Source: Poseidonibacter antarcticus
Lineage (GTDB): Bacteria > Campylobacterota > Campylobacteria > Campylobacterales > Arcobacteraceae
Direction: 5' to 3'
NCBI RefSeq assembly: GCF_003667345.1
Contig: NZ_RCWF01000001.1
Span: forward strand, 62,001-126,000
Length of the DNA stretch: 64,000 nucleotides
The notes beneath the pieces were generated by a model. It was not told the origin of the DNA. It was given only the letters and a program-made list of their open reading frames with translations, and did no database searches. Shown one piece after another: positions 1 through 64,000 of the stretch (positions are counted from its first letter, which is position 1; the number at the start of each line of letters is the position of its first letter). The position numbers and the translations under genes are program-made.

Positions 1-1
1 A

Positions 2-130
2 GCATCTGTTAATATGATGAGAATGTTTAATCAAAAAATTACCATTTACTCTGTTGCAAAAGAAGCACAAGTAAGTTATAATACAGCATCAAAATATAGA
101 GATTTTATTACAAAAAATTCAGATAATTAG
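2..130 (+). CDS. C-terminal end of an unidentified protein (partial)
   Basis: An open frame enters from the left edge and ends at TAG 128-130, giving about 42 residues. The tail contains a stretch (IYSVAKEAQVSYNTASKYR) that looks like a helix-turn-helix, with a VAKEAQVS turn and a following NTASKY recognition-like helix. It stops eight bases before moeA, so it probably shares that operon. A DNA-binding protein is possible but the fragment is too short to name. Confidence 0.5.
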   Translation, partial: ASVNMMRMFNQKITIYSVAKEAQVSYNTASKYRDFITKNSDN

Positions 131-138
131 GAAAAGAA

Positions 139-1359
139 ATGAGAAAATTTATTACTTATGATAAATCTATTGAAATACTAAATAATATAAAGTTAAATAA
201 ACCTACAACAGAAAAAGTTTTTATAGTCGATGCAATTGATAAAGTAATAGCATATGATGTAATTGCAGATCATAATAGTCCTGAGCACCCAACTTCTGGT
301 ATGGATGGCTATGCTATAAAATTTGAAGATATGAATAATCCTAGTATTGAGATTATTGATAAAAATCCTGCAGGCAGTGTTGTTGAATCAAAGGTTGTAA
401 AAGGAGTATGTATCAAAACTTTTACTGGCTCTTTAATGCCAGAAGATAGTGATACATTAGTTCCAATTGAAAATGTAGAAGTAAATAAAAATACAATAAA
501 AATTACTAAAGCAGTTCCTTTTGGTTTTGCAACAAGAGATATTGGTGAAAACTACTCAAGAAATGAAGTATTAATTAAAAAAGGTACTGTAATTGGTTTT
601 GCTGAAGTAGGAGTCTTAGCTTCATTAAATATTGCTCAAATAAATGTAATAGTAAATCCTACTGTTGCAATTGCAAGTACAGGAAGTGAGATACTTGATT
701 TAGGAGAAATTCAAACTAATCAAGCACAAATAAGAAGTTCAAATCATCTTACTATTGAGGCTTTATGTAAAAAAAATGGTGCAAATACACTTCAAATGGG
801 TATAGTTGAAGATGATATTGAATCAATTACAAACTTACTTGAAACTGCTTTACAAAAAGCTGATATTGTTGTAACTACAGGTGGTGTTTCTGTTGGTGAT
901 TATGACTTCGTTCAAGATGTTATAAAAGACAAACTTCAAGCTGAAGTATTATTTCATGGTGTTACTATTAAACCAGGAATGCATATTCTTGTAGCAATTA
1001 AAGATGGAAAAACAATTATTGCACTTCCAGGTTTTGCATACTCTTCAACAGTATGTGCAATTTTATATGTATTACCGTTAATTTATAGATTTAGACAATC
1101 TAGTGAATCATTACCAATAGTAAAAGCAAGAATTAGTGAAGATTATCCACGAAGAATGCCAAAGACTATATTTTCTGCATGTAATGTTGAATATATAAAT
1201 AATGAATATACTATAAATTTTGATGGAAAGAGAAAAGGAACAAGTGCTATTTTAACAAATATGTTAGAAAGTCCAGCACTTTTAATTCAAAAAGAAGATA
1301 GTAAAGATATTAAAAAAGGTGACTTAGTAGAGATACTTCTTCTAAATCAGTTAAAGTAA
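139..1359 (+). CDS. moeA: Molybdopterin molybdenumtransferase MoeA
   Basis: MoeA inserts molybdate into adenylylated molybdopterin in the last step of molybdenum cofactor synthesis. The 406-residue length is normal. Visible family motifs are SGMDGYA at 53-59, TGSEI at 181-185, TTGGVSVGDYDF at 246-257 (the MoCF-binding loop) and KPGMH at 278-282. The loop that is usually LPGNPVS reads LPGFAYS at 296-302, so the Asn-Pro pair is missing. Campylobacterota often carry more than one MoeA, and this could be a divergent paralogue. The start ATG follows an AGGAAAAG-like ribosome site. The convergent neighbour rmuC ends 15 bases away. Confidence 0.9.
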   Translation: MRKFITYDKSIEILNNIKLNKPTTEKVFIVDAIDKVIAYDVIADHNSPEHPTSGMDGYAIKFEDMNNPSIEIIDKNPAGSVVESKVVKGVCIKTFTGSLMPEDSDTLVPIENVEVNKNTIKITKAVPFGFATRDIGENYSRNEVLIKKGTVIGFAEVGVLASLNIAQINVIVNPTVAIASTGSEILDLGEIQTNQAQIRSSNHLTIEALCKKNGANTLQMGIVEDDIESITNLLETALQKADIVVTTGGVSVGDYDFVQDVIKDKLQAEVLFHGVTIKPGMHILVAIKDGKTIIALPGFAYSSTVCAILYVLPLIYRFRQSSESLPIVKARISEDYPRRMPKTIFSACNVEYINNEYTINFDGKRKGTSAILTNMLESPALLIQKEDSKDIKKGDLVEILLLNQLK

Positions 1360-1378
1360 ATAACTTAAGTTATTTACT
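1355..1378. terminator. 24-bp perfect palindrome between moeA and rmuC
   Basis: The arms AGTAAATAACTT and AAGTTATTTACT are exact reverse complements with no spacer. The palindrome contains the TAA of moeA (1357-1359) and the stop of rmuC on the other strand (1374-1376). It can fold as a hairpin on either transcript, so a bidirectional terminator is likely, although no long T-run follows. Confidence 0.6.
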
Positions 1379-2792
1379 CTATACTATTATTTTTAAGATT
1401 GATTTGTCTTTTAGGTTTTACACCTAATTCAAGAAACTCTTCAGATCTTTTAAGAAGATTTCCATTACCCGTTGATAACTTAGAAAAAGCTCTATCATAA
1501 GCTTTTTGGGTTCTATTAATATTTAAACCTATATCTTCAATATCATTTATAAATCCATGAAATTTGTCATATAAATCTGCTGCTTTTTTTGAGATAATTT
1601 CTGCATTTTCATTTTGATGTTCATTTCTCCAAATATTTTCTATTGTTCTTAATGTAACAAATAATGTAGATGGTGAAACAATCATTATATTATGATCAAA
1701 TGCTGTTTTAAATAAATTTTTATCTTCAGAAGATGCCAATAAAAATGCACCTTCTATTGGTATAAACATTAATACAAAGTCTAAAGTTTTAACACCTTCA
1801 ATATCCTCATATTTTTTAGAACTTAAACCTTTCATATGATTTGAAATAGATTTAAGAAGTTCTTTTAAAGCTTGTTCTTTTTTATCTTTATCATCTTTTT
1901 GCGTATATGCTAAATATGAGTTTAGTGATACTTTTGAGTCAATAATTATATCTTTTTTAGAAGGAAGATGAACAACAACATCAGGTCTTAACACTTTCCC
2001 ATCATTATCTGTATATGAACCTTGAGTATCATATTCTTTACCTTCTCGAAGACCTGTTTGATCCAAGATAGAAGATAAAATCATTTCACCCCAATCTCCT
2101 TGAATCTTATTCTCACCTTTTAATGCTTTTGTTAAATTAATTGCATCAGCTGATATTTTATGATTTAAATCTTTTAAAGTTTTTAGTTCTGTTATTAACG
2201 ATGTTCTTTGCTTTGTTTCTTCATTATAGATATCATTTGCTCTTTTCCCAAAAGATTCAAGTTGGTCTTTAAATGATGTTAAAACTTGCGATAAATTTAG
2301 ATTAGATTTCTTTTGATTCTCATCAAAAAGTTTATTAGCTAAATTTTCAAATTCCATTTTCATTTGAACTTTTGATTCTTCTAACAAAGTAATTTTTTCA
2401 TTCAAATTTCTTTCTTTTGCTTCTGCTAATTCTTCTTGATTTGATAATTTTAGTTCATAATTAGCAGTTATATTATCTAATGTTTCATCAGTATGCTTTT
2501 CCAACATCCTTAGTTTATCTTCTAAACTTTCTTTAATTAACTTTTTCTCTTCTTCTAGTTTTCTATTAGAAGTGTTTAATGTATTTATTTGACCTTCATA
2601 AGAGCTATGATTTAATTCAATTTTTTCATTTAAAGCTTTTAATTTCAATAAAGCTTCATCTTGAAGGCTATTTAGTTTACTTTCATATTTCTGCCTAGAG
2701 AATTGCAAAATAATTAACAACCCTGCTAATATAAAAATTATAGAAATTATTAAAGTTATATAATTAATTTCTATAAAGCCATTATCCATCAT
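1374..2792 (-). CDS. rmuC: DNA recombination protein RmuC
   Basis: RmuC-family proteins are membrane-anchored, coiled-coil proteins with a nuclease-like core that limits recombination at inverted repeats. Here an N-terminal membrane segment (about residues 9-29) is followed by a long coiled coil, then the conserved core with KGENKIQGDWGEMIL, RPDVVVHLPS and IIDSKVSL. I place the start at 2792 (MMDNGF) because AGGAGG-type ribosome site 2801-2806 lies eight bases upstream. A longer frame reaching 2816 has no such site. The start lies inside the end of the protease gene, so the two are translationally coupled. Confidence 0.9.
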   Translation of the reverse strand: MMDNGFIEINYITLIISIIFILAGLLIILQFSRQKYESKLNSLQDEALLKLKALNEKIELNHSSYEGQINTLNTSNRKLEEEKKLIKESLEDKLRMLEKHTDETLDNITANYELKLSNQEELAEAKERNLNEKITLLEESKVQMKMEFENLANKLFDENQKKSNLNLSQVLTSFKDQLESFGKRANDIYNEETKQRTSLITELKTLKDLNHKISADAINLTKALKGENKIQGDWGEMILSSILDQTGLREGKEYDTQGSYTDNDGKVLRPDVVVHLPSKKDIIIDSKVSLNSYLAYTQKDDKDKKEQALKELLKSISNHMKGLSSKKYEDIEGVKTLDFVLMFIPIEGAFLLASSEDKNLFKTAFDHNIMIVSPSTLFVTLRTIENIWRNEHQNENAEIISKKAADLYDKFHGFINDIEDIGLNINRTQKAYDRAFSKLSTGNGNLLKRSEEFLELGVKPKRQINLKNNSIE

Positions 2793-4029
2793 AATTAAAC
2801 TCCTCCTTAAGTGCACTACTAGAGTTATTATTTACATCGTATCCTAATTCTTTAAATCTCTCAGTTAAAGGAGGATGAGAATAATAAAAGAATATATATA
2901 AAGGATGAGATAAAGGGAAAGACTTATTTTCATTTGCTAATTTCAATAATGCATTTACCAAATCATTTTTCGAAGATAAGTTTGAACCAAATTCATCTGC
3001 TGCGTATTCATTATGTCTTGAAATAAGTGAAATCAAAGGCATTAAGAAAAATGATAATATTGGTGAAAATATTAAAAAAACAACAATGATAGATGAAGCT
3101 TCTTGATTTAGTTTTAGTCCTAAAAATAATTCTTCAGGTAAATTACCAAAAATTGCAAAGAAAACAAACATAACAAGTCCCATAATACCAATATTTTTAA
3201 CTATATCACCATTTTTAAAGTGACCTAATTCATGACCTAATACAGCTAATAATTCATTATGCGATAATTTCTCAACTAAAGTATCAAATAATACAACTCT
3301 TTTCGTACTTCCTAAACCACCAAAATATGCATTTAATCTGTTATCTCTTTTACTCGCATCAACTGAAAAAACACCAGAACTTTTAAATCCAACTTCATCC
3401 AAAAGCTTTTCAATTTTTGCTTCAAGTTCTTTATCTTTAAGTTTCTCAAATTTATCAAACATTTTATCTCTAATTACTGGATAAAGCATATTAATTAATA
3501 TCATTATTATAAATATAAAAACAAATCCCCATATCCACCATGCAGGGAAAGATTCAATTATAAATGCAATTCCAGCAATTACAAGTGATCCTAAAACAAG
3601 AAATAAAATAGCTGATTTAACTGTATCTTTTAAATATAAACTAACTGTCATATTTGAAAAACCATATTTTTTATCTAGCTTAAATGTTGAATATAAATCA
3701 AAAGGAAGAGTTAAAATCCAATTTATTATTATAAATGCATTTACGAATAAAACTGCTTTTAACCAAAAAGATTCAGTAGTTATAATAGAATCTAATGTAG
3801 ATAAACCAAAGCTTATCCACATCATAAATATTAAGAAATCATAAAACGTAGATAAAATTGAAGTTTTTTCTTTTTCTATTGTATAATTTGCAGCAACTAT
3901 ATATCTTGATTCATCCAAAATAATAGGCTCTAATCTTTTTGCTTTCTGAACAAAAGCCACTTGCATGAATGAAGTATATATATTAAATAAAAAATATACA
4001 CAATATGCAATAACAAATATTTCTAACAC
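2782..4029 (-). CDS. M48-family integral membrane zinc metalloprotease (Ste24/CAAX type)
   Basis: A 415-residue membrane protease. It has several hydrophobic helices in the first 180 residues, the zinc motif HELGH at 266-270, and the third-ligand region EYAADEFG at 341-348. The N-terminal layout (hydrophobic segment, then a long soluble stretch with YGFSN) matches the Ste24 branch rather than the shorter HtpX. Bacterial members act in membrane protein quality control; no lipid-processing role can be inferred from the sequence. It is first in a two-gene unit with rmuC and overlaps it by about 11 bases. Confidence 0.88.
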   Translation of the reverse strand: MLEIFVIAYCVYFLFNIYTSFMQVAFVQKAKRLEPIILDESRYIVAANYTIEKEKTSILSTFYDFLIFMMWISFGLSTLDSIITTESFWLKAVLFVNAFIIINWILTLPFDLYSTFKLDKKYGFSNMTVSLYLKDTVKSAILFLVLGSLVIAGIAFIIESFPAWWIWGFVFIFIIMILINMLYPVIRDKMFDKFEKLKDKELEAKIEKLLDEVGFKSSGVFSVDASKRDNRLNAYFGGLGSTKRVVLFDTLVEKLSHNELLAVLGHELGHFKNGDIVKNIGIMGLVMFVFFAIFGNLPEELFLGLKLNQEASSIIVVFLIFSPILSFFLMPLISLISRHNEYAADEFGSNLSSKNDLVNALLKLANENKSFPLSHPLYIFFYYSHPPLTERFKELGYDVNNNSSSALKEEFNYDG

Positions 4030-4116
4030 TAAATAATCCTTCTTAATCTATAAATTAAATTACATTTTACAATCTTTATACTTGTATATTAGTAAAATAT
4101 ATATCACAATTATTTT

Positions 4117-4620
4117 TCAAAATCTATTTAAATAATTCAACATCTTGTTTATCGTCTTTTTATCTTTTGTAAATAATACAACTTCATAATTATCTTTAAA
4201 AGATTCTTTCGTCCAATTTATACTACCTAAAACAGCTATTTTCTCATCAAATATCGCAATTTTCATATGCATTTTTTTATCTGCTATTTTTATATTAATT
4301 CCATTACTTTTAAGATATTTATATATTTTATCATTTTTAGTAATCTTTGACTTATCTAAAATAATGGTCACTTCTACCCCATCTTTTGATGAAGAAATCA
4401 ATTCTTTTGCAAACTTCTTATATGAAAAATTATACATTGCTATTGATATATTATTCTTTGATTTTTTGATTAATCTTAAAATATTATCCTTTGCTATATC
4501 TGCTTCTTTTGGTAAAAAGTATACTTCATTTATATTTGGAAGTAAACTTGTTTTATTGTCTTTTGCATGTAAATTAAAAAATACACATATTACAACTAGC
4601 ATAGTTTTAAAGAAAAACAT
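4117..4620 (-). CDS. Phospholipase D-like nuclease, secreted, single HKD motif
   Basis: A 167-residue protein. A hydrophobic N-terminus ending near NLHAKD looks like a signal peptide. It carries one HxKxxxxD motif (H118, K120, D125) followed by GSINW, where Ser and Asn are typical partners. A single-HKD protein of this size resembles the Nuc/NucT endonuclease group, which dimerises to build the active site. NucT-type nucleases of Campylobacterota act on incoming or periplasmic DNA. The start overlaps the thioesterase stop by 14 bases, so translation is coupled. Confidence 0.85.
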   Translation of the reverse strand: MFFFKTMLVVICVFFNLHAKDNKTSLLPNINEVYFLPKEADIAKDNILRLIKKSKNNISIAMYNFSYKKFAKELISSSKDGVEVTIILDKSKITKNDKIYKYLKSNGINIKIADKKMHMKIAIFDEKIAVLGSINWTKESFKDNYEVVLFTKDKKTINKMLNYLNRF

Positions 4621-4969
4621 TAATTAAATCCTCGGGTATTCTGCTTGGTTTAAAGTTTTTTAAAAAGGCTAATTTAAATTTTCCTGTAAATAAAACTTCA
4701 TTATCTCGTAATACTTCTTGATACATTGTAATTGAAGCAAATTTTCTATCTATAAGCTTACAAGTAACATCTAAATCATCACCAAATATAGCTGGTTTTA
4801 TATACTTAGCCTCAACATGTTTAACAACAAAAAATTCATCACCATTATGAGGACTCATTCCTTTTTGAAAGAATAATTCGGACCTAACTCTTTCGCAAAA
4901 TTTTAAATAATTTGCATAATATACTATACCACCAACATCTGTATCTTCATAATAAACTCTTATTTTCAC
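4607..4969 (-). CDS. YbgC/FcbC-family acyl-CoA thioesterase (hotdog fold)
   Basis: A 120-residue single-domain hotdog protein. Its signature YYEDTDVGGIVYYANYLKF at about 6-24 includes the catalytic Asp (D11) of the 4-hydroxybenzoyl-CoA thioesterase group. Relatives hydrolyse acyl-CoA or acyl-ACP near the membrane, and in many proteobacteria they sit beside Tol-Pal genes. No tol gene is adjacent here. It is the first gene of a two-gene unit with the PLD nuclease. Confidence 0.88.
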   Translation of the reverse strand: MKIRVYYEDTDVGGIVYYANYLKFCERVRSELFFQKGMSPHNGDEFFVVKHVEAKYIKPAIFGDDLDVTCKLIDRKFASITMYQEVLRDNEVLFTGKFKLAFLKNFKPSRIPEDLINVFL

Positions 4970-5010
4970 TATAAACTTCCTTTTTTTAAATACTTCTATT
5001 TCTCATTTAA

Positions 5011-5113
5011 AATATTCGCTCCTATTTTAGCTATTTTCTTCAGTCTTATATCTTAATCTTCTTTAATATCTTTTCAATATAAGGCAATGATTTCTCTTGG
5101 TCTCATATCAGTT
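5011..5113 (-). pseudogene. Possible remnant of a tyrosine recombinase (integrase)
   Basis: Read on the minus strand, this stretch gives TDMRPREIIALY, a stop, KDIKED, a stop, then DIRLKKIAKIGANI. The first part resembles the box around the first catalytic Arg of phage-type integrases (TGMRxxEIxALxWxDI). Two in-frame stops show it is dead. The match is short and judged by eye. The rest of the 4970-5176 gap shows nothing I recognise. Confidence 0.3.
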
Positions 5114-5176
5114 TAATCCTTTGGGTATTAAATCAATTTATATTCAATAGTAAATTTCGGAGATTCCGGAATTTTA

Positions 5177-6172
5177 TCAATCAAACCAAACTTTTGAAAT
5201 TAGTTCATAAGATTTTATTTTATCTTCTGGATTATGCATCATAGCATTTATCATAACTTCATTTGCTTGTGTTCTCTCAATTAGTTTTTCAAGTCTTTCT
5301 TTAACAACTTCTGGTGTTCCCCACATTGACTCTCTTGTTTTATGTCTTATACTTTTTTCTTCCCATTCTTCCCATAAACTACTCATATTTTTTGTAGGTT
5401 TTGGTAATTGTTTATTATCGCCTCTTTGTAGATAAAGAAATTTTTGAAGTTCTGTTGTAGCTAAAAATTGCGCTTCCTCATTTGTTTGAGCACATACGAT
5501 ATTGATGCAAACTATTAAATAAGGTTTCTTTAATTGCTCAGATGGTTTAAAGTTAGCGTGATAAATTTTTATGGCATCATCCATTGAATCAGGTGCAAAG
5601 TGTGAGGCAAAAACAAAAGGTAATCCTTTTTGTGCAGCCAATTGTGCACTAAAAGTACTAGAACCAAGTAACCAAATTGGTATATCTAAGCCATATCCTG
5701 GTACTGCTTTTATTCCTTTGTTAACAGCTTTATTGGATAAATAGTATTGTAACTCTTCAAGCATCAAAGGAAAGTCTGAACCATCATTATTTATATCGCG
5801 TCTTAAAGCTAGCATTGTTTGTCTATCCGTACCTGGGGCTCTTCCTAAACCTAAATCTATTCTATTTGGATATAAAGATTCCAAAGTCCCAAATTGTTCT
5901 GCTATAACTAATGGTGCATGATTAGGGAGCATAATTCCACCAGAACCTATTCTAATTTTTTTAGTTTTTGCTCCAATATAACTTAATATTACAGATGTTG
6001 CAGCACTTGCTATTCCACTAAAATTGTGATGTTCAGCTACCCAATAACGACTATAACCAAATTCTTCAACAGCTTGGGCTAGTTTTGTACTATTATCTAT
6101 TGCTTGTGCTATTGAGAAACCCTCTGCAATTGGAACTAAATCTAACACAGATAGTGGTATTTTTTTATTCAT
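5177..6172 (-). CDS. LLM-class flavin-dependent oxidoreductase (luciferase-like)
   Basis: A bacterial-luciferase-family TIM barrel of about 331 residues. Family features are VAEHHNFSGIASA near the N-terminus, IRIGSGGIMLPNHAPL (the flavin-pocket strand) and LGLGRAPGTDRQT. This is the single-subunit YhbW/MsnO8-like branch, whose substrates are mostly unknown. I use ATG 6172 (MNKKIPLS), since GGAGAAG lies just upstream. The frame could open at 6184, but that ATG overlaps the ribosome site. The gene stands alone, with the possible integrase scar downstream. Confidence 0.88.
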   Translation of the reverse strand: MNKKIPLSVLDLVPIAEGFSIAQAIDNSTKLAQAVEEFGYSRYWVAEHHNFSGIASAATSVILSYIGAKTKKIRIGSGGIMLPNHAPLVIAEQFGTLESLYPNRIDLGLGRAPGTDRQTMLALRRDINNDGSDFPLMLEELQYYLSNKAVNKGIKAVPGYGLDIPIWLLGSSTFSAQLAAQKGLPFVFASHFAPDSMDDAIKIYHANFKPSEQLKKPYLIVCINIVCAQTNEEAQFLATTELQKFLYLQRGDNKQLPKPTKNMSSLWEEWEEKSIRHKTRESMWGTPEVVKERLEKLIERTQANEVMINAMMHNPEDKIKSYELISKVWFD

Positions 6173-6284
6173 ATTCTTCTCCATTTATATTTGGTATTTT
6201 AAAATTATTTTATGTAATAAACAATTTTACCTACCAAAGATTAAATTTTATCATAAATCCAGAGAGTTTTAAGAATTAATATAT

Positions 6285-6360
6285 TGATCTGTCTACACTT
6301 TTTAGGACACCGATTCGATAAAGTTTCTGTATCAAATTCCGCTTCTTTTTTAGATTGCTT
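6285..6360. mobile_element. Possible end of a decayed IS3-like insertion sequence
   Basis: The sequence TGATCTGTCTACACTTTT followed by AGGACACC looks like the outer end of IS3-group elements (a TGATCTGTCTAC-type terminus with a TGGACACC-like block). Minus-strand frames give only a short tail with no complete transposase. No second end or target duplication was found nearby. This is pattern memory rather than an alignment, so confidence is low. Confidence 0.25.
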
Positions 6361-6361
6361 T

Positions 6362-6820
6362 TTAAAAAGACTTTTTCGCTAAATCATCAAACTTCATAAA
6401 AAGTTTTAATTCTTTTGTAAAGGTTTTATCTAGGCTATCGTATGATCTTTTCATTCTTTTATATTTACCTAGTTGATTTTTTTGTTTTGCTTTACTCATT
6501 CCTCTTATTAGATAATGATACCTAACAAGATTTTTTGTATATGATGATATTTTCCAATTCTTTATTATCTGATATGATAACTCTTCATGATTATGAAAAG
6601 AATACTCTCCTGTTATTTTATCTTTTTCATCTTGATATGCAATTACTGGTTTCCCTATATCATGTAAAAATGCTGCTGGTATCATTCTATATTGTTTATG
6701 TTTGATTGTATGAACTACTAGTGCTAGAGTGTGATTAAAAACACTATATTTATGCCAATTATTTTGTTTTACAAATAACGTTATAAAAAACTCTTTTCTA
6801 AATATTCTTTTTAATCTCAT
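6362..6820 (-). CDS. HD-domain phosphohydrolase, small
   Basis: A 152-residue protein with the metal-binding pair HDIGKP at 53-58 and further His residues at 30, 40 and 76-78 (FHNHEE) in the spacing expected of a compact HD domain. Such proteins hydrolyse nucleotides or other phosphate esters, and the substrate cannot be read from the sequence. It lies alone between the LLM oxidoreductase and the arginine deiminase operon, both on the same strand. The C-terminus is strongly basic (KAKQKNQLGKYKRMKRS). Confidence 0.75.
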   Translation of the reverse strand: MRLKRIFRKEFFITLFVKQNNWHKYSVFNHTLALVVHTIKHKQYRMIPAAFLHDIGKPVIAYQDEKDKITGEYSFHNHEELSYQIIKNWKISSYTKNLVRYHYLIRGMSKAKQKNQLGKYKRMKRSYDSLDKTFTKELKLFMKFDDLAKKSF

Positions 6821-6908
6821 TTAATTCATCTCTTTGTATTTTTAAAGTCTAATATATCCTATAAATACTTTATAGAATTAGTATTAAACACTAGTTAATA
6901 TAAATAAT

Positions 6909-7814
6909 TTAAGAAATAATCGTACCCGTTTTCCCTTCAATAATATCCAATGCATCTTTTAAAGTACCAATTCCCGCTTTTGCTTTAAGTGAATTAACAA
7001 AATCACAAGCTGCATCTACTTTAGGACCCATAGAACCATTTGCCAATGACATCTGACTAATTTCTTTTGCTGTTACTTTTCCTATAAATCTTTGCTTTGT
7101 TGTACCCCAATCTTTATAAACTGCATCAACATCTGTAAGCATTAATAACATATCAGCACCTAATTTTTTAGCTAATAATGCACTAGCTTTATCTTTATCA
7201 ATCACAGCTTCAATACCAATAGATTTGCCATTTTCTTGACGAACAATTGGAATACCTCCTCCCCCAGCACAAATTACGATAATATCATGCTTAAGAAGTA
7301 TTTTAATAGTAGGTATATCAGGAATTGAAATAGGCTCAGGTGACGCAACTACACGTCGATAATTCTCGCCATCACTTGCTACTGTCCAAGCATGTTTATT
7401 TGCTAGAAGTTCTGCTTCTTCTTTAGAATAAATTGGTCCCACTGGTTTTGAAGGATTATCAAAAGCAGGATCTTTTGCATCAACTTCAACCTGAGTAAGT
7501 AGCATTGCAACTTGATGAGCAGAAGGCAAAGCATTTTCTAATTCTTGTTCAATTAAATAACCTATCATACCTTCAGTTTCTGCACCCAAAACATCTAAAG
7601 GATAAGCTTCTTCAGGTTTATAAGAAGCACCTTGAAGTGCTAATAAACCAACTTGTGGCCCATTGCCATGGGTAATAATAACCTTATGTCCAGCTGCAAT
7701 GACTTCAGCGATTGACTTTGCTGCAATTTTTGTGTTAGCTCGCTGATTTTCTATAGTTAATGGCTCTCCACGCTTCAATAAAGCATTACCACCTAATGCA
7801 ATTACAATTAGCAT
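6909..7814 (-). CDS. arcC: Carbamate kinase
   Basis: The final enzyme of the arginine deiminase pathway, making ATP and ammonia plus CO2 from carbamoyl phosphate and ADP. Length (301) and motifs are typical: GGNALL at 8-13, THGNGPQVG near 49-57, AGGGGIPIVR in the middle and LTDVDAVY plus GSMGPKV towards the end. It is last in the operon arcD-arcA-arcB-arcC and starts two bases after arcB. Arginine codons include CGA and CGT, unlike the AGA-dominated flanking genes. Confidence 0.95.
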   Translation of the reverse strand: MLIVIALGGNALLKRGEPLTIENQRANTKIAAKSIAEVIAAGHKVIITHGNGPQVGLLALQGASYKPEEAYPLDVLGAETEGMIGYLIEQELENALPSAHQVAMLLTQVEVDAKDPAFDNPSKPVGPIYSKEEAELLANKHAWTVASDGENYRRVVASPEPISIPDIPTIKILLKHDIIVICAGGGGIPIVRQENGKSIGIEAVIDKDKASALLAKKLGADMLLMLTDVDAVYKDWGTTKQRFIGKVTAKEISQMSLANGSMGPKVDAACDFVNSLKAKAGIGTLKDALDIIEGKTGTIIS

Positions 7815-7816
7815 AA

Positions 7817-8818
7817 CTAATCTCCCATTGTTGCAACTAAAACAGCTTTAATAGTATGCATACGATTTTCTGCTTGGTCAAAAACAATAGATGCTTTTGA
7901 TTCAAATACTTCATCTGTTACTTCCATACAATCAAGTCCAAATTTCTCTTTTATCTGTATGCCCATAGTTGTATCAGTATTATGAAAAGAAGGTAAACAA
8001 TGCATAAATTTAGTTTTTAAATTCCCTGTTTGTTTCATAAGTTGGGTATTTACTTGATATGGCTTTAATAAATTAATTCGTTCCTGCCATTTCTCTTCAT
8101 CTTCCCCCATTGATACCCAAACATCTGTATAGATAAAATCACAATCTTTTACTGCAACATTAATCTCTTCAGTGATTTGTAATTTTGCTCCAGTTTCAAG
8201 AGCAACAGATTGTGCATATTCAATTATTTCAGAGTTTGGCCAACAAGCTTTTGGTGCACATAAACGTACATCCATACCTAACTTAGCTCCACCAATTAAT
8301 AATGCATTCCCCATATTATTTTCTGCATCACCAATGAAACAATAAGTAATTTGATCTATTGGTTTTTCACTATGTTCAATCATTGTTAATGCATCAGCTA
8401 AAAATTGTGTAGGATGATACTCATTAGTTAAACCATTAAAAACAGGTACTCCTGAATATTTGGCAATCTGTTCTACAATATCTTGACCAAAACCACGATA
8501 TTCAATGCCATCATAAATTCTACCTAGAACTCGTGCAGTATCTTTAATTGTTTCTTTATGACCAATATGTGAACCTGTTGGTCCTAGAAAAGTCACATTG
8601 GCTCCTTGATCATATGCAGCAACTTCAAACCCTACTCTTGTTCGAGTAGAATTCTTTTCAAAAATCAGTGCTATGTTCTTTCTTTTTAAACGTTGTTGTT
8701 CTATACCTGCATATTTTGCAGATTTTAAATCTTTTGAAAGTTTCAACAAAAACTTAATTTCTTGTGGACTAAAATCTTTAATGGCTAAGAAACTTCTATT
8801 TCGTAAATTATATGACAT
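7817..8818 (-). CDS. arcB: Ornithine carbamoyltransferase, catabolic
   Basis: In this operon it should run phosphorolysis of citrulline to ornithine and carbamoyl phosphate. It has 333 residues with the carbamoyl-phosphate loop STRTR at 57-61, HPTQ at 135-138, the ornithine-side FMHCLPSFH, and [14 protein letters not shown] in the second domain. The sequence alone does not separate ArcB from biosynthetic ArgF. Its place between arcA and arcC makes the catabolic role likely. AAGGAGA precedes the ATG. Confidence 0.92.
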
Positions 8819-8871
8819 TTTTATCTCCTTAACATACCTAGGTTAATATTATATTTTGTATCTTTATGTTT

Positions 8872-10113
8872 TTAAATAACAGGATCACGTTGAATAGGAC
8901 ATGTCATACAATGAGCACCACCACGCGCACGTCCTAATTCAGAACCACGAACAGTAATTACTTCTATACCCGCTTGACGTAATTTATCATTAGTAAAAGT
9001 ATTTCGTTCATAAGCAATAACTACACCAGGTTCTAATGCAAAAACATTATTACCATCATCCCATTGCTCTCGTTCACGTTCATAACTATCACCACCTGTT
9101 GAAATCACATCAAGCTTTTTAATATTTAGACACTCTTCTGTAATCTTAAATAAGTCTTTCTTTTCTTCACGAATATCTAAAGTTCCTATTTTATCACCTG
9201 GACGTAAAGAATAACATTTTATAATTGAAGCAACTTCAGTATAACTAGTTGCAATATCACGATCACATAAACTAAATACTGTATCTAAATGCATTGCAGA
9301 ACGTTCTTTTGGCATTTGGCAAGCAACAACTCGTTGTGCAGCACCTGATGCAAATAATGATTTTGCTACTTGACCTACAGCTTGTGGTGTTGAACGTTCA
9401 CCCATTCCAATTAATACTGTACCATTACCAATTGGCATAACATCACCACCTTCTAAAGTAGCTGGACCATGATCAATATCAGGATCACCCCACCATATAT
9501 TTGGAGCTTGTGCTGTGAACAAAGGATGAAAACGATAAATTGCAGTCATTAATAAAGTTTCTTGTCGACGTGCTGGCCAATGCATTGGATTAAGAGTTAA
9601 TCCATTATAAATCCAGCAACTGTTATCACGAGTAAAAATAGTATTTGGTACAGGAGGGATAACAAAACCATCAGAACCAAGATAACTACCAAACATACCA
9701 TTTGGTTTAAAAGGTAAATCATGTACAGCTATCCCACCAATAAGAAATTCAGCAAGATCAGAAGCTTTCATTTCATTTAGCCAAGAACGCAATTCATTTA
9801 ACATACCTACACCTACATGGTTTTCTGTAATACGACGATCCAATACCCATTTACGATTTTGTTCAATCATTAAAACTTCTGCTAGTAATTCATGTACATC
9901 TAGTACCTCAATACCACGTTCACGCATTCGTTGACAAAAGTCATCATGATCTTTTTTAGCTTGTTCTACCCAAAAAACATCATCAAATAAAAGTTCATCA
10001 CAATTCATTGGTGTTACACGAGTATGTGCTAAACCAGGACGACAAACTAATACTTTATGTAGTTTTCCTACTTCAGAATGAACACCTAGTGTTCCTATTA
10101 AATTATTAGACAT
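8872..10113 (-). CDS. arcA: Arginine deiminase
   Basis: Hydrolyses arginine to citrulline and ammonia. Family motifs are [22 protein letters not shown] and the catalytic-cysteine loop [14 protein letters not shown] at the C-terminus. I start at ATG 10113 (MSNNLIG), because GGAGG lies upstream; the longer frame to 10131 begins on the ATG that contains that site. About 413 residues, normal for the family. Codon use stands out: arginine is frequently CGT, CGA or CGC, and the base composition is visibly less AT-rich than the surroundings, which points to acquisition. Confidence 0.95.
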
Positions 10114-10162
10114 GCTATTATTTACCTCCATTATTAAATTTATAAATTATTTTATATGATAT

Positions 10163-11617
10163 TTAAATTAATACACCAATACTCAATAACACCATAATTA
10201 GAATTGATAAGATCAATAATAGTGGCCATACGAAAATTAACCATTTTTCATAAGAAACTCTTCCTATTGCAAGACCACCAACAACTACTGCTGAAGTAGG
10301 TGTAATTAGATTAACTATACCACAAGCTGATTGGAAAGCTGTTACAACTAAATCACGTTCTACACCTGAAAAATCACCTAATGGAGCCATAATTGGCATA
10401 CTTAATACTGCAAGACCTGAAGTTGAAGGAACAAAAAATGAAAGTAAAACTTCAATCCAATACATAACATTGATAAACACTACTGTTGAGTATCCTTTAA
10501 TTGCTTCTGCTGAGAAGTTTAGAATTGTATCTGTGATATGTCCATCATCCATTATTACAACAATACCTCGAGCTATACCAATAATTAAAGCAACACCTAA
10601 AAGATCCCTAGAACCATTTACAAATGCATCTGTAAATTTTTTCTCTCCAACTCTTCCTATAACACCAATAACAAGTGCTGAACCAATAAATAATGCCGCC
10701 ATTTTTCCCATCCACCAGCCTTGAGAAGAAACCCCCCATATCATTATTGCAAATGTAGCTGCAAATACCACTAGGATAATTTGTTGAGATGTTGTAAGAT
10801 GTACATTATCAGCTGATACTTGTTTAAGAAAAAAGGCTTTATTACTTTCTTCTTGTGCTGCAACTATAGATTTTGAAGTATCTTCACGAACTCTTTTTGC
10901 ATACCACATCACATATGCAGTACAAATCAACCAACCAAGACCAAGAATAACTAAACGTAAAGTCATACCTTCAGTAAATGCAATACCTGCTGCATCAGAT
11001 GCAATAGTAGTTGAAAAAGGATTAATAGTAGAACCTAAAACACCTATACCAGCACCAAGTAGGATAATTGCTACACCCGTTATTGCATCGTATCCTGCTG
11101 CAATCATTATGGGAATAATAAGTATATAAAAAGCAAGAGTCTCTTCTGCCATACCGTAAGTAGTACCACCTAAAGCAAATAGTGCCATCATTATAGGAAT
11201 CATCCATATTTCATGACCCTTCATATTAGACATAGCCCGAGCAATACCTGTATTAATAGAACCTGTCAAATTAACTACACCTAAAAAACCACCAATTACT
11301 AATACAAAGAGAGCTACATCAATCGCATTAGCAGCTCCTGAATCAGGATCATAAAAACCTTTAATCGGAGCCATTATTACGTCTAAAATACCTTGTGGAT
11401 TAGAATCAACTATTTGATATGTACCTGGGACTGGAACATTCTTCCCTAGTGCTTCATTGTTTACCCGATCAAACTGACCTGCTGGTATTACCCATGTTAG
11501 AGCAGCCATTAAAATAATCAGACCAAAAAGAATTGTATAGGCACTTGGAAACCTTGATTGTATAGCTTTTACCATACTTGAGTCATCTTTGGGTATTCTA
11601 TCTGTTGAATTAGCCAT
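10163..11617 (-). CDS. arcD: YfcC-family arginine/ornithine antiporter (ArcD type)
   Basis: A 484-residue membrane protein with about 12 hydrophobic helices. Its N-terminus (ALTWVIPAGQF) and FVPSTSGLAVLSMPIMAPL region are typical of the YfcC/ArcD group of the C4-dicarboxylate-like superfamily. It would import arginine in exchange for ornithine, feeding arcA downstream. It is first in the operon, so the promoter should lie in the 424-bp gap upstream. It could instead carry another amino acid or peptide; the assignment rests on context. Confidence 0.85.
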   Translation of the reverse strand: MANSTDRIPKDDSSMVKAIQSRFPSAYTILFGLIILMAALTWVIPAGQFDRVNNEALGKNVPVPGTYQIVDSNPQGILDVIMAPIKGFYDPDSGAANAIDVALFVLVIGGFLGVVNLTGSINTGIARAMSNMKGHEIWMIPIMMALFALGGTTYGMAEETLAFYILIIPIMIAAGYDAITGVAIILLGAGIGVLGSTINPFSTTIASDAAGIAFTEGMTLRLVILGLGWLICTAYVMWYAKRVREDTSKSIVAAQEESNKAFFLKQVSADNVHLTTSQQIILVVFAATFAIMIWGVSSQGWWMGKMAALFIGSALVIGVIGRVGEKKFTDAFVNGSRDLLGVALIIGIARGIVVIMDDGHITDTILNFSAEAIKGYSTVVFINVMYWIEVLLSFFVPSTSGLAVLSMPIMAPLGDFSGVERDLVVTAFQSACGIVNLITPTSAVVVGGLAIGRVSYEKWLIFVWPLLLILSILIMVLLSIGVLI

Positions 11618-12041
11618 TTTATATCCTTTTATTATTTTTTTTTAGAAATTCTTTTATTCCTAATACTTACTATAATTCTTTTCAAAACTCTTTATTAAGA
11701 ATCTTGTTAGAATTTTCTCAATTAAATATAGCTATTTAATTAATACAGCTAAAAAATAACTATATAATACCTTTCCCCATAAAATAAAAAAACTATTAAG
11801 AAGTACATATTTAAACATATTATTAATCTTTATACTAATATTTTTCATTCAATATCTTATTAATTATTCTACACTAAATAATTTAATAATAAAATAACTT
11901 TAAGAATGTAAATAAAGTTTAAATTTTATAATATAATTACTACTTAAATAATATCTTTATAAAAAAGATATTATTATTTTCTTACTTAATTATATCTTAC
12001 CTAGAAAGATATTTTTAGAAAATTTATGTTACTATTTGAGT
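11618..12041. other. Divergent intergenic region between arcD and the MarR gene
   Basis: This 424-bp gap holds no gene I can support. It is extremely AT-rich and must carry the promoters of the arc operon (leftward) and the marR gene (rightward). Three inverted repeats are visible: AATTAAATA/TATTTAATT at 11720-11741 (four-base loop), AATAATATCTTT/AAAGATATTATT at 11947-11975, and ATATCTT/AAGATAT at 11992-12012. The first lies on the arc side and does not look like an ArgR box. Confidence 0.6.
11947..12012. promoter_or_regulatory. Tandem palindromes, likely MarR operators
   Basis: Two neighbouring inverted repeats share the half-site ATATCTT/AAGATAT. The first has perfect 12-base arms (11947-11958 and 11964-11975) around a five-base spacer. 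The second (11992-11998 and 12006-12012) encloses TACCTAG. They end 30 bases before the MarR start, which suggests autoregulation. The first could also form an RNA hairpin. Confidence 0.45.
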
Positions 12042-12527
12042 ATGAATATAAAACAATTTAAAACTAATCTTGAACATGTAAAAAAATTAAGTCCTGAAGT
12101 TTTTAAAAAATCTATGTATTCATCTGTGCCTTTTTTTATACTCCATGAAGAAATATATGAGAAAGGTGAAAAACTATTATCAATGAAATTTAATATAAAC
12201 CAAAGTGAATTAGATGTCTTAGCATCTTTATATTATATGGGTGGTGAAGATTATATGTTAAGTCCTACAAAATTGTATGAAGTTATGATATTTTCTTCAG
12301 GAGGAATGACTAAACTTTTAAAAAAACTTGAAGCATTAAATTTCATACGTAGAATAGAAAATACCAATGATAAAAGAAGTAAATTAGTTCAAATAACTGA
12401 TTTAGGAAAACAAATAACAACAAATGCTTTAAAAGATTTAATCGCTCTTGAAGATACATATTTTTCTAAATTAAATATAAAAGAACAAGATACTTTTCAA
12501 AAACTTATTTGTAAGATATTAAACTAA
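12042..12527 (+). CDS. MarR-family transcriptional regulator
   Basis: A 161-residue winged-helix regulator. The core reads SELDVLASLYYMGG, then the recognition region FSSGGMTKLLKKLEAL and the wing NDKRSKLVQIT. It is paralogous to the MarR protein at 58481, sharing FSSGG, KKLE and DKR. ATG 12042 is preferred over a TTG at 12036; neither has a clear ribosome site. It lies 45 bases before the PiT gene and diverges from the arc operon, so it may control either. Palindromes just upstream suggest autorepression. Confidence 0.87.
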   Translation: MNIKQFKTNLEHVKKLSPEVFKKSMYSSVPFFILHEEIYEKGEKLLSMKFNINQSELDVLASLYYMGGEDYMLSPTKLYEVMIFSSGGMTKLLKKLEALNFIRRIENTNDKRSKLVQITDLGKQITTNALKDLIALEDTYFSKLNIKEQDTFQKLICKILN

Positions 12528-12572
12528 GTGAATAAAATAATATAGATAAATTTGCAGTCAAGGAAATATTTT

Positions 12573-14204
12573 ATGGAAATACAGACAGTAAAAAAAATGC
12601 AAAAAGAAGCAATCAAGAGTAGTGGTATTGATTTTATCAGACTTGGCTTTGCCTTATTTTTTCTAGTTGCAGTTTTGACTTATAGTTTTTTAAGTACAGG
12701 ATCCATTCCAAATAATGTTTTTTTAGCAATTGCTGCACTTTTTGGTGCATATATGGCCATGAATATTGGTGCAAATGATGTTGCTAATAATGTAGGACCT
12801 GCTGTTGGATCTAAAGCACTTACAATGAGTGGAGCAATAATTATTGCTGCTATTTTTGAAGGAACTGGAGCTTTTATAGCAGGAGGAGATGTTGTTGAGA
12901 CTATTAAAAAAGGTATTATAAATATTGATTCCTTTGAAAATAATATTGAACCATTTATATGGGCAATGATGGCTGCACTTTTGGCTACTGCTTTATGGCT
13001 AAATCTTGCTACAATAATGAAAGCACCTGTTTCAACTACACACTCAATTGTAGGTGGTGTAATGGGTGCAGGTATCGCTGCTTCTGGATTTTCAATAGTT
13101 TCATGGGATAAAATGGGTGAAATTGCTATATCATGGGTTATTTCACCCATTCTTGGTGGTATTATTGCAGCAGTATTTTTATTTGCAATTATAAAGTTGA
13201 TAGTCTATAGAAAAGATAAAATAACAGCAGCAATAAAGTGGGTACCTATTTTTGTAGCTATTATGTCATGGGCTTTTATTACTTATTTAACTCTTAAAGG
13301 TCTTAATAAAGTATGGCCTATAATTATTAATTTTTTAATATTCTTACCAAATGAAAAAGAACCCTCTTTTCTAACAGCTTCTACTTTTGGATTTATTATT
13401 GCTATAACTGTTTATTTCATAGTAAAAAAAACTGTTTTATATAAAGCCAATAAGCTTAAAAATACAAGAGATTCTATCAACCTCTTATTTACAGTACCTT
13501 TAATCTTTGCAGCAGCATTATTAAGTTTTGCTCATGGTACTAATGATGTAGCAAATGCTATTGGACCATTGGCAGCTATTAATGATGCAGTTATTAATGG
13601 TGGAATTTCAGAAAAAACTGGTATCCCAATATGGGTTATGGCTGTTGGAGCAATTGGTATTGCATTAGGTCTTACTCTTTATGGACCAAAATTAATTAAA
13701 ACTGTGGGTAGTGAAATTACAGAACTAGATCAAATAAGGGCATTTTGTGTTGCTATGGCTGCTTCAATAACTGTTATTATAGCCTCTCAATTAGGACTTC
13801 CTGTATCTTCTACACATATTGCAGTTGGTGGAATTTTTGGGGTAGGCTTTTTAAGGGAATACTTTGCAGCAACAGGACAAGAAGAAATTATTGCACATGC
13901 ACAAATAAATATCGAAGATGAAAAAAGAGTTTTAAAAGCATATAATAGTGAGCTAGAAGCATTGGGAAATAAAAACAAAAAAACAAAAACAACTTATCAA
14001 AGAATTGTTGATTTATATAGAGTTATCGATGAAAAAGAAGAACAAATTAAAATATCAAAGAAAGAAGTAAAAAGTGTCGAACGCATAGAATATGTGAAAA
14101 GAGATGCTATTAATAGAATAATTGCAGCATGGATCATCACTGTTCCTGCTGCAGCTATTCTATCAGCTGCAATATTTTTTATGATTAGGGGGATTGTAAT
14201 TTAA
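12573..14204 (+). CDS. PiT-family inorganic phosphate transporter
   Basis: A proton- or sodium-coupled low-affinity phosphate permease. It carries both copies of the duplicated family signature: GANDVANNVGP at 66-76 and GTNDVANAIGP in the second half. Each sits in a hydrophobic repeat, and a charged, probably coiled-coil insert (about 440-510) precedes the last helix. The start is ATG 12573 behind AAGGA; the open frame extends to a TTG at 12552 without support. Its stop overlaps the next gene's ATG by one base (TAATG), so phosphate uptake is co-translated with the Na/Pi symporter. Confidence 0.92.
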   Translation: MEIQTVKKMQKEAIKSSGIDFIRLGFALFFLVAVLTYSFLSTGSIPNNVFLAIAALFGAYMAMNIGANDVANNVGPAVGSKALTMSGAIIIAAIFEGTGAFIAGGDVVETIKKGIINIDSFENNIEPFIWAMMAALLATALWLNLATIMKAPVSTTHSIVGGVMGAGIAASGFSIVSWDKMGEIAISWVISPILGGIIAAVFLFAIIKLIVYRKDKITAAIKWVPIFVAIMSWAFITYLTLKGLNKVWPIIINFLIFLPNEKEPSFLTASTFGFIIAITVYFIVKKTVLYKANKLKNTRDSINLLFTVPLIFAAALLSFAHGTNDVANAIGPLAAINDAVINGGISEKTGIPIWVMAVGAIGIALGLTLYGPKLIKTVGSEITELDQIRAFCVAMAASITVIIASQLGLPVSSTHIAVGGIFGVGFLREYFAATGQEEIIAHAQINIEDEKRVLKAYNSELEALGNKNKKTKTTYQRIVDLYRVIDEKEEQIKISKKEVKSVERIEYVKRDAINRIIAAWIITVPAAAILSAAIFFMIRGIVI

Positions 14205-16012
14205 TGTTAAGAAAAATATTATTACCTACTATTCTAGCAATTCTTGCTTATGGTTTCTGGATTAGTCCTGACTTTAAAGTAATTGCTGCTGGTGTTTCTA
14301 TTTTCTTATTTGGAATGTTAGCTCTTGAAGAAGGATTTAAAGCTTTTTCAGGTGGAACTTTGGAGAAAATATTACAAAAATCTACAAATAAACTTTACAA
14401 AAGTATTGGCTTTGGTTTTATAACAACTGCAATAATGCAATCAAGTTCATTAGTTTCAGTTCTAACTATTTCTTTTTTAGGAGCAGGACTAATTGGATTA
14501 ACTCAAGGTGTTGGAATTATCCTAGGAGCTAATATTGGTACAACAACTGGAGCATGGTTAATGGCTGGATTTGGATTAAAGGTAAAAATTTCTGCTTATG
14601 CTATGCCATTACTTGTATTTGGAGTAATACTTATATTTCAAAAGTCAAAATCTCTAAAAGGTATTGGATATATATTTGCAGGACTTGGTTTTTTATTCCT
14701 TGGAATTCATTATATGAAAGAAGGATTTGAAGCATTTAAAGAAGCTGTTGATATATCAAATTTTGCAGTTTCTGGGTTTAAAGGTTTACTAATATTTCTA
14801 GGTATTGGGATATTAGCAACTATTGTTATGCAGTCATCTCATGCAACTATTGTTCTTATTTTAGCAGCACTCTCTGTTGGGCAGATTAACTATGAAAATG
14901 CTTTAGCTCTTACTATTGGAGCAAATATTGGTACTACTGTTACTGCAGTTTTAGGTTCACTTAGTTCAAATATAGAAGGGAAACGATTAGCTGGAGCTCA
15001 TTTCATTTTTAATATGATTACTGCTTTTATTGCAGTAATTATTATTCAACAAATGATGTATACTGTTGATATAATTAGTAATTTTATTGGTATAGCAGAA
15101 GATAATTATACATTAAAATTAGCAGTTTTTGATAGTATATTCAAAATTATGGGTGTTTTATTATTTATACCCTTTGTAGATAAGTTAGTTTCCTTCTTAA
15201 ATAGAACATTAAAATCAGCTATAAAAAAACCTGATGCAAGTTTAGATAATGCTAAATATTTAAATAATTCAGCACTAGAACTTCCCTCAACATCAATGAT
15301 TGCAATTATTAGAGAAACAAAACATCTTTATCAAAATGCTTTTGAGATTATTACTCATGGTTTAAATTTAAAAACAAGTAGTATTCTATCATCTATGCCT
15401 TTGGAAAAAGCTATAATAGATTTATATAATATAAGTGCAATAGACATTGATATGTTTTATAAAAATAAAATAAAAGGTATTTACGGTGAAATACTAGATT
15501 TTTCTGCTAATGCACAATCAGACATGAGTCCAAAAGACATAGAAAGACTATATAAACTCAAACTTGCAAATAGAGATTTAGTCGAAGCAATAAAAGATAC
15601 AAAACATTTACAAAAGAATCTTTTTAAATACTCAAATCATCAAAATGTACATATTAAAAAAGAATATAATCGTATTAGACAAGATTTAGCAGAATTACTA
15701 AGAAACCTTAATAATATTGCAAATTCTAAAGAAGAAGATGTTATTTTACTTTTACTTTCAAAATCAAAGGTGCATACAGAAAAATATGATATTCTTGCAA
15801 ATGGCACACTCGATAATCTTATTAGACAGGGAGTAATTACTAATAAAATGGCAACTTCACTTATGAATGATAGTAATTATGCCTATAATATAAGTAAAAA
15901 TCTTACAGATATGGCTGAAATTATATTTATAGATAATTCTTCAATCTTAAATGTAGAAATGAAAATAAATGATGATGATATTGACTCAATTTTAAGTAAA
16001 AAGGATAAGTAA
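14204..16012 (+). CDS. Na/Pi-cotransporter II-related protein with PhoU-like tail
   Basis: A 602-residue protein of the NptA/YjbB group. It shows the repeated QSSS motifs (QSSSLVS at 79-85 and MQSSHATIV) and repeated GANIGTT motifs typical of SLC34-like symporters. About eight hydrophobic helices fill residues 1-330. A helical PhoU-like domain occupies about 355-580. Relatives transport phosphate, in some cases outward. It overlaps both neighbours by one base. Two unrelated phosphate carriers side by side under one MarR gene is unusual. Confidence 0.9.
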   Translation: MLRKILLPTILAILAYGFWISPDFKVIAAGVSIFLFGMLALEEGFKAFSGGTLEKILQKSTNKLYKSIGFGFITTAIMQSSSLVSVLTISFLGAGLIGLTQGVGIILGANIGTTTGAWLMAGFGLKVKISAYAMPLLVFGVILIFQKSKSLKGIGYIFAGLGFLFLGIHYMKEGFEAFKEAVDISNFAVSGFKGLLIFLGIGILATIVMQSSHATIVLILAALSVGQINYENALALTIGANIGTTVTAVLGSLSSNIEGKRLAGAHFIFNMITAFIAVIIIQQMMYTVDIISNFIGIAEDNYTLKLAVFDSIFKIMGVLLFIPFVDKLVSFLNRTLKSAIKKPDASLDNAKYLNNSALELPSTSMIAIIRETKHLYQNAFEIITHGLNLKTSSILSSMPLEKAIIDLYNISAIDIDMFYKNKIKGIYGEILDFSANAQSDMSPKDIERLYKLKLANRDLVEAIKDTKHLQKNLFKYSNHQNVHIKKEYNRIRQDLAELLRNLNNIANSKEEDVILLLLSKSKVHTEKYDILANGTLDNLIRQGVITNKMATSLMNDSNYAYNISKNLTDMAEIIFIDNSSILNVEMKINDDDIDSILSKKDK

Positions 16013-16272
16013 TGGGTATTAATAAATTTATAAAAAAAGTAAAAGATACACTTGGATTAGATAATTATGGGATTGAAGGTAAGAAAAAATCTCTTAAAGA
16101 CCTTTTAAAAAAGCTCAATACTAGAAAAAAAAGTATCACAAATTCTCTTAAAAATGAAAAAAAACTAAGAACAAAAAAAGAATTAGATGACTTAGATGAA
16201 GAACTCAGAATTATTTCATGCCAAATAAAAAAAGGAAAAAAAATCTTGCATGATTTTTATTCTGATAAATAA
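16012..16272 (+). CDS. Small basic helical protein
   Basis: An 86-residue protein that I do not recognise. It is very lysine-rich (GKKKSLKDLLKKLNTRKKS) and predicted helical, with a probable coiled coil from residue 25 to 75 and no membrane segment. Its ATG overlaps the symporter stop by one base, so it is made with the two phosphate carriers. A role with them, such as binding the PhoU-like tail or polyphosphate, is only a guess from charge and context. Confidence 0.6.
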   Translation: MGINKFIKKVKDTLGLDNYGIEGKKKSLKDLLKKLNTRKKSITNSLKNEKKLRTKKELDDLDEELRIISCQIKKGKKILHDFYSDK

Positions 16273-16455
16273 TTTAAATTATAATTTATAAGTAAAGCAG
16301 AAGTACTCATAGCTCCATATTCATTCTGTCTATAAAACTGCTTTATAAAAATAATTTGGTACTTCCCCCTACTTTCATTTCATGACATACTTTGTTCATT
16401 TTATTAACCTATTTAATTTTTCCTAACCACTTCCTAACAATTAAAAGTAATAATT

Positions 16456-18780
16456 ATGATATTAAAAATCTATTTTAAAAGAAGGTATATTTTGCAAAAA
16501 ATTTCAAATGTTGATGTTATATTAAGAATAATAAAGTATGTTCCATTAATATTTATTATCATAGCATCAATTTTAACTACACTTAACATCTCTTTTAACT
16601 ATACAAATAATTTAAAGAAAGAAAAAGAAAGAATTAAAAAAGAATATATACATTCTAATAAAGATATTATCGAAAATAATATAAATATCATTTTTGAATA
16701 TATTAATAATAAAAATCGTCTTTCTAACGATTTTCTAAAAGAAGAAATAAAACAACAAGTCTATAATGCCCACAGTATGATGTCTTCAATATATAATAAA
16801 TTTAAAAAAACAAGAACAAAAGAAGAAATAACTTTAATAATAAAAACAGCCTTAGAAAATATGAAATTTAAGAATGAAAGTGGATACTATTTTATTCATG
16901 ATTTAAAAGGAATTGGTATTTTTCATCCAATAAATCCTGAACTAGAAGGGGAAAATAGTTTTTATACCCAAGATAGAAATGGTAATTTTAGTATACAAGA
17001 ATCCATTAAAATAGCAAATAGCAAAAAAGGTGAAGGATATCAAACGTGGATGTATCCTAAACCTAATGGAACAAAAATTGAATATAAAAAAATTGGATTT
17101 ATAAAAAAATTTGAACCTTATAATTGGTTTATTGCCGTGGGAGAATATGTTGATGATTTCCAACAAGAAGTAAAATATGAGATATTAAAACATATAAAAG
17201 AAAATCAATATAAAAATGCAGAATATATTTTTGTAATTAATAAAGAAGGTGATTTTTTACTAACGAGAACTGCGTTTACTAATGTTACGGATATGGAAAA
17301 TGAAACTTTATTTAGTAAAGTATATAATGACTTTACTAATTCTAAGAAAGAAAATTTATATATAGAATATGCTTTAAGAAATGATAAACAAAATTATTCA
17401 CAAAAAATATCTTACTTAAAAAAAGTTGAGTTATATGATTGGGTAATAGGAACCGGTTTTGATTTGAATAATTTAGATTTAGAAATTAAAGAAAAACAAA
17501 AAGAAATAGAAAAATATTATGATGAACAAATTTTTATTACTTTAATAACTACTATTATTATGACTGCTTTATTTTTAATAATATCAATATTTCTATCAAA
17601 CTTGCTAAAAAAGAAATTTCTAGAATACAAAGAAAGTTTAGAAATACAGATACTAAAAAATCAGCAACAAAAAGAGACTTTAATAAGAGCCCAAGAAGTT
17701 GCTCATCTTGGAGATTGGAAATTAAATATAAAAACAAGGAAAGCTTATTGGTCAAATGAAATCATTCGTATATTTGGTATTGATAAAAAAGATAAAGATA
17801 AATTTGGACCTGAATTTTTGAAAGGTATAATGTTAGAAGAAGATAAAATTTGTTTTGAAGATTCATTAAATAAATGTATTGATACAGGAAAAGAACATAA
17901 ATGTGTTTATAGAATAAAAAGAGCAAATAATGAAATTAGATGGATTGAGTGTAGAGGAAGACTCGATATAAACAAATTATTTATTGTAGGGACTATACAA
18001 GATATTACAGAAAATAAAAAGCAAGAAATAGAAAAGCAAGAAAAAGATGGAATCTTATATCAACAAAGTAAGATGGCAGCAATGGGAGAAATGATAGGGA
18101 ATATTGCTCATCAATGGAGACAGCCTTTATCCGTAATTTCAACTGCTGCTACAGGTATAAAACTACAAAAACAAATGAATTGTTTATCTGATAATGAACT
18201 AATTTTTTCATTAACTGCTATTAATAATTCAGCCCAACATCTTTCTACTACAATTGAAGATTTTAGAGGTTTTTTTGATCCTAGCAATAATAAAGTTACT
18301 GAATTTACTATCTCTAATACTTTAAATAAAACATTAAACTTAATAAATGCACAATTTGTATCAAAAGAAATAGAAATAATTAAAAACATAGAAGATTTTA
18401 ACTTATTATCAATAGAAAATGAGTTAATACAAGTTTTAATAAATATACTTAATAATGCAAGAGATGAATTAGTAAAAAAAGAAGATGGTAAAAGATTAAT
18501 ATTTATTACTACATATATAAAAGACAATATTTCATATATTGAAATTCTAGATAATGCAGGTGGTATTCAAAAAAATATTATAAATAGAATATTTGAACCT
18601 TATTTTACGACAAAACATAAAGCACAAGGAACAGGTATTGGATTATATATGAGCAAAGAAATTATAGAAAATCATTTAAAAGGTAATCTTTTAGTTTCCA
18701 ATGAAGATTATATATATAAGAATGCAAGAAACACTGGAGCTAAATTTACAATTAAAATAAAAGTCTTCAATTCCTTATAA
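16456..18780 (+). CDS. Cache-PAS sensor histidine kinase (orphan)
   Basis: A 774-residue membrane kinase. Order: TM1 (about 28-50), a large periplasmic tandem Cache region with GYYFIHDLKGIGIFHP near 145 and NKEGDFLLTRT near 265, TM2 (about 358-380), a PAS domain (about 410-520), a HisKA-type helix with the phospho-acceptor in GNIAHQWRQPLSVIS, and an HATPase domain with NILNNARDEL, DNAGG and GTGIGLYMSK. The HQWRQPL form is common in Campylobacterota kinases. No response regulator is adjacent. TTG 16492, preceded by GAAGG, is an alternative start that may be the true one. Confidence 0.88.
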   Translation: MILKIYFKRRYILQKISNVDVILRIIKYVPLIFIIIASILTTLNISFNYTNNLKKEKERIKKEYIHSNKDIIENNINIIFEYINNKNRLSNDFLKEEIKQQVYNAHSMMSSIYNKFKKTRTKEEITLIIKTALENMKFKNESGYYFIHDLKGIGIFHPINPELEGENSFYTQDRNGNFSIQESIKIANSKKGEGYQTWMYPKPNGTKIEYKKIGFIKKFEPYNWFIAVGEYVDDFQQEVKYEILKHIKENQYKNAEYIFVINKEGDFLLTRTAFTNVTDMENETLFSKVYNDFTNSKKENLYIEYALRNDKQNYSQKISYLKKVELYDWVIGTGFDLNNLDLEIKEKQKEIEKYYDEQIFITLITTIIMTALFLIISIFLSNLLKKKFLEYKESLEIQILKNQQQKETLIRAQEVAHLGDWKLNIKTRKAYWSNEIIRIFGIDKKDKDKFGPEFLKGIMLEEDKICFEDSLNKCIDTGKEHKCVYRIKRANNEIRWIECRGRLDINKLFIVGTIQDITENKKQEIEKQEKDGILYQQSKMAAMGEMIGNIAHQWRQPLSVISTAATGIKLQKQMNCLSDNELIFSLTAINNSAQHLSTTIEDFRGFFDPSNNKVTEFTISNTLNKTLNLINAQFVSKEIEIIKNIEDFNLLSIENELIQVLINILNNARDELVKKEDGKRLIFITTYIKDNISYIEILDNAGGIQKNIINRIFEPYFTTKHKAQGTGIGLYMSKEIIENHLKGNLLVSNEDYIYKNARNTGAKFTIKIKVFNSL

Positions 18781-18783
18781 ATT

Positions 18784-18838
18784 CAGCTAACTTTGCATAT
18801 TTTCAATTAAATTATGGGAAAATACACAAAGTAAGCTG
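18784..18838. terminator. Long imperfect inverted repeat between convergent genes
   Basis: The arms 18784-18804 and 18818-18838 pair over 21 bases with three mismatches around a 13-base loop. They lie in the 94-bp gap where the kinase (+) and exbD (-) converge. A two-way terminator is the simplest reading. The stem is longer than usual and has no strong T-run, so a small mobile repeat is also possible. Confidence 0.55.
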
Positions 18839-18874
18839 GGTTTACACAGTTTATCGAACACTTCCAGAGTTATC

Positions 18875-19264
18875 TTAATCTTTTTTTGTTACTAATGAAA
18901 GGTTATTTAATTCATATTTTTGTAAGTTATCTAAAACTTTTACTATTTTTTCATAGATTACATCTTTATCTATTCTTACAATAATATTTTTCTTTTTATC
19001 TTTTATTTCTGCTAGTTTTAAATCTAGTTCTTCAATACTAACTTCTTTTCCATAAATTGCTAGTTTATCTTTACTTATTTCTAAAGAAATTTCTTTTGGT
19101 TCTACTTCTAGTTCTTGTGCTTTTGAAGATGGTAAGTTTAAAACCAATGCTAGTTCTTCTTTTTTAAAAACTGATGAAACTATAAAAAATATAAGTAAGA
19201 TAAAAACAACATCAATTAACGGCGTAATATCTGGTGTAATTGTTTCTCTTGGTTTTCTTCTCAT
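18875..19264 (-). CDS. exbD: ExbD/TolR-family biopolymer transport protein
   Basis: A 129-residue protein with one N-terminal membrane helix following ITPDITPLIDVVFILLIFF. The conserved Asp in LIDVVF carries the proton path, and the rest is periplasmic. With ExbB and TonB it turns proton-motive force into outer-membrane uptake. It overlaps exbB by four bases. The order tonB-exbB-exbD beside a Fur-boxed iron cluster favours ExbD over TolR. Confidence 0.92.
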   Translation of the reverse strand: MRRKPRETITPDITPLIDVVFILLIFFIVSSVFKKEELALVLNLPSSKAQELEVEPKEISLEISKDKLAIYGKEVSIEELDLKLAEIKDKKKNIIVRIDKDVIYEKIVKVLDNLQKYELNNLSLVTKKD

Positions 19265-19767
19265 ATCTTAGTTATAACTTTCTCTTCAATTTTATGTTCT
19301 AATTTGTCAATAAACCCTACTAAATAGTTATATCCAACATAATGAGGAATTGCAACAATTAAACCAGCAACTGTTGTAATAAGTGCTATTGAAATACCAG
19401 TTGAGAAAACGCTTGGATCTCCTAAACCAGATTTTGAAATAGAATCAAATGAATTTAAAACACCAACAACTGTTCCTAATAAACCAAGTAAAGGAGCAAT
19501 AGAAGCAATAATTTTAACAGTATTTAAACCACTTTCTAAACCTTTTACATATTTATCCAAGGCATTATCAAGGGTTTTTACTTCATACTTATCATTACTT
19601 TTTTCCATTGACTCTATGATTCTTTTAACAACTCTATCTTTGTTAAATTTTGCAATTGTTATAATAATTAACTTCCAAAACATAATTGTAAATCCAATTA
19701 TATTTAACCCAATTAAAATATATACAATCACACCACCTCGATTGATATAATCTATTAACTCTACCAT
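19261..19767 (-). CDS. exbB: ExbB/MotA/TolQ-family proton channel protein
   Basis: A 168-residue protein with three membrane helices (about 10-32, 82-108, 125-150). Conserved segments are IASIAPLLGLLGTVVGV and ISIALITTVAGLIVAIPHY. It forms the pentameric channel around ExbD that energises TonB. The short form is usual for Campylobacterota. It sits 14 bases after tonB and overlaps exbD, so all three form one transcript. Confidence 0.92.
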   Translation of the reverse strand: MVELIDYINRGGVIVYILIGLNIIGFTIMFWKLIIITIAKFNKDRVVKRIIESMEKSNDKYEVKTLDNALDKYVKGLESGLNTVKIIASIAPLLGLLGTVVGVLNSFDSISKSGLGDPSVFSTGISIALITTVAGLIVAIPHYVGYNYLVGFIDKLEHKIEEKVITKI

Positions 19768-19781
19768 TAACTCTCCTATTT

Positions 19782-20495
19782 TTAATTAATTATTGAATAA
19801 TTTATTGGAACTTCAATTGTCCAACTATTTTTTTCTAATTCTTTTGGAATTGCTTCAAATCTTGCAATTTTTTTAAGTAATTCTAAAGAAGCATTATTTA
19901 GTCTTTTATAAGAAGATTTTCCTACAATTTTTATGTTTCTTATATTTCCATTTTTTGTAATAAGAAATGAAACACGAACTTTCCCTTCCTGTCTTAATCT
20001 TTTCGCACTTTTTGGATAAACCTTATTTTGTTCTATTTTTCTCTTAACTTTTAACAAATATGCATTTTTTATTAGCTCTTTTGTAGCAGGAGAAACAACA
20101 ACTTTTTTAGTAATTTTAGGAACCTTTGCTACAGTTTGAGGGACAACTTGAGGTGCAGGTTTTTTTACCTCTTTTTTAATTGGTTTTTCAACTGGTTTTT
20201 TTATAGGTTTCTTTTTTACAACTTTTTTCTTAACTTTTTTTGCAACTTTTCTTTTAGCTTTTTTTACAATCTTTTTAACTTCTTTCTTTACTTGTACTTT
20301 CTTAACCTCTTCTACTACAGGTTTCTTTTGGATTTCTTTTTTCTTTAAAGTAACTTTTCGTAGAGAAATACTGTTAGCTTGAGGCTTTTCTAATGCCACT
20401 TCTTTTTTAGGCTCAGGTTTATATAAAGCAAAAGCAGAAAGATGAACAATTGATACAATTACTAATGATGTGACTAATGAGATTTTATTAAACAT
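19782..20495 (-). CDS. tonB: TonB energy transducer
   Basis: A 237-residue protein with an N-terminal membrane anchor (about 8-25), a long Lys/Pro/Val-rich periplasmic spacer (about 45-135, many KKPVKK units) and a C-terminal TonB fold with NKVYPKSAKRLRQEGKVRVS and SLELLKKI. It drives uptake through outer-membrane receptors, most likely for iron here, because a near-perfect Fur box lies 22 bases upstream. No TonB-dependent receptor gene is in the window. Confidence 0.93.
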   Translation of the reverse strand: MFNKISLVTSLVIVSIVHLSAFALYKPEPKKEVALEKPQANSISLRKVTLKKKEIQKKPVVEEVKKVQVKKEVKKIVKKAKRKVAKKVKKKVVKKKPIKKPVEKPIKKEVKKPAPQVVPQTVAKVPKITKKVVVSPATKELIKNAYLLKVKRKIEQNKVYPKSAKRLRQEGKVRVSFLITKNGNIRNIKIVGKSSYKRLNNASLELLKKIARFEAIPKELEKNSWTIEVPINYSIIN

Positions 20496-20516
20496 AATCT
20501 GATTATATATTAATAT

Positions 20517-20531
20517 TGATAATAATTATCT
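20517..20531. promoter_or_regulatory. Fur box upstream of tonB
   Basis: TGATAATAATTATCT matches the 7-1-7 Fur consensus TGATAAT-N-ATTATCA at 14 of 15 positions and contains a perfect 6-1-6 core. It lies 22 bases before the tonB start, so Fur would repress tonB-exbB-exbD when iron is sufficient. Confidence 0.75.
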
Positions 20532-20642
20532 TAATTGATTAGTATTTTTAAAAGAATTTTTAAATTTATTAATGTGTTTTTGAGATTTAATATAGGTTAT
20601 GAAGAAACACCATTAAGTTTTCTTCATAAGGCTTATAATAGA

Positions 20643-20756
20643 TTAAAGTTTGTCTGTTCTATTTCTTCTTTTTATCATTTTTTTAGATGTTTTAGTAATT
20701 GTTTTTGCAGTTATTGCGGCTGTTAATATTGTAGCTAGTGGTAATAAAAATCCCAT
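20643..20756 (-). CDS. 37-residue single-helix membrane peptide
   Basis: A short frame starting MGFLLPLATILTAAITAKT, with one hydrophobic helix and a basic tail ending KKMIKRRNRTDKL. An AAGGA ribosome site sits at proper spacing before the ATG, and Fur-like boxes lie just upstream. I know no family. It falls between the iron cluster and tonB on the same strand, so it may be a small membrane subunit of either. Length alone makes it uncertain. Confidence 0.5.
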   Translation of the reverse strand: MGFLLPLATILTAAITAKTITKTSKKMIKRRNRTDKL

Positions 20757-20768
20757 GAAATTCCTTTT

Positions 20769-20830
20769 TAATAATAATTATCAATAATTTTATCAAAAAG
20801 AAACTTATACGATTCTGATATTAATTATCA
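20769..20830. promoter_or_regulatory. Two Fur-box-like sites upstream of the 37-residue ORF
   Basis: TAATAATAATTATCA at 20769-20783 and TGATATTAATTATCA at 20816-20830 each differ from the 7-1-7 Fur consensus at one position. They fill the gap between the 83-residue gene and the small ORF, suggesting an iron-controlled promoter reading towards tonB. Confidence 0.6.
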
Positions 20831-20834
20831 TTTA

Positions 20835-21086
20835 TCAAATTTCTGGGATTATATCTTTATTTTCTATTTCTCTTTTCTCTTCTAATACTTTATTTACTTT
20901 CTTCTTTTTTGAATCATATAATAAAGTATGCCATAAAGTAAAACCACAAAAAGCCACACCACCAATGATATGAGCTTTTTTTGCAGCTTTATTTTTCATA
21001 AATAACGATGTTACAACTGTAACACCAAGAGTCGCTGTCATTCCAATTTTGGCAGTTTCTCTTTGTAATTCTTTATCAAATTTCAT
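20835..21086 (-). CDS. Small two-helix membrane protein of the iron cluster
   Basis: An 83-residue protein I cannot assign to a named family. A hydrophobic stretch with TATLGVTVVTSLFM (about 16-31) and another with HIIGGVAFCGFTLWHTLLY (about 39-57) are separated by a Lys/Ala turn, so it is probably a helical hairpin in the membrane. A charged cytoplasmic tail follows. It begins two bases after the P-type ATPase ends. The His residues in and near the second helix (H39, H53) could bind metal or heme; that is inference. Confidence 0.65.
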   Translation of the reverse strand: MKFDKELQRETAKIGMTATLGVTVVTSLFMKNKAAKKAHIIGGVAFCGFTLWHTLLYDSKKKKVNKVLEEKREIENKDIIPEI

Positions 21087-21088
21087 AT

Positions 21089-23191
21089 TTATTTTACTCC
21101 TTTTATTGAGTTTAATAATAATCCAATAGTTGTACCATTATGTAAAACAGCTGTTACGATTGGTGAAAACAATCCAAATGTAGCTCCTGCTAATATTGCA
21201 GAGTTTATACCTACTGTTGCATTAAAGTTATTACCTATTAATTTCATTGTTTTATTTGCTAATTCTTTTGCTTCAACAACTGCATAAATATCATCTTTTA
21301 ATAAAGAAACATCAGCAGTAGCTTTTGCTATATCAGCCCCACGACTCATTGAAATTCCTACATGAGCAGAAATCAATGCTGGTGCATCATTTATTCCATC
21401 ACCTACAAAGGCTACATTTTTACCCTCGGTTATAAGCTCTTTTATTATTGTTGCTTTATCTGTTGGTAAAAGTTCTGATCTTACTTCATCAATTCCTAAT
21501 TCTTTTGCAATCATTTCAGCTTTTTTCTTAGTATCGCCTGTTAGCATAACAATATTTTTTACACCAAGTTCTCTAAGCTTAGATATTGCTTCTTTTGAAT
21601 TTTCTCTTAAATTATCAGCAAGTGTAATTGTTCCTAAAAGCTTACCATCAAAACCTACATATAATAGTGTATGACCTTGACTTAATGATTTTTCAATTTT
21701 ATCTTTGTGTTGTGAAAAATCTATTTTTTCGTCATCTTCTAAAAAGTGTCTACTTCCAATAACTACTTGTTTTTTATCAACTTCTGTTTTAACGCCATGA
21801 GCTACGATAAATTCTACTTCTTCATGGTGCATATGAACAAAACCATTCTCTTTTGCAGCTTTTACAACTGCTTCTGCTACTGGATGAAAATAGTGTTCTT
21901 CTGTTGAAGCTGTAAGATTTAAGATTTTTTCTTTATCCCAATTATCATCATAAGATTCAACTGAAATTACTTCTAATTGACCTGCTGTTAATGTTCCTGT
22001 TTTATCAAAAACAAAAGTATCAGCATTATATAAAGCTTCAATTGATTTTGCACCTTTTATCATAATACCATTATGACCTGCTTTTGAAATAGTAGATTTA
22101 AAAGCAACTGGTGTTGCAAGTTTTAAAGCACAAGAATAATCAGCTTGTAAAATAGAAGCTGTTCTTTCAAAATCTTTTGTAAATACATAAGAAGTTGCAG
22201 CTAATCCCAATGTTACAGGAACTAGGCTATCAGCTAATTTTGTTGCTTTTAGTTGTACAGATGATTTTTCATTTAATGAACTTTCAATATAATGTTTAAT
22301 TCTTTGTGTAGCTGTATTAGTACCTACATACTCAGCCCAAACTCGTAATCTTCCATCTTCTATAATAGTTCCAGAAATAACTCTATCACCTCTTTGTTTT
22401 ATAACAGGTTCAGCTTCACCTGTCATAGAAACTTCATTTACACTTGCACTTCCATCTATAATATGTCCATCAATAGGCACTGTATTTCCAATACCTACAA
22501 TAACAATATCACCGATTTGTATATCTACACTTTTTATTAATACTTCGCTTGTTTTTCCATCAACTTCTCTTTCAACCCATGCTTCTTCAACATTTGGTTT
22601 TGAAAGTTCTTTTAATAAATCATCACTTTTATGAACTGTAGTTTCTTCAATATATTCACCAAGTTCAAGCATAACATTTGTAGAGTTTGCAGCTATATAA
22701 TCTTTTCTATAAATAGAAATACCAACAGCAGCACTTTCTAAAACTTTTGAAGTTAATCCTTCTGTAAAAAGTTCTTTTGTACCATCAATTAGCATAGGAA
22801 CAGCAGCAGCGGTTGTAATACCAGCTTTTAGCATATCATTTTGTATAAGTCTTTCTGAAACTAAAGCGGCACTAGCTCTAGCCATTCCTTTGATACTTGG
22901 CTCTTCATTACTTATACAAAATGTACAAGATTCTTCACTTGTACAAGAATTTAACAAGTTATCAGTATTTAAACTTGCTAATTCTTTTTCTATATTTTCA
23001 CAAACATTATTTTCATCAAAATCAAAAATAATACTATTTGCTTTTTTATTTATTCTTACAGCAATAACACCTTGTATTTTTTCTAAATTATTTTTTAGAA
23101 TATTTTCATCTAAATATTTCTCTTTTAATAAAGAAAATTTGTATCTTGCTCTATTTTTTGTACTATGTACTTTTTTAAATTCATTATTCAT
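21089..23191 (-). CDS. P1B-type heavy-metal ATPase, probable ferrosome-type (P1B-6) iron pump
   Basis: A 700-residue metal P-type ATPase with TGEA (257-260), a membrane motif SCALKLATP (353-361) in place of the usual CPC, DKTGT (396-400), FHPVAEAV, and GDGINDAP. The N-terminal domain lacks the GMxCxxC metal site. It has instead H9 followed by R14-A-R16, like the HxxGRxR motif of HMA2 domains, plus a Cys cluster C83/C89/C92. An Arg-rich N-terminus without CxxC is what I recall of FezB ATPases that load iron into ferrosomes. Fur, ferritin-like and YtxH-like neighbours support iron over copper or cadmium export. Confidence 0.82.
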   Translation of the reverse strand: MNNEFKKVHSTKNRARYKFSLLKEKYLDENILKNNLEKIQGVIAVRINKKANSIIFDFDENNVCENIEKELASLNTDNLLNSCTSEESCTFCISNEEPSIKGMARASAALVSERLIQNDMLKAGITTAAAVPMLIDGTKELFTEGLTSKVLESAAVGISIYRKDYIAANSTNVMLELGEYIEETTVHKSDDLLKELSKPNVEEAWVEREVDGKTSEVLIKSVDIQIGDIVIVGIGNTVPIDGHIIDGSASVNEVSMTGEAEPVIKQRGDRVISGTIIEDGRLRVWAEYVGTNTATQRIKHYIESSLNEKSSVQLKATKLADSLVPVTLGLAATSYVFTKDFERTASILQADYSCALKLATPVAFKSTISKAGHNGIMIKGAKSIEALYNADTFVFDKTGTLTAGQLEVISVESYDDNWDKEKILNLTASTEEHYFHPVAEAVVKAAKENGFVHMHHEEVEFIVAHGVKTEVDKKQVVIGSRHFLEDDEKIDFSQHKDKIEKSLSQGHTLLYVGFDGKLLGTITLADNLRENSKEAISKLRELGVKNIVMLTGDTKKKAEMIAKELGIDEVRSELLPTDKATIIKELITEGKNVAFVGDGINDAPALISAHVGISMSRGADIAKATADVSLLKDDIYAVVEAKELANKTMKLIGNNFNATVGINSAILAGATFGLFSPIVTAVLHNGTTIGLLLNSIKGVK

Positions 23192-23200
23192 TTAGAGTCA

Positions 23201-23578
23201 CTATTGTTGATTTGCTTCCATTTGAGCACGTGCATCTTCATATCTTTCTTTTAATTCTTCCATACCTGCTTGGAAAAATTCGCTTCCTTTTGAAGCAGCT
23301 TTCATAATACCTTGTTGAGCATTTTTATTTGTTAAAAGATATGTAACAGCAGCTCCAATTAAAGCTCCTTTAATAAAATCACCATTGTTAAATCCACTTT
23401 TTATAGGAGTTACTGGATTTGTTTGATTCATTTGAGCCATTTGACTTATTGGATTCATTTGAGAATCTAAAGGATTATTTACAGTTTGGTTTATATATGG
23501 ATTTTGATTACTATTCATATTTTGAACATTTGAAACTCTTGTATTTTCAATATTTGTATCATAATTATTATTTTGCAT
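23201..23578 (-). CDS. YtxH-like protein with Asn/Gln-rich N-terminus
   Basis: A 125-residue protein. The first 60 residues are low-complexity, rich in Asn, Gln, Met and Pro (MAQMNQTNPVTP). A glycine-containing hydrophobic helix (GDFIKGALIGAAVTYLLTN, about 67-85) follows, then an amphipathic helix of about 40 residues (FFQAGMEELKERYEDARAQ). The helix-plus-amphipathic tail is YtxH-like. It ends ten bases before the ATPase gene and overlaps the next gene by one base. Such proteins could coat or shape a membrane compartment; no function is established. Confidence 0.7.
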   Translation of the reverse strand: MQNNNYDTNIENTRVSNVQNMNSNQNPYINQTVNNPLDSQMNPISQMAQMNQTNPVTPIKSGFNNGDFIKGALIGAAVTYLLTNKNAQQGIMKAASKGSEFFQAGMEELKERYEDARAQMEANQQ

Positions 23579-23952
23579 TATTCACCTTCACTTATTAAAT
23601 CTGTAGCGTTATTTTCATTATTTTCAATTGGAGTATAATTAGCTCCTAATTTATCATCTATTAATTCAACAGCATAAATACCACTCATACCTATTGAAAG
23701 GGCTGTTAAAGCTTTTAAAAACCCACCTTTTTGCCCTAGATAATTTGTAGTAGCAATAGCAGTACCTGTTGCTATTGCTCCTTGAGAAGTTCTTTTTACT
23801 GTATCTTTTACAGCATCTTGTTGAGATATTTTATTTTCTTTTAATTTTTTATAGTTAATCGTACCTGAAACAACCGCCGAAGCTATTGCTCCACTTACAA
23901 TATGTCCTAGTACATTTCTAGGTTCTCCTAGATTTAACAATGGGTCTGTCAT
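23578..23952 (-). CDS. Small Gly/Ala-rich membrane protein of the iron cluster
   Basis: A 124-residue protein I do not recognise. Two glycine/alanine-rich hydrophobic segments (about 15-30, VSGAIASAVVSG; and about 78-96, LTALSIGMSGIYAVELI) flank a polar region containing DAVKDTVKRTSQGAIATG. The tail is acidic and Asn-rich (IENNENNATDL). The composition recalls small magnetosome or ferrosome membrane proteins, but I see no specific match. It overlaps both neighbours by one base, so it is made in fixed ratio with them. Confidence 0.65.
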   Translation of the reverse strand: MTDPLLNLGEPRNVLGHIVSGAIASAVVSGTINYKKLKENKISQQDAVKDTVKRTSQGAIATGTAIATTNYLGQKGGFLKALTALSIGMSGIYAVELIDDKLGANYTPIENNENNATDLISEGE

Positions 23953-24275
23953 TATTTTTCCTCAGTCTTTTTTTCTATCTTTTCTTCTATCGTCTCTTCA
24001 ACATCTTCAATTTTTTCTACTGTTTCAGTTTTTTCTTCATTTTCTTTTTTATCTAAAATTGCTTGTTCTTTTTTTTCTTTTATACATTGAGCTGTAGCGT
24101 CAATTGTTTGTTTTACTTCGCTTACAGTTTCTTTACCTTTTTCGTAAGAAGAATTTGCTACATCTTTTGATTTATTGAATAAATTTCCTGCTACTTTTTT
24201 GATTTTATCAGACTTATTTAAAGCTACAATTGCTCCTGCACCTACTGCTATTCCTAATATAAATGGTAATGCCAT
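23952..24275 (-). CDS. YtxH-like protein with acidic tail
   Basis: A 107-residue protein with an N-terminal glycine-containing membrane helix (PFILGIAVGAGAIVAL, about 4-19), an amphipathic stretch (LFNKSKDVANSSYEKGKET), and a very acidic Glu/Lys tail from about 75 to the end (VEKIEDVEETIEEKI). This is the YtxH domain layout. The acidic tail could face iron or a partner. It starts three bases after the ferritin-like gene. Confidence 0.68.
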   Translation of the reverse strand: MALPFILGIAVGAGAIVALNKSDKIKKVAGNLFNKSKDVANSSYEKGKETVSEVKQTIDATAQCIKEKKEQAILDKKENEEKTETVEKIEDVEETIEEKIEKKTEEK

Positions 24276-24278
24276 AAT

Positions 24279-24956
24279 TTATTCCTTATTGTTTTTATTA
24301 TTCATATAAGTATTTAAAAGTGCAACTGCCGCACCTCCAAAGCCTACACCACTAATCATTGAAATATTTAATTTAGAAAGAATTTCTGTTAATTTGCTTT
24401 GATCAATATTTCCATTCATCACATCATCAAATAAACCTTGATATTCTCCTAATTTTTGCATTAAATCTTCTTGATTAAATTCTTCGTTATTTGCAGCAGT
24501 ATAATGATTAATTACGCAGTTTCTAAATGCTGGTAAATGATTATTATAAGAAGCCGCTTGCAATCTAAATAAAACATCTTTAATATCAAGTTCAACTGTA
24601 TGTGATATTAAATTATCATACATTGCAATATTTTTTATTTCTGATGCAACACCTAATTCACAACATTCTATATATGTATTAGGTACTTCAATCTTTTCCG
24701 CCCAATCATTGATTGGAACTTCAACCCCATATTTTTCTAAAAGTGGAATAAGTACAGAATAATGTCTAGACTCAGCTTCTCTAATGTTTATAAATGGTTG
24801 AACAAATCCAAATTTTTCCATTATTTTTGTATATGTTTCATACGCTTTAAATTCATCATATACAGCAATTCTAAGAACTTGTGAAGTAATTTCTTCTTGG
24901 GCATTGACATCTACTCTTTGAGATAAGAGTATTTGTTCATTGATATTTTCTTCCAA
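24279..24956 (-). CDS. Ferritin-like (DUF2202-type) protein with C-terminal hydrophobic tail
   Basis: A 225-residue helical protein. Possible di-iron residues are E35, the pair E62-x-x-H65 (EAESRH), E100/E106 and H140 (SYNNHLPAF). The second ExxH of true rubrerythrins is not intact, since N138-N139-H140 replaces it; DUF2202-type proteins look similar. After residue 195 a Gly-rich hydrophobic segment (ISMISGVGFGGAAVALL) suggests membrane attachment, which is unusual for ferritins. One base separates it from the HMA2-like gene. Iron oxidation or handling is the likely role. Confidence 0.72.
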   Translation of the reverse strand: MEENINEQILLSQRVDVNAQEEITSQVLRIAVYDEFKAYETYTKIMEKFGFVQPFINIREAESRHYSVLIPLLEKYGVEVPINDWAEKIEVPNTYIECCELGVASEIKNIAMYDNLISHTVELDIKDVLFRLQAASYNNHLPAFRNCVINHYTAANNEEFNQEDLMQKLGEYQGLFDDVMNGNIDQSKLTEILSKLNISMISGVGFGGAAVALLNTYMNNKNNKE

Positions 24957-25271
24957 CTATACAACCTCCTTTGCTAATTTATTAATTAATAAAGTCAACT
25001 CATCAATGTTTTCATTTTTTATTAAATCTTCCCAAAGTTTTGGGCTAAATATTGAAGGATTATAGGTAATTGTAATTGAAGCAATAATCTTATTAATTTT
25101 TATAGTTTTTATTCCATCAATTTTATTTGGTATATCTTCAATATCTTTTAATGTTAAATTTCCACCCTCTTCTTTTATTTTTGGGTTTACTCTAACTCTT
25201 AATCTTCCTGGTGTATGAGCAATAATTGTAAAATATTTTGCTATTTTTATTATATCTTCTGAATTAATCAA
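24957..25271 (-). CDS. HMA2-like domain protein
   Basis: A 104-residue single-domain protein with the signature AHTPGRLRVRVNP (18-30), matching HMA2-type domains: a ferredoxin-like fold in which an Arg-rich loop replaces CxxC. The rest follows the expected alternation (IDGIKTIKINKIIASITITY). The same H-x-R-x-R feature is at the N-terminus of the ATPase in this operon, so the two may share a ligand or dock. It lies about 80 bases after the Fur gene and starts the structural part of the cluster. Confidence 0.75.
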   Translation of the reverse strand: MINSEDIIKIAKYFTIIAHTPGRLRVRVNPKIKEEGGNLTLKDIEDIPNKIDGIKTIKINKIIASITITYNPSIFSPKLWEDLIKNENIDELTLLINKLAKEVV

Positions 25272-25352
25272 AGTTTTCCTTTATTTTGAAATTTTATCTC
25301 TAAGGTCTTAAATAAATCTTTTTATAAAATCAGACTCATTATCATTATGTTT

Positions 25353-25802
25353 TTATTGACAATCTTCGCATAAACCATATATTGTCATAATATGGTCTTT
25401 TAAATTGAAATTATGTTTTTTAGCTACTTTTATTTGTTGTTCTTCTATAAAATCATCAGTAAACTCAACAATTTTCCCACAAGAAGTACAAACAAGATGA
25501 TCATGATGTAAAGCTATACTTAGTTCATATCTTTTAACACCATCGCCAATATCTAATAACTCAACAAGATTAAGTTCTTCAAAAAATTTCATTGTTCTAT
25601 AAACTGTAGCTATTCCTATATCTACGTTATATTCCATTTTTACTTTTGCATTAATTTGCTCTGCTGTTAAATGCTCATCCATAAAAAAAAGAATTTTTAG
25701 AATATAATCTTTTTGAATAGAGTTTTTATACCCTTTATTTGATATTTGTTTTTTAAAATTCTTTAAAAAATCATCAAAATCAATTTCATACTTATTCTCC
25801 AT
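25353..25802 (-). CDS. Fur-family metalloregulator
   Basis: A 149-residue Fur/PerR-type repressor. The winged helix includes IGIATVYRTMKFFEEL (recognition helix). The metal site HHDH (99-102) is followed by CTSC (105-108), and a second Cys pair CEDC closes the C-terminus (145-148), the structural zinc site. It is likely a paralogue dedicated to this cluster, not the global Fur; that is inference from position. Fur-box-like palindromes lie before and after it. Its ATG overlaps the stop of a 44-residue ORF. Confidence 0.88.
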   Translation of the reverse strand: MENKYEIDFDDFLKNFKKQISNKGYKNSIQKDYILKILFFMDEHLTAEQINAKVKMEYNVDIGIATVYRTMKFFEELNLVELLDIGDGVKRYELSIALHHDHLVCTSCGKIVEFTDDFIEEQQIKVAKKHNFNLKDHIMTIYGLCEDCQ

Positions 25803-25936
25803 TAGTTAATACCTTTTATAACAACTACTGCTATACTAACTATCAATCCTAATGTATAAACTTTCCACAAATTATTTTGTATTTTCTTATTGTTTCTATA
25901 AAACATTGAGTTTTCAATGCTATTTTCATTTTTCAT
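25802..25936 (-). CDS. 44-residue membrane peptide coupled to the Fur gene
   Basis: A short frame starting MKNENSIENSMFYRNNKK with a single hydrophobic helix near its end (VYTLGLIVSIAVVVIKG). AGAGG precedes the ATG, and its TAA overlaps the Fur gene's ATG as TAATG, a strong sign of translational coupling. It would be the first gene read from the Fur-boxed promoter. No family is known to me. Confidence 0.55.
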   Translation of the reverse strand: MKNENSIENSMFYRNNKKIQNNLWKVYTLGLIVSIAVVVIKGIN

Positions 25937-25947
25937 ATTATTGCCTC

Positions 25948-26063
25948 TAATAATTATTGTCAGAATAATACAGTTTATGCACTTAACATAATATTAATGA
26001 TAGTTAGTATCATTTTAATAAAGGGTTAAGTTTTTATTGCGTAATATTTGATAATTAATATCA
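25948..26063. promoter_or_regulatory. Cluster of Fur-box-like palindromes at the divergent promoter
   Basis: Three 15-base sites resemble TGATAAT-N-ATTATCA: TAATAATTATTGTCA at 25948-25962 (two mismatches), TGATAGTTAGTATCA at 25998-26012 (two mismatches, itself a near-perfect palindrome) and TGATAATTAATATCA at 26049-26063 (one mismatch). They lie between the leftward fur operon and the rightward 129-residue gene, so both sides are probably iron-controlled. Confidence 0.6.
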
Positions 26064-26075
26064 ATAAGGAAAAAC

Positions 26076-26465
26076 ATGTCAGCTCTAGCTTTAGTTAATA
26101 CAGTAGCAGGAAATGCGATACTAGGTTCAGTTAGTACAAAACTATTTGACTCTTTAATATCATCAAGATTTACACAAAAGCATGATAAAAATAAATGGTT
26201 AAGAGAAAAAACATTAAATCTTTTTTCAGAACTTTCACATAATATAACAGAAATCAATTGTGAAAATTTAAAGGAAAAACAAAAGCTAGTAAATGAATTA
26301 ACTTCAAAAATCAATCTTTTAATAGATGACAAAAAACTAAAAACAAATCTTAAAAACTACTCTTTTATTTTAAATGAATATGAGTGTTATAAAAGTGAGA
26401 TAAATTTAGAGCATATAAATGAAGAATTAATAAATACATTAAGGTTACATGTAAAAAAAATGTAA
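26076..26465 (+). CDS. Uncharacterised protein divergent from the iron cluster
   Basis: A 129-residue protein with no family I recognise. The N-terminus is small-residue-rich and mildly hydrophobic (ALALVNTVAGNAILGSVSTK); the remainder is charged and helical, with probable coiled coil from 45 to 85. Three Cys lie at 70, 113 and near the acidic centre. AAGGA precedes the ATG. A Fur-like palindrome lies 12 bases upstream, placing it in the same iron response as the cluster on the other strand. Confidence 0.7.
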   Translation: MSALALVNTVAGNAILGSVSTKLFDSLISSRFTQKHDKNKWLREKTLNLFSELSHNITEINCENLKEKQKLVNELTSKINLLIDDKKLKTNLKNYSFILNEYECYKSEINLEHINEELINTLRLHVKKM

Positions 26466-26483
26466 GTAATTTACATCTTTTTT
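26453..26483. terminator. Bidirectional terminator
   Basis: Eight As, a stem ATGTAA/TTACAT (26460-26465 and 26471-26476) with a five-base loop, and a run of seven Ts form a symmetric intrinsic terminator between two convergent genes. Confidence 0.8.
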
Positions 26484-26498
26484 TATAGATATATCTTA

Positions 26499-27866
26499 TT
26501 AAATTGGAAATTTTAAGAATACTGTAGTTCCAGAATTTTCTATACTTTCTAATATAATTATAGAATTATGAATTTGCATAATTTTCTTAGAAATAGACAT
26601 TCCTAATCCTGTTCCACCTGAATCTTTACTTCTACTTTTATCTGTTCTATAAAACTTTTCAAATATTTTTTTCTGCTCATCTTTTGCAATACCTATACCA
26701 TTATCTTTTACACTAATAATATAATAGTCATTATTTCGATAATTTTTTATATAAATTGAACTATTTTCATAACTAAAGATTATTGCATTTTTAATTATGT
26801 TCTTTAACGCAATTTTTAAAAGTTGTGAATGTCCATTGATTTGGAAAGGCTCTAAAATATCATATTTTATATCTACTTTTTTTAATTTAGCAAATTTTTC
26901 TAATTCTTTTCCTGCTTGTAATGTTATTTCATCAAGATAAATTTCATTTTCAATATATTCTAATTTATCTTTTGTTTTAGCAAGAAAAAGTAAATCTTCT
27001 ATTGTTTGCTGAATAAGTAATACTTCTTCTAAAGAGGTATTTAAAGTATCTTTGTATTCATTTGTTGAGCGATCTTTTCTTAATGCAATTTCAAGTTCAC
27101 CTCTTATTATTGTAAGTGGCGTTTTTAATTCATGAGAAGCATCGCTTGTAAATTGTGTAACTTTTTCAAAAGATATTTCTAATCTATTAAGCAAATTATT
27201 AATCTCTTTGCTAAGATTATCTATTTCATCATTGTTTTCAAGTCTTTCTAATCTTTTTGATAAATTTTTTGAATTAATTTCTTTCAAATTTTGGACAATT
27301 TGTTCTATTGGATAAAAAGATTTATAAATTATAAAGTATCCACCAATTGTTGCAAAGATAAGAATAATAGGAATAATAAATACAAGTATATAGAGGAAAT
27401 TTTCTAAGGTATTATTTAAGTTTATATCATTTGTTGCAACTTCTAAAACATAAGATTCATTATTAATAATAAATTTTAGTCTACTAATTAAATAAGGATC
27501 TTGTTCATCAAAGATAATGATATCTTTATTATATAAATTAAGTTTTGATATATCACTTTTTATTTCTTCTGGAAAAGAAATATTTTTTATAATATTTATC
27601 TTTTTATCTAGTTTTATAAACCTGATATACAAAGGCTCAAATTTGTATTCTTTTTCTTCATCAAAATTCAAATCTTCAAAATTATCTTTTTCAAGAATAT
27701 CATCGACAATATCGAGAGTTATAACTTTTAAAGTACTTTCTAACTTATCAATTGTAGATATTTCTAAAGCTTTATGTAGTGAAATAGAAAAGATTATAAG
27801 TATAAATACTTGTATAAAGAATACATAAATCAATAACTTTTTTTTAATTGATAATTTATTCATCAT
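26499..27866 (-). CDS. Sensor histidine kinase
   Basis: A 455-residue class I kinase. TM1 (about 10-30), a periplasmic sensor of about 120 residues, TM2 (about 158-178), HAMP, HisKA with FTSDASHELKTPLTIIRG, and HATPase with VKDNGIGI and GGTGLGMSISKK. The periplasmic part has no recognisable fold and is rich in Asp, Glu and Ile. Its start overlaps the response regulator stop, so both are one operon. The signal is unknown; the convergent iron cluster and the downstream-facing operon at 28548 are candidates for regulation. Confidence 0.92.
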   Translation of the reverse strand: MMNKLSIKKKLLIYVFFIQVFILIIFSISLHKALEISTIDKLESTLKVITLDIVDDILEKDNFEDLNFDEEKEYKFEPLYIRFIKLDKKINIIKNISFPEEIKSDISKLNLYNKDIIIFDEQDPYLISRLKFIINNESYVLEVATNDINLNNTLENFLYILVFIIPIILIFATIGGYFIIYKSFYPIEQIVQNLKEINSKNLSKRLERLENNDEIDNLSKEINNLLNRLEISFEKVTQFTSDASHELKTPLTIIRGELEIALRKDRSTNEYKDTLNTSLEEVLLIQQTIEDLLFLAKTKDKLEYIENEIYLDEITLQAGKELEKFAKLKKVDIKYDILEPFQINGHSQLLKIALKNIIKNAIIFSYENSSIYIKNYRNNDYYIISVKDNGIGIAKDEQKKIFEKFYRTDKSRSKDSGGTGLGMSISKKIMQIHNSIIILESIENSGTTVFLKFPI

Positions 27867-28524
27867 TAATCTTAAAGCCCATACCTCTAACAGTTTTAAT
27901 CAATTTTTTTGTGTATGGTTTATCAATTTTGTTTCTTAATCTATAAATATATACATTTACGACATTACTCATATTTATTTCATCAAGATTACTTAATGAA
28001 TCTAAAATAATTGTTTCAGATAAGACTTGGTTCTTATTTTTTATTAAGAATTCTAATATAGAAAATTCTTTTGCAGTAAGAGTTATATTATTATTGGCTC
28101 GTTTTGCTGTTTTTGTTAATAAATTAAGTTCTAAATCTGCAATTCTTAGAGTTGTATCAAATGAATTCTTCGGTCTTAATTGAACTCTAATTCTTGCTAA
28201 TAATTCTGAAAAAGAAAAAGGTTTGGCAAGATAATCATTTGCACCAATATCCAAGCCTTTTATTTTATCTTCAATAGAATCTTTTGCTGTAAGCATTATA
28301 ATAGGTGTTTGTATATTTGAATTTCTTAATGTTTTACAAACTTCTATACCATCTTTTAAAGGAATCATAATATCAAGTAAAATTAAATCATAAATATTAA
28401 CACTTGCTAAATAAATACCTTCTTCACCATTTAATGAAGAATCAACAGTATAAGACTCTTCTTCTAACCCTTTTCTTAAAAAGTTAATAATCTTTTCATC
28501 ATCTTCTATAATTAAAATTTTCAT
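27856..28524 (-). CDS. OmpR/PhoB-family response regulator
   Basis: A 222-residue regulator with a receiver domain (acidic pair E7-D8-D9, phospho-acceptor D51 in LLDIMIPLKDG, LTAKD with the conserved Lys) and a winged-helix DNA-binding domain (ELNLLTKTAKR, VNVYIYRLRNKID, VRGMGFKI). It is first in the pair and overlaps the kinase by 11 bases. It begins 24 bases after the phosphoesterase gene ends, on the same strand, so it may belong to the long upstream operon. Confidence 0.93.
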   Translation of the reverse strand: MKILIIEDDEKIINFLRKGLEEESYTVDSSLNGEEGIYLASVNIYDLILLDIMIPLKDGIEVCKTLRNSNIQTPIIMLTAKDSIEDKIKGLDIGANDYLAKPFSFSELLARIRVQLRPKNSFDTTLRIADLELNLLTKTAKRANNNITLTAKEFSILEFLIKNKNQVLSETIILDSLSNLDEINMSNVVNVYIYRLRNKIDKPYTKKLIKTVRGMGFKINDE

Positions 28525-28547
28525 AAATACCTTTATTAATTCTATTT

Positions 28548-29285
28548 CTATTTTACATCTTTTGAAATTAATTTTACTATACTAATCTCACTATTAGCTT
28601 TATATCTAAAATCAATTCCCCAAGTACCTAGTCCTCTATTTACATATATTGCTGTTTTATTTTTATAAAAAAGTCCTGCTAAAAAAGGTTGTACTAATTT
28701 TACTAGATAATGAAAAGGAAAAATCTGCCCACCATGAGTGTGCCCACATAAAAAAATATCGCTTTTAGAATCAACTGCAAAAGTATAATCTTTTGGTTGA
28801 TGAGAAATAAAAATCGTAGCTTCATTATTTTTTAGTAAACTAGCAATCTTTTTTTCATCTCTTTTTACTCCAAAAAACTTTGAAAATCTATCAGCTAAAC
28901 CTACTAAGCAAATTTTATTATTATTAAACTCTATATAAACTGCTTGATTATCCATAAAAACAAAAGATATAAGCTCTTTTTTCAAATCTTCTAATCCATA
29001 AAAAACATCATGATTCCCACTTATATAATATACAGGTTTTACAAAAGCTAAGTTATTTAAAATTTGTAATTTCTCTTTAATATTTTCTACTTTACAATCA
29101 ATAATATCACCTGTTATAACAGCAAAATCATAATCTAAATCTGTACAAATATTAATTAACTCTAATAAATTCTCTTTAGAAACTTTCTTATCAATATGTA
29201 GGTCACTTAAATGAAGTATCTTTAAACCATTTAAATATCTATGATTTACTAATACTTCAATTGTTTTAGCACTAGGCAATTTCAT
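28548..29285 (-). CDS. Calcineurin-like metallophosphoesterase (YaeI type)
   Basis: A 245-residue enzyme with the family metal motifs in order: LHLSDLHID (24-32), TGDIID, SGNHDVFYG, FISHQPKD and LCGHTHGGQ. It has no signal peptide. YaeI-type members act on lipid-linked pyrophosphates or other phosphodiesters at the membrane; the substrate here is open. It closes an operon that starts at 34073 and is followed by the two-component genes. Confidence 0.85.
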   Translation of the reverse strand: MKLPSAKTIEVLVNHRYLNGLKILHLSDLHIDKKVSKENLLELINICTDLDYDFAVITGDIIDCKVENIKEKLQILNNLAFVKPVYYISGNHDVFYGLEDLKKELISFVFMDNQAVYIEFNNNKICLVGLADRFSKFFGVKRDEKKIASLLKNNEATIFISHQPKDYTFAVDSKSDIFLCGHTHGGQIFPFHYLVKLVQPFLAGLFYKNKTAIYVNRGLGTWGIDFRYKANSEISIVKLISKDVK

Positions 29286-29288
29286 TAT

Positions 29289-29828
29289 TTAGAAACTTTT
29301 TATTAGACTATTTTTATATAACAAATCATATTTTATTTCTATTTTATCTCTAACTGTTAAAAATAATAATGATGGTGGTTCTATATTAAACTGTGTTAAA
29401 TTAATCGAAAAATATCCCAAAATACTTACTTCATCTTTATGTTCAGAAATTGTAGCAATTGATAAAACTTCTTTTTCTTGACCATTCAATGTTAAAATCC
29501 CATTAATTTGATAATTTTCATCAATTTTTTTTATACTTTTAATCTGAAAATTGATTTTTGGATACTTTAGTATATTTAAAACCTTATACATATGTTCATC
29601 TCTATCAAGATTATCACTTTTCAAAGATATTGATGTTATAGTAATATTCCCCTTTATTGATTCTACATTTTTACTTATTATTAGACTTGAACTAATATTT
29701 TTTGTTTTTGGATCAATTTTGCTATCTCCAAAGATTCTTGTATGAGCTATAATCTCACCTTTTTGTAATATTAAATTACTTCCAAAAGAAAAAACTGTAA
29801 ATACTAAAATTAAAATCATACTACGCAT
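29289..29828 (-). CDS. YceI-like periplasmic lipid-binding protein
   Basis: A protein of about 179 residues with a signal peptide (MRSMILILVFTVFSFGSN) and YceI-type patterns: LILQKGEIIAHTRIFGDSK, IKGNITI, LNILKYPKINFQIKSI and LTLNGQEKEV. YceI beta-barrels bind polyisoprenoids. I start at ATG 29828, which has AAAGGAG upstream; the open frame to 29861 does not. The start overlaps the end of the membrane-protein gene. Redox enzyme neighbours suggest it may carry a quinone-like lipid, as some YceI proteins do; this is inference. Confidence 0.75.
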   Translation of the reverse strand: MRSMILILVFTVFSFGSNLILQKGEIIAHTRIFGDSKIDPKTKNISSSLIISKNVESIKGNITITSISLKSDNLDRDEHMYKVLNILKYPKINFQIKSIKKIDENYQINGILTLNGQEKEVLSIATISEHKDEVSILGYFSINLTQFNIEPPSLLFLTVRDKIEIKYDLLYKNSLIKSF

Positions 29829-30825
29829 AATTAAACTCCTTTTTTTGTGATTGTTGTTCATTGATTACTATTAAAAATGCAATTAAAAATAATATTGGAA
29901 CAAATAAGATTAAACCCATCAAGGCAATAATTAGTCCAAGTCCAGATGCTATCCATCCTATAAAAATCATAAAAATACTAATAACTTTTAAATCTTTTTT
30001 AATTATAGTTTTAAGTATTGCAACATTATAATATGAAATTACAAAAGGGTATACAAGTGATAAAAGAAAAGACTCTTCTAAAAAATAAAATAGATAACTA
30101 AGTGCAAATAAAAGTATTATAAATAATTCTTTTATCTGCTTTTGTATTTTATATTTTAGGGCTACAAAAACTCCGATTATATGAAACAATGCAATTTCAA
30201 AATTATAACCATCTCTCCAAATTGAAATTGTTATATCTCGTGAAAGTGTTTCAAATAAAGCAGAATCTAAAAATACCCATAAAACCATTATAAATAATGA
30301 AAATTCTTGATAATTCTCTAGGTTTTCTGATGGTGTTTTTCTCTTTGGTAAAAGATATGAAGAGATAATAGTCAAAGTACTAAGAACAATTGCTAAATTG
30401 CCTCTTAAAGAAGCCTCATAACTAAAAAGAAATGTTCCAAGTACATAAGAAAGACAAAGAGCAAGACCTAAATCTATTAGACTAGCTTTTTTTAATTCAT
30501 TTATTAAAAGTGGTGCTAATGCCCCAACACTTATTCCTAAAATAAAAAGCATAACAATTGATAAATTTGGATAAAAAAAGCTCATTATTAACTGTAAAAA
30601 TAAAAATAGTGATATTTTACTTTTATTTGATATTTTAAGATAATAAGTTAAAAGTGAACCAAGAACTCCACCAATAGGAAGCGGTGCAATAGCAAAAATA
30701 TCAGATGAAAGATATTCTACAATTCCTGTTTGTGCAATTAATAAATAATAAGATAATTCAGAAGATATAAAAATAATCAAAGCTATTTGTGCAAGTGATA
30801 TTTTTAAAAAATTTAATTTTTGCAT
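29821..30825 (-). CDS. Multi-pass membrane protein of unknown function
   Basis: A 334-residue protein with about ten or eleven hydrophobic helices and short loops. No signature is recognised. The helix pairs (PLPIGGVLGSLLTYYLKI; VSVGALAPLLINELKK-like) recall major-facilitator or spermidine-synthase-like membrane domains, but not strongly. It overlaps the oxidase-like gene by 13 bases and the YceI-like gene by eight, so it is an integral part of this operon. Confidence 0.65.
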   Translation of the reverse strand: MQKLNFLKISLAQIALIIFISSELSYYLLIAQTGIVEYLSSDIFAIAPLPIGGVLGSLLTYYLKISNKSKISLFLFLQLIMSFFYPNLSIVMLFILGISVGALAPLLINELKKASLIDLGLALCLSYVLGTFLFSYEASLRGNLAIVLSTLTIISSYLLPKRKTPSENLENYQEFSLFIMVLWVFLDSALFETLSRDITISIWRDGYNFEIALFHIIGVFVALKYKIQKQIKELFIILLFALSYLFYFLEESFLLSLVYPFVISYYNVAILKTIIKKDLKVISIFMIFIGWIASGLGLIIALMGLILFVPILFLIAFLIVINEQQSQKKEFNYA

Positions 30826-32375
30826 AATATGTCCTTTTGATAGAAAAAAATTAAATACACTAGTACAAATGTTAAATCAAAAGCACTAATAATTAAGCCA
30901 ATAAACCCTAAAGTTTTAGAAATATAAAGAGCGAAAAAAACAGAACTTATAAAAACTCTTATAATAACTGTTATATTTGTTAAAATAATCTGATGTTCTT
31001 TATATTTTAAAGCCATAAAATGTATTATTCCTGTCATACTTACAAAAGTAAATACGATATATTCATAGCTTCCTGCAAATGTAAAACCAAGAAGTGGATA
31101 AATAAAACTAGAAAGAAGAATAAGTCCAATTCCTCCTAAACCATCACTTAGGACACCTATTAAATTGTATTTTTGTAAAGTACTTAGTGTATATTTACTT
31201 TGAATAAAAAAAAGTAAACTTGATAATGTGATTAAACCAAAACATGATCTTAATATCCATAGTAGCTTAATATTACTATTTAAAATACCAGCTTCAACAA
31301 AACCAGAAAAACTTAAGCTAAAGAAAATACCAAGTAATCCTAAAAGATAAAGATAATAAAAAGCTGTTTTTTTAAGCTCATTTATATAAGATGTAAACAT
31401 ACATAAAACCATAAAAAATACTGCAATTCCCATTGCTATATGAGCATGAGCTACTATTAAATCATTTCTATGAAAAATCCATCTAATTTCAGGAATAAAA
31501 AGAATATTTCCCTCTATATCTACAAAAAGAAAAGCAAATATTGATATAAAAAGTGAAAGCTTTGCAAAATGCTCAATATTTGAATCTTTGTACCATCTAT
31601 AAAGTAAAGGGACATATAGAAGACTTAAATATTCTAAAAACCATTCTTGATTATACGTTAATGGCTCAAAGAATATTCTATATAAAACAGAAGAAAAGTA
31701 AAATACAGTAGGAATAATCCATAAAAGATTCCATCTAGCAATAAATTCTTCTTTATTTAATAATTTGATTATTAAGTAATACAATGGAATAAGTGCTAAA
31801 CTCATTCCTAATGTATTATCTCCATGAGGTCCCGATACTGTACTTTCAACTTGTCCAATTATAGGATTCATCAAAATCAAAAGTGCAATAGGTGCAATGA
31901 TTACAACTCGTAAACACACTTTTACCCACATAGGATGGACTTTGTACATTTTTATAAAATTATACAAAGCAATTATATAAAATATTCCAGCAAAGGCAAG
32001 TATAAAATTTAACTCATAAGGAAAATCGTAAAAAGCTAATCCTCTAGTATTTCCAAACAGAAGAGAACTTATCATAAAGATTAAAAAGATATACCAAAAA
32101 ATAGTATATAAATTTAAGTAATGAAGTCCTTTTTTGGAAGAACCAACTTCTTTTTTTATTAATAAAAAAGGTAAATATGAAAGCATTAATGGAACAAAAC
32201 CATAAAGCATTAGACTTATGTGCAAAGCTCTTAAATTTGTAGGTAATAGTGTTTGAGAATTAATAGAAAAACCTAATAAATTTATTGAATAAAAAAGTCC
32301 AAAAATTAAACCAATACCAAAAAATATTAGAGATATTTTAAAATGTGTTTGTATAAAAGTATTAAAGTTGTCCAT
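30813..32375 (-). CDS. Heme-copper-oxidase-like subunit I lacking the CuB His pair
   Basis: A 520-residue protein with about 13 membrane helices. ALHISLMLYG (about residue 52) fits the helix II heme ligand, and AHAHIAMG (about 308-315) fits the H-x-H heme ligands of helix X. GPHGDNTLG (about 180-188) could supply the helix VI His. The adjacent His-His pair of helix VII, needed for CuB, is not seen. It may be a cytochrome b-like or NorB-related protein without oxidase activity. There is no subunit II or cytochrome c gene nearby. Ligand assignment is by eye. Confidence 0.68.
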   Translation of the reverse strand: MDNFNTFIQTHFKISLIFFGIGLIFGLFYSINLLGFSINSQTLLPTNLRALHISLMLYGFVPLMLSYLPFLLIKKEVGSSKKGLHYLNLYTIFWYIFLIFMISSLLFGNTRGLAFYDFPYELNFILAFAGIFYIIALYNFIKMYKVHPMWVKVCLRVVIIAPIALLILMNPIIGQVESTVSGPHGDNTLGMSLALIPLYYLIIKLLNKEEFIARWNLLWIIPTVFYFSSVLYRIFFEPLTYNQEWFLEYLSLLYVPLLYRWYKDSNIEHFAKLSLFISIFAFLFVDIEGNILFIPEIRWIFHRNDLIVAHAHIAMGIAVFFMVLCMFTSYINELKKTAFYYLYLLGLLGIFFSLSFSGFVEAGILNSNIKLLWILRSCFGLITLSSLLFFIQSKYTLSTLQKYNLIGVLSDGLGGIGLILLSSFIYPLLGFTFAGSYEYIVFTFVSMTGIIHFMALKYKEHQIILTNITVIIRVFISSVFFALYISKTLGFIGLIISAFDLTFVLVYLIFFYQKDILCKN

Positions 32376-32982
32376 CTTTTACCTCCACTATTCTGTCTGC
32401 TTTTGAAGATAAGTTTATATCATGAGTTGCTACTATTATTGTAGTTCCTTCTTTTGATAGTTTTTTAAAAATATCAAATACATTTTGAGAATTTTTTGAG
32501 TCTAAATTTCCTGTTGGTTCATCTGCAAAAATTACCTTTGGTTTATTTATCAAAGCTCTGGCAATTGCAGCTCTTTGTCTTTGTCCTCCAGAAATTTCAT
32601 TTGGATATTTATTTATGATATTTTTAATTCCTAAAAGTTCTAATAACTCTTCAATCTCTTTATCTCTCGCATGTTCATTTGCTATTTGTATATTTTCTTT
32701 TATATTTAAGTAATCAATTAGGTAATGAAATTGGAATATAAAACCAATATTTTCTTGTCTGAAAGTGTCAATATTTTTAATATCTTTAAAATTTATATCT
32801 TTAAAAAAGATTTCACCAGATGTGGGTTTTAAAAGAGTTGAAAGTATAGAAAGTAAAGTTGACTTACCACTCCCACTTTCTCCTATAATAGCTACAAACT
32901 CACCTTTTTTAACTTCAAAATCAATATTTTGTAAAGCAATATCATTTGAATAAGAATGTGATATATTTATTGCTTTTATCAT
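32362..32982 (-). CDS. ABC transporter ATP-binding protein (LolD/MacB/FtsE type)
   Basis: A 206-residue ATPase with Walker A GESGSGKST, Q-loop region FIFQFHYL, signature ISGGQRQRAAIARAL, Walker B VIFADEPTGNLDS and the H-loop VATHD. This subfamily pairs with FtsX-fold permeases, as encoded by the gene it overlaps by four bases. Such pairs drive periplasmic mechanical work or lipoprotein or substrate release rather than simple import. It also overlaps the oxidase-like gene by 14 bases. Confidence 0.93.
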   Translation of the reverse strand: MIKAINISHSYSNDIALQNIDFEVKKGEFVAIIGESGSGKSTLLSILSTLLKPTSGEIFFKDINFKDIKNIDTFRQENIGFIFQFHYLIDYLNIKENIQIANEHARDKEIEELLELLGIKNIINKYPNEISGGQRQRAAIARALINKPKVIFADEPTGNLDSKNSQNVFDIFKKLSKEGTTIIVATHDINLSSKADRIVEVKDGQL

Positions 32983-34073
32983 ATTTTATTTCCTTGAATT
33001 AAAATAACGGGATCTATTTTGGCTGCATTTAGTGCGGGAATAACAGCTCCTAACATAGCCATAATAATTGAAGTAGCAAAAATATAAAGACTTAAATTTG
33101 TTGATATTTCACCATTTACATAACCTTGAAGAGAAGAAGAATTTTTTATAAAATATAAAACTATATGTGATAAAACAAAAGCAGAAATAAAACTAAAAAA
33201 ACCAAGGATAAAACTTTCACTCATTATCTGAAAAACTATTTTTCTCATTGGAATTCCAATTGCTCTTTTAATACCAAATTCACTTTTTCTTTGATTTATT
33301 GTAATACTCATAATACTTACAATCCCAAGTAAACCCATAGCAAATGCAATAAATGAAATAGCATTTGATGAGGTTTGGATTATCTTAAATTGGTTATAGT
33401 TATTAACAAAGCTTTTTGTAGATTTTACATCTATTTTTGAACTAAGAGAACTAATATCTTTTATAAGTTTTTTAATATTTGTATCACCATTTTTATTTAT
33501 CTTACTGTTTACCATTATCATTGAAGCACTTTTATTGAAAATTTCTCCAGCTTCTTTTATATTTAAAACAACTCCTCCATTTTCAAAACCTATATCACTT
33601 TGGAAAACACCTGATACTTTAAATGTTTTATTTGCAATTTCTATTGTTTTTTTATTTTTAAGTTGTTTATAAATTGATTGTCCTACTAAAACTTCATTTT
33701 CTTTTGGATAAGAATCTTTTACTAATTTATAATTTGCAAATCTATTTTCACTTACTCCATAAACTGCAACAATTGGGAGTTTTTCAACAGGAGATGCTCC
33801 TACAATAATTGCAGATGAGTTTTTTACATTAGATAATTTATTTATTTTTGTGATTAAATTAATATTTACATTTGAAAAAAATGTGTCAGATATTTTGGCT
33901 TGAGTAATGATAATATCTCCATCACTTTTTAACATAGATGAATACATTGAAATAATACCATTTGAAATAGAAGAAATTAAAAATATAGAAGTAATAGAAA
34001 ATATTAGACTCAAATATATTAAAATAGTTTTTAAATAGTTGGCTTTTAGTGCTTTTACAGCAGATGAAATCAT
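32979..34073 (-). CDS. FtsX/MacB-type ABC transporter permease
   Basis: A 364-residue protein with one N-terminal membrane helix, a periplasmic MacB_PCD domain (about 45-225; KENEVLVGQSIYKQL, GVFQSDIGFENGGVV), and three C-terminal helices with the family segment RKSEFGIKRAIGIPMRKI. It pairs with the ATPase at 32362. It opens the operon. Its ribosome site AAGGAAG (about 34078-34084) lies inside a perfect hairpin, so translation may be controlled. Confidence 0.9.
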   Translation of the reverse strand: MISSAVKALKANYLKTILIYLSLIFSITSIFLISSISNGIISMYSSMLKSDGDIIITQAKISDTFFSNVNINLITKINKLSNVKNSSAIIVGASPVEKLPIVAVYGVSENRFANYKLVKDSYPKENEVLVGQSIYKQLKNKKTIEIANKTFKVSGVFQSDIGFENGGVVLNIKEAGEIFNKSASMIMVNSKINKNGDTNIKKLIKDISSLSSKIDVKSTKSFVNNYNQFKIIQTSSNAISFIAFAMGLLGIVSIMSITINQRKSEFGIKRAIGIPMRKIVFQIMSESFILGFFSFISAFVLSHIVLYFIKNSSSLQGYVNGEISTNLSLYIFATSIIMAMLGAVIPALNAAKIDPVILIQGNKI

Positions 34074-34075
34074 AT

Positions 34076-34101
34076 AACTTCCTTTTTAATTTAAGGAAGT
34101 T
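34076..34101 (-). promoter_or_regulatory. Hairpin enclosing the permease ribosome binding site
   Basis: On the mRNA, AACTTCCTT (34101-34093) pairs perfectly with AAGGAAGTT (34084-34076) across an eight-base loop. The second arm holds the Shine-Dalgarno sequence and ends two bases before the ATG. This would hide the ribosome site when folded, as in thermosensors or attenuators. The function is inferred. Confidence 0.5.
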
Positions 34102-34130
34102 TAGTAAACATATATGAATTAGTAATGAAT

Positions 34131-34156
34131 AGAATATGAATAAAAATTCATATTCT
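34131..34156 (-). terminator. Perfect hairpin downstream of the SulP gene
   Basis: AGAATATGAAT and ATTCATATTCT form an 11-base stem with a four-base A loop. It starts 16 bases after the SulP stop. There is no clear U-run in the sense direction, so it may be a weak terminator or an mRNA 3' end stabiliser. Confidence 0.5.
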
Positions 34157-34171
34157 ATGTTTAAAGAAGAT

Positions 34172-35791
34172 TTATTTTGCTTTTATAGATTTTACTGCAT
34201 TATCTACATTATTATAAAATTCGATAACACCTTTCTCTTGAATAATACCTATTTTTGATAATTTATGTAACATTCTATCTTCAAGTCCTGATAATACTAA
34301 TAAATTATTACTTTCTTTAACAGATTCTAATAGAGATCTTAATGCAACCATTGCAGTCATATCAATCATTGATACGTTTTCCATATTTATAATAATTACA
34401 TCGTATAGATCTTCATCTGTTGTTAATATTGTTTTTAGGGCGTGTTGTGCTGCACCAAAAAACATTGGTCCATTAATATCATAAATACAAATATTATCTG
34501 GAATATCTAAATCTCGTTTATGGTCTTTATTAACCAATTCAATTGAGTATAAATCAATAGTTCTTTTTATAAATAAAACAGAAGCAAGAATCATTCCCAC
34601 ACCAATTGCAATTTGCATATCTAATAAAACAGTTAATATAAAACAAGTAAGTAAAATATATATATCATCTCTTGGAGCATTTTTCACTATATTAATAAAG
34701 TGTTTATATTCAGACATATTCCACGCAACTATAAGTAATAATCCTGATAATGAAGCCATAGGAAGATAAGATAGAATAGGAGCAATAGAAATAACTGCTA
34801 TAAAAATAAATACAGAGTTAAAAACAGAAGAAAGAGGACTAGTTGCACCTGATTTAATATTTACAACAGTTCTAGCAATCGCAGCAGTAGCTGGAATACC
34901 TGCAAAAAATGGTAAAATTACATTTGTAATACCTTGTCCTATTAATTCTTTGTTTGGATTAGTTTTTTTCTTTGTCATACCATCTGAAATAACAGCACAT
35001 AATAATGATTCTAAAGAACCTAAAACTGCAATTGCAATTGAATGAGGAATTAAATCTTTTATTAATTCTTTCGTAATTGTAAAGTCAGCCCAAGGTATAG
35101 TAAAAGTTAAAGGATTTGAAGGTATCCCTGAAAATGTTTCACCATTTACTATATAAGAAAAGTTTGAATTAATTGTTGCAATTTGATAAGCATCTGCATA
35201 GTTATTATAAAGATAAGCTAATACTGTAACAACAACCAAAGAAACTAAAGAACCTGGAGTTTTATAGTTTTTCTTTTTCCAAAAAACAATTATTAAAATA
35301 GTTAGTAATCCAATACTAAACTCTTCGATTCTAAACGTATGTAAAGATGTAAAAAGGATATAAACCTTTTCTAAAAAGTCACCATCAAAATGCTCTACAG
35401 TTAGACCAAAAAAATCTTTGATTTGTAAAGTTGCAATTACTATTGCAATTCCTGATGTAAAACCCACTGTAATAGGATAAGGTACTAACTCAATTAAGCT
35501 TCCTAGCTTTGACAATCCCATTAGAATTTGGAAAATCCCTGATAAAATACCACAAACAAGTAAGCCTTTTAATCCATATTGTTGAACAATAGGTATTAAA
35601 ATAACTACAAAAGCAGCAGTAGGTCCACTAATATTTACCCTACTACTACCAAATATTGCAGTTAATATTCCTGCAATAATAGCTGTATATATTCCATTTT
35701 CTGGAGGTGTACCAATTGCTATTGATAATGCCATTGATAAAGGTAAGGAAATAATTCCAACTACAACACCTGAGAATAAATTTGATTTCAT
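34172..35791 (-). CDS. SulP-family anion transporter with STAS domain
   Basis: A 539-residue SLC26/SulP protein. The membrane domain spans about 1-400, with ISGPTAAFVVILIPI and IPATAAIARTVVNIKSGA (the anion-site helices). A C-terminal STAS domain (about 425-539) has the switch region VIINMENVSMIDMTA. Members carry sulfate, bicarbonate or dicarboxylates; the substrate cannot be read here. It follows a 190-residue gene by one base, so they are co-transcribed. In marine or autotrophic relatives bicarbonate uptake is common; this is only inference. Confidence 0.92.
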   Translation of the reverse strand: MKSNLFSGVVVGIISLPLSMALSIAIGTPPENGIYTAIIAGILTAIFGSSRVNISGPTAAFVVILIPIVQQYGLKGLLVCGILSGIFQILMGLSKLGSLIELVPYPITVGFTSGIAIVIATLQIKDFFGLTVEHFDGDFLEKVYILFTSLHTFRIEEFSIGLLTILIIVFWKKKNYKTPGSLVSLVVVTVLAYLYNNYADAYQIATINSNFSYIVNGETFSGIPSNPLTFTIPWADFTITKELIKDLIPHSIAIAVLGSLESLLCAVISDGMTKKKTNPNKELIGQGITNVILPFFAGIPATAAIARTVVNIKSGATSPLSSVFNSVFIFIAVISIAPILSYLPMASLSGLLLIVAWNMSEYKHFINIVKNAPRDDIYILLTCFILTVLLDMQIAIGVGMILASVLFIKRTIDLYSIELVNKDHKRDLDIPDNICIYDINGPMFFGAAQHALKTILTTDEDLYDVIIINMENVSMIDMTAMVALRSLLESVKESNNLLVLSGLEDRMLHKLSKIGIIQEKGVIEFYNNVDNAVKSIKAK

Positions 35792-35792
35792 A

Positions 35793-36365
35793 TTATCTCT
35801 TTTTTTTGCTTTTTTTTGTAGAAGTTTGATATTTTATAGCTTTCAAATCTTTAATAACTTGTGAAGATATCATATACATCTGACTTACTTTTAATCTATA
35901 TTCTTTATTTTCTTCTATATCGATAGTTTCAAATTTAGATAATAATCCTAGATAGTCAATATCATTTAGATATGAAAAATATTGTGTATGTTTTTCTTCT
36001 AATAGCCATTCTGAAAGTAAGCACAGAGTGAATTGTTCGGGTATCCATAAATCGCCATTTTTCATATTATGTTCAATTTGTATAACAATGCTATTATAGT
36101 ATGTTACAAGTTCTTCATAATATGTATTAGGACCTTTGCATTTATTAACAGTGTTTCTAAAAATACTATCATTCATAATTTCAGATTCTTTTAATCTTTT
36201 TAGAAGTTCTTCTAAATGTTCAATTATAGTTTTGCTGTCTTCTGGTGTTAGTACTTTAAGGGCATATTCTTTTTGTTCGATTAGAGTGAAAAGTTGTTCT
36301 AATGTTGAGCGAACATATATCAATAATGCAATTGTTTTAGTTTTATTTACGAATAATCTATTCAT
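35793..36365 (-). CDS. Uncharacterised helical protein upstream of SulP
   Basis: A 190-residue soluble protein with no family I know. It is mostly helical, with Leu/Glu/Lys-rich N-terminal and central parts (IIEHLEELLKRLKESEI) and a very basic C-terminal tail (STKKSKKKR). WIPEQFTLCLLSEWLLEEKH is the most distinctive segment. It is the first gene of a two-gene operon with the SulP transporter, so a regulatory or accessory role for it is plausible but unproven. Confidence 0.65.
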   Translation of the reverse strand: MNRLFVNKTKTIALLIYVRSTLEQLFTLIEQKEYALKVLTPEDSKTIIEHLEELLKRLKESEIMNDSIFRNTVNKCKGPNTYYEELVTYYNSIVIQIEHNMKNGDLWIPEQFTLCLLSEWLLEEKHTQYFSYLNDIDYLGLLSKFETIDIEENKEYRLKVSQMYMISSQVIKDLKAIKYQTSTKKSKKKR

Positions 36366-36470
36366 ATATTATCTTTAAGTTTGAATTCAGTTCATTTTAT
36401 ATAATTTATGATAAAAATATGATTAAATTAAAAGTTATTTTTGTTATAATGTAAAATAAGGCGTAATTAA

Positions 36471-37052
36471 ATGAACAAAATCAATCAAGAAATAAGTAAA
36501 ATTAAGAAAGAATTATATTTAGAAGAATCAATTAAATATTTTGATACTATAGGATTTAAAGACTCCAAGATAAATGAAATATCTAAAGCTTTAGATACTT
36601 CTGTAGGAACGATTTATAATATTTTTAACTCAAAAGAAGAATTATATTTAGAATATCTAATTTATAAATTAAGAAAATTCTTACATAATATAGAAAAAGA
36701 AAAAACAGAAGATCCCTATGCTAATTTATGTGTTTACTTAAAATATAAATATGAATTTTTTATTTATATTAATGAAAATGAATCAAAACCAATTACAAAC
36801 GATCCGTATTTCTTTCATAAACTAGATATTGCAAAACACCCTATTGTTGATCATATATACGATTATTTGGAAGAACAATTTAAACTAATGATTGATGAAC
36901 CTTATATATCATATAGGCATTTAGCCATATTATTCAAAAAATTTTCTGATGGCTTTATTGAAAGTTATATTTTAGAAGCATATGAAACACAGAATATTGT
37001 AGATCATACGCTTACTATGTTTTTAAATGGATTATTAAGAAAAAATAATTAA
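36471..37052 (+). CDS. TetR/AcrR-family transcriptional regulator
   Basis: A 193-residue regulator. The N-terminal helix-turn-helix reads YFDTIGFKDSKINEISKAL, then TSVGTIYNIFNSKEELY, as is standard for TetR. The C-terminal ligand domain is divergent. It is transcribed away from the 190-residue/SulP operon across a 105-base gap that holds a TATAAT box near 36448, so it may regulate that operon. Confidence 0.87.
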   Translation: MNKINQEISKIKKELYLEESIKYFDTIGFKDSKINEISKALDTSVGTIYNIFNSKEELYLEYLIYKLRKFLHNIEKEKTEDPYANLCVYLKYKYEFFIYINENESKPITNDPYFFHKLDIAKHPIVDHIYDYLEEQFKLMIDEPYISYRHLAILFKKFSDGFIESYILEAYETQNIVDHTLTMFLNGLLRKNN

Positions 37053-37067
37053 AATAGTTTAACTATT
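37053..37067. terminator. Short terminator after the TetR gene
   Basis: AATAGTT and AACTATT form a seven-base stem with a one-base centre, preceded by A-rich and followed by T-rich sequence. It separates the convergent TetR gene and the small ORFs. Confidence 0.5.
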
Positions 37068-37137
37068 CTTTCTTTTTTCTTATTTTATCCCATCTCTTTT
37101 GTAATTCTTCAAAATCTATTTTATGTTCATTATCCAT
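37063..37137 (-). CDS. Possible 24-residue peptide
   Basis: A very short frame beginning MDNEHKIDFEELQKRW and ending in basic residues. GGGAGGA stands before the ATG, which lies only two bases after the stop of the 80-residue gene, so it would be coupled to it. The strong ribosome site is the only support; it may not be a real gene. Confidence 0.35.
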   Translation of the reverse strand: MDNEHKIDFEELQKRWDKIRKKKE

Positions 37138-37138
37138 T

Positions 37139-37381
37139 TCATCCTCCCTTTGAATTTTTTAATAAATTTACGTACCAATCGTCATTGACATCATCTATTT
37201 CTAAGTCTTTTAAAACAATTTCCATTTCACCCTCTACCATAGTCAATTCTTCAATTTTTTCTTCGGGAATAAACAAAGCCTCAATACAATAGTCAATTAA
37301 TAGTTCTTCACAATCTGCTGTTTGGACTCCCCAACCTTCTTCAAAGTTATCCATTAAGAAATATTTCTCAAACTCTTTCAT
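37139..37381 (-). CDS. Small acidic protein, uncharacterised
   Basis: An 80-residue, strongly acidic soluble protein (FEEGWGVQTADCEELLIDY; VLKDLEIDDVNDDWYVNLL). I know no family. It diverges from the metal efflux permease across a 134-base promoter region and has a right half-site ATTATCA of a Fur-like box upstream. Acidic residues and two Cys might bind a metal, but this is a guess from context. Confidence 0.6.
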   Translation of the reverse strand: MKEFEKYFLMDNFEEGWGVQTADCEELLIDYCIEALFIPEEKIEELTMVEGEMEIVLKDLEIDDVNDDWYVNLLKNSKGG

Positions 37382-37463
37382 AAAATCATATCCTTATTGT
37401 TTTCTAATGATATAGATTATCATTATTAATATAAATACTATCTTAAATACTTTTTTAAGTTTT

Positions 37464-37497
37464 ATATTAGAATATACTAATATACTTCTATTATAAT
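37464..37497 (+). promoter_or_regulatory. Promoter and ArsR-type operator of the efflux permease
   Basis: A perfect inverted repeat ATATTAG-AATATA-CTAATAT at 37464-37483 lies in the -35/spacer region of a promoter whose -10 is TATAAT at 37492-37497. AT-rich palindromes of this kind are typical of ArsR/SmtB repressors. The ArsR gene of the same operon (38683) is the likely binder. Confidence 0.5.
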
Positions 37498-37515
37498 TTA
37501 CAAAAAGGAATTAAT

Positions 37516-38679
37516 ATGGAATTAATATTAAGTTTTTTCGACAATTTTCTTACATTATTAAATGCAATGTCTATTTATATAATAGTAGGTTTATTTTTTG
37601 CAGGTATTTTAAAACAGATAATACCTGATGATTTCGTTTCAAAACATTTAGGAACGACTTCAACTAGTTCAGTTGTAAAAGCCACACTATTTGGAATCCC
37701 CCTACCTGTTTGTTCTTGTTCTGTTATACCTTTAGCTCAAGGTTTGAAAAAAGAAGGTGCTAGTAAAGGTGCTGTTCAAAGTTTTTTAATCTCTACACCA
37801 ATTACAGGTGTTGATTCGATATTGGCTACTTATTCGCTTTTTGGTTTTGTATTTACTGTATTTAGAATTATTTCATCAATTATAATAGCTATTACAGTAG
37901 GACTTATTCAAAATCTTTTTCAAAAAAATCACGATAAAAAACAAGAAGAAGAAAAAGTTTCTTGTTGTTCTTCTTCATCTTGTAGCTCAACAAATGTAAA
38001 AAAGAAATTTTCTTTTATAAATGTTTTAAAATATGGTTATGGAACATTATTTAGTGATATGGCAAAAGCACTTTTGATTGGACTTATCTTAGGTTCAATA
38101 TTTGTTACATTTATTCCAAAAGAATATACAGAAATCTTATTTGAAAACCAATTTTTAACATATATAGTAGTTATATTATTTTCAATGCCTTTATATACTT
38201 GTGCAACAGCATCACTACCAATTGCGGCTGCTTTTATGTTACAAGGTATGTCTCCTGGAGCTGTATTTATATTTTTAACAGCAGGTCCTGCTACTAGTGC
38301 TGTTACTATGAGTGTTGTTTATAAAATGTTAGGTAAAACATCATTGATTATATATTTAATTGTTATTGCTGTATTAGCGTTTTTATTTGGTTATATTTAT
38401 GATACATTTTTTAAAGAACTTAGTTTATTAACAATTTCTATAAATCACGAAGAAGTAAATATTTTTAATACTTTATCATCAATTGCAATGATATTATTAA
38501 TAATCTATCACTTAATAAAACATAGATTTACAAAAGAAGAAAGTTGTTGTTCATCAAGCAGTGATTGTTCAGATACAGTAGAAAAAAATAAATTTTCTAT
38601 AAAAAATAGTGATTTAACATTAAAACCTAAGTTTAGCAATGATAAAGTAAAGAATAATATGTTTAGAACAAAGGAATAA
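37516..38679 (+). CDS. SO_0444-type Cu/Zn efflux permease (ArsP-like)
   Basis: A 387-residue permease of the DUF318/ArsP superfamily with about ten helices in two repeats. IPLPVCSCSVIPLAQGLKK (about 56-74) carries the conserved Cys pair, and STPITGVDSI is the matching family segment; the second repeat has PLYTCATASLPIAAA. Two Cys/Ser-rich loops (KVSCCSSSSCSS near 150, ESCCSSSSDCSD near 342) may bind the exported metal. It is the first gene of an operon with an ArsR regulator. Metals such as copper or zinc are likelier than arsenic. Confidence 0.85.
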   Translation: MELILSFFDNFLTLLNAMSIYIIVGLFFAGILKQIIPDDFVSKHLGTTSTSSVVKATLFGIPLPVCSCSVIPLAQGLKKEGASKGAVQSFLISTPITGVDSILATYSLFGFVFTVFRIISSIIIAITVGLIQNLFQKNHDKKQEEEKVSCCSSSSCSSTNVKKKFSFINVLKYGYGTLFSDMAKALLIGLILGSIFVTFIPKEYTEILFENQFLTYIVVILFSMPLYTCATASLPIAAAFMLQGMSPGAVFIFLTAGPATSAVTMSVVYKMLGKTSLIIYLIVIAVLAFLFGYIYDTFFKELSLLTISINHEEVNIFNTLSSIAMILLIIYHLIKHRFTKEESCCSSSSDCSDTVEKNKFSIKNSDLTLKPKFSNDKVKNNMFRTKE

Positions 38680-38682
38680 AAT

Positions 38683-39024
38683 TTGAAGAATGATACAACT
38701 TGTCTAAGAATTAGTGTTGACAAAGATAAAATTCAACGTGAAAGAAATCAATTAATTTCAAAACAAGCTATATTTTCAAAAAAAGAAAAATTCTTTTCAT
38801 TATTAGGAAGTGAAGTTAGATTAAAAATAATCTATCTTCTTCTTAACAATGAAAAGCTTTGTGTATGTGATATAAGTGATATGCTAGAAATGAACCAATC
38901 GCCTGTATCTCAACATTTAAGAAAACTAAAAGATGCTCAAATACTTATCTCAAAAAGAGAAGGTTTGATGATAAATTATTATATTAGTTCTAAATATAAA
39001 GAAGATTTACTTTCACTATTTTAA
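38683..39024 (+). CDS. ArsR/SmtB-family metalloregulator
   Basis: A 113-residue winged-helix repressor. The sensing helix reads KLCVCDISDML, the CxCxD motif of metal-binding ArsR members, followed by the recognition helix QSPVSQHLRKLKDA. An extra Cys near the N-terminus (NDTTCLRIS) may add a ligand, as in CadC-like proteins. It starts at TTG 38683, three bases after the permease stop, with AAAGGA at proper distance. It likely represses its own operon through the palindrome at 37464. Confidence 0.88.
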   Translation: MKNDTTCLRISVDKDKIQRERNQLISKQAIFSKKEKFFSLLGSEVRLKIIYLLLNNEKLCVCDISDMLEMNQSPVSQHLRKLKDAQILISKREGLMINYYISSKYKEDLLSLF

Positions 39025-39027
39025 GAT

Positions 39028-39588
39028 TTATTTAATCAAACTCAAAATATATTCAAACATTAGATTACTATCATCTTCTGATTGATTACATTTTCCATGT
39101 AGATTAAAACCATAAATCATATTAATAAGAATCAAAGTCATTGTTTTTACATCACCGTTAAACTCATTAGCCAAAGAAGCTTCTATAAGTTTCTTTTCTA
39201 ATTGAGCTTGAAGTTGTGTAAAATAGTTTTTTGGTATATCAAAAATATCAGAATCTTTAAAATCTTTTTCTACCATACAATTTGTAAAAAGACATCCTCT
39301 AAAATTTTCATTAAATTTCATAAAATCAAATAGATTTTCAATACTTTTTTTCCCTTTTGCACTTTTTAAAACATCCAGAAATTTCCCAGCTTTTTTAGTA
39401 TTATAATTTTCAAGAGATTTTTTAAACAAACCTTCTTTATCTTTAAATAAAGAATACATACTACTACGACTTAAACCTGTAAATTCAACTAAATCAGCCA
39501 TAGATACGCTATCGTATCCTTTTTGCCAAAATAATTCCATTGCATTATCAAGTGCTTTTTCTAAATCATACTTAGTAGGTCTTGCCAT
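39028..39588 (-). CDS. TetR/AcrR-family transcriptional regulator
   Basis: A 186-residue regulator with a clean N-terminal domain (MARPTKYDLEKALDNAMELF, then TGLSRSSMYSLFKDKEGLF). The C-terminal half contains FRGCLFTNCMVEK, a form common in TetR proteins that control small-molecule or redox stress genes. It is 24 bases downstream of the thiol-peroxidase-like gene on the same strand. Its stop is four bases from the end of the convergent ArsR gene. Confidence 0.87.
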   Translation of the reverse strand: MARPTKYDLEKALDNAMELFWQKGYDSVSMADLVEFTGLSRSSMYSLFKDKEGLFKKSLENYNTKKAGKFLDVLKSAKGKKSIENLFDFMKFNENFRGCLFTNCMVEKDFKDSDIFDIPKNYFTQLQAQLEKKLIEASLANEFNGDVKTMTLILINMIYGFNLHGKCNQSEDDSNLMFEYILSLIK

Positions 39589-39612
39589 AATTTCATCTCC
39601 ATTTATAAAATT

Positions 39613-39990
39613 TTATAAAATCGTCTTGCGTGCTACGTGACAACTTTTATCTATCATAATCAATGACTTTTTCATCTTATCTTGTGAATTATTTAAGTTA
39701 AATGATTCTGCAAATTTCTTAAAATCCAAAGAAATAATAGACTCAGGTAACTCATATTTATTTATGACCTTTTCAATTGTCAATTTTTCACTAGCTGTAA
39801 TAATAAAACATTCAATATTTTTAGAAGATGTTTGTATTGCGTTTAAAAGTTCCTTAGAAAATTCATTTATATTTGGAAGAGTTATAATCATTTGTGCTTC
39901 TTTTTTCACAAGTCCTACTACTTTCTCTTCATTATTTAACATTTTTAATTTCAATATAGGAGAAATAGTATGCTTAAAATTTACACTCAT
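39613..39990 (-). CDS. Thiol-peroxidase-like protein lacking the catalytic cysteine
   Basis: A protein of about 125 residues that follows the Tpx layout: VNFKHTISPILKLKML as the first strands, MIITLPNINEFSKEL where Tpx has its active-site loop, CFIITASEKLTI, and a C-terminal strand. The peroxidatic Cys position of Tpx (in PxxDTPVC) appears to be filled by Asn/Glu/Phe/Ser, so it is probably inactive as a peroxidase. I start at ATG 39990 behind GAGGAAG; the frame extends to 40041. It is coupled to a TetR regulator, so it might serve as a sensor or partner. Homology is judged by eye. Confidence 0.55.
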   Translation of the reverse strand: MSVNFKHTISPILKLKMLNNEEKVVGLVKKEAQMIITLPNINEFSKELLNAIQTSSKNIECFIITASEKLTIEKVINKYELPESIISLDFKKFAESFNLNNSQDKMKKSLIMIDKSCHVARKTIL

Positions 39991-40101
39991 TTGTGGCTTC
40001 CTCAATTTGTATTTATATTTAATCGCGGAATTATAGAACAATCATTCCATAATGTCAATACAAATACTAAATTATGCTAATTATTTAATCCAATTAAGCT
40101 A

Positions 40102-40494
40102 TTATTGACTTAAAAATGTTCTCCAGCTTAAAAGCCCACTTATCTCTTTTGCCTCTTTTAAATAATCGCTCTCACATAAAAACCCATATACACTACTTTC
40201 ATCTTCTAAGTAAACCGTTCCAATACCCAAAGGTGATTGTATTTGTTTCATAAACCTTCCAAAATTTTCAATAGGCATTGACCATATTTCAACTTCAATT
40301 TGGAAATCACACGAACTATCATAAATCATTCCAGGACGAATTGGGTCTTTATTTTCTAAAACAAATAATCTATATCCTTTTTTTGTTTTTGTTTTTCTAA
40401 CAAAATTTGCATTTAAGTCAGCAAGTTGCCAATTTAAAGGCAAATCACTCATATGTGCTCCACAAACTCCTACTAAGATTTCATTTTCATTCAT
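40102..40494 (-). CDS. Allophanate hydrolase C-terminal domain as a separate protein
   Basis: A 130-residue protein matching the C-terminal domain of AtzF-type allophanate hydrolases (VGVCGAHMSDLPLNWQL, GYRLFVLENK, IGTVYLEDESSVYGFLCE). In the fused yeast enzyme this domain is thought to decarboxylate the N-carboxycarbamate intermediate. Here it is its own gene, one base after the amidase gene ends. It is last in the guanidine operon. Confidence 0.85.
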   Translation of the reverse strand: MNENEILVGVCGAHMSDLPLNWQLADLNANFVRKTKTKKGYRLFVLENKDPIRPGMIYDSSCDFQIEVEIWSMPIENFGRFMKQIQSPLGIGTVYLEDESSVYGFLCESDYLKEAKEISGLLSWRTFLSQ

Positions 40495-40495
40495 T

Positions 40496-41824
40496 TTAAA
40501 CTCCTAAATATTTAGAAGAATAAGATATTAACTTCTCTTCTTCAAAATTATCTGCAACAATAGTCACCCCAAAAGGAAGTCCATTTTTTCTAAATCCAGC
40601 AGGTACTGCAATAGCTGATAAATCAAGTAGATTCATAAAATTTGTGTAATATCCAAGATTAGTATTTAAGGCTATTGGGTCTGCATTTACTTCTTTTATT
40701 TTATAAATAGTTCCAGTTGTTGGTGTAAGCATAAAATCATATTTTGCAAATATCTTATCCATAATTTTTCTATTTTTCTTTAGAGTATATTCTGATTCAA
40801 AATAATTAATTGCATCAATTTTATCCCCACCACTTATAATAGCTCTTACAGTTTCATTTATAATCTCAGGAGTTTTAGTAATAGCATCTTTTATAGCAAT
40901 AAATCGTTCAGTTACCCAAGGCCCACTATAAAGTAGATTTGCACTTTCATTAAAAGGTTCATAATCAATTTCTACACTTTTCCCACCAAGAGATTCAAAT
41001 TTTTCCACTGCTTCGTAGAAAAGTTTTTGGGCTTCTTTATCTCCAAAAAATTTCAAATCTTCTTTTTTAGGAATTGCAAATGTAAAATCATTTCTTGCTT
41101 CTTCACAAGAAGATATATACTTTCTACTATAAATATCTTTTTCATCATAAGAATTTGCTACTTTAAAAACTGCTTGCACTTCTTCTAAAGTTTTTGTAAA
41201 TATTGTTACACAATCTAAACTTCTACAAGCAGGAACAACACCACTTGTACTAATCACACCTTTTGTAGCTTTTAGTCCAATAAGATTATTAAAAGCAGCA
41301 GGAACTCTTCCTGAACCTGCTGTATCAGTTCCTAGTGAAAAGCTTGCCATTTCAAGAGCGACACTAACTGCACTTCCTGAGCTTGAACCTCCTGAAATGT
41401 ATTCAGGGTTTATTGAGTTTTTACATTCACCATAAGGACTTCTTGTTCCTACAAGTCCTGTAGCAAATTGGTCTAGGTTTGTTTTTCCAATAGGAATAGC
41501 ACCTGCTTTTATAAGTTCATTTACTACATAAGCAGATTCTTTTGCAATATATTCATACTCTTTACACGCAGCTGTTGTTGGAATATTTATTAAGTCAATA
41601 TTATCTTTAATTGCAAAAGGAATACCATATAGAGGTAAGTCTTTAGGATCTTGATTTTCTAAATTCTTAATATAAGGCTCCAAATCTTTATCACTTAAAG
41701 TATATATCCAAATATTATGGTCTTTTGTTTCTTTTATTTTCTTTTTAATTGATGTTAAAACATCTTCAATACTTATAATCTTATCTATATACTTTTTTCT
41801 TAAAATATTAATATTTAAATTCAT
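40496..41824 (-). CDS. atzF: Allophanate hydrolase, amidase subunit
   Basis: A 442-residue amidase-signature enzyme that splits allophanate. The catalytic triad is visible: K73 (AIKDN), cis-Ser 147 (SGGSSSGSA) and nucleophile S171 (GTDTAGSGRVP). The usual C-terminal domain is encoded separately downstream. It overlaps the carboxylase gene by four bases. In this operon allophanate would come from deimination of carboxyguanidine. Confidence 0.92.
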   Translation of the reverse strand: MNLNINILRKKYIDKIISIEDVLTSIKKKIKETKDHNIWIYTLSDKDLEPYIKNLENQDPKDLPLYGIPFAIKDNIDLINIPTTAACKEYEYIAKESAYVVNELIKAGAIPIGKTNLDQFATGLVGTRSPYGECKNSINPEYISGGSSSGSAVSVALEMASFSLGTDTAGSGRVPAAFNNLIGLKATKGVISTSGVVPACRSLDCVTIFTKTLEEVQAVFKVANSYDEKDIYSRKYISSCEEARNDFTFAIPKKEDLKFFGDKEAQKLFYEAVEKFESLGGKSVEIDYEPFNESANLLYSGPWVTERFIAIKDAITKTPEIINETVRAIISGGDKIDAINYFESEYTLKKNRKIMDKIFAKYDFMLTPTTGTIYKIKEVNADPIALNTNLGYYTNFMNLLDLSAIAVPAGFRKNGLPFGVTIVADNFEEEKLISYSSKYLGV

Positions 41825-44800
41825 TTATTATCCTTTTTTATTACAACTAAAACATCACCACTTTCAATATTATCACCCTCTTTATAAAGAATTTGTGATA
41901 CAAGCCCCGTATATTCACTTTCTATTTCTACTTCCATTTTCATTGATTCTAAAATTACTAAAACTTCACCTTCTTTTACTTTATCACCAACTTTTACTTC
42001 TATTTTCCAGATATTCCCTGACATAATAGACTCTATTGCTTCTTCATCATCATTTAAAATAAGTTCATCTTTATCTTCAACTGCTTCTATCTTTGTATCA
42101 AAACTATCAAGACCTTTTTCTTTCCACATTAATCTTTCATCTTCAAAAGCTTGAACTCTTTTTGTTTGGAAAGTATTTGATTCTTTTTTATTTTCTTTTA
42201 AAAATTGTTTATACTCTTTTAATTTAAATGATTTATCTTCAATTGTTAAAGGAAATTTTCCATATAAAAACTTTTCTCTAATATCTTCTAACTCTTCTGT
42301 TGTTACAGGATAAAACTTCACTTGATCAAAAAATCTTAAAAGCCATGGGTTTTTAAATTCTTTTGTTTGTCTATATGTATTCCACATTTGTAATGTTCTA
42401 CCAAAAAGTTGATAACCTCCTGGTCCTTCCATTCCATATACACACATATAAGCTCCACCAATACCAACAGAGTTTTGTGCTGTCCATGTTCTTGCAGGAT
42501 TGTATTTAGTTGTTACTACTCTATGTGATGGATTAAGAGGCGTGGCAACAGGTGCTCCTAGATAAACATCTCCTAGTCCCATCACTAAATAATCTGCATC
42601 AAATACGATGTTTTTAACTTCATCTTTATTCTCAAGTCCATTAATTCTTCTGATAAAATCAATATTAGATGGACACCAAGGTGCATTTGGTCGTACACCT
42701 TTTTTATATTTGTCTATTGCTTTTTGAATTGAAGGATCATTCCATGAAAGAGGAAGCCAAACAGTTCTTGAATCAACTTCTAAGTTTTCAATATCTTCTA
42801 ATGAATCTACGCTTTGTTTTACTAAGTTTAAAATAGTATCTCTACTTACTACACTTGTATTAAAGTGAATTTGTAAACTTCTAATACCAGGTGTTAAATC
42901 AATAATTCCCTTTAAGTCTTTATCTTCAATTGAACTCATTAAAGCATGAATAAAAAATCTAAGCTCAATATCAAGTTTTAACTCACCTGCTTCTATTAAA
43001 ATGAACTCATTTCCAGCAGCTCTTATAGTTATATCAATATCTAATTCATCATATTTAAAAGTATCAATAATTGGTGTTGCTTTTTGTACATCAAGCTTAT
43101 TTGTAAAGTCACTTAGTTTTGGTAATGCTGTATTTTCTTCTATTGCTTTTTCGCACGCTTTTGTCATTAAATCTGCATTTTCTAAGCTTACTGCTTTAAA
43201 TTTGATTTTATCTCCTGCTTTTAATTGACCTATTTTATATATTTCACACGAAATAATAGTTGCAGGACAAACAAATCCTCCAAGACTTGGACCATCAGGT
43301 CCTAAGATTACAGGCTGATCACCTGTAAAATCTATTGTTCCAAAGGCATATGCATTATCATGAATATTTGAAGGATGAAGTCCAGCTTCTCCTCCATCAT
43401 TTCTAGCCCATTTTGGAGCAGGTCCAATTAGTCTTACACCTGTTCTACTTGAATTAAAGTGTACTTCCCAAGAAGCTTCAAAAAATGCTTCAATATCTTC
43501 ATCTGTGAAAAAGTCTGGACTTCCATGTGGTCCATAAACTACACCAATTTCGTATTCATTAGTTAAACTTGGAATATCATAAGGTACCTTGAAGTCTTGC
43601 TCTTCTTTTGAGGGATAGAAACTTAAAACATCCCCAGCTTTAAGTGCTCGTCCTCCATGACCTCCAAATTTACCTAATGTAAAAGTAGAAGCACTTCCTA
43701 AATATTTTGCTGTATCAAAACCACCTTGTATAGCAAAATATGTTCTATTACCATTTCCAATTACTTTTTTAAATTCTAAAGTATCTCCTAGTTTTACCTT
43801 TATAGCTTGATAACTTTGTATTTCTACGCCATTTAGTTTAGCATTCATATTAGCTCCACCAATTGCTATAATACTATCTTGTCTAAATTTATAAGATGCA
43901 CCTATAAATGTCATTTCTATAAATGAAGCATCTTCTTTATTATTTAAAAGTTTATTTAGAAGTCGTGGTGTTAAGTTATCAATAGCTCCTGATGGTGGAA
44001 TACCTACATTCCAAAGTCCTTGACGAGAAGGATAATCTTGAATAGTTGTTAATGTTCCTGATTTTAATATATCTACTTTATATGGATTGTATTCAAGAGT
44101 ATCTAGTACTTTTGTATAAAAACGTGCTTGAGTAAAAAACTCTTCTTGTACTATTGCACTTAAATATAATAAGTTTGATTCAAGACCATATATTCTACTT
44201 TCATCTAATGCTTTTTGTAATTTTAAAACATTTTCTTCTCTTGTAGGGCTTACTGTAATTAGTTTTAATAAAAGTGGATCATAAAAGGGACTTACTTCAC
44301 ATCCATCTTCTATCCAAGTATCACATCTTGTATTACTTGGTAACTGCACTTTTGTAATAGTTCCTGTACTTGGTTGGAAATTTTTTCCTCCATCTTCTGC
44401 ATAAACTCGGACTTCAATTGCATGACCTTTTGGATTATGTTTATAATTTAATAGCTCTTTATTATCTCCATAAGCTATTTTTATCATCCATTCAACTAAG
44501 TCAACACCGCAAACCTCTTCAGTAATACCGTGTTCAACTTGTAATCTTGTATTAACTTCAAGAAAATAGAAATTATTGGTTTTTGTATCATAAATATATT
44601 CAACTGTTCCTGCACTTTTATAATCAACGGCCTTTGCTAGTTTATATGAAGCTTCAAATAATTGTTCTCTTAGCGCGTCTGAAATATTAGGAGCAGGTGT
44701 TTCTTCAATAACTTTTTGATTTCTTCGCTGTATTGAACAATCTCTCTCACCCAATGTTTTTATATTTCCTAAACCATCACCAAATATTTGAACTTCTATA

Positions 44801-45420
44801 TGTCTTGCTGTTTGGATATATTTTTCTAAAAACACTCCACTATTACTAAAGTTTGCACCTGCTAATTTAATAACACCTTCATAAGCATCAACTAATTCTT
44901 TCTCAGAGAAGCAAAGCTTCATTCCAATTCCACCACCACCTGCTGTACTTTTTAACATTACAGGATAAGTAATTTCTTTTGCTGTTATTTTTGCTTCTTC
45001 AATACTTGAAAGTAATTCACTTCCTTCTAATAATGGTACATCATTATCTTTTGCAATTTGTCTTGCTGTATGTTTTAATCCAAACTCTTCAATATGTTTT
45101 GAGTTTGGACCTATAAATACAATTCCATTATCTTCACAAGCCTGTACAAAATTTACATTTTCACTTAAGAATCCATATCCTGGATGAATTGCATCTACAT
45201 TATATTCTTTACAAATTTTTATAATTTTTTTATAATCAAGATATGTTTCATCAAGTGTTATCCCATCTAAAGATACTGAAATATCTGAATTCATTACAAA
45301 AGATGCATTTTTATCTGCTTGACTATATATTGTCACTGATTCTATGTTCATCTTTTTTAAAGTTTTTATTATTCTGTTTGCTATTTCTGCACGATTAGCA
45401 ATTAAAACTCTTTTAAACAT
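41821..45420 (-). CDS. Biotin-dependent guanidine carboxylase (urea carboxylase family)
   Basis: A 1199-residue enzyme. Order: biotin carboxylase (1-445; [14 protein letters not shown] glycine loop), carboxyltransferase parts of AHS2/AHS1 type (about 455-800), urea-carboxylase-specific region with [20 protein letters not shown] (about 980-1000), and a C-terminal biotinyl domain with [10 protein letters not shown], Lys carrying biotin. Databases call this urea carboxylase. The guanidine-II riboswitch directly upstream, the UAAP genes and the guanidine-I switch at the operon head point to guanidine as the true substrate. AAGGAA precedes the ATG. Confidence 0.92.
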   Translation of the reverse strand: [1199 protein letters not shown]

Positions 45421-45444
45421 TCTATTTCCTTAAAGTATTTTTGT

Positions 45445-45485
45445 GGGCCGTCCCGAATGAATATATCTTATAAGTCGTCTTATAA
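45445..45485 (-). promoter_or_regulatory. Guanidine-II (mini-ykkC) riboswitch
   Basis: Read on the minus strand there are two small hairpins, each with an ACGR tetraloop: TTATAAG-ACGA-CTTATAA (45485-45468) and GGG-ACGG-CCC (45454-45445), 13 bases apart. Both loops are closed by a G-C pair. This is the hallmark of the mini-ykkC class. The carboxylase ribosome site (about 45427-45432) lies a dozen bases downstream, so translational control is expected. Confidence 0.85.
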
Positions 45486-45526
45486 AATAAAAAGATAAGG
45501 TTCTTTTAAACCGTAGTTTTGTTTTT

Positions 45527-46147
45527 TTATTTATCCCAAATAATTAATTGAATTGGTGTTGGGTTATATCCATTACAAGGATTGTTAAGTTGTGGACAAT
45601 TTGAAATTAATACTAAAGTATCCATAAGTGCTACCATTTCAACATAATCACCTTTTTTTGATATTCCATCAACAATTGCTAAATGTCCATTTTCTTCAAC
45701 AGGTACATTCATAAAAAAGTTTACATTATTTGTAATATCTTTAGGACTCATTTCTAATTCACCAACTAATGTTAAGTAATTATCTCTACAAGAGTGCATA
45801 TATCTTTTATCTAAACCAAATCTAACAGAGTTACTCTCAGCACTACAATGTCCACCTAAAGTATCGTGATTTCCACAAGTATCTTCTACTATTTCCATTA
45901 AAACATTATCATCACTAGATATTAGTTTAGTTCCTGTTGTAATAAAAATACTACCTTGTTCTCTTATCGTATCTGTTGGACTATATCTATCGTTATAATC
46001 ATTGTTATTATAAAAAAGTGTATCAACTGCTTGACAACCTTCTAAATCAACTATTCTAAATGTTTGACCTTTTTTTACAACACCTGACCATGGAAGACCT
46101 GATAAAAGTTTTTCGTTATAAACTGCATTTTCAATATTTTTTGACAT
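45527..46147 (-). CDS. Carboxyguanidine deiminase subunit (urea amidolyase-associated protein 2)
   Basis: A 206-residue protein of the DUF1989 family, with a UAAP2-type profile: FRIVDLEGCQAVDTLFYNN, SIFITTGTKLISSD and ESNSVRFGLDKRYMHSC. Paired UAAP1/UAAP2 proteins form the carboxyguanidine deiminase CgdAB in guanidine-degrading bacteria. It lies ten bases after the partner gene. C- and H-containing motifs (CGNHDTLGGHCSAE) likely bind metal. A 106-base gap with the second riboswitch follows. Confidence 0.85.
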   Translation of the reverse strand: MSKNIENAVYNEKLLSGLPWSGVVKKGQTFRIVDLEGCQAVDTLFYNNNDYNDRYSPTDTIREQGSIFITTGTKLISSDDNVLMEIVEDTCGNHDTLGGHCSAESNSVRFGLDKRYMHSCRDNYLTLVGELEMSPKDITNNVNFFMNVPVEENGHLAIVDGISKKGDYVEMVALMDTLVLISNCPQLNNPCNGYNPTPIQLIIWDK

Positions 46148-46157
46148 TTTTTAATCC

Positions 46158-46874
46158 TTACGCAAAGTATCTATTTGTATTTTGAAAGCCTCTTTTGGCT
46201 TCATCAGAAAAATCTACATAATCTTCATCTTTAAAATCTATAGAATCAAAGATAGTAATTTCTACATCACTTGGGTTATAAGTACCTTTATCCATTGCAT
46301 GGGGTGTATTTGATAAAACAAGAAGAACATCCATATGTGCAGTTAATTCAATAACATCACCTTTTTTTGCACATCTTGGGTTTAATTCTAATTTTGAACC
46401 CTCTTTAACATCAACTTTTCTAAAAAGGTTTAAAGCTGGAATCATATCTTTTTTACCCATTCCATATTTACCAATTTCAATTAAAAAGTTTTCTCTATCT
46501 GATTTAAAGTATCCATTTCTACAGCTTTCATAAGTTGCATCACCTTCAAAGTTTTCTTTTATAACTCTTGGATTACTAATTCCACCTAAGATATCAAATA
46601 AACCATCTGTAGTATCACCTGTAATTGCAAATAAAACTCTTCCCATTTCAGAAAGTAAAACTTTTTTCTTTCCTAAAAAGGCATTCCATTGTACTTTTAC
46701 TGTATCTGCACTATTAAATCTTTCTGCTACATTTGAAGAGTTATAAAACATAGCACTTAAACTTGCATTATCATCTAATGCTTTTAATTGAATAGTTTGT
46801 CCTCTTTTTATTCTTTTTGACCATTTTACACTTGAATATAAAATTTCATTTAATACTATTTTTTCACTTTTCAT
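46158..46874 (-). CDS. Carboxyguanidine deiminase subunit (urea amidolyase-associated protein 1)
   Basis: A 238-residue DUF1989 protein, paralogous to the gene that follows: GQTIQLKALDDNASLSAMFY, SADTVKVQWNAFLGKKK and DVKEGSKLELNPR. It has the longer UAAP1 form. With UAAP2 it should convert carboxyguanidine to allophanate and ammonia. It overlaps the ABC ATPase gene by one base. Confidence 0.85.
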   Translation of the reverse strand: MKSEKIVLNEILYSSVKWSKRIKRGQTIQLKALDDNASLSAMFYNSSNVAERFNSADTVKVQWNAFLGKKKVLLSEMGRVLFAITGDTTDGLFDILGGISNPRVIKENFEGDATYESCRNGYFKSDRENFLIEIGKYGMGKKDMIPALNLFRKVDVKEGSKLELNPRCAKKGDVIELTAHMDVLLVLSNTPHAMDKGTYNPSDVEITIFDSIDFKDEDYVDFSDEAKRGFQNTNRYFA

Positions 46875-47605
46875 TATTTTTTTCCTTTTTTACTTGCATC
46901 AATATCATTTACGATTGTTGAGCCATATCTATTTGGGTAATCTTTATCAGTTTTAACCTTGTCAAATACTAGTACTCTAGTACCTAATTTAAAAGCTTCA
47001 CTAATATCGTGAGTTACCATTACAACACCAAAATTTAATTTAGAATGAATATCTAAAAGTAAATCATGCATATCTTTACTAATACCTGGATCTAAAGCTC
47101 CAAAAGGTTCATCTAGTAATAATAGTTTTGGTTCTTTTACTAGTGATTGTGCTATTGATAATCTTTGTTTCATTCCACCTGATAATTCGTGTGGATATTT
47201 TTTACTTGCACTATATAAACCAACTGCTTTTAAAATCTCATAAGCTTTTTCATAAGCTTCTTTTTTTGCTTTTCCAAAAAGTTTTCCAAAAAGTTTTGAT
47301 TTTTTAAACTCTAAACCAATAATCACATTATCAATAACATTTAAGTGACTTAATGTTGAATATCGTTGAAAAACAATTCCTCGCTCATCACTTGGTTCTT
47401 TTGGATATTCATTTCCTTCAAATTTTAGTGTACCTTTTGAGGGAGTTTCTACACCTAGTAACATTCTTAAAAATGTAGTTTTACCACATCCAGATGGTCC
47501 TACTAATGCACAAAATTCACCTTCATTCATAGAAAAGTTTAAATTTTCTAGAATAATATCTTCACCATATATTTTCCATATATTTTTAGCTTCTACTAAT
47601 TTCAT
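46874..47605 (-). CDS. ABC transporter ATP-binding protein of the guanidine operon
   Basis: A 243-residue ATPase of the nitrate/taurine-type import family. Walker A is GPSGCGKTTFLR, Q-loop VFQRYSTL, signature ELSGGMKQRLSIAQSL, Walker B LLLDEPFGALD, and the switch His is in MVTHDISEA. It works with the permease two bases upstream and the binding protein at the operon head. The substrate is inferred as guanidine or a related nitrogen compound from the riboswitch. Confidence 0.92.
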   Translation of the reverse strand: MKLVEAKNIWKIYGEDIILENLNFSMNEGEFCALVGPSGCGKTTFLRMLLGVETPSKGTLKFEGNEYPKEPSDERGIVFQRYSTLSHLNVIDNVIIGLEFKKSKLFGKLFGKAKKEAYEKAYEILKAVGLYSASKKYPHELSGGMKQRLSIAQSLVKEPKLLLLDEPFGALDPGISKDMHDLLLDIHSKLNFGVVMVTHDISEAFKLGTRVLVFDKVKTDKDYPNRYGSTIVNDIDASKKGKK

Positions 47606-47607
47606 TA

Positions 47608-48420
47608 TTACTCCTTACCAAACCAAGGGAATAGTTTTTTATTAAATTGTCTTAAAATAAAGTCAATTAAAAATGCTAAAAACGTAATCCATAAAACATA
47701 AGGTAAAATTACATCCATTGCTAGATAACGTCTAACTAAAAATATTCTATAACCTAAACCTTCCGTTGCCGCAATTGCTTCTGCTGAAATTAAAAATATC
47801 CATGCAGTTCCTAGTGTTGTTCTTATCGCATCAATTAATCTTGGTAATATTTGAGGAGTAATTACTCTTATAATGATCTGCCAAGTACTAGCACCTAAAG
47901 TTTGAACTTTAATAATTTGTTCACTAGGTATTTCTGTTACTCTTTGGTAAATTTCTCTTGTAATAATTGGAGAAACTCCGATAATAATTAAAACAACTTT
48001 AGATAGCTCCCCTAAACCAAAAACAATAAATAGAATTGGTAACAAAGCCATGGTAGGAATTAAAGAAAATAGCCAAACTAAAGGAGATAATGTTGAAGTC
48101 ATATAAGGTATTGCACCTATAGATACACCAATAACCAAGCCAATAATTGCACTAATAATTACACCAAAAAAAAGTCTTTTTAAACTCGATATTGTGTCTT
48201 CTAATAATATATATTTACCATTTCTCTTATTTTCTTCAAAAGCCATCTTACTTATTGTATTTACACTCTTCTCGATTGATGGCAAAAGCTTATCATTCGG
48301 ATTCTCTGCTAATCTTTGTGTTGAAGCACTTATATAAACTAGGATTATTATTATAAATGGCAATAATCCTAAAAGTATATTAGTTGACTTTGATGGAACT
48401 TGATTAATCAATCTTTTCAT
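47608..48420 (-). CDS. ABC transporter permease of the guanidine operon
   Basis: A 270-residue permease with about six membrane helices. The cytoplasmic EAA-type loop reads VQTLGASTWQIIIRVITPQ, and the final helices resemble SsuC/TauC proteins. The first periplasmic loop (about 38-70) is unusually long for the family. It lies ten bases after the cysteine hydrolase gene and pairs with the ATPase downstream. Confidence 0.9.
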   Translation of the reverse strand: MKRLINQVPSKSTNILLGLLPFIIIILVYISASTQRLAENPNDKLLPSIEKSVNTISKMAFEENKRNGKYILLEDTISSLKRLFFGVIISAIIGLVIGVSIGAIPYMTSTLSPLVWLFSLIPTMALLPILFIVFGLGELSKVVLIIIGVSPIITREIYQRVTEIPSEQIIKVQTLGASTWQIIIRVITPQILPRLIDAIRTTLGTAWIFLISAEAIAATEGLGYRIFLVRRYLAMDVILPYVLWITFLAFLIDFILRQFNKKLFPWFGKE

Positions 48421-48429
48421 TATTTACTC

Positions 48430-49062
48430 CTAAAATAGTTTTATAAAACTATTTACTGTAGATAGTTGACCCCAAACACCACCTTCTTCTAATATCATTT
48501 GTTCACAAGCTTCTCTTATTTCTGGTTTAAAAGCTGATATTGCATCTTTTAAATAAAAACAGTTATAACCTCTGTCCGTAGCCTCTCGTAAAGTAGTATG
48601 AACACAAACATCAGCAGTAACTCCAGCAATAGCAATATTTTCTATACCTTTATTTTTTAATATTTCATCAATATTTGTAGTTAAAAATGTTCCATAACTA
48701 GACTTATCTAAAACTATTTCATTTTTAAGAGGACTTAATTCATCAATAATATCGTTACCATATTCGCCACGAATCATAAGTCGTCCCATTGGTCCTTGAT
48801 CGCCATACTTTGCTCCAGCATTCTCAGATCTTTGTAATTTTATTTGTGAACAATCGGATAAATCACTTGCATAATTTTCTCTTGTAAATATTATTGTTAA
48901 ACCAAGTTCTCTTGCTTTGTCTAATAGCTTTTTTGTATTTGGAATGATTGGTTTTACCCAATCTAATCCATTACACTTATCAGCATAACCACCTTCAGAA
49001 CAGAAGTCTCTTTGAAAATCAATAAGAACCAATGCAGTTTTTTCTGTACTTAAAGAATCCAT
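48430..49062 (-). CDS. Isochorismatase-family cysteine hydrolase
   Basis: A 210-residue amidohydrolase of the isochorismatase fold. The triad is visible as Asp in LVLIDFQRDF, Lys in VLDKSSYGTF and Cys in GVTADVCVHTTLREATDRG. Family members include biuret, ureidoacrylate and nicotinamide hydrolases. Its position inside the importer genes of a guanidine operon suggests it takes a biuret-like or substituted-urea substrate carried by the same transporter. It lies three bases after the binding-protein gene. Confidence 0.88.
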   Translation of the reverse strand: MDSLSTEKTALVLIDFQRDFCSEGGYADKCNGLDWVKPIIPNTKKLLDKARELGLTIIFTRENYASDLSDCSQIKLQRSENAGAKYGDQGPMGRLMIRGEYGNDIIDELSPLKNEIVLDKSSYGTFLTTNIDEILKNKGIENIAIAGVTADVCVHTTLREATDRGYNCFYLKDAISAFKPEIREACEQMILEEGGVWGQLSTVNSFIKLF

Positions 49063-49065
49063 TTT

Positions 49066-50136
49066 TTAAAGTTTCCCTTCTGCAGCCATTTTTATATATG
49101 TATTATCAAATCTTAGTTTTATGTTATTTTTATCTCCATAAATTTTTCCATTAGGAAAAGAAATCCCAATAAATTCCGCATCAGGTGCACCTTCTCCAAG
49201 TATTCCATGCTCAAAAGAAAATTGACTAACTTTTTTCATAGTATTAATAATTTCTTGGCTTTCTACAAATTTAAGTGCATCTTTTACATTATAAAACATC
49301 ATTGTTGAGTCTAATTGTTCTTGGAAACTTTTTATATTTGTTCCTGAATCTTTAGCCATAAAAGATAGTGCCTCTTTATCTTTATTTTTAACAATTTCCA
49401 TAACTTCAAACCAAGCACCAACTAATGCTTTTCCTAATTCTGGATTATCATTTAATATTTTAGTATGTATAACAATATTATCGATTATTTCTCCAGGAAT
49501 ATTACTTGAATTAAATACTATATTAGCACCGTTAGATTTTTTAATTTCACTTAATTGTGGATTCCATGTAACTAAAGAAGTTACATCATCAGATGAATAC
49601 GCTGCTATAATATCAGCATCAGACGTATTAATAATACTAATATCTCTTTCACTAAGTCCTACTGTATCTAAACCTCTTGCTAATAAATAGTGAGAAACTG
49701 ATAACTCTACAAGGTTAACTGTTTGACCTTTAATATCTTCAAGTTTATTTTTATCTTTTAATACAATTCCATCATTTCCATTTGAAAAATCTTGAGTAAT
49801 TAATATTGTAGAATCAACTCCTCCAGCAGCTGGAATTGTTAAGACATCCATGTTCGTCATTAATGCTGCATCGAATGTACCTGCTGTATATTGATTGATT
49901 TGCTCAATGTAATCATTAACTTGAACTACTTCAATATTAATCCCATATTTTTTTGCCCATTTATTTACTATACCTTTTTGTGCAGCATAAGGTAATGGCA
50001 TATTTCCTACATAAATAGTCCACGCGATTTTAAAATCTTTTTTAGTCTCAGCTTGAAGAGAGCTTGTCGTTAATCCTAATACTAAAACAGACAGTGACAG
50101 TGCTTTGATTAGTTTTTTGAAAGTAGTTGATTTCAT
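49066..50136 (-). CDS. ABC transporter substrate-binding protein (NMT1/TauA-like)
   Basis: A protein of about 356 residues with a signal peptide (KLIKALSLSVLVLGLTT, cleavage near LQA-E). The mature part starts FKIAWTIYVGNMPLPYAAQ, a common opening of nitrate/taurine/thiamine-precursor-like binding proteins. I start at ATG 50136, preceded by AGGAGA; the frame extends to 50169, inside the riboswitch stem. It is the first gene after the guanidine-I riboswitch, so guanidine or a related compound is the probable ligand. Confidence 0.9.
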   Translation of the reverse strand: MKSTTFKKLIKALSLSVLVLGLTTSSLQAETKKDFKIAWTIYVGNMPLPYAAQKGIVNKWAKKYGINIEVVQVNDYIEQINQYTAGTFDAALMTNMDVLTIPAAGGVDSTILITQDFSNGNDGIVLKDKNKLEDIKGQTVNLVELSVSHYLLARGLDTVGLSERDISIINTSDADIIAAYSSDDVTSLVTWNPQLSEIKKSNGANIVFNSSNIPGEIIDNIVIHTKILNDNPELGKALVGAWFEVMEIVKNKDKEALSFMAKDSGTNIKSFQEQLDSTMMFYNVKDALKFVESQEIINTMKKVSQFSFEHGILGEGAPDAEFIGISFPNGKIYGDKNNIKLRFDNTYIKMAAEGKL

Positions 50137-50169
50137 TAGATTTCTCCTAAATAGAATTTTGAAACACAT

Positions 50170-50308
50170 AGAGGTATTAACCTCCCGGGCTTTTATCCCT
50201 CCGTGTAACTCTATTTAAGAGTCGGTTGCTCTTGGACCAGTCATCTTTAAAAGATCGGAACCCTAGCTACCATTGTTAGTTGTTTAAATGAGATATGTTA
50301 ATACCTCT
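50170..50308 (-). promoter_or_regulatory. Guanidine-I (ykkC) riboswitch
   Basis: On the minus strand the aptamer blocks appear in order: GCTAGGGTTCCG (about 50267-50256), ACTGGTCCAAGAG (about 50242-50230), ACGGAGGGATAAAAGCCCGG (about 50204-50185). They match the ykkC consensus closely. A 12-base outer stem is formed by 50297-50308 with 50170-50181. The strand that closes it can also fold locally as GAGGT-TAAT-ACCTC, an obvious switching alternative. It precedes the importer genes of the guanidine operon. Confidence 0.95.
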
Positions 50309-50398
50309 AATATGATTTCATTGGATTAAGTATAAAAGAAATTGAAATAAAATTCAACACTTAAGTCTATAAATTATATACAATCTTTAAAAATTAAG

Positions 50399-51205
50399 CT
50401 ATTTATTCTTAAAATTATTCTCTATTAAAATTTTAAGTTCACTTATTTCAGTTCTAAGTTTTTTAATTTCATCATTTACATGTATTTCATTTAAATGAAC
50501 TTCATCTAGAAGTTCTTGATCCTCTTTTTTATTTAAGATTGCCATTGCATCAACAATAATTGCTACAACTAAATTTATCATTACAAAAGTTACAACAAAA
50601 ATAAAAGGTACAAAGAACAACCACGCATGAGGTGAAACTTCCATTATAGGCCGAACAATTCCCATTGACCAAGATTCTAAAGTCATAATTTGGAATAAAG
50701 TATAAAAAGATTCTCCTAACGTTCCAAACCATTGAGGAAAATTTTGTGAAAATAGTTGAGTAGACATAATCGCAGAAATATAAAAGAATAATGTCATTAA
50801 AGCAATTACAGATAACATACCAGGAATCACACTAACTAAAGCAGAAACAATTTTTTTCATTTGAGGCACTGCTGTAACTATTCTAAATAATCGTAAAACT
50901 CGTAAAATCCTTAATATCTCAAAACCTGAACTAGTTGGAACTAATGAAATTGCAACAACAAAAAAGTCAAATAAACTCCAAGGGTCTTTGAAAAAAGACA
51001 ATCTATGAATATAAATTCTAAGAATAATTTCTATTGTAAATATAGTGATAACAAATTGATTGAAAAAGTTTGTATAGCTTTCAAAACTTGACATAAGTGT
51101 TTTAGAAGTTTCTAATCCCATTGTAATACCATTTAAAATAATTAAATAAATAATAAATTTTGTAAATAGATTACTTTCTATAAAAATTTTAATTTTATTA
51201 AACAT
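50399..51205 (-). CDS. NavAb-like voltage-gated sodium channel
   Basis: A single-domain, six-helix channel subunit of about 268 residues that forms tetramers. It resembles Arcobacter butzleri NavAb over almost its full length. S4 carries Arg at 99, 102, 105 and 108; the selectivity filter TLESWSM falls at 175-181, with the key Glu at 177, exactly NavAb numbering. This supports ATG 51205 (MFNKIK), preceded by GGAGAA, over TTG 51217. A C-terminal coiled coil follows ([15 protein letters not shown]). It stands alone upstream of the guanidine operon leader. Confidence 0.96.
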
Positions 51206-51276
51206 ATATTTCTCCAAAAAATTAGAATGATTGTGATTTATTATATTTATGATTAGATTGGAATAGCTAAAATTAG

Positions 51277-52296
51277 CTATCCCATTGGGTAAAGTATATC
51301 TTTTTGAATTTCTTCGATTTTTTTCATTAGTTCATCATCAATTTTAAATTTGAATGCTGCTAATGAATCATCTAATTGATCTAATTGTCTTGCACCTATA
51401 ATTGTAGATGCAACAAAATCAAAGTGTTTTGAATAAGCAACTGCTAGTGTAACAGTTGAGATACCGTATTCTTTTGCTAGTTGTTCATATCTTTTTGTAG
51501 CTTCGATTGTTTTAGGATTTACAAATCTTGTAGCTTGTGCTTGTACTCTTGGATTTGGATTTTTCATATATGCTGAAAATCTTGCTTCCTCTGGGTAAAA
51601 GTTATTATTGTATTTTCCTGATAAAACTCCACCTGCTATTGGCGAGTATGGAAGAAGTGAAATATTTTCATTTTTACATACTGTTGAAAGTTCATCTAAA
51701 AATCTTGGATTTAGTAAAGAAAAGTTATTTTGAATTGATTCAAATCTCGCTAAATTTTTATTTTTTGATGTTTCATTTGCTTTTGTAAGTCCATAAGCAC
51801 TATCATTTGAAGTACCAATATATCTTACTTTTCCTTCACGAACCAATTCATCAAAAGCTCTTAAACTCTCTTCAATTGGCACAATAGTATCAGGCCAGTG
51901 CATTTGGTAAAGGTCGATATAATCAGTTTTTAACTCTTTTAGACTTCCTTCAACTGCTTTTTTAATATGAAAAGAATCAATAGCTGTAAGTCCATTTCTA
52001 ATAGGTGGTACAAACCACCCTGATGCTGCTCCTGCAACTTTTGTAGCTAAGATAATAGAATCTCTTTTTTTAGTTTGTAACCACTCACCTACCCATTGTT
52101 CTGTAATTCCTGCTGTACTTGCTTTTGGAGGTACGGGATAGATTTCTGCTGTATCATAAAAGTTTATACCTTCAGCATAAGCTTTGTCCATTATTTTAAA
52201 AGCTTCACTTTTTGATGTACTTGAACCAAATGTCATAGTTCCCATACAAATAGAAGAAACTCTAAGTCCACTTTTTCCTATGTATCTAAAATCCAT
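51277..52296 (-). CDS. Aldo/keto reductase
   Basis: A 339-residue NADPH-dependent oxidoreductase with an (alpha/beta)8 barrel. Catalytic residues appear in YDTAEIYP (Asp, Tyr), LATKV (Lys) and QMHWPD (His). The long loop after the Tyr ([19 protein letters not shown]) is typical of Tas-like members. The physiological carbonyl substrate is unknown. It ends an efflux operon region: the TetR gene begins 12 bases upstream on the same strand. Confidence 0.92.
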
Positions 52297-52307
52297 AATA
52301 TTCCTTT

Positions 52308-52913
52308 TTATTCTTTTTCATCATTTTTAATTGAGTTTAAAATTGTCTCAATATTACACTTTGTCGAATTATCACAAGCTTTAAACTCATGACTTAAAGA
52401 TAATACTAAATTACCTAAAATACTTGAGATTATTTCAAGTGATATTTCTTCTGTATCGCAAGGTTTGAACTCTTTACATTCTACGCCTTGCTTTAGATAA
52501 TGATTTATAAGATTTAGGTTTTCTTTATTAAAACAACGTAACTTTTTAATTTCATCGCTGTTTTTTTTAGTAAAGGCTAATCTTAAAAATTCAACTAAAA
52601 TATAAGTGAACTTTTCATCTTTTTCTTTTGATTTAAAAATATATTTAACTATAAAAATGATTTTTTCTTTATTTGTTTTATACTCATTAATCTTTTCATT
52701 AATTTGAATATGCATATTTTCAAAATATACTTTTATATATTCGTTTATTACATCATCTTTCGTTTTAAAATATTTATAAAAAGTTCCTTTTTCTATATTA
52801 GCCAAGTAGGTAATTTCTGAAATTGTTGTTTCATTAATACCTTTAGAATAAAATAAATCAGATGATATTTTCATAATCTCATTTTTTGTTTTTTCTTTTA
52901 AATTATCCTGCAT
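52308..52913 (-). CDS. TetR-family regulator downstream of the RND pump
   Basis: A 201-residue regulator with an N-terminal domain KNEIMKISSDLFYSKGINET and ANIEKGTFYKYFKTKDDVI. The ligand domain has several Cys (C126, C141, C149, C182, C188). It begins 13 bases after the RND pump gene and is co-transcribed, so it probably tunes the pump. Together with the divergent MarR gene at 58481, the pump has two regulators. Confidence 0.88.
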   Translation of the reverse strand: MQDNLKEKTKNEIMKISSDLFYSKGINETTISEITYLANIEKGTFYKYFKTKDDVINEYIKVYFENMHIQINEKINEYKTNKEKIIFIVKYIFKSKEKDEKFTYILVEFLRLAFTKKNSDEIKKLRCFNKENLNLINHYLKQGVECKEFKPCDTEEISLEIISSILGNLVLSLSHEFKACDNSTKCNIETILNSIKNDEKE

Positions 52914-52925
52914 TGACTACCTTTC

Positions 52926-55900
52926 TTAGTTTTCTTTATTTTCTAATAATCTTTTTTTCTCTATTTTTTCATCACTATTAGTAAGTTTTTCAACTACATA
53001 ATAGAACATTGGAATAAAAATAATTGCAATAAATGTAGCTGCTAACATACCACCAATAACACCTGTACCAATAGAGTGTCTACTAGCAGCACCTGCTCCT
53101 TGTGATATTGCTAAAGGAACAACACCAATAGTAAATGCTAATGACGTCATAACGATTGGTCTTAATCTTAATTTAGCTGCTTCAACTGTTGCATCAAGAA
53201 GTTTCATTCCTTCTTTTCTTTTATGTAAAGCAAACTCTACAATCAAAATCGCATTTTTGGCACTAAGTCCAATAAGTACTAATAATCCAACTTGGAAATA
53301 AATATCATTTGATAATCCTCTCCACATAGTAGCTTCAATAGAACCTAAAACAGCAAATGGTACAGCAAATACAATAGTAATAGGTAAGAACCATCTTTCA
53401 TATAAAGCACTAAGGATTAAGTAAAGGAAAATAATACCTGCAATAAATGCAATACTACTATTACTTGATAACTCTTTTTCTTGATATGCAGTTCCTGTCC
53501 AAGCTAATGAATAATCAGTTGGTAATACTTCTTTTGAAATTTTTTCAATCACATCAAGAGCTTCACTTGAAGAAACTCCAGGTGCTGGTGAACCAGACAC
53601 TTTCGCTGATTGGAACATATTCATTCTTGTAATAATATCAGTTCCTGTTGTTTTAGTAATTTTTATAAATGATGTAATTGGTAATAAATCACCATCACTT
53701 CCTCTTACAAAAACTTTATTTAAATCATCAGGGTTTTCTCTATAATTTTGAAGTGATTCAATAATAACATTGTAGTTTTTACCATTTAAAGTAAAATCAT
53801 TTACATATTTATCTGCTAATGTTGCATTTAATGCTGTAAATATATCACTTGTAGAAACACCTTTTGCAAATGCTTTTTCATAATCAACATCCATTTTATA
53901 CTTTGGAGTATTTACATTAAGAGTTGATCTAACACCTGTTAATTTTGGATTTGCATTTGCTTTTTTAACTATTTCTGACACATATTTATTTAATTCTAAA
54001 ATATCAGTACTATTTCTAGACTGAACATACATATCAAAACCACCTGTCATAGACATACCAGGAATTGGAGAAGGTACAACACCAAAACTAAAACCTTCTG
54101 TTGTTGTTTGCATTAATTCACCAGTAAACTTTTTAGCTAAATATGGTGTTTGTTGATCAGGAAGTGTACGCTCACTCCAATCTTTCATATCAACAAAAGT
54201 AATCATTGCATTTGTTCTACTTGTAAAAGTACCAAAATCCATTCCTGGAATTTGAAATACTTGGTCTACATTTGGATTTTTTGTAACAGTATCATAAATT
54301 TGACCTGCTAGTTTTTCTGTTCTAGTTAATGAAGAACCAGGAGGGTTATAAGAAAGAATAAATACATTTCCTTGATCTTCTGTTGGAACTAATTCTGTAT
54401 TCATTTTCCCAAATTCTGAATATGTAACATAAGCAACACCTGCATAAATTACAAGGAATACAACCGAAAGTCTAATCACAAATTTTACAATTTTCGCATA
54501 TCCATTAGATAATGCATCAAACATTCTATTGAAACCTCTAAAGAAGAAGTTTGGTTCTTTATGATTTGGTTTTAATAATAATGCACAAAGAGCTGGTGTT
54601 AATGTAAGTGCAACAATACCTGAAATAACAACAGAAATTGCAATAGTAACAGCAAATTGTTTATACATAACTCCTGAAAGTCCACCTAAGAATGCAACAG
54701 GCACGAATACAGCACATAAAACTAATACAATAGCGATTAAAGCACCTGATACTTCGTGCATTGCTTTCATTGTTGCGTCTTTTGGATTCATTCCATCAGA
54801 CATATGCTTTTCTACATTTTCAATAACAACAATAGCATCATCAACAACAATACCAATGGCCAGAACTAAACCAAAAAGAGTAAGAAGATTTATACTATAT
54901 CCTAAAGCATACATACCTGCAAATGCACCAACAATTGAAATTGGTACTGCTAAAATAGGAATAAGCGTAGCTCTCCAGTTTTGTAAGAAAATATAAATAA
55001 TTAACATTACTAAAATCATTGCTTCAACAAAAGTATTAATAACTTCATCAATAGAAACTTTAATAAATGATAATGTTTCATAAGGAACTCTATAACTAAC
55101 TCCTGAAGGGAAAGTTTTTTCTATTTCTGCAATTTTTAGATTAATAGCATTATCAGTTTCAAGAGCATTTGCACCTGATTGTAAGAAAATACCAAAAGGA
55201 ATCGCATTCTTTCCATTATATAAAGCTTTTCTTGAATATGAAGCAGCTCCAAGTTCAACTGTAGCAACATCTTTTAATAGAACATTTCTACCTGTTTCAT
55301 CCGCTTTTAAAATAATATTCCCAAATTGTTCAGCATTTTTGAATCTATCTGGTGTTTGTAAAGTATAAGTAAACATTTGTTTGCTTGCAGTTGGTTCTTG
55401 TGCAAATTTACCTGCTGCATATTGTTCATTTTGATCTTTAATTTTTGTTATTACTTCAGCTGCAGTTAAATTATAACTTACTAATTTATCAGGGTCAATC
55501 CAAACTCTCATAGCATATTCTTTTTCACCAAAAATAACTACATCTCCAACACCATTGATACGTTTTAAATCATCAACAATATTGTTTTTTGCATAATTTG
55601 ATAAGAATAAACTGTTTCTTGAGTTATCAGGAGAAATTAATCCATATACTTTTAGTATACTTGCAGATCTTTCTCTTACATTTAAACCTTGACTTTGAAC
55701 ACTAGCTGGCAGAGTAGAAAGTACAGTTTGTACTCTATTATTTACATTAACTTTTGCACTTTGTCTATTAGTTCCAACTTTAAAGAAAACATTAATCGAA
55801 GCTGTTCCATCATCTGATGTTGTTGATTCCATATAAATCATATCTTCAACACCATTTAAACTTTCTTCCAATGGTGCAACAACAGTTTGAGCAATAGTTT

Positions 55901-56066
55901 GAGCACTAGCTCCTGGATATGTTGTAGATACAATGATTTGAGGAGGTGACACTTGTGGAAACTGCTCAATTGGTAGATTTTTAATTGCCAATAATCCTGT
56001 AAGAAATATGATAATAGAAATTACCGATGTAAATACAGGATTTTTTATAAAATAAGATGAAATCAT
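52926..56066 (-). CDS. RND efflux pump, HAE1 family (AcrB-like inner membrane transporter)
   Basis: A 1046-residue proton-driven multidrug exporter. It has 12 helices in two repeats and two large periplasmic loops. Family motifs are FIKNPVFTSVISIIIFLTG at the start, GIVVDDAIVVIENVEKHM with the proton-relay Asp pair in helix 4, and GLSAKNAILIVEFA in helix 10. Length and arrangement match AcrB/CmeB. It lies one base after the adaptor gene in the operon tolC-like, adaptor, pump, tetR. Confidence 0.95.
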   Translation of the reverse strand: MISSYFIKNPVFTSVISIIIFLTGLLAIKNLPIEQFPQVSPPQIIVSTTYPGASAQTIAQTVVAPLEESLNGVEDMIYMESTTSDDGTASINVFFKVGTNRQSAKVNVNNRVQTVLSTLPASVQSQGLNVRERSASILKVYGLISPDNSRNSLFLSNYAKNNIVDDLKRINGVGDVVIFGEKEYAMRVWIDPDKLVSYNLTAAEVITKIKDQNEQYAAGKFAQEPTASKQMFTYTLQTPDRFKNAEQFGNIILKADETGRNVLLKDVATVELGAASYSRKALYNGKNAIPFGIFLQSGANALETDNAINLKIAEIEKTFPSGVSYRVPYETLSFIKVSIDEVINTFVEAMILVMLIIYIFLQNWRATLIPILAVPISIVGAFAGMYALGYSINLLTLFGLVLAIGIVVDDAIVVIENVEKHMSDGMNPKDATMKAMHEVSGALIAIVLVLCAVFVPVAFLGGLSGVMYKQFAVTIAISVVISGIVALTLTPALCALLLKPNHKEPNFFFRGFNRMFDALSNGYAKIVKFVIRLSVVFLVIYAGVAYVTYSEFGKMNTELVPTEDQGNVFILSYNPPGSSLTRTEKLAGQIYDTVTKNPNVDQVFQIPGMDFGTFTSRTNAMITFVDMKDWSERTLPDQQTPYLAKKFTGELMQTTTEGFSFGVVPSPIPGMSMTGGFDMYVQSRNSTDILELNKYVSEIVKKANANPKLTGVRSTLNVNTPKYKMDVDYEKAFAKGVSTSDIFTALNATLADKYVNDFTLNGKNYNVIIESLQNYRENPDDLNKVFVRGSDGDLLPITSFIKITKTTGTDIITRMNMFQSAKVSGSPAPGVSSSEALDVIEKISKEVLPTDYSLAWTGTAYQEKELSSNSSIAFIAGIIFLYLILSALYERWFLPITIVFAVPFAVLGSIEATMWRGLSNDIYFQVGLLVLIGLSAKNAILIVEFALHKRKEGMKLLDATVEAAKLRLRPIVMTSLAFTIGVVPLAISQGAGAASRHSIGTGVIGGMLAATFIAIIFIPMFYYVVEKLTNSDEKIEKKRLLENKEN

Positions 56067-56067
56067 T

Positions 56068-57141
56068 TTATTCTTTTTCCTCTACTATTTGAACCTTAGA
56101 ATTTGGTCTAAGTTTTGCAATATTATTTACTATAATTTTTTCACCACTTTTTAAACCACTACTTATAATAACACCTGTAGAAGTACTTTCACCTGTTAAT
56201 TGAACTGGTCTAATTTGAGCAGTTGATTTATCATCAATAACGTAAACAACAGAAGCATTTCCACTTTGCATAATTGCAACTTCAGGAATAGAAATAACAT
56301 TTGGAATAATTATATTTTGAATATTAATATCTGTAAATTGTCCTACAATTACTTGATTGTCAATATTTCTAAATTCTGTTCTTAATAAAAGTGTATCTGT
56401 TGCAGAATCAATTGTTGGAGAAACATATTTTAATTCACCACCATCAATACATTTATCTCCACAATTAATTGAGAATTTAATATCTTTTGATTTTAAGTGA
56501 CCTAAATATTTTCCAATATCTTTTTGTGACAATGAAAATTCAGCATAAACAGGATCAACTTTTGTAATAGATGTTAAGCTTGTATTAGCATTTACATAAT
56601 TACCAACATTTAATTTTGTAGTAGCAATAATACCATCCATTGGTGCTTTGATTTCTGTATAACCATATTGAATTTTTGCATTTGTTAAAGCTGCTTGTGC
56701 ATTTTTTTCATTTGCAATTGCATCTTGGTAATTATAATAATACTCATCTTTTTGAGATGCACTAATTGATTTTTGTTCATATAATTTTTTATATCTATTC
56801 CAATCATTTGTAGCTTTTACTACTAAAGATTTTGCTCTATTAACAGCAGCTCTTGAAGAATCAATATTTGCTTGGTATGTTCTTTGCTCAATTGTATATA
56901 ATTTTTGACCTTTTTTTACAAAATCACCCTCAACAAAATATCTTTTTTCTAATGCACCTGAAACTCTTGCAATAATATCTACACTTTTTTCTGCTTTTAT
57001 TGTTGCTGGATATTTTTTACTTATTGTTACAACATCACTATTTACAGTAAATGCCTTAACAGGTACAGCAGGAGCTTCATTACCCGCTGCAAACATAAAT
57101 GTGCTTGATACTAAGGCTAAACCTACTAATAATTTTTTCAT
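56068..57141 (-). CDS. RND periplasmic adaptor (membrane fusion protein)
   Basis: A protein of about 357 residues with a signal peptide (MKKLLVGLALVSSTFMFAAG). The order is beta-barrel strands, a lipoyl half-motif (RVSGALEKRYFVEGDFVKKG), a long alpha hairpin (about 95-155), the second lipoyl half (IKAPMDGIIATTKLNVGNYV) and the membrane-proximal domain. I start at ATG 57141 after GGAG; the ATG overlaps the TolC-like stop as ATGA. It joins the pump to the outer-membrane channel. Confidence 0.92.
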   Translation of the reverse strand: MKKLLVGLALVSSTFMFAAGNEAPAVPVKAFTVNSDVVTISKKYPATIKAEKSVDIIARVSGALEKRYFVEGDFVKKGQKLYTIEQRTYQANIDSSRAAVNRAKSLVVKATNDWNRYKKLYEQKSISASQKDEYYYNYQDAIANEKNAQAALTNAKIQYGYTEIKAPMDGIIATTKLNVGNYVNANTSLTSITKVDPVYAEFSLSQKDIGKYLGHLKSKDIKFSINCGDKCIDGGELKYVSPTIDSATDTLLLRTEFRNIDNQVIVGQFTDINIQNIIIPNVISIPEVAIMQSGNASVVYVIDDKSTAQIRPVQLTGESTSTGVIISSGLKSGEKIIVNNIAKLRPNSKVQIVEEKE

Positions 57142-58367
57142 TTTACGTACTCCCATACATTTTTTCCTTTTTGATACATTACGTTAGCTTTTCTAACTTC
57201 TAAATTGTATTTTGCTGAACTAAGCGCACTTTGTGCATCTGATTTATCACTTAAAGCTTCTAAATAACTTACATTATCAACTAAACCGTTTTCATATTTA
57301 TTTTTTACTACATCATAAGTACTAACTGCTGCACGAAGTGCTGCATTTGCAGATTTGATTTTTAATTTTGCAATTTCATAAGATTTTATTGCTAAATTTA
57401 AATCAATACTTGCTTTGTTTTTTTCGTATTCTAGTTTTGATTTTGAACTCAAAAAAGATTTATGTTTTGAATCATAAGCTGCTTTTGTAGAACCAAAATC
57501 AAATAAATCCCATTTAAGATTTACTGAAAAAACATTTTGATGGTCAATTGCTGAATTTTGGTATGTTGAACTATTATAATTATAATCATAATATGAGTAT
57601 GTATTATCTAATGAAACTTTTGGCATATTATCTGTTTTAACAGTTTTCGCATCTAAAAACTTAGTTTTAGCTTCATATTCTAATGTTTTAATATCATTTC
57701 TTAATTCACCTTCTTCACTACTTACTTCAAGATAAGAACCATTTGAAATATCAACTCTTTTCCCTGTAATATATTCTAATTCGTGTAATACAGTTTCAAT
57801 ATTTAAATCAAGTTCATGAAGTTCTACTTTTGCACTTTCTAAATTAGACATAATTCTATCTAACTCATCAATTGTTGTAGCTCCTGCATCTAAAAACTTA
57901 CTTAGTCTTTGATACTGTGCTGTTAATTGTTCTATTTGCGTTATTTTTGCTTCTTTTTGAGAAACATAAGTTAAATAATTGAAATAATGGTTAATAACAT
58001 CTAATGAAACTTCATTTTTTAACGTATTTAATTCTTCTTTTGAAGCATTTATTTGTGATTCATAAGATTTATAAGTTAAATCTTTTTTCCCACCATCATA
58101 TAAACTATAAGAAATATCAACATAAGCATTCATTGAATTATTTGCATAACTTGATGTTTCTCTATCCACATCTGTATACGCTGCACCAACACTAACATTT
58201 GGTAAATAGCCTTTTTTTACACTTTTATACTCATCTTGTACAGATTCAACATTTTTTTCAGTTGCCATTATATTTTTATTTTTTAACGACATATTTATTA
58301 AATCATTTAAATCTTCACTAAAAAGCAAAATTGGTAAACTCAAAGCTAACATAACTTTTTTAATCAT
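57138..58367 (-). CDS. TolC-family outer-membrane efflux protein
   Basis: A 409-residue protein with a signal peptide (ALSLPILLFSEDL) and two repeats of helical hairpins plus beta strands. Typical segments are SYSLYDGGKKDLTYKS, LTYVSQKEAKITQIEQL and YDVVKNKYENGLVDNVSYLE. It would form the trimeric exit duct of the RND system. It is first in the operon and diverges from the MarR gene over a 113-base promoter with two TTCCTA-type palindromes. Confidence 0.92.
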   Translation of the reverse strand: MIKKVMLALSLPILLFSEDLNDLINMSLKNKNIMATEKNVESVQDEYKSVKKGYLPNVSVGAAYTDVDRETSSYANNSMNAYVDISYSLYDGGKKDLTYKSYESQINASKEELNTLKNEVSLDVINHYFNYLTYVSQKEAKITQIEQLTAQYQRLSKFLDAGATTIDELDRIMSNLESAKVELHELDLNIETVLHELEYITGKRVDISNGSYLEVSSEEGELRNDIKTLEYEAKTKFLDAKTVKTDNMPKVSLDNTYSYYDYNYNSSTYQNSAIDHQNVFSVNLKWDLFDFGSTKAAYDSKHKSFLSSKSKLEYEKNKASIDLNLAIKSYEIAKLKIKSANAALRAAVSTYDVVKNKYENGLVDNVSYLEALSDKSDAQSALSSAKYNLEVRKANVMYQKGKNVWEYVK

Positions 58368-58389
58368 TTTTATATCCTTATTAATTACC

Positions 58390-58437
58390 TTCCTAAGAAT
58401 TTAACATCTTAAAACTTATAAAATGCTTTCCTAGGAA
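58390..58437. promoter_or_regulatory. Two MarR-type operator palindromes in the divergent promoter
   Basis: TTCCTAAGAA (58390-58399) and TTCCTAGGAA (58428-58437) lie between the efflux operon and the MarR gene. The second is a perfect palindrome and the first differs at one position. Their 38-base spacing and position fit MarR dimers that block both promoters. Confidence 0.5.
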
Positions 58438-58480
58438 TGTATTTTTTGGGAATTTTCAATTTTTCTGATATAATAATCTT

Positions 58481-58972
58481 ATGAAAAAGAAAATATTAGA
58501 TGCATTTTATGCTTATGAACAAACAAAATCTAAAAATGGTGAAGATGATTATTGTGCACAATTAACAATACCTATGACAATAATTTCTAATATGTTGCAT
58601 TCTCGTGGTAAACACATCTATGAAGCGTATGACTTAACTCAATCAGAAATTGATATGCTTGCGGTTTTATATATATACAATGAAGGACTAACAGCAAGTG
58701 AAGTTTCAGATAGAATGGTTTTTTCATCAGGTGGAATTAGTAAAGTTGTTAAAAAACTTGAATTTAAAAAGTTGATTTATAAAAAGTATTCCACAGAAGA
58801 TAAAAGATGCGCTCTTTTATATCTTGAAGATAAAGCTAGAGAGATTGTATTAGCCTGCTTTCCTTTATTTAAAGAAAATGATGCTTACTTTTACAATGTT
58901 TTAGATGAAACAGAAATAATAATCCTAAAAAAAGCTTTCAAGAAAATTCTTTACTCAGTATCCGAAGATTAA
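58481..58972 (+). CDS. MarR-family regulator of the RND operon
   Basis: A 163-residue winged-helix regulator. The core SEIDMLAVLYIYNEG, recognition part FSSGGISKVVKKLEF and wing EDKRCALLYLE match MarR, and it is paralogous to the protein at 12042. It diverges from the efflux operon and is the likely repressor. There is no clear ribosome site, and a TATAAT box at 58469-58474 is only six bases before the ATG, so transcription may start at or near the ATG (a leaderless message). Confidence 0.9.
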   Translation: MKKKILDAFYAYEQTKSKNGEDDYCAQLTIPMTIISNMLHSRGKHIYEAYDLTQSEIDMLAVLYIYNEGLTASEVSDRMVFSSGGISKVVKKLEFKKLIYKKYSTEDKRCALLYLEDKAREIVLACFPLFKENDAYFYNVLDETEIIILKKAFKKILYSVSED

Positions 58973-58987
58973 AATAAATAAATCATA

Positions 58988-59025
58988 TATCATGGAATTA
59001 ATCCATGATACATATTTCTTTTTTT
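58988..59025. terminator. Terminator after the MarR gene
   Basis: TATCATGGA (58988-58996) pairs with TCCATGATA (59002-59010) over a five-base loop, followed by CATATTTC and a run of Ts. It terminates the MarR message. The stop codon of the convergent SLAC1-like gene lies in its stem-loop, so both ends are packed into one hairpin. Confidence 0.8.
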
Positions 59026-59975
59026 AACATATGATAAATAGTCTCTTTTGCTACTAAACATACTATTATAGTTGTCATTGTTGCTAAAACATATGATAAA
59101 ACTGCGTAAAAATTTAGATGCGTTAATTGAAACATTAGTATAGTTGCTAAAGTAATTGCTGCCATTGGGAAAGTAAAAGCCCACCATGATATAAAAAATT
59201 TAATATTCATATAATTTTTATACATAGTAAATACAAGTATTGTAAAGAATAATCCTAAACTATATAAAATATGAGCAAAAAAATCTAATCCTTCTGTAAA
59301 TTTCATATATGATATAAAACCAATTGCAGGTGGTGCAATTAGAATAAATAAAGTTGGCATAAATTTTGCAGCAAATTGTTTATGAAAAATTATTCTATTT
59401 AATATAATTGAAAAAAGAATAACCCAAAAGAAAATACCAATTGAGAAATAAAAGTATAATACAGAATCATCAATAAAACCTTTTCCAGCAATTGGAACAA
59501 TTAAATTCCCAACAATTGGTATAAACCATGCAGGATTTGAGTGATGAAGTTCAAAGTTATTATTTATCCAAAATTTCATAGTATAAAAAGTTAATATAAT
59601 ATGTAATATAGCCCCAACAATAAAAAATATTTGAGATAAATCATCAAATGTATGTCTATAAAATATTGATAAAATTAAAGTAGAAATTGAAATCGCTGCA
59701 AAAAAGTTCACTCTTATTGGATGAGTTATTTCCTCTACTACTTCTTCTTTATACTTAAATAATTTTAAAAGATAATTTCCTAAAATTAGGAAAAATATTA
59801 TCGTAGTGATTAAACCAAAAACACTTCCTATAATAGTAGGAAAATGTAAGACTTCTCCAAGTTTTTTAAAAACCAACGATAAACCTGATAAGCCCATTAC
59901 AATTGCAAACATCATAACAGGAAAATATTGTAATCTATTTGAAGGTATTGCTTTAATACTCTCTTTATTATTCAT
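58998..59975 (-). CDS. SLAC1/TehA-type anion transporter (TDT family)
   Basis: A 325-residue membrane protein with about ten helices. The opening region RLQYFPVMMFAIVMGLSGLS and the middle segment SNPAWFIPIVGNLIVPIAG match the tellurite-resistance/dicarboxylate transporter superfamily, including TehA and the SLAC1 anion channel. The pore Phe region (IFFWVILFSII) is present. The ion is unknown; small anions such as nitrate, chloride or sulfite are possible. Upstream is the 70-residue gene in divergent orientation. Confidence 0.87.
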   Translation of the reverse strand: MNNKESIKAIPSNRLQYFPVMMFAIVMGLSGLSLVFKKLGEVLHFPTIIGSVFGLITTIIFFLILGNYLLKLFKYKEEVVEEITHPIRVNFFAAISISTLILSIFYRHTFDDLSQIFFIVGAILHIILTFYTMKFWINNNFELHHSNPAWFIPIVGNLIVPIAGKGFIDDSVLYFYFSIGIFFWVILFSIILNRIIFHKQFAAKFMPTLFILIAPPAIGFISYMKFTEGLDFFAHILYSLGLFFTILVFTMYKNYMNIKFFISWWAFTFPMAAITLATILMFQLTHLNFYAVLSYVLATMTTIIVCLVAKETIYHMLKKEICIMD

Positions 59976-60027
59976 TTATTACATCCTATTTATATATAAT
60001 TTAATATACTTAGAAAAAAGGTTTAAA

Positions 60028-60240
60028 ATGGCAAAAAAGAAACAAGCATTAATAGATTTAAAAAATATGAACCTCTCTTTTGAAGAAAAAGGTCAAATAA
60101 TAAAACTAATAAATTTTAAAACTCAAACGCTAACTTTAGATACCCAAATCTACGAAAATGAGGAATTAATAGCCAAAAGAACTATGGTATACGCTCATTT
60201 ACCTAAGAAATTGAAGGCACAATTAAACAAATTTTTCTAA
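60028..60240 (+). CDS. Small basic protein, uncharacterised
   Basis: A 70-residue protein I do not recognise. It is basic and soluble (MAKKKQALIDLKNMNLSFEE; AHLPKKLKAQLNKFF) and mostly beta/alpha mixed in character. The ATG at 60028 has AAAAGG upstream. The open frame reaches further back (to 59806) but overlaps the divergent transporter and has no ribosome site there. Proteins of this size and charge may bind nucleic acid or serve as adaptor; nothing here proves it. Confidence 0.65.
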   Translation: MAKKKQALIDLKNMNLSFEEKGQIIKLINFKTQTLTLDTQIYENEELIAKRTMVYAHLPKKLKAQLNKFF

Positions 60241-60285
60241 TTATAAGTATAATTATATCTTATTATTATTAAATTAAGTTTTATT

Positions 60286-60306
60286 AGTATAAGTTATACT
60301 TATACT
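60286..60306. promoter_or_regulatory. Perfect palindrome upstream of the ATPase/TPR unit
   Basis: AGTATAAGT and ACTTATACT are exact reverse complements around a three-base spacer (TAT). It lies in the 196-base gap before the ATPase gene, about 130 bases upstream of its start. Dimeric repressor sites look like this, but no regulator is encoded beside it. It could also be a weak hairpin after the 70-residue gene. Confidence 0.4.
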
Positions 60307-60436
60307 ATAAAAGATTTTATTTTTTATATTATTAAAACTAATTAATAAAATTAGATGAAAATATCACCCTCTTTTTTATCTATGATAATACTACACTATG
60401 CTAGAATTAAAACAAAATACATTTTCAGGACTTTAA

Positions 60437-61762
60437 ATGAAAAAAGCTTCAAATCTTATAGAAATATCACAAGTATTTGACCCTCAAAAGGTACTAACAC
60501 TTAAAGATAAAGATTTACATCAAGATATTTATGAAAGTACTATTAAACCTTTAAAAATGAAATTATTAATAAATCAAATTCCTAGTAAAACATTTTTTAT
60601 ATGTGGTCAAATTGGTATGGGGAAAAGTACAGCTTTAAACTATTTACCAGATGATAAAATCAATAAAAAATTTGATGTAAAATATTTAACAGGTCGTGAA
60701 CTATTTGCAATTAATGATATTGATATTATAGATATTCTTTTAATGTTAGGTTTTGAACTTATCAAAGATACAAGTTTGGAAGATAGATATTATGAAGGAT
60801 TAAATAAATTAAAAGATATAAACTTAGAAACTTTAAAAATAAGCAAAGAACAAACTTGGGATTTTGAAAATGATAAAGAAGAGAGAAAAGAAATTGGTGC
60901 AAAACTAAATCTTTTAGTAAGTAAGTTTGATGGAAAAGTATTTAAAAACTTAAAAATGAATGAAAGAGAAAGACAATCTATTAGAGAAATATTTAGTATT
61001 GATAAAGCTAATCTTATTGATTTTATAAATGATATTATTTCTGATTATAAAAATGAAGTTATGCAAAAAGATAAAGATTTATTACTTATTATTGATGATT
61101 TAGAAAAAATATCAGATAAGAATATCATAAAAAAAGTCTTTGTAGATGATAACTGGGTATTTCATAAAATAAATTGTGTGAAAATTATTCCTATTCATAT
61201 ATTCTTACCTAGAACTTATTCTATGTTTAACAATGATTTAATAGATTTTGATTTTAGAATAGAAGCAAATAAACTTGATAAAAGTGAGTTATCAAAAGAA
61301 GAAAAAGCAAAAATAGACACAAATATAAATACACTCAAAAACCTAATAAAAGCACGGCTTATAGATGAAAAGTTTATATCAGAGGATGCATATACTGAAA
61401 TAATAAAATATTCAGGTGGAAATATACGACAACTAATAGAAATCATATATCAAGCATCTATAAACCAACTAACAATAAGTGATATGGAAGGTACCGTTAT
61501 CACAATAGAAGATGTAAAATGGGGAGTAAGTGAAATATCAAATCGACTTTCAAAAGCAGCTGATTCTAAAATAAGACTTTTAACACAAGTTGCAAAACAT
61601 CATAAACTTTTTGATGTACCTACAGAAAAAGATTTGGAAGATTTTGATAGTTTACTTTTGGATAATCTTATATTCTTTCACAAAAATGGTACACATTGGT
61701 ATGATGTAAACCCAATTATTCAAAAAACTGTAGAAGTATATGCAAAATCAGATAATAACTAA
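60437..61762 (+). CDS. AAA+/STAND-like P-loop ATPase
   Basis: A 441-residue ATPase. Walker A GQIGMGKST is at about 58-66, Walker B LLLIIDDLEKI at about 217-227. An AAA-type sensor/lid region with YSGGNIRQLIEI follows at about 320, and a C-terminal winged-helix-like domain with LLLDNLIFFHKNGTHWYDV (about 405-425). The order resembles STAND or ORC/Cdc6-like switch ATPases. It overlaps the TPR gene by 23 bases, so the two act together. ATPase genes paired with TPR-type partners occur in predicted defence or stress modules; that is inference. Confidence 0.78.
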   Translation: MKKASNLIEISQVFDPQKVLTLKDKDLHQDIYESTIKPLKMKLLINQIPSKTFFICGQIGMGKSTALNYLPDDKINKKFDVKYLTGRELFAINDIDIIDILLMLGFELIKDTSLEDRYYEGLNKLKDINLETLKISKEQTWDFENDKEERKEIGAKLNLLVSKFDGKVFKNLKMNERERQSIREIFSIDKANLIDFINDIISDYKNEVMQKDKDLLLIIDDLEKISDKNIIKKVFVDDNWVFHKINCVKIIPIHIFLPRTYSMFNNDLIDFDFRIEANKLDKSELSKEEKAKIDTNINTLKNLIKARLIDEKFISEDAYTEIIKYSGGNIRQLIEIIYQASINQLTISDMEGTVITIEDVKWGVSEISNRLSKAADSKIRLLTQVAKHHKLFDVPTEKDLEDFDSLLLDNLIFFHKNGTHWYDVNPIIQKTVEVYAKSDNN

Positions 61763-63392
61763 ACTAGAAAAATATTTAGTATATGAAGATAAACTAAAAC
61801 TAAATACACTAAATACAACTTTAAAAGTTCGTCCAAAGGGTGCTTATATTTCACTAATAGGTGTTGATAGTGATGAACTTTTAAATGCTTTTAAAGAATA
61901 TTTAACAACTTTTGAGAATACTGAAATATTTAACTACAAATCAGAGCAAATTATAGATGAAATTATTACTTTAAATAAAGAAAAAACATATATTATTGAT
62001 ATATATAATATTCCCGATAGCTTTGATATAAAAAATATAGTACAACACTTTAGATTTAACCGAGACTTTATACCTGATAAGAATATCCGTATATTTATAC
62101 TTGCATCAAATAAAACACTTGATGTTTTCAGTGAAAAAGCTTATGATTTTGTGACATTTAATAATTTTTATGGAAAATTCAAAGATAATAAATTTGACTT
62201 TAATTATAAAGTTAATAGTGAAAAGTTAGATAAACTAATAAAAGAATACAAAGATTTAAAACCAAATACAGCTAAAAAAATTCAAATAGATAAAATGATA
62301 AAAATTGCAAAAGAAGCTGAAAATATTGCAAAAAATGATATTTCTCTTAAATATCTGAATATGGCATTACCAAAAGCAAAGAAAATTAAAAATAATTCTA
62401 TCCTTGGTTTACTATATACAGCATTTGGAAATATTTATTTTCAAAGTGTAAAATATGATTTAGCTTTGAGATATTATAATTATGCTTTAAAAATTGCACA
62501 AGAAATAAATGACAGTTTAAATAAAGCTACGCTTTTATCTAATATTGGGAATATTTATCTTAAATATAATATTGAAGATAAATCACTTCTTTATTATAAA
62601 AAAGCAGAAAAAATTAATAAAAAATTAAATAATAAATATGGATTATCAAATAATTATATATCTATTTCAGAAATATATATAAATTATAAAGACTATGATA
62701 AAGCATTTGAATATTTGGAAAAATCATTTGAATTGGCTGTTTTAGTAAATGATAATTTCAATATTTCTAAATATTATAATAATAAAGGAGTTATTTATTT
62801 AGAATGTTATGATTTAAATAAAGCTTTAGAATTATTCCAAAAAGGTTTAACTATGGCTAAAAATTATTTATATCATAGTCTTATAATAGCTTTTTTAATG
62901 AATATAGCTCGTGTTTATAAATTATTATTAAATTTTGACTTATCTTTAAAATATTTTCATAAAGCTTTAGTTTTAAATAAAGAATCGAAGTATATAGAAG
63001 ATACTAAAGAATGTGAAATGAATATCAATGAAATAGAAAATATCCTAAATGGTGTAGATACTCATAACTATTTTAATACTCTAGTAAATAAAGATAGTAA
63101 AGCCAAAGATGATATTATAAAGTATCTTATCTATGAAGCAAATATTTTAAAAGAAAAGAAAAACTACAATGAAGCAAAAGAAAAACTACAAGAATCAGAA
63201 AAAATTGCAAATGAAATAAATCTAAAAGGTTTATTATGTGAAGTTTATATGTCGTCTTATGATTTTTATAAAACTATAAATGATAGCAAAATAGCAAATA
63301 AGTATTATAATAAAGCAAAATACATTATAAAAAATTCAGGTCATAAACTTTTTGAAAAAAGACTAAGTGAGATAAAAAACTCTCACTTATAA
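61740..63392 (+). CDS. Degenerate NTPase-like domain fused to TPR repeats
   Basis: A 550-residue protein. Residues 1-150 have no Walker motif but show the pattern IVQHFRFNRDFIPDKNIRIF followed by SEKAYDFVTFNNFYGKF. This recalls the LNxxRDxL…APDFWxxR block of inactive STAND-like domains in predicted conflict systems. From about 190 to 540 come TPR-type repeats (LLYTAFGNIYFQSVKYDLAL; YYNNKGVIYLECYDLNKALE; YNEAKEKLQESEKIA). It overlaps the ATPase gene by 23 bases. It might sense a signal through the TPRs and control the ATPase. No nuclease or toxin domain is visible. Confidence 0.75.
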   Translation: MQNQIITKLEKYLVYEDKLKLNTLNTTLKVRPKGAYISLIGVDSDELLNAFKEYLTTFENTEIFNYKSEQIIDEIITLNKEKTYIIDIYNIPDSFDIKNIVQHFRFNRDFIPDKNIRIFILASNKTLDVFSEKAYDFVTFNNFYGKFKDNKFDFNYKVNSEKLDKLIKEYKDLKPNTAKKIQIDKMIKIAKEAENIAKNDISLKYLNMALPKAKKIKNNSILGLLYTAFGNIYFQSVKYDLALRYYNYALKIAQEINDSLNKATLLSNIGNIYLKYNIEDKSLLYYKKAEKINKKLNNKYGLSNNYISISEIYINYKDYDKAFEYLEKSFELAVLVNDNFNISKYYNNKGVIYLECYDLNKALELFQKGLTMAKNYLYHSLIIAFLMNIARVYKLLLNFDLSLKYFHKALVLNKESKYIEDTKECEMNINEIENILNGVDTHNYFNTLVNKDSKAKDDIIKYLIYEANILKEKKNYNEAKEKLQESEKIANEINLKGLLCEVYMSSYDFYKTINDSKIANKYYNKAKYIIKNSGHKLFEKRLSEIKNSHL

Positions 63393-64000
63393 ATCTAAAT
63401 ATCTTTTAATCTTAGAAAAGTTGTTTCTGTACATTGTATGAAGGTATGTTCCAAATACTTTCTTATTTTTAAATGCTCCGTAAACTTCATTTTGATTTTT
63501 CTTTTTGTATAAGGTATATTCACCTTTATTACTTCCTAAAACTTTTGTATAATGAAAAGCGTGTCCTGTCATTCCTAAATCATTTTGATAATACCCTAGC
63601 CTATTTGGACGAGATGTTAGTTCAAAATCTATTGCTAATAAGCCTAGCATTTTTTTATCATCTACTTTTTGTCCTAAAACTATAAGTCCAGCACATTCAC
63701 CATAAACTACTTTTGTTTTTGCGTGATTTATTAATGATTCTTGAAATATTTTTGAGTTTTTGAATCTATCATAGGCTTTTTGTGTTTCTATATATCCACC
63801 ACAGATAATGACAATATCACTATCGCTTGGAATTGCTTCATCTTTTATACTATTTACTATTGTAACTTTTTGAAAAGTTTCTTCTAAAAATTTCAAATTG
63901 TCATAATAAAGAAAAGTGAAGTTATCATCATATACAAGTGTTAAATGTTTATTATATTTTTTTATTGTTTCAAATGGATAGTTTTCTTTGTATTCATATT
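63387..64000 (-). CDS. cbiA: CbiA/CobB-type cobyrinate amidase, C-terminal part (partial, runs off the edge)
   Basis: The open frame continues past 64000. It shows the glutamine amidotransferase half: LTLVYDDNFTFLYYDNLKFL, the conserved DSDIVIICGGYIE, the catalytic-Cys loop VVYGECAGLIVLG, and RLGYYQNDLG. The His of the C-terminal triad may be in GHAFHYTK. Cobyrinate a,c-diamide synthase uses glutamine in cobalamin synthesis. An apparent TTG start at 63896 is internal: the family fold plainly continues upstream. It ends by overlapping the TPR gene's stop by six bases. Confidence 0.85.
   Translation of the reverse strand, partial: YEYKENYPFETIKKYNKHLTLVYDDNFTFLYYDNLKFLEETFQKVTIVNSIKDEAIPSDSDIVIICGGYIETQKAYDRFKNSKIFQESLINHAKTKVVYGECAGLIVLGQKVDDKKMLGLLAIDFELTSRPNRLGYYQNDLGMTGHAFHYTKVLGSNKGEYTLYKKKNQNEVYGAFKNKKVFGTYLHTMYRNNFSKIKRYLDL

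Follow-up and report, generated by a model that had tools for sequence, protein, structure and literature searches.

A probable Fur-controlled ferrosome (fez) operon of Poseidonibacter antarcticus, encoding a ferritin-like protein and a MamC homologue, of a type recurring in Campylobacterota

The window of DNA analysed here, a stretch of 64 kb from Poseidonibacter antarcticus, in all likelihood carries a Fur-controlled ferrosome (fez) operon of a type found in Campylobacterota, as had been proposed in a preliminary description of the same sequence. FezA-, FezB- and FezC-like parts were all found together, the ATPase fell in the FezB clade, and the Fur boxes around the genes were conserved in relatives. 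We computed gene content, homologies, conservation, co-occurrence and Fur-box footprints, and from these we infer organelle formation, the direction and substrate of transport, and the roles of the accessory proteins.

According to the ORF listing, the minus strand from 25936 to 20643 holds ten genes with nearly no gaps between them, so that the gene set described earlier, including its tight packing, was found in place and on that strand. A peptide of 44 residues with a single transmembrane segment (25802–25936, minus strand) opens the fur transcription unit, followed by a Fur paralogue (25353–25802; PF01475, E = 1.1e-33) that lies 5' of the fez operon. The operon then encodes an HMA_2 protein, a ferritin-like protein, a FezA-like YtxH-type membrane protein of 107 residues (23952–24275), a MamC-like protein, a second YtxH-like membrane protein of 125 residues (23201–23578), recognised by family scan and locus comparison, a FezB-type ATPase, an 83-residue haem-domain protein and, as seen by locus comparison, a membrane peptide of 37 residues (20643–20756), all on the minus strand. 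A tonB-exbB-exbD unit (18875–20495, minus strand) lies next to it and has the Fur-box signature in common with it.

The ATPase (21089–23191, minus strand, 700 residues) was found in family scans to carry an HMA_2 domain at its N-terminus (E = 9.4e-9, with an NRAR motif) ahead of a P1B core with the DKTGT motif. Its intramembrane sequence, DYSCALKLATPV, contains the motif SCALK and neither CPC nor SPC, and members of the FezB clade carry DYSCALKL at the position of CPC, with CCALK as the form seen in certain Clostridia. In a tree of 69 pumps it was placed within a 55-member clade (SH-aLRT 98) together with 54 FezB-type pumps from Shewanella, Photobacterium, Magnetospirillum, Thauera, Azospirillum, Desulfovibrio and Clostridia, these comparators being relatives (Shewanella, Desulfovibrio, Clostridia) rather than the proven FezB proteins of R. 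palustris, S. putrefaciens, D. magneticus and C. difficile themselves. The CPC-type pumps, including that of the window genome itself, were on the opposite side of the tree (support 99), and the position of the window ATPase is thus that of a P1B-6-type FezB, in a clade apart from the copper, zinc and cadmium exporters. Searching the PDB by sequence with the ATPase returned generic P-type structures only. The preliminary description had stated that the pump has no CxxC, which was inexact, as there is a CTFC at residues 89–92, in the linker past the HMA_2 domain; that motif is yet unconserved, any CxxC before DKTG being present in 20 of 109 homologues.

We consider it highly improbable that the locus is instead a copper, cadmium or zinc resistance cluster. 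A generic NCBIfam model of a cadmium-type pump subfamily does pass its cut-off with this ATPase (357 versus 313 bits), but the same generic models match an Azospirillum FezB equally well, the membrane helix lacks the motif of such exporters, both of the tree supports given above separate the pump from the CPC type, and the neighbouring genes are iron-related and accompanied by Fur boxes. Grouping with copper or cadmium exporters had been named beforehand as the outcome that would speak against a ferrosome, and an exporter identity of that kind was ruled out by the tree and the motif. As a separate observation, a second P1B ATPase having an HMA_2-like N-terminus but a CPC motif is encoded directly 5' of fez in three Arcobacteraceae and one Sulfurospirillum (L133:3702–5852, L135:3711–5894, L137:3804–5993 and L051:5464–7632), and these CPC-bearing pumps formed a clade of their own (support 100).

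Published work has established FezC as a cytochrome of the DUF4405-like haem protein kind (PMC10979944). HMA_2-DUF4405 fusions are present in Azospirillum and Desulfovibrio. In the window, both parts were found on separate genes. The HMA_2 protein (24957–25271, minus strand, 104 residues, TTG start, motif HTPGRLRVR) matched PF19991 at E = 2e-6 with 28.3 bits, just below the cut-off of 30 bits, and the 83-residue protein (20835–21086, minus strand) matched DUF4405 at E = 0.01, which is below the Pfam cut-off. Aligned with the Desulfovibrio and Azospirillum fusions, the latter protein displayed the two invariant histidines, 14 residues apart, with a similar flanking motif, and as judged from this alignment FezC is therefore split into two genes in the lineage of the window. 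This 83-residue protein, a tiny peptide in the preliminary description, is thus the FezC-type haem domain, which had been missed there. Two other loci (L133:10113–10748 and L051:11776–12423) encode an additional domain of about 120 residues C-terminal to the FezC haem domain, which in L133 looks SpoIIAA/STAS-like, an impression formed from the sequence.

Scanning the entire window for the Fur-box pattern TGATAATNATTATCA yielded four sites that deviate at no more than one position, every one of them at the fez locus: one ahead of tonB (20517–20531), two ahead of the gene for the 37-residue peptide (starting at 20769 and 20816, spanning 20769–20830, with a spacing of 47 bp) and the remaining one ahead of the 44-residue peptide/fur unit. 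Two more sites with two mismatches each precede that same unit, giving three palindromes at 25948, 25998 and 26049 (25948–26063), spaced by 50 and 51 bp. Shuffled windows gave 0.18 sites on average, and shuffling of the intergenic gaps reached the observed number in none of 2000 trials. In ten relatives, paired boxes 45–47 bp apart were found downstream of fezB, and boxes in the upstream region of relatives were spaced by 50 bp, as in the window. With predicted boxes conserved in both position and spacing, the fez operon would be under Fur control. A divergent gene of 129 residues (26076–26465, plus strand) has the upstream Fur-box region in common with the 44-residue peptide/fur unit; since a similar-looking and also divergent counterpart is found in another locus (L122, 12534–12911), it may share the control of that unit.

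These boxes also bear on whether the locus could encode an iron-efflux system, in which Fe(II) would be exported across the cytoplasmic membrane, with the ferritin-like and small membrane proteins buffering iron and no organelle being formed. Metal export is a common function of P1B ATPases, iron exporters linked to Fur (PfeT/FrvA type) exist, and neither transport direction nor membrane location can be read from sequence. Against this, the Fur boxes point to expression when iron is limiting, which would be the wrong time for an exporter, and the ATPase is a member of the FezB clade accompanied by YtxH-, MamC- and FezC-type parts; we accordingly regard efflux as improbable, and retain the ferrosome assignment.

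The Fur paralogue of the locus scored below the cut-off for canonical Fur (119.8 versus 200 bits for the equivalog model) and is one of four Fur-family genes in the window genome. Among the closest relatives compared, this second Fur type was found in the genomes with fez and was absent from most genomes of the same genus without it, the exception being one genome (G010) having second-type Furs and no fez. The stronger claim, that this Fur is dedicated to ferrosomes, was dropped on account of that genome. Of 109 fezB loci, 27 have the ferrous-iron transporter gene feoB within the surrounding stretch that was compared. In five relatives (L126:9717–11837, L122:9601–11724, L127, L128 and L129) it lies, divergently, between the second Fur and fez, a position at which the window has no feoB.

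Conservation of the gene set in relatives, which the preliminary description had suggested as a check, was pronounced. Orthologues of the ATPase with at least 47% identity were found in about 25 loci among 60 related genomes, all other pumps having at most 36%. In about 22 of these 25 Campylobacterota loci the order HMA_2, ferritin-like, YtxH, MamC-like, YtxH, ATPase and 83-residue protein was unchanged, the last gene being unrecognised in a few of them. The 37-residue peptide was often present, a Fur gene often stood at one or both ends, and the 44-residue peptide upstream of the Fur paralogue was kept in six relatives (tblastn, E from 1e-10 to 2e-5). With the order kept in so many loci, and both peptides conserved too, the gene set is far beyond chance. 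In one case, an Arcobacter from chicken meat (L035, CP134847.1), the operon is carried on a plasmid of 133 kb, with fezB annotated as two pieces, the 37-residue peptide fused to the FezC domain, and TonB-dependent receptors, a ChaN lipoprotein and a Tn3 transposase as neighbours.

When 150 Campylobacterales genomes were sampled, FezB (E below 1e-150) was found in 32. The MamC-like gene was present in 25 genomes, every one of them FezB-positive and with the gene at the fez locus. For the tailed ferritin-like gene the count was 24, again confined to FezB-positive genomes, and in each it lay within about 3 kb of fezB. Three FezB-negative genomes gave only weak matches, to plain, tail-less DUF2202 proteins. 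The seven FezB genomes having neither the MamC-like nor the ferritin-like gene belong to a single family (f14) with a shortened ATPase and are, as judged by their gene content, of a reduced fez type; in these genomes (G049, G140, G168, G180, G193, G217 and G238) the FezB match begins only past the HMA_2 N-terminus.

The core gene set was also found to recur in Alpha-, Beta- and Gammaproteobacteria. The operon of Azospirillum consists of six genes, encoding an HMA_2-DUF4405 fusion, HMA_2, YtxH, MamC-like, YtxH and FezB. In Gammaproteobacteria, among them Vibrio, Shewanella, Photobacterium and Kluyvera, the set is made up of HMA_2, a large YtxH-like protein, MamC-like, YtxH and FezB. Desulfovibrio loci consist of YtxH-like, FezB and HMA_2-DUF4405, and in Clostridia a YtxH-like protein is encoded immediately 5' of FezB; the FezA-like YtxH protein of the window is of the same type as those found 5' of fezB in both of these groups, and a small membrane protein of this kind likewise adjoins fezB in the window operon. 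The earlier suggestion of an undescribed variant thus stood for the ferritin-like part only. The YtxH-like genes are, by this comparison, ordinary parts of fez operons in other phyla, and among the loci compared TonB-ExbBD was found adjoining fez in the window genome only. It was consequently rejected as a part of the system and retained as a local neighbour sharing its Fur boxes.

The ferritin-like protein (24279–24956, minus strand, 225 residues, TTG start) ends in a hydrophobic Gly-rich C-terminal tail and matched DUF2202 at E = 7e-5 with 23.0 bits, above the Pfam gathering cut-off of 22 bits; 20 of 29 members of its family matched the same model at E 0.01. AlphaFold2, run with ten sequences, gave a confident four-helix bundle over residues 15–150 or so and a poorly defined tail. 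The closest solved structure was the DUF2202 protein MJ0754 (3q4n; E = 1e-9 by sequence and 4e-5 by fold), followed by ferritins and bacterioferritins. Outside Campylobacterota, such genes were found in fez loci of Thauera, Pseudothauera and a metagenome-derived genome of Gammaproteobacteria; the fez locus of a Methylocystaceae genome has one as well, placed divergently. The gene is thus a real variant feature, shared generally by the fez loci of Campylobacterota and not peculiar to the window.

Whether this protein oxidises and stores iron or rather serves a structural or regulatory purpose, for example as a vesicle coat or in docking, bears on its role within an otherwise correct ferrosome assignment. 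The candidate metal ligands E35, E62, H65, E106 and H140 were kept in 25 to 29 of 29 sequences, and MJ0754, itself a member of the ferritin-like superfamily, was crystallised with Zn, both of which speak against a structural or regulatory role. Of the six canonical di-iron ligands (E, ExxH, E, ExxH) five are present, the position of the helix-4 Glu being occupied by Tyr137, and most of the Campylobacter/Helicobacter fez proteins (L048, L052, L053 and L139) have lost E62, H65 and H140 with the gene being retained. Ferroxidase activity is for these two reasons not assured. The tail has a weak likeness (E 8e-5) to the membrane segments of YtxH-type fez proteins, which would fit a structural part, and suggests that the ferritin-like protein may be tethered to the same membrane. 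Taken together, we consider a purely structural or regulatory role rather unlikely and favour a protein that handles iron.

The Gly/Ala-rich membrane protein (23578–23952, minus strand, 124 residues), with its two hydrophobic helices and a charged loop, was present as first described, and its homology to MamC had then been missed. It matched NF038051, the MamC equivalog model, at E = 1.7e-6 with 28.2 bits, short of the 100-bit cut-off. This model was matched by 17 of 26 fez membrane proteins of the MamC-like kind (best E = 3e-11) and was the only family recurring among them. In whole-genome searches for MamC, 13 of 21 fez genomes gave a match, which where coordinates were checked was the gene beside fezB; in the window genome, the match adjoining fezB (E = 5.7e-6, 27.8 bits) was followed by a second, unrelated one at E = 0.03. 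Profile–profile alignment with hhalign, using as true MamC sequences those of Rhodospirillaceae genomes scoring above the NF038051 cut-off, matched MamC and the fez family at 97% probability (E ~1e-11) over 88 ungapped columns with about 30% identity, spanning both membrane helices and the charged loop and thus indicating full-length homology. Other small fez membrane proteins used as controls reached at most 38% and 36 columns against MamC, and the best of 100 column shuffles scored 18.9 and block shuffles 33.6, compared to 62 for the real alignment. A likeness due to mere Gly-rich hydrophobicity was rejected by these controls. By profile comparison the protein is hence a MamC homologue, and by its score one outside the MamC equivalog family.

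MamC is located in magnetosome membranes, where its loop controls the size of magnetite (PMC7604359). The acidic pair of that loop, E66/D70, aligned with a D..D in the window protein; as the pair is not kept in all fez relatives, contact of the MamC-like protein with mineral is proposed here as a hypothesis. Searching the PDB with a structural model of this protein gave no significant match, a result that is uninformative because we know of no solved structure of full-length MamC.

Combining these results, the operon could function as follows. Upon iron scarcity Fur would leave its boxes and the fez genes would be expressed, whereupon the YtxH-like and MamC-like small membrane proteins, together with FezB, might define or shape the membrane of a vesicle. 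On iron resupply, FezB would pump cytosolic Fe(II) into that vesicle, with the split FezC-type cytochrome, made up of the HMA_2 protein and the two-histidine haem protein, possibly acting in iron redox at its membrane. The ferritin-like protein, tethered by its tail, would bind iron and may oxidise it for mineralisation or could alternatively be a cytosolic acceptor or donor of iron, and the MamC-like protein may touch the mineral, as MamC does in magnetosomes. More speculatively, and as a possibility to which we give less than even chances, MamC of alphaproteobacterial magnetosomes was recruited from a wider-spread fez operon, with Campylobacterota and some Proteobacteria having a hybrid ferrosome store that includes FezB and a membrane-tethered ferritin-like protein. 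If that is true, ferrosomes and magnetosomes have in common a dedicated membrane protein that contacts the mineral.

Ferritins, which are protein cages, and ferrosomes, which are lipid vesicles, are generally regarded as the two alternatives for iron storage in bacteria, magnetosomes being a separate, third case. In the operon type described here, a ferritin-fold protein and a MamC relative are linked to FezB across a whole order, species of Campylobacter and Helicobacter included, which suggests that these three bacterial ways of holding iron have parts in common. Ferrosomes can be predicted in many Campylobacterota, FezA, FezB and FezC plus a MamC-like protein form a likely common list of parts across distant groups, and named genes are now available with which to test how the ferrosome mineral is nucleated. 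The kind of system is known. The literature found showed no apparent link of ferrosomes to MamC-like or ferritin-like genes, a statement on priority that is limited by the original accounts of Grant 2022 and Pi 2023 being outside that search; as far as that literature shows, what looks new is the ferritin-like component, the division of FezC into two genes, the additional peptides and the homology to MamC. The ferritin-like, split FezC and MamC features reach beyond Campylobacterota, to Thauera and others.

With regard to known systems, Grant and colleagues reportedly described, in 2022, the fez operons of Rhodopseudomonas palustris and Shewanella putrefaciens (six genes) and the fezABC genes of Desulfovibrio magneticus. 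Like these, the window operon has a FezB-type ATPase with an HMA_2 N-terminus, YtxH-like proteins, an HMA_2 protein, a FezC haem domain and a link to Fur, and the MamC-like protein is common to it and the proteobacterial fez relatives examined. In contrast to them, it adds the tailed ferritin-like protein, two extra tiny membrane peptides and a second Fur in an upstream unit, and has FezC split into two genes. In R. palustris, six fez genes underlie ferrosome formation (PMC12016538), and the Azospirillum operon has that same number. The ferrosome genes of Clostridioides difficile, as far as they are outlined in a later account of Pi et al. 2023, are fezA-fezB (PMC12574912). By analogy with related clostridial loci, the window operon resembles these in having a YtxH-like small membrane protein beside FezB and in its predicted repression by Fur, whereas the clostridial loci examined had no recognised MamC-like, ferritin-like, HMA_2 or FezC genes. 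Compared to MamC (Mms13, NF038051), the window protein is alike over the 88 aligned columns, but scores below the equivalog cut-off and is encoded in a fez operon. The four-helix bundle of the ferritin-like protein, finally, is like that of the DUF2202 protein MJ0754 (PDB 3q4n/3q4r), a match covering the bundle only, whereas the window protein has a Gly-rich hydrophobic tail fused to that bundle and a gene that is tied to fezB.

Follow-up and report, generated by a model that had tools for sequence, protein, structure and literature searches.

The window, a stretch of 64,000 nucleotides from Poseidonibacter antarcticus, encodes a guanidine carboxylase pathway on its minus strand. In the direction of reading, the run of genes begins with an ABC transporter substrate-binding protein (49066..50136; TIGR03427, 519 bits, over the cut-off), followed by the transporter permease (47608..48420) and ATPase (46874..47605). 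Next are the two carboxyguanidine deiminase subunits CgdA, annotated as UAAP1 (46158..46874; TIGR03425, 247 bits, over the cut-off), and CgdB, annotated as UAAP2 (45527..46147; TIGR03424, 328 bits, over the cut-off). The downstream part is formed by a carboxylase of 1199 aa annotated as urea carboxylase (41821..45420; TIGR02712 urea_carbox, 1730.6 bits), by the amidase part of allophanate hydrolase (40496..41824; PRK08186, 603 bits) and, as a separate ORF, by its C-terminal part (40102..40494). Carboxylase residue D697 aligns with N1330 of K. lactis urea amidolyase and the aspartate of the motif GLGD aligns with D1584. Aspartates at the K. lactis positions 1330 and 1584 were described as criteria for a guanidine and not a urea carboxylase (PMC11410670). 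With both aspartates present, the annotated urea carboxylase is, as judged from these residues, a guanidine carboxylase (gca), for which CgdA, CgdB, the ABC importer with its binding protein and the allophanate hydrolase complete the pathway.

The allophanate hydrolase is thus split in two adjoining ORFs (40102-41824), and as matches to the two parts are also neighbours in relatives, separated by small gaps, a sequencing error is unlikely. The operon furthermore contains an isochorismatase-family gene (48430-49062) that is biuret amidohydrolase-like (214.6 bits versus a cut-off of 370) and for which no counterpart was found at E<=1e-8 in 18 related operon loci.

The initial annotation had placed a guanidine-I riboswitch at the start of the same run of genes, which is borne out by an aptamer at 50180..50277 on the minus strand (Rfam RF00442, 90.5 bits, cut-off 63). 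A CgdB search of 104 family genomes identified 11 genomes with the operon, the window included, and guanidine-I is present upstream in all ten relatives (86-93 bits) and hence in 11 of 11 with the window. A terminator-like scan showed a hairpin, GGAGGTTAATACCTCT, at 50170..50185 on the minus strand, overlapping the 3' end of the aptamer, and similar hairpins are found in relatives. In the window and in the relatives, this leader hairpin is formed from the 3' end of the aptamer (GGGAGGT-TAAT-ACCTCT), is flanked by outer complementarity (ACAC/GUGU) and has a poor U-tract. It probably belongs to the expression platform of guanidine-I and its features are compatible with a terminator.

Two hairpins before the carboxylase gene

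The leader between the end of the CgdB gene (45527) and the start of the carboxylase gene (45420) contains, on the minus strand, two hairpins with the loops ACGA and ACGG that are read directly from the sequence (45445-45489). The order on the minus strand is TATTTTATAAG-ACGA-CTTATAAGATA, a 9-nt linker, GGG-ACGG-CCC, 13 nt, AAGGA and ATG. Hairpin P1 (45464..45489), defined by the sequence, by the Rfam alignment and by covariation in relatives, has 11 pairs with the arms 45479-45489 and 45464-45474 and the loop ACGA at 45475-45478. The linker TATTCATTC (45455..45463) falls inside the range of 7-40 nt given for guanidine-II (PMC7544219). Hairpin P2 (45445..45454) has only three G-C pairs, all of them perfect, between the arms 45452-45454 and 45445-45447, and the loop ACGG at 45448-45451. 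Both tetraloops are of the ACGR type and each is closed by a G-C pair. The Shine-Dalgarno sequence AAGGA (45427..45431) follows 13 nt after P2, and the ATG of the carboxylase is at 45418-45420. The span originally given for the hairpins, 45445-45485, had the right place but cut off a few pairs of P1, which reaches 45489.

Just before P1, at 45491-45513, lies a small hairpin, GGTTTAAAAGAACC, followed by a T-rich stretch, and similar hairpins are present in some Arcobacteraceae relatives. As an intrinsic terminator it is a weak candidate (-4 kcal/mol), no better than shuffles in most relatives, and was rejected.

A mini-ykkC search with Rfam had been proposed as a check. The Guanidine-II model (RF01068) aligns end to end at the exact site with 18.9 bits (E 1.6 for 5 kb and all families), and at E<=10 this is the sole RF01068 match in the whole 2.9-Mb genome (E 0.216). 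The score is nevertheless below the gathering score of 32 bits, which is a curation threshold and not a structural feature, and a default scan therefore reports only guanidine-I. The low score probably results from the long, A/T-rich P1 together with the short P2. The same element scores 35.5 bits in Sulfurospirillum arcachonense, above the Rfam cut-off, and homologues at the same junction in other genera reach 33-37 bits. The window element shares with the Rfam family two ACGR-looped hairpins, a short linker and a position upstream of a guanidine gene, and it is on structure and homology that it is classified as a guanidine-II member despite the sub-threshold score. With a model trained on relatives, the site reaches 72.9 bits (E 6e-13), a score that is circular for the window itself as the window is among the nine training sequences; the next place in the genome has an E of 0.64. 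Nothing else in the genome resembles the element.

Taken alone, a genome-wide E of 0.2 is weak, and it could be argued that the hairpins are a chance pair, or that they bind a protein or are processed and merely resemble guanidine-II. This is very improbable, as the core pattern GACGAC-N12-30-GGGACGGCCC is present a single time in the 64-kb window and absent from all 100 shuffles, as homologues above the cut-off occupy the same junction, and in view of the position of the element and of its conservation and covariation.

Conservation and covariation in relatives

Twin ACGA/ACGG hairpins are found directly before the carboxylase gene in 9 of the 11 operon-bearing family genomes, the window counted. 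The ACGR loops, proposed as a check in close relatives, are ACGA and ACGG in every family relative that has the site, with P2 always carrying ACGG in the Arcobacteraceae copies. Two relatives, G054, with a junction of ~12 nt, and G058, kept the operon and guanidine-I and have no guanidine-II element. The element is therefore not essential.

An alignment was made of ten Campylobacterota leaders, including those of Sulfurospirillum arcachonense and a Sulfurimonas MAG. Both loops, their closing G-C pairs, the P2 arms GGG/CCC and the AAGGA are invariant, and P1 varies with compensation. Seven of the 17 pairs of the whole structure are changed on both sides, a count matched by 1 of 500 shuffles, and the covariation score is 0.220 versus 0.129 for shuffled alignments, reached by 0 of 500; as the aligned sequences are related, these shuffle counts are not probabilities. 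With the partner slid by 1-3 columns, only 0-2 pairs are changed on both sides, and the share of paired cells, 88.6% in the true register, falls to 33-59%.

The distance from the element to the Shine-Dalgarno sequence is short and constant (~13 nt). G092 and the Sulfurimonas MAG have a gene for a metallo-beta-lactamase-fold protein between cgdB and the carboxylase gene, and the element is located after this inserted gene, directly before the carboxylase gene. It thus stays beside the carboxylase, to which it is linked rather than to the cgdB end. These data also bear on whether the element is a relic or otherwise non-functional, so that guanidine-I alone regulates the operon. The Rfam score of 18.9 bits, the three perfect pairs of P2 in the window and the absence from two relatives would fit such a relic. 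However, the compensatory changes in P1 together with invariant loops over the ten leaders, and the unchanged place next to the carboxylase despite an inserted gene, make it quite improbable. Both parts of the initial assignment hold: a guanidine-II type element, supported by the ACGR loops, the full-length Rfam alignment, the conservation and the covariation, and its place before the carboxylase gene, 13 nt from the Shine-Dalgarno sequence of a gene with both guanidine-type aspartates.

Proposed action on carboxylase translation

It is highly probable that the hairpins form a guanidine-II (mini-ykkC) riboswitch that serves the guanidine carboxylase, by the mechanism set out below, in a guanidine-assimilation operon headed by guanidine-I. 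This reading is built on a directly observed structure that is conserved, with compensatory changes, and fixed in its position before the carboxylase gene, and further on the identity of the carboxylase and the guanidine-I at the head. Ligand binding, the ON direction, translational action and a single shared transcript are expected by analogy with published homologues. Guanidine-II was described as a translational ON switch in which the loops of the two hairpins dock with each other around two guanidinium ions (PMC12186494, PMC9561414), and by this analogy a translational ON control of the carboxylase is likely. If guanidine is present, guanidine-I would permit transcription of the operon, comprising the importer, CgdA, CgdB and the genes onward. 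The two guanidine-II hairpins would then dock around two guanidinium ions, and on the transcript that guanidine-I has let through, the docked element would increase carboxylase translation. Translation of the coupled allophanate hydrolase would probably be raised as well.

In fold calculations for the window, P1 and P2 form with a probability near 1 even without ligand, and the accessibility of the Shine-Dalgarno sequence was unchanged when both hairpins were forced. No conserved anti-Shine-Dalgarno pairing was found: duplexes of the linker or the 5' flank with the initiation region showed no consistent excess over shuffles, with a mean z of -0.27 (linker) and 0.13 (5' flank) in 17 Campylobacterota leaders and of 0.40 and 0.22 in 29 others. 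In locus L025, the linker gave a z of -3.0 versus the region of the UUG start, which is suggestive only. The missing anti-Shine-Dalgarno pairing would be in line with an aptamer that acts mainly on mRNA stability or on Rho-dependent termination downstream of cgdB, and not directly on initiation. This appears unlikely, as the element is always directly before the carboxylase at a constant distance of ~13 nt from the Shine-Dalgarno sequence, and as this class was described to act on translation only, with initiation shown to depend on the ligand in P. aeruginosa (PMC9561414).

The sigma-70 consensus is poorly suited to Campylobacterota, and that no match to an internal sigma-70-like promoter was found in 45421-45526 is for this reason weak evidence.

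Two guanidine riboswitches in one operon

The combination of both classes in one operon was reported for Vreelandella boliviensis (PMC12508155), where the 5' UTR contains guanidine-I, the junction of cgdB and gca contains guanidine-II, and in-line probing was used. The apparent KD values for guanidine are 44 uM for guanidine-I and 93 uM for guanidine-II, i.e., ~twofold apart, and methylguanidine is bound by guanidine-II only and not by guanidine-I (PMC12508155). This operon, recovered here as L088 with both Rfam matches over the cut-off, has the same two riboswitch classes in the same two places with the same genes. It differs by additionally having mgdH and mgdL, and the window differs by its long, A/T-rich P1, which lowers the Rfam score, and by the P2 loop ACGG. 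A review describes a layout with guanidine-I and guanidine-II in Raoultella, Erwinia and Klebsiella (PMC12186494). As in the window, guanidine-I precedes the importer and deiminase genes and guanidine-II precedes carboxylase and allophanate hydrolase; in contrast to these enterobacteria, the window is from another phylum, its allophanate hydrolase is encoded by two ORFs and a biuret-hydrolase-like gene lies in the operon. In a census of 83 carboxylase loci, 46 have twin ACGR hairpins <=160 nt from the carboxylase and guanidine-I ~4-5 kb upstream; it was drawn from the best CgdB matches, which favours close CgdB relatives, includes two contigs that are duplicated and used a simple guanidine-I pattern. 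As the layout is already published and recurs in these loci, the double arrangement is not new, and the window is an additional, well-conserved case of it in an Arcobacter-like bacterium. In a survey of tandem riboswitches published in 2022, none of the guanidine classes was reported in tandem (PMC9481103). As we read it, this survey covers adjacent riboswitches before one gene, so that a pairing at operon scale is outside its scope and not contradictory. A literature search for guanidine riboswitches in Arcobacter and Campylobacterota returned nothing beyond an incidental match.

The initial annotation had suggested that the two RNAs set different thresholds for uptake and degradation. The gene order does not simply follow this division, as cgdA and cgdB are upstream of guanidine-II, which leaves the carboxylase and the two-part allophanate hydrolase as the only downstream genes. 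By analogy with the published pair, in which the affinities are twofold apart and the ligand ranges differ more clearly, a difference in specificity is at least as plausible as one in threshold. A divided labour in Campylobacterota, in which guanidine-I sets transcription by guanidine and the internal guanidine-II is adjusted to another concentration or recognises a related guanidino compound, would result in a two-input gate on the carboxylase; we consider this doubtful. A layout published for Gammaproteobacteria is kept across several Campylobacterota families, with two unrelated guanidine-sensing RNAs in fixed places of one degradation operon. Natural variants, in which the element is lost, lies beside the carboxylase past an inserted gene or has a second copy, could serve to study why two sensors are needed in a single operon.

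Guanidine-II exceeds the Rfam cut-off in 25 of 397 genomes of the phylum, and among the loci read it precedes the carboxylase gene, cgdA or a gdx-like small multidrug exporter. The exporter arrangement is found elsewhere in Arcobacteraceae genomes (L116, L117, L118, L122, L142), and G011 and G013 thus each have two elements, which precede the exporter and the carboxylase, respectively. Locus L163 (G427), from another Campylobacterota family, has three guanidine riboswitches in one operon, all over the Rfam cut-off (5045-5143, 7886-7928, 11241-11282), where guanidine-I heads the operon and the two guanidine-II copies precede cgdA and the carboxylase gene; G286, G374 and G386 also have two guanidine-II copies ~3.3 kb apart. 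Two guanidine-I aptamers ~1.6 kb apart are present in L164 (12237-12338 and 13875-13973) and L167 (12155-12258 and 13815-13914). The outer aptamer of L164 precedes a gene for a 422-aa outer-membrane porin-like protein with no Pfam match, which suggests guanidine-controlled uptake across the outer membrane. A metallo-beta-lactamase-fold hydrolase (~260 aa) is encoded between cgdB and the carboxylase gene in L104, L026, L163, L164 and L167, which belong to several genera.

Follow-up and report, generated by a model that had tools for sequence, protein, structure and literature searches.

The minus strand of the 64,000-nucleotide stretch of Poseidonibacter antarcticus DNA that was analysed (hereafter the window) probably carries a guanidine-induced operon for nitrogen assimilation, equipped with a putative translational switch at its head, a candidate Guanidine-II control element in its middle and a putative hydrolase of the guanylurea type among its products. 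The Guanidine-I riboswitch and the core operon are of a known type and the riboswitch as such is ordinary. What is new is the combination, namely the association of a guanidine-I operon with a candidate class II switch, with an expression platform that appears to sequester the Shine-Dalgarno (SD) sequence, and with a guanylurea-hydrolase-type gene. At the level of sequence the aptamer, the gene families, the diagnostic residues, the alternative pairings and the clade and context of the hydrolase are established; the functional reading of these elements is given below in terms of what they predict.

The aptamer (Guanidine-I, i.e. ykkC subtype 1) was recovered as a full-length match to Rfam family RF00442 (model positions 1-107) at 50277-50180 on the minus strand, scoring 90.5 bits where 63 bits is the gathering threshold, with an E-value of 5.6e-15 over the 64-kb window. 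It is the sole RNA family match at gathering level in the window, and in a permissive scan RF00442 was again far ahead of every other match. The characteristic blocks CUAGGGUUCCG, CUGGUCC.AGAG and ACACGGAGGGAUAAAAGCCCGGGAG are all intact, and the aptamer is predicted to bind guanidinium. The original prediction, which held that the ykkC aptamer blocks are nearly letter-perfect on the minus strand and that a guanidine-I riboswitch heads a nitrogen operon, is borne out by the Rfam scan it had itself set as a check, as well as by the guanidine carboxylase operon found downstream. The ykkC subtype 2 (PRPP/ppGpp) was considered and rejected, given the fit to the guanidine-I model, the undamaged core and the association with guanidine genes. 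The remark that it is unusual to see such a regulon described in the Arcobacter group is fair for the open-access literature. Biologically the aptamer is not rare, being present in 11 of the 104 genomes of the family and in 24 of the 397 genomes of the phylum.

The limits originally assigned to the element coincide exactly with the outer ends (50308 and 50170) of a perfect 11-bp inverted repeat (AGAGGTATTAA / TTAATACCTCT) that flanks the aptamer; the repeat itself went unmentioned at the time, and neither the expression platform nor the Guanidine-II element nor the unusual hydrolase gene was noticed. Elsewhere in the genome a second Guanidine-I copy (G000:C2:93584-93684, 93.4 bits) heads an orphan gene for a PotD-like substrate-binding protein (L015 12508-13539) with no adjacent permease, a 76% paralogue of which is located within a complete PotABCD-like operon (contig C3, 36029-37054). 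Two neighbouring SMR exporter genes of the Gdx/EmrE type (G000:C14:49596-50212) have no guanidine-I riboswitch adjoining them. Directly upstream of the leader, on the same strand, lies a gene for a single-domain voltage-gated-type ion channel (50399-51217; PF00520).

The operon downstream of the riboswitch consists of nine genes, all on the minus strand and extending from 50136 to 40102. In order, these encode a guanidine ABC transporter substrate-binding protein (SBP; 49066-50136; TIGR03427, 519 bits against a cut-off of 334), an isochorismatase-like cysteine hydrolase (48430-49062), an ABC transporter permease (47608-48420; PF00528) and ATPase (46874-47605; PF00005), the carboxyguanidine deiminase subunits CgdA (UAAP1; 46158-46874; TIGR03425, 247 bits, cut-off 206) and CgdB (UAAP2; 45527-46147; TIGR03424, 328 bits, cut-off 285), guanidine carboxylase (41821-45420; TIGR02712, 1731 bits) and allophanate hydrolase. 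The latter is divided over separate genes for the amidase domain (40496-41824; PRK08186, 603 bits) and for the C-terminal domain (40102-40494; PF21986), where the last gene has its own SD and marks the end of the operon. The same operon, including the permease and the ATPase, follows the riboswitch in 10 other genomes of the family (in one of which the contig ends after the carboxylase), and always without the isochorismatase-like gene. The split of the allophanate hydrolase (junction 40494-40498) is common to all the relatives' operons of which the end is available and is therefore not a frameshift. The operon had been put at ten genes, a count that has to be lowered: the open reading frame at 39613-40041 (TTG start, 142 amino acids), for which no family match was found, was rejected as a tenth member as it has its own promoter consensus upstream and is unmatched in the neighbourhoods of the relatives. 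This consensus (sigma70-type, 12/12) is a perfect TTGACA-17-TATAAT at 40058-40030 on the minus strand, located just past the operon and ahead of both the open reading frame and a TetR-type regulator gene; the TetR gene likewise had no match in the relatives' neighbourhoods.

The re-labelling of the 'urea' genes of this operon as guanidine genes, as proposed in the original prediction, is supported on grounds that are independent of the riboswitch. The carboxylase has Asp (D697 and D951) at the positions corresponding to 1330 and 1584 of the K. lactis enzyme, a pair that separates guanidine carboxylase from urea carboxylase, the urea enzyme having Asn at position 1330 (PMC11410670). Both Asp motifs are also present in the carboxylases of all ten relatives. 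Furthermore, CgdA and CgdB both score above their family cut-offs, RF00442 and CgdB are found in the identical 11 of the 104 family genomes, and a separate urease is encoded elsewhere in the genome. The relabelling thus has support beyond the riboswitch, and the carboxylase is predicted to prefer guanidine over urea. The opposite reading, in which the operon degrades urea via urea carboxylase and allophanate hydrolase and the riboswitch is a side sensor, agrees with the labels in use, as NCBIfam names the carboxylase a urea carboxylase and the SBP putatively urea-binding, and as such genes of A. butzleri 7h1h were annotated as urea carboxylase/allophanate hydrolase (PMC3751612); with Asp at the 1330 position in 11/11 operons, CgdAB present and a urease in the genome, we nevertheless hold it to be very improbable indeed. 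The guanidine assignment sets right the label urea carboxylase, a common misannotation among the relatives of Arcobacter. In the route proposed, guanidine would be imported and carboxylated, after which the carboxyguanidine would be deiminated to allophanate and the allophanate hydrolysed to ammonia and CO2.

The expression platform of the Guanidine-I element has the appearance of an ON switch that acts on translation. The 5' strand of aptamer helix P2, its loop and its 3' strand (CUCUUAAAUAGAGUU, 50221-50207) form a 15-bp complement to the SD region (AAUUCUAUUUAGGAG, 50158-50144, with the SD AGGAG at 50148-50144), which is thereby predicted to be sequestered when ligand is absent, and the fold of the full leader buries the SD (z -3.1). 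The P2/SD duplex has a computed energy of -20.1 kcal/mol, against -6.9 +/- 2.1 kcal/mol for shuffled sequences, 1 in 5000 of which was as strong. The complement is seen in 14/14 leaders of the family, with 98.6% of the cells paired as compared to 31-57% when the strands are slid. In other families of the order the P2 loop varies (from UAAAUA to UGAGUA, UGAAUA and GUAAGCG) and the SD side changes along with it, yielding 7 covarying cells against a shuffled mean of 2.1 (2/2000). Since the aptamer places no constraint on the P2 loop, this compensation is evidence that the alternative pairing is under selection. The CUC form of the pairing is lacking in four further Campylobacterota copies (L136-L139).

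When growing transcripts were folded, the aptamer was found together with a P0-like closing helix until about position 50150, and the SD-paired fold thereafter. This helix is made up of the arms of the inverted repeat, AGAGGUAUUAA (50308-50298) and UUAAUACCUCU (50180-50170), of which the first may also form a leader hairpin and the second has the 3' GGAGGU of the aptamer as an alternative partner. The helix is present in the pre-SD fold of 14/14 leaders, is mismatched at one pair in 4 of them, and shows covariation in the form of 8 cells in which both sides have changed (0/500 shuffles reach the score). The full switch to the SD-paired fold was obtained in 11 of the 14 leaders and was incomplete in the other three. 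The SD was computed to be about 35-54% free with the aptamer enforced, versus 0-1% without. The energy gap between the two folds is about 16 kcal/mol, which exceeds any plausible binding energy of the ligand, so that switching would have to be kinetic. We infer the guanidine response, the direction of switching and the co-transcriptional order as follows: the nascent leader would fold into the aptamer, closed by the outer helix, before the SD is made; with guanidinium bound this fold would persist, the SD would be free and the importer genes would be translated; and without guanidinium the P2 strand and loop would pair with the emerging SD region and block translation.

In its full-length aptamer, intact core and downstream guanidine carboxylase operon the element resembles the published Guanidine-I class. 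It differs in that the class is usually a transcriptional ON switch (PMC12186494), whereas the platform found here is a candidate for translational control, and in that P0 is described as a feature of the PRPP relative that guanidine-I does not have (PMC6031431), whereas a P0-like helix closes the aptamer here. The general behaviour of the class, together with a weak terminator-like match at 50185-50170, could be taken to mean that this riboswitch, like others, acts on transcription, be it by intrinsic or by Rho-dependent termination, and that the SD pairing is incidental. We consider this rather unlikely in view of the strength and the covariation of the SD complement; in addition, the hairpin at 50185-50170 lacks a U-run, in the window and in the relatives alike, on which ground an intrinsic terminator, though not a Rho-dependent effect, was rejected. 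Sequestration of the SD is thus the preferred reading, and it offers a translational guanidine-I switch that can be put to the test.

Two ACGR hairpins are the hallmark of the Guanidine-II (mini-ykkC) riboswitch, and a pair of this kind (UUAUAAG-ACGA-CUUAUAA and GGG-ACGG-CCC) is found at 45489-45445 on the minus strand, in the 106-nt gap upstream of the carboxylase gene. With the RF01068 model the window element reaches 18.9 bits and its counterparts in relatives 30.5, 30.1 and 22.6 bits; as none of these attains the cut-off of 32, we refer to the element as a candidate only. The two hairpins occur together in 9 of the 11 operons (two relatives are without), and 3 of 20000 shuffled versions of the gap have such a pair, while compensatory changes in P1 are modest (20/500 shuffles). 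The element would put the second half of the operon under separate guanidine control, and guanidine use in Arcobacter relatives is then probably subject to riboswitch control at two points. The same layout, with class I at the operon head and class II before the carboxylase gene, has been described for Raoultella, Klebsiella and Vreelandella (PMC12186494, PMC12508155). The present case differs from these in that it concerns Campylobacterota, in that the class II element is AU-rich and below the Rfam cut-off, and in that the operon has a split allophanate hydrolase and an extra hydrolase gene.

The product of this extra gene, 48430-49062, appears to be capable of cleaving guanylurea. Both the sequence and the structural model (pLDDT 94; best PDB match the biuret hydrolase BiuH, TM 0.94) have the isochorismatase-like fold and the Asp/Lys/Cys triad, and an ungapped alignment around the active site shows Asp36, Lys142 and Cys175 of BiuH kept as D15, K120 and C153. 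The fold and the catalytic triad are thereby the same as those of BiuH, whereas Lys145 and Gln215 of that enzyme are replaced by Tyr123 and Glu193. In BiuH both residues contact biuret, the Gln215Glu variant has a kcat/KM of 115 instead of about 150,000 (an approximately 1300-fold loss for biuret), and variants at Lys145 have virtually no activity (PMC5806882). A negatively charged Glu in the place of Gln and the loss of the positively charged Lys would suit a cationic substrate. Among the closest relatives annotated on plasmids is the guanylurea hydrolase of P. mendocina MET (pMET-2; 47% identity), which has the same Tyr and Glu and for which the assayed activity is 11 umol/min/mg with guanylurea and 0.4 nmol/min/mg with biuret.

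Among 120 homologues the residue pair is either Tyr/Glu or Lys/Gln and never mixed, and in a tree calculated without the two signature sites a single branch sets the Tyr/Glu sequences apart from the others (SH-aLRT 93), which puts the window protein in one clade with the assayed guanylurea hydrolase, be it in a quick tree in which it has a long branch and which does not include GuuH of strain GU. The distinction extends to the genome context. In reference genomes a Guanidine-I element lies within the stretch taken for each locus at 21 of 31 Tyr/Glu loci versus 0 of 49 Lys/Gln loci (Fisher 4e-12, uncorrected for relatedness and with the model R1 built partly from Tyr/Glu loci). The gene order also resembles that of pMET-2, as the hydrolase is positioned between SBP and permease in both, i.e. 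SBP-(deaminase)-hydrolase-permease-ATPase on pMET-2 and SBP-hydrolase-permease-ATPase here. The likeness to the pMET-2 system thus covers the isochorismatase-like fold, the Tyr/Glu pocket residues and the adjacent ABC importer genes; the difference is that the pMET-2 gene is plasmid-borne and adjoins a LysR gene, the carboxylase genes being encoded apart from it on the chromosome, whereas here the gene is part of a carboxylase operon under guanidine-I control.

The possibility that the extra enzyme is a biuret hydrolase, which would supply allophanate to the last step of the operon and have no relation to guanidine, derives from BiuH being the best NCBIfam model (NF050097) as well as the closest solved fold. 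The score, however, is 214.6 bits against a cut-off of 370, both contact residues are replaced in the way seen in the assayed guanylurea hydrolase, and the tree and the gene context point away from biuret, which makes this quite improbable; the name biuret hydrolase was rejected in view of the score and the pocket residues. A more serious contender, although still on the unlikely side, is that the substrate is another N-acylguanidine, for instance a guanidine with an oxalyl or carboxy substituent that is formed when creatinine is broken down. Many Tyr/Glu genes do occur under guanidine-I control in clusters that also contain creatininase-family, desaturase-like and SDR genes, but none of these partner genes is present in the window operon, and the sole assayed member encountered acts on guanylurea. 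With guanylurea as the predicted substrate, the enzyme would most likely remove ammonia from it to give guanidine or carboxyguanidine, both of which would enter the same pathway, and guanidine so formed would induce the operon.

The hydrolase gene was found in no other of the 397 phylum genomes searched; the family search returned one genome with a 35% relative, and a single-sequence search of the genome contigs with the hydrolase gave no confirmed relative. Its nearest relative in sequence (58-59%) is encoded in a metagenome-assembled genome of Magasanikbacteria (Patescibacteria; L036 7953-8633), in a neighbourhood without guanidine genes or riboswitch. The SBP of the operon is an outlier among those of the relatives (56-62% identity, versus 63-97% among the others), which is compatible with an altered imported substrate. 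Its identity to the pMET-2 SBP is only 22%, on which ground borrowing of the importer SBP from pMET-2-like systems was rejected.

Guanylurea is the main breakdown product in wastewater of the diabetes drug metformin. The Tyr/Glu versus Lys/Gln pairs provide a two-residue signature by which guanylurea-type and biuret-type hydrolases can be separated in sequence data, and which is useful for tracking degraders of this residue in wastewater. As a tentative generalization, which we rate as somewhat less than probable, the Tyr/Glu clade could represent a distinct family of acylguanidine hydrolases that is widely wired to guanidine riboswitches and extends the regulon upstream, to guanylurea here and possibly to creatinine-derived compounds elsewhere, where its members cluster with creatininase-like and desaturase-like enzymes, while guanidine-I elements of the Campylobacterota would employ P0 and SD sequestration and no terminator.

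Guanidine-I elements also head a number of proteobacterial clusters (L060, L062, L075, L080, L087, L094, L055, L059 and L079), the genes of which encode, though not all of them everywhere, an SBP, desaturase-like, SDR, EamA, creatininase-family and lactonase-like proteins, a Tyr/Glu hydrolase, a permease and an ATPase. Clusters of the L060 type possibly serve the catabolism of creatinine or acylguanidines; no paper that joins riboswitch, guanidine and creatininase was found in the open-access literature. Finally, two of the relatives (L018 and L023) have a 2OG-Fe(II) oxygenase gene and a gene of about 315 amino acids beside a second riboswitch, a pair that resembles the published MgdH/MgdL methylguanidine module (coordinates of the extra guanidine-linked genes: L018 13545-15538 and 8011-8793; L023 4225-6276), and in one of the two an AHL-lactonase-like gene is located within the guanidine operon.
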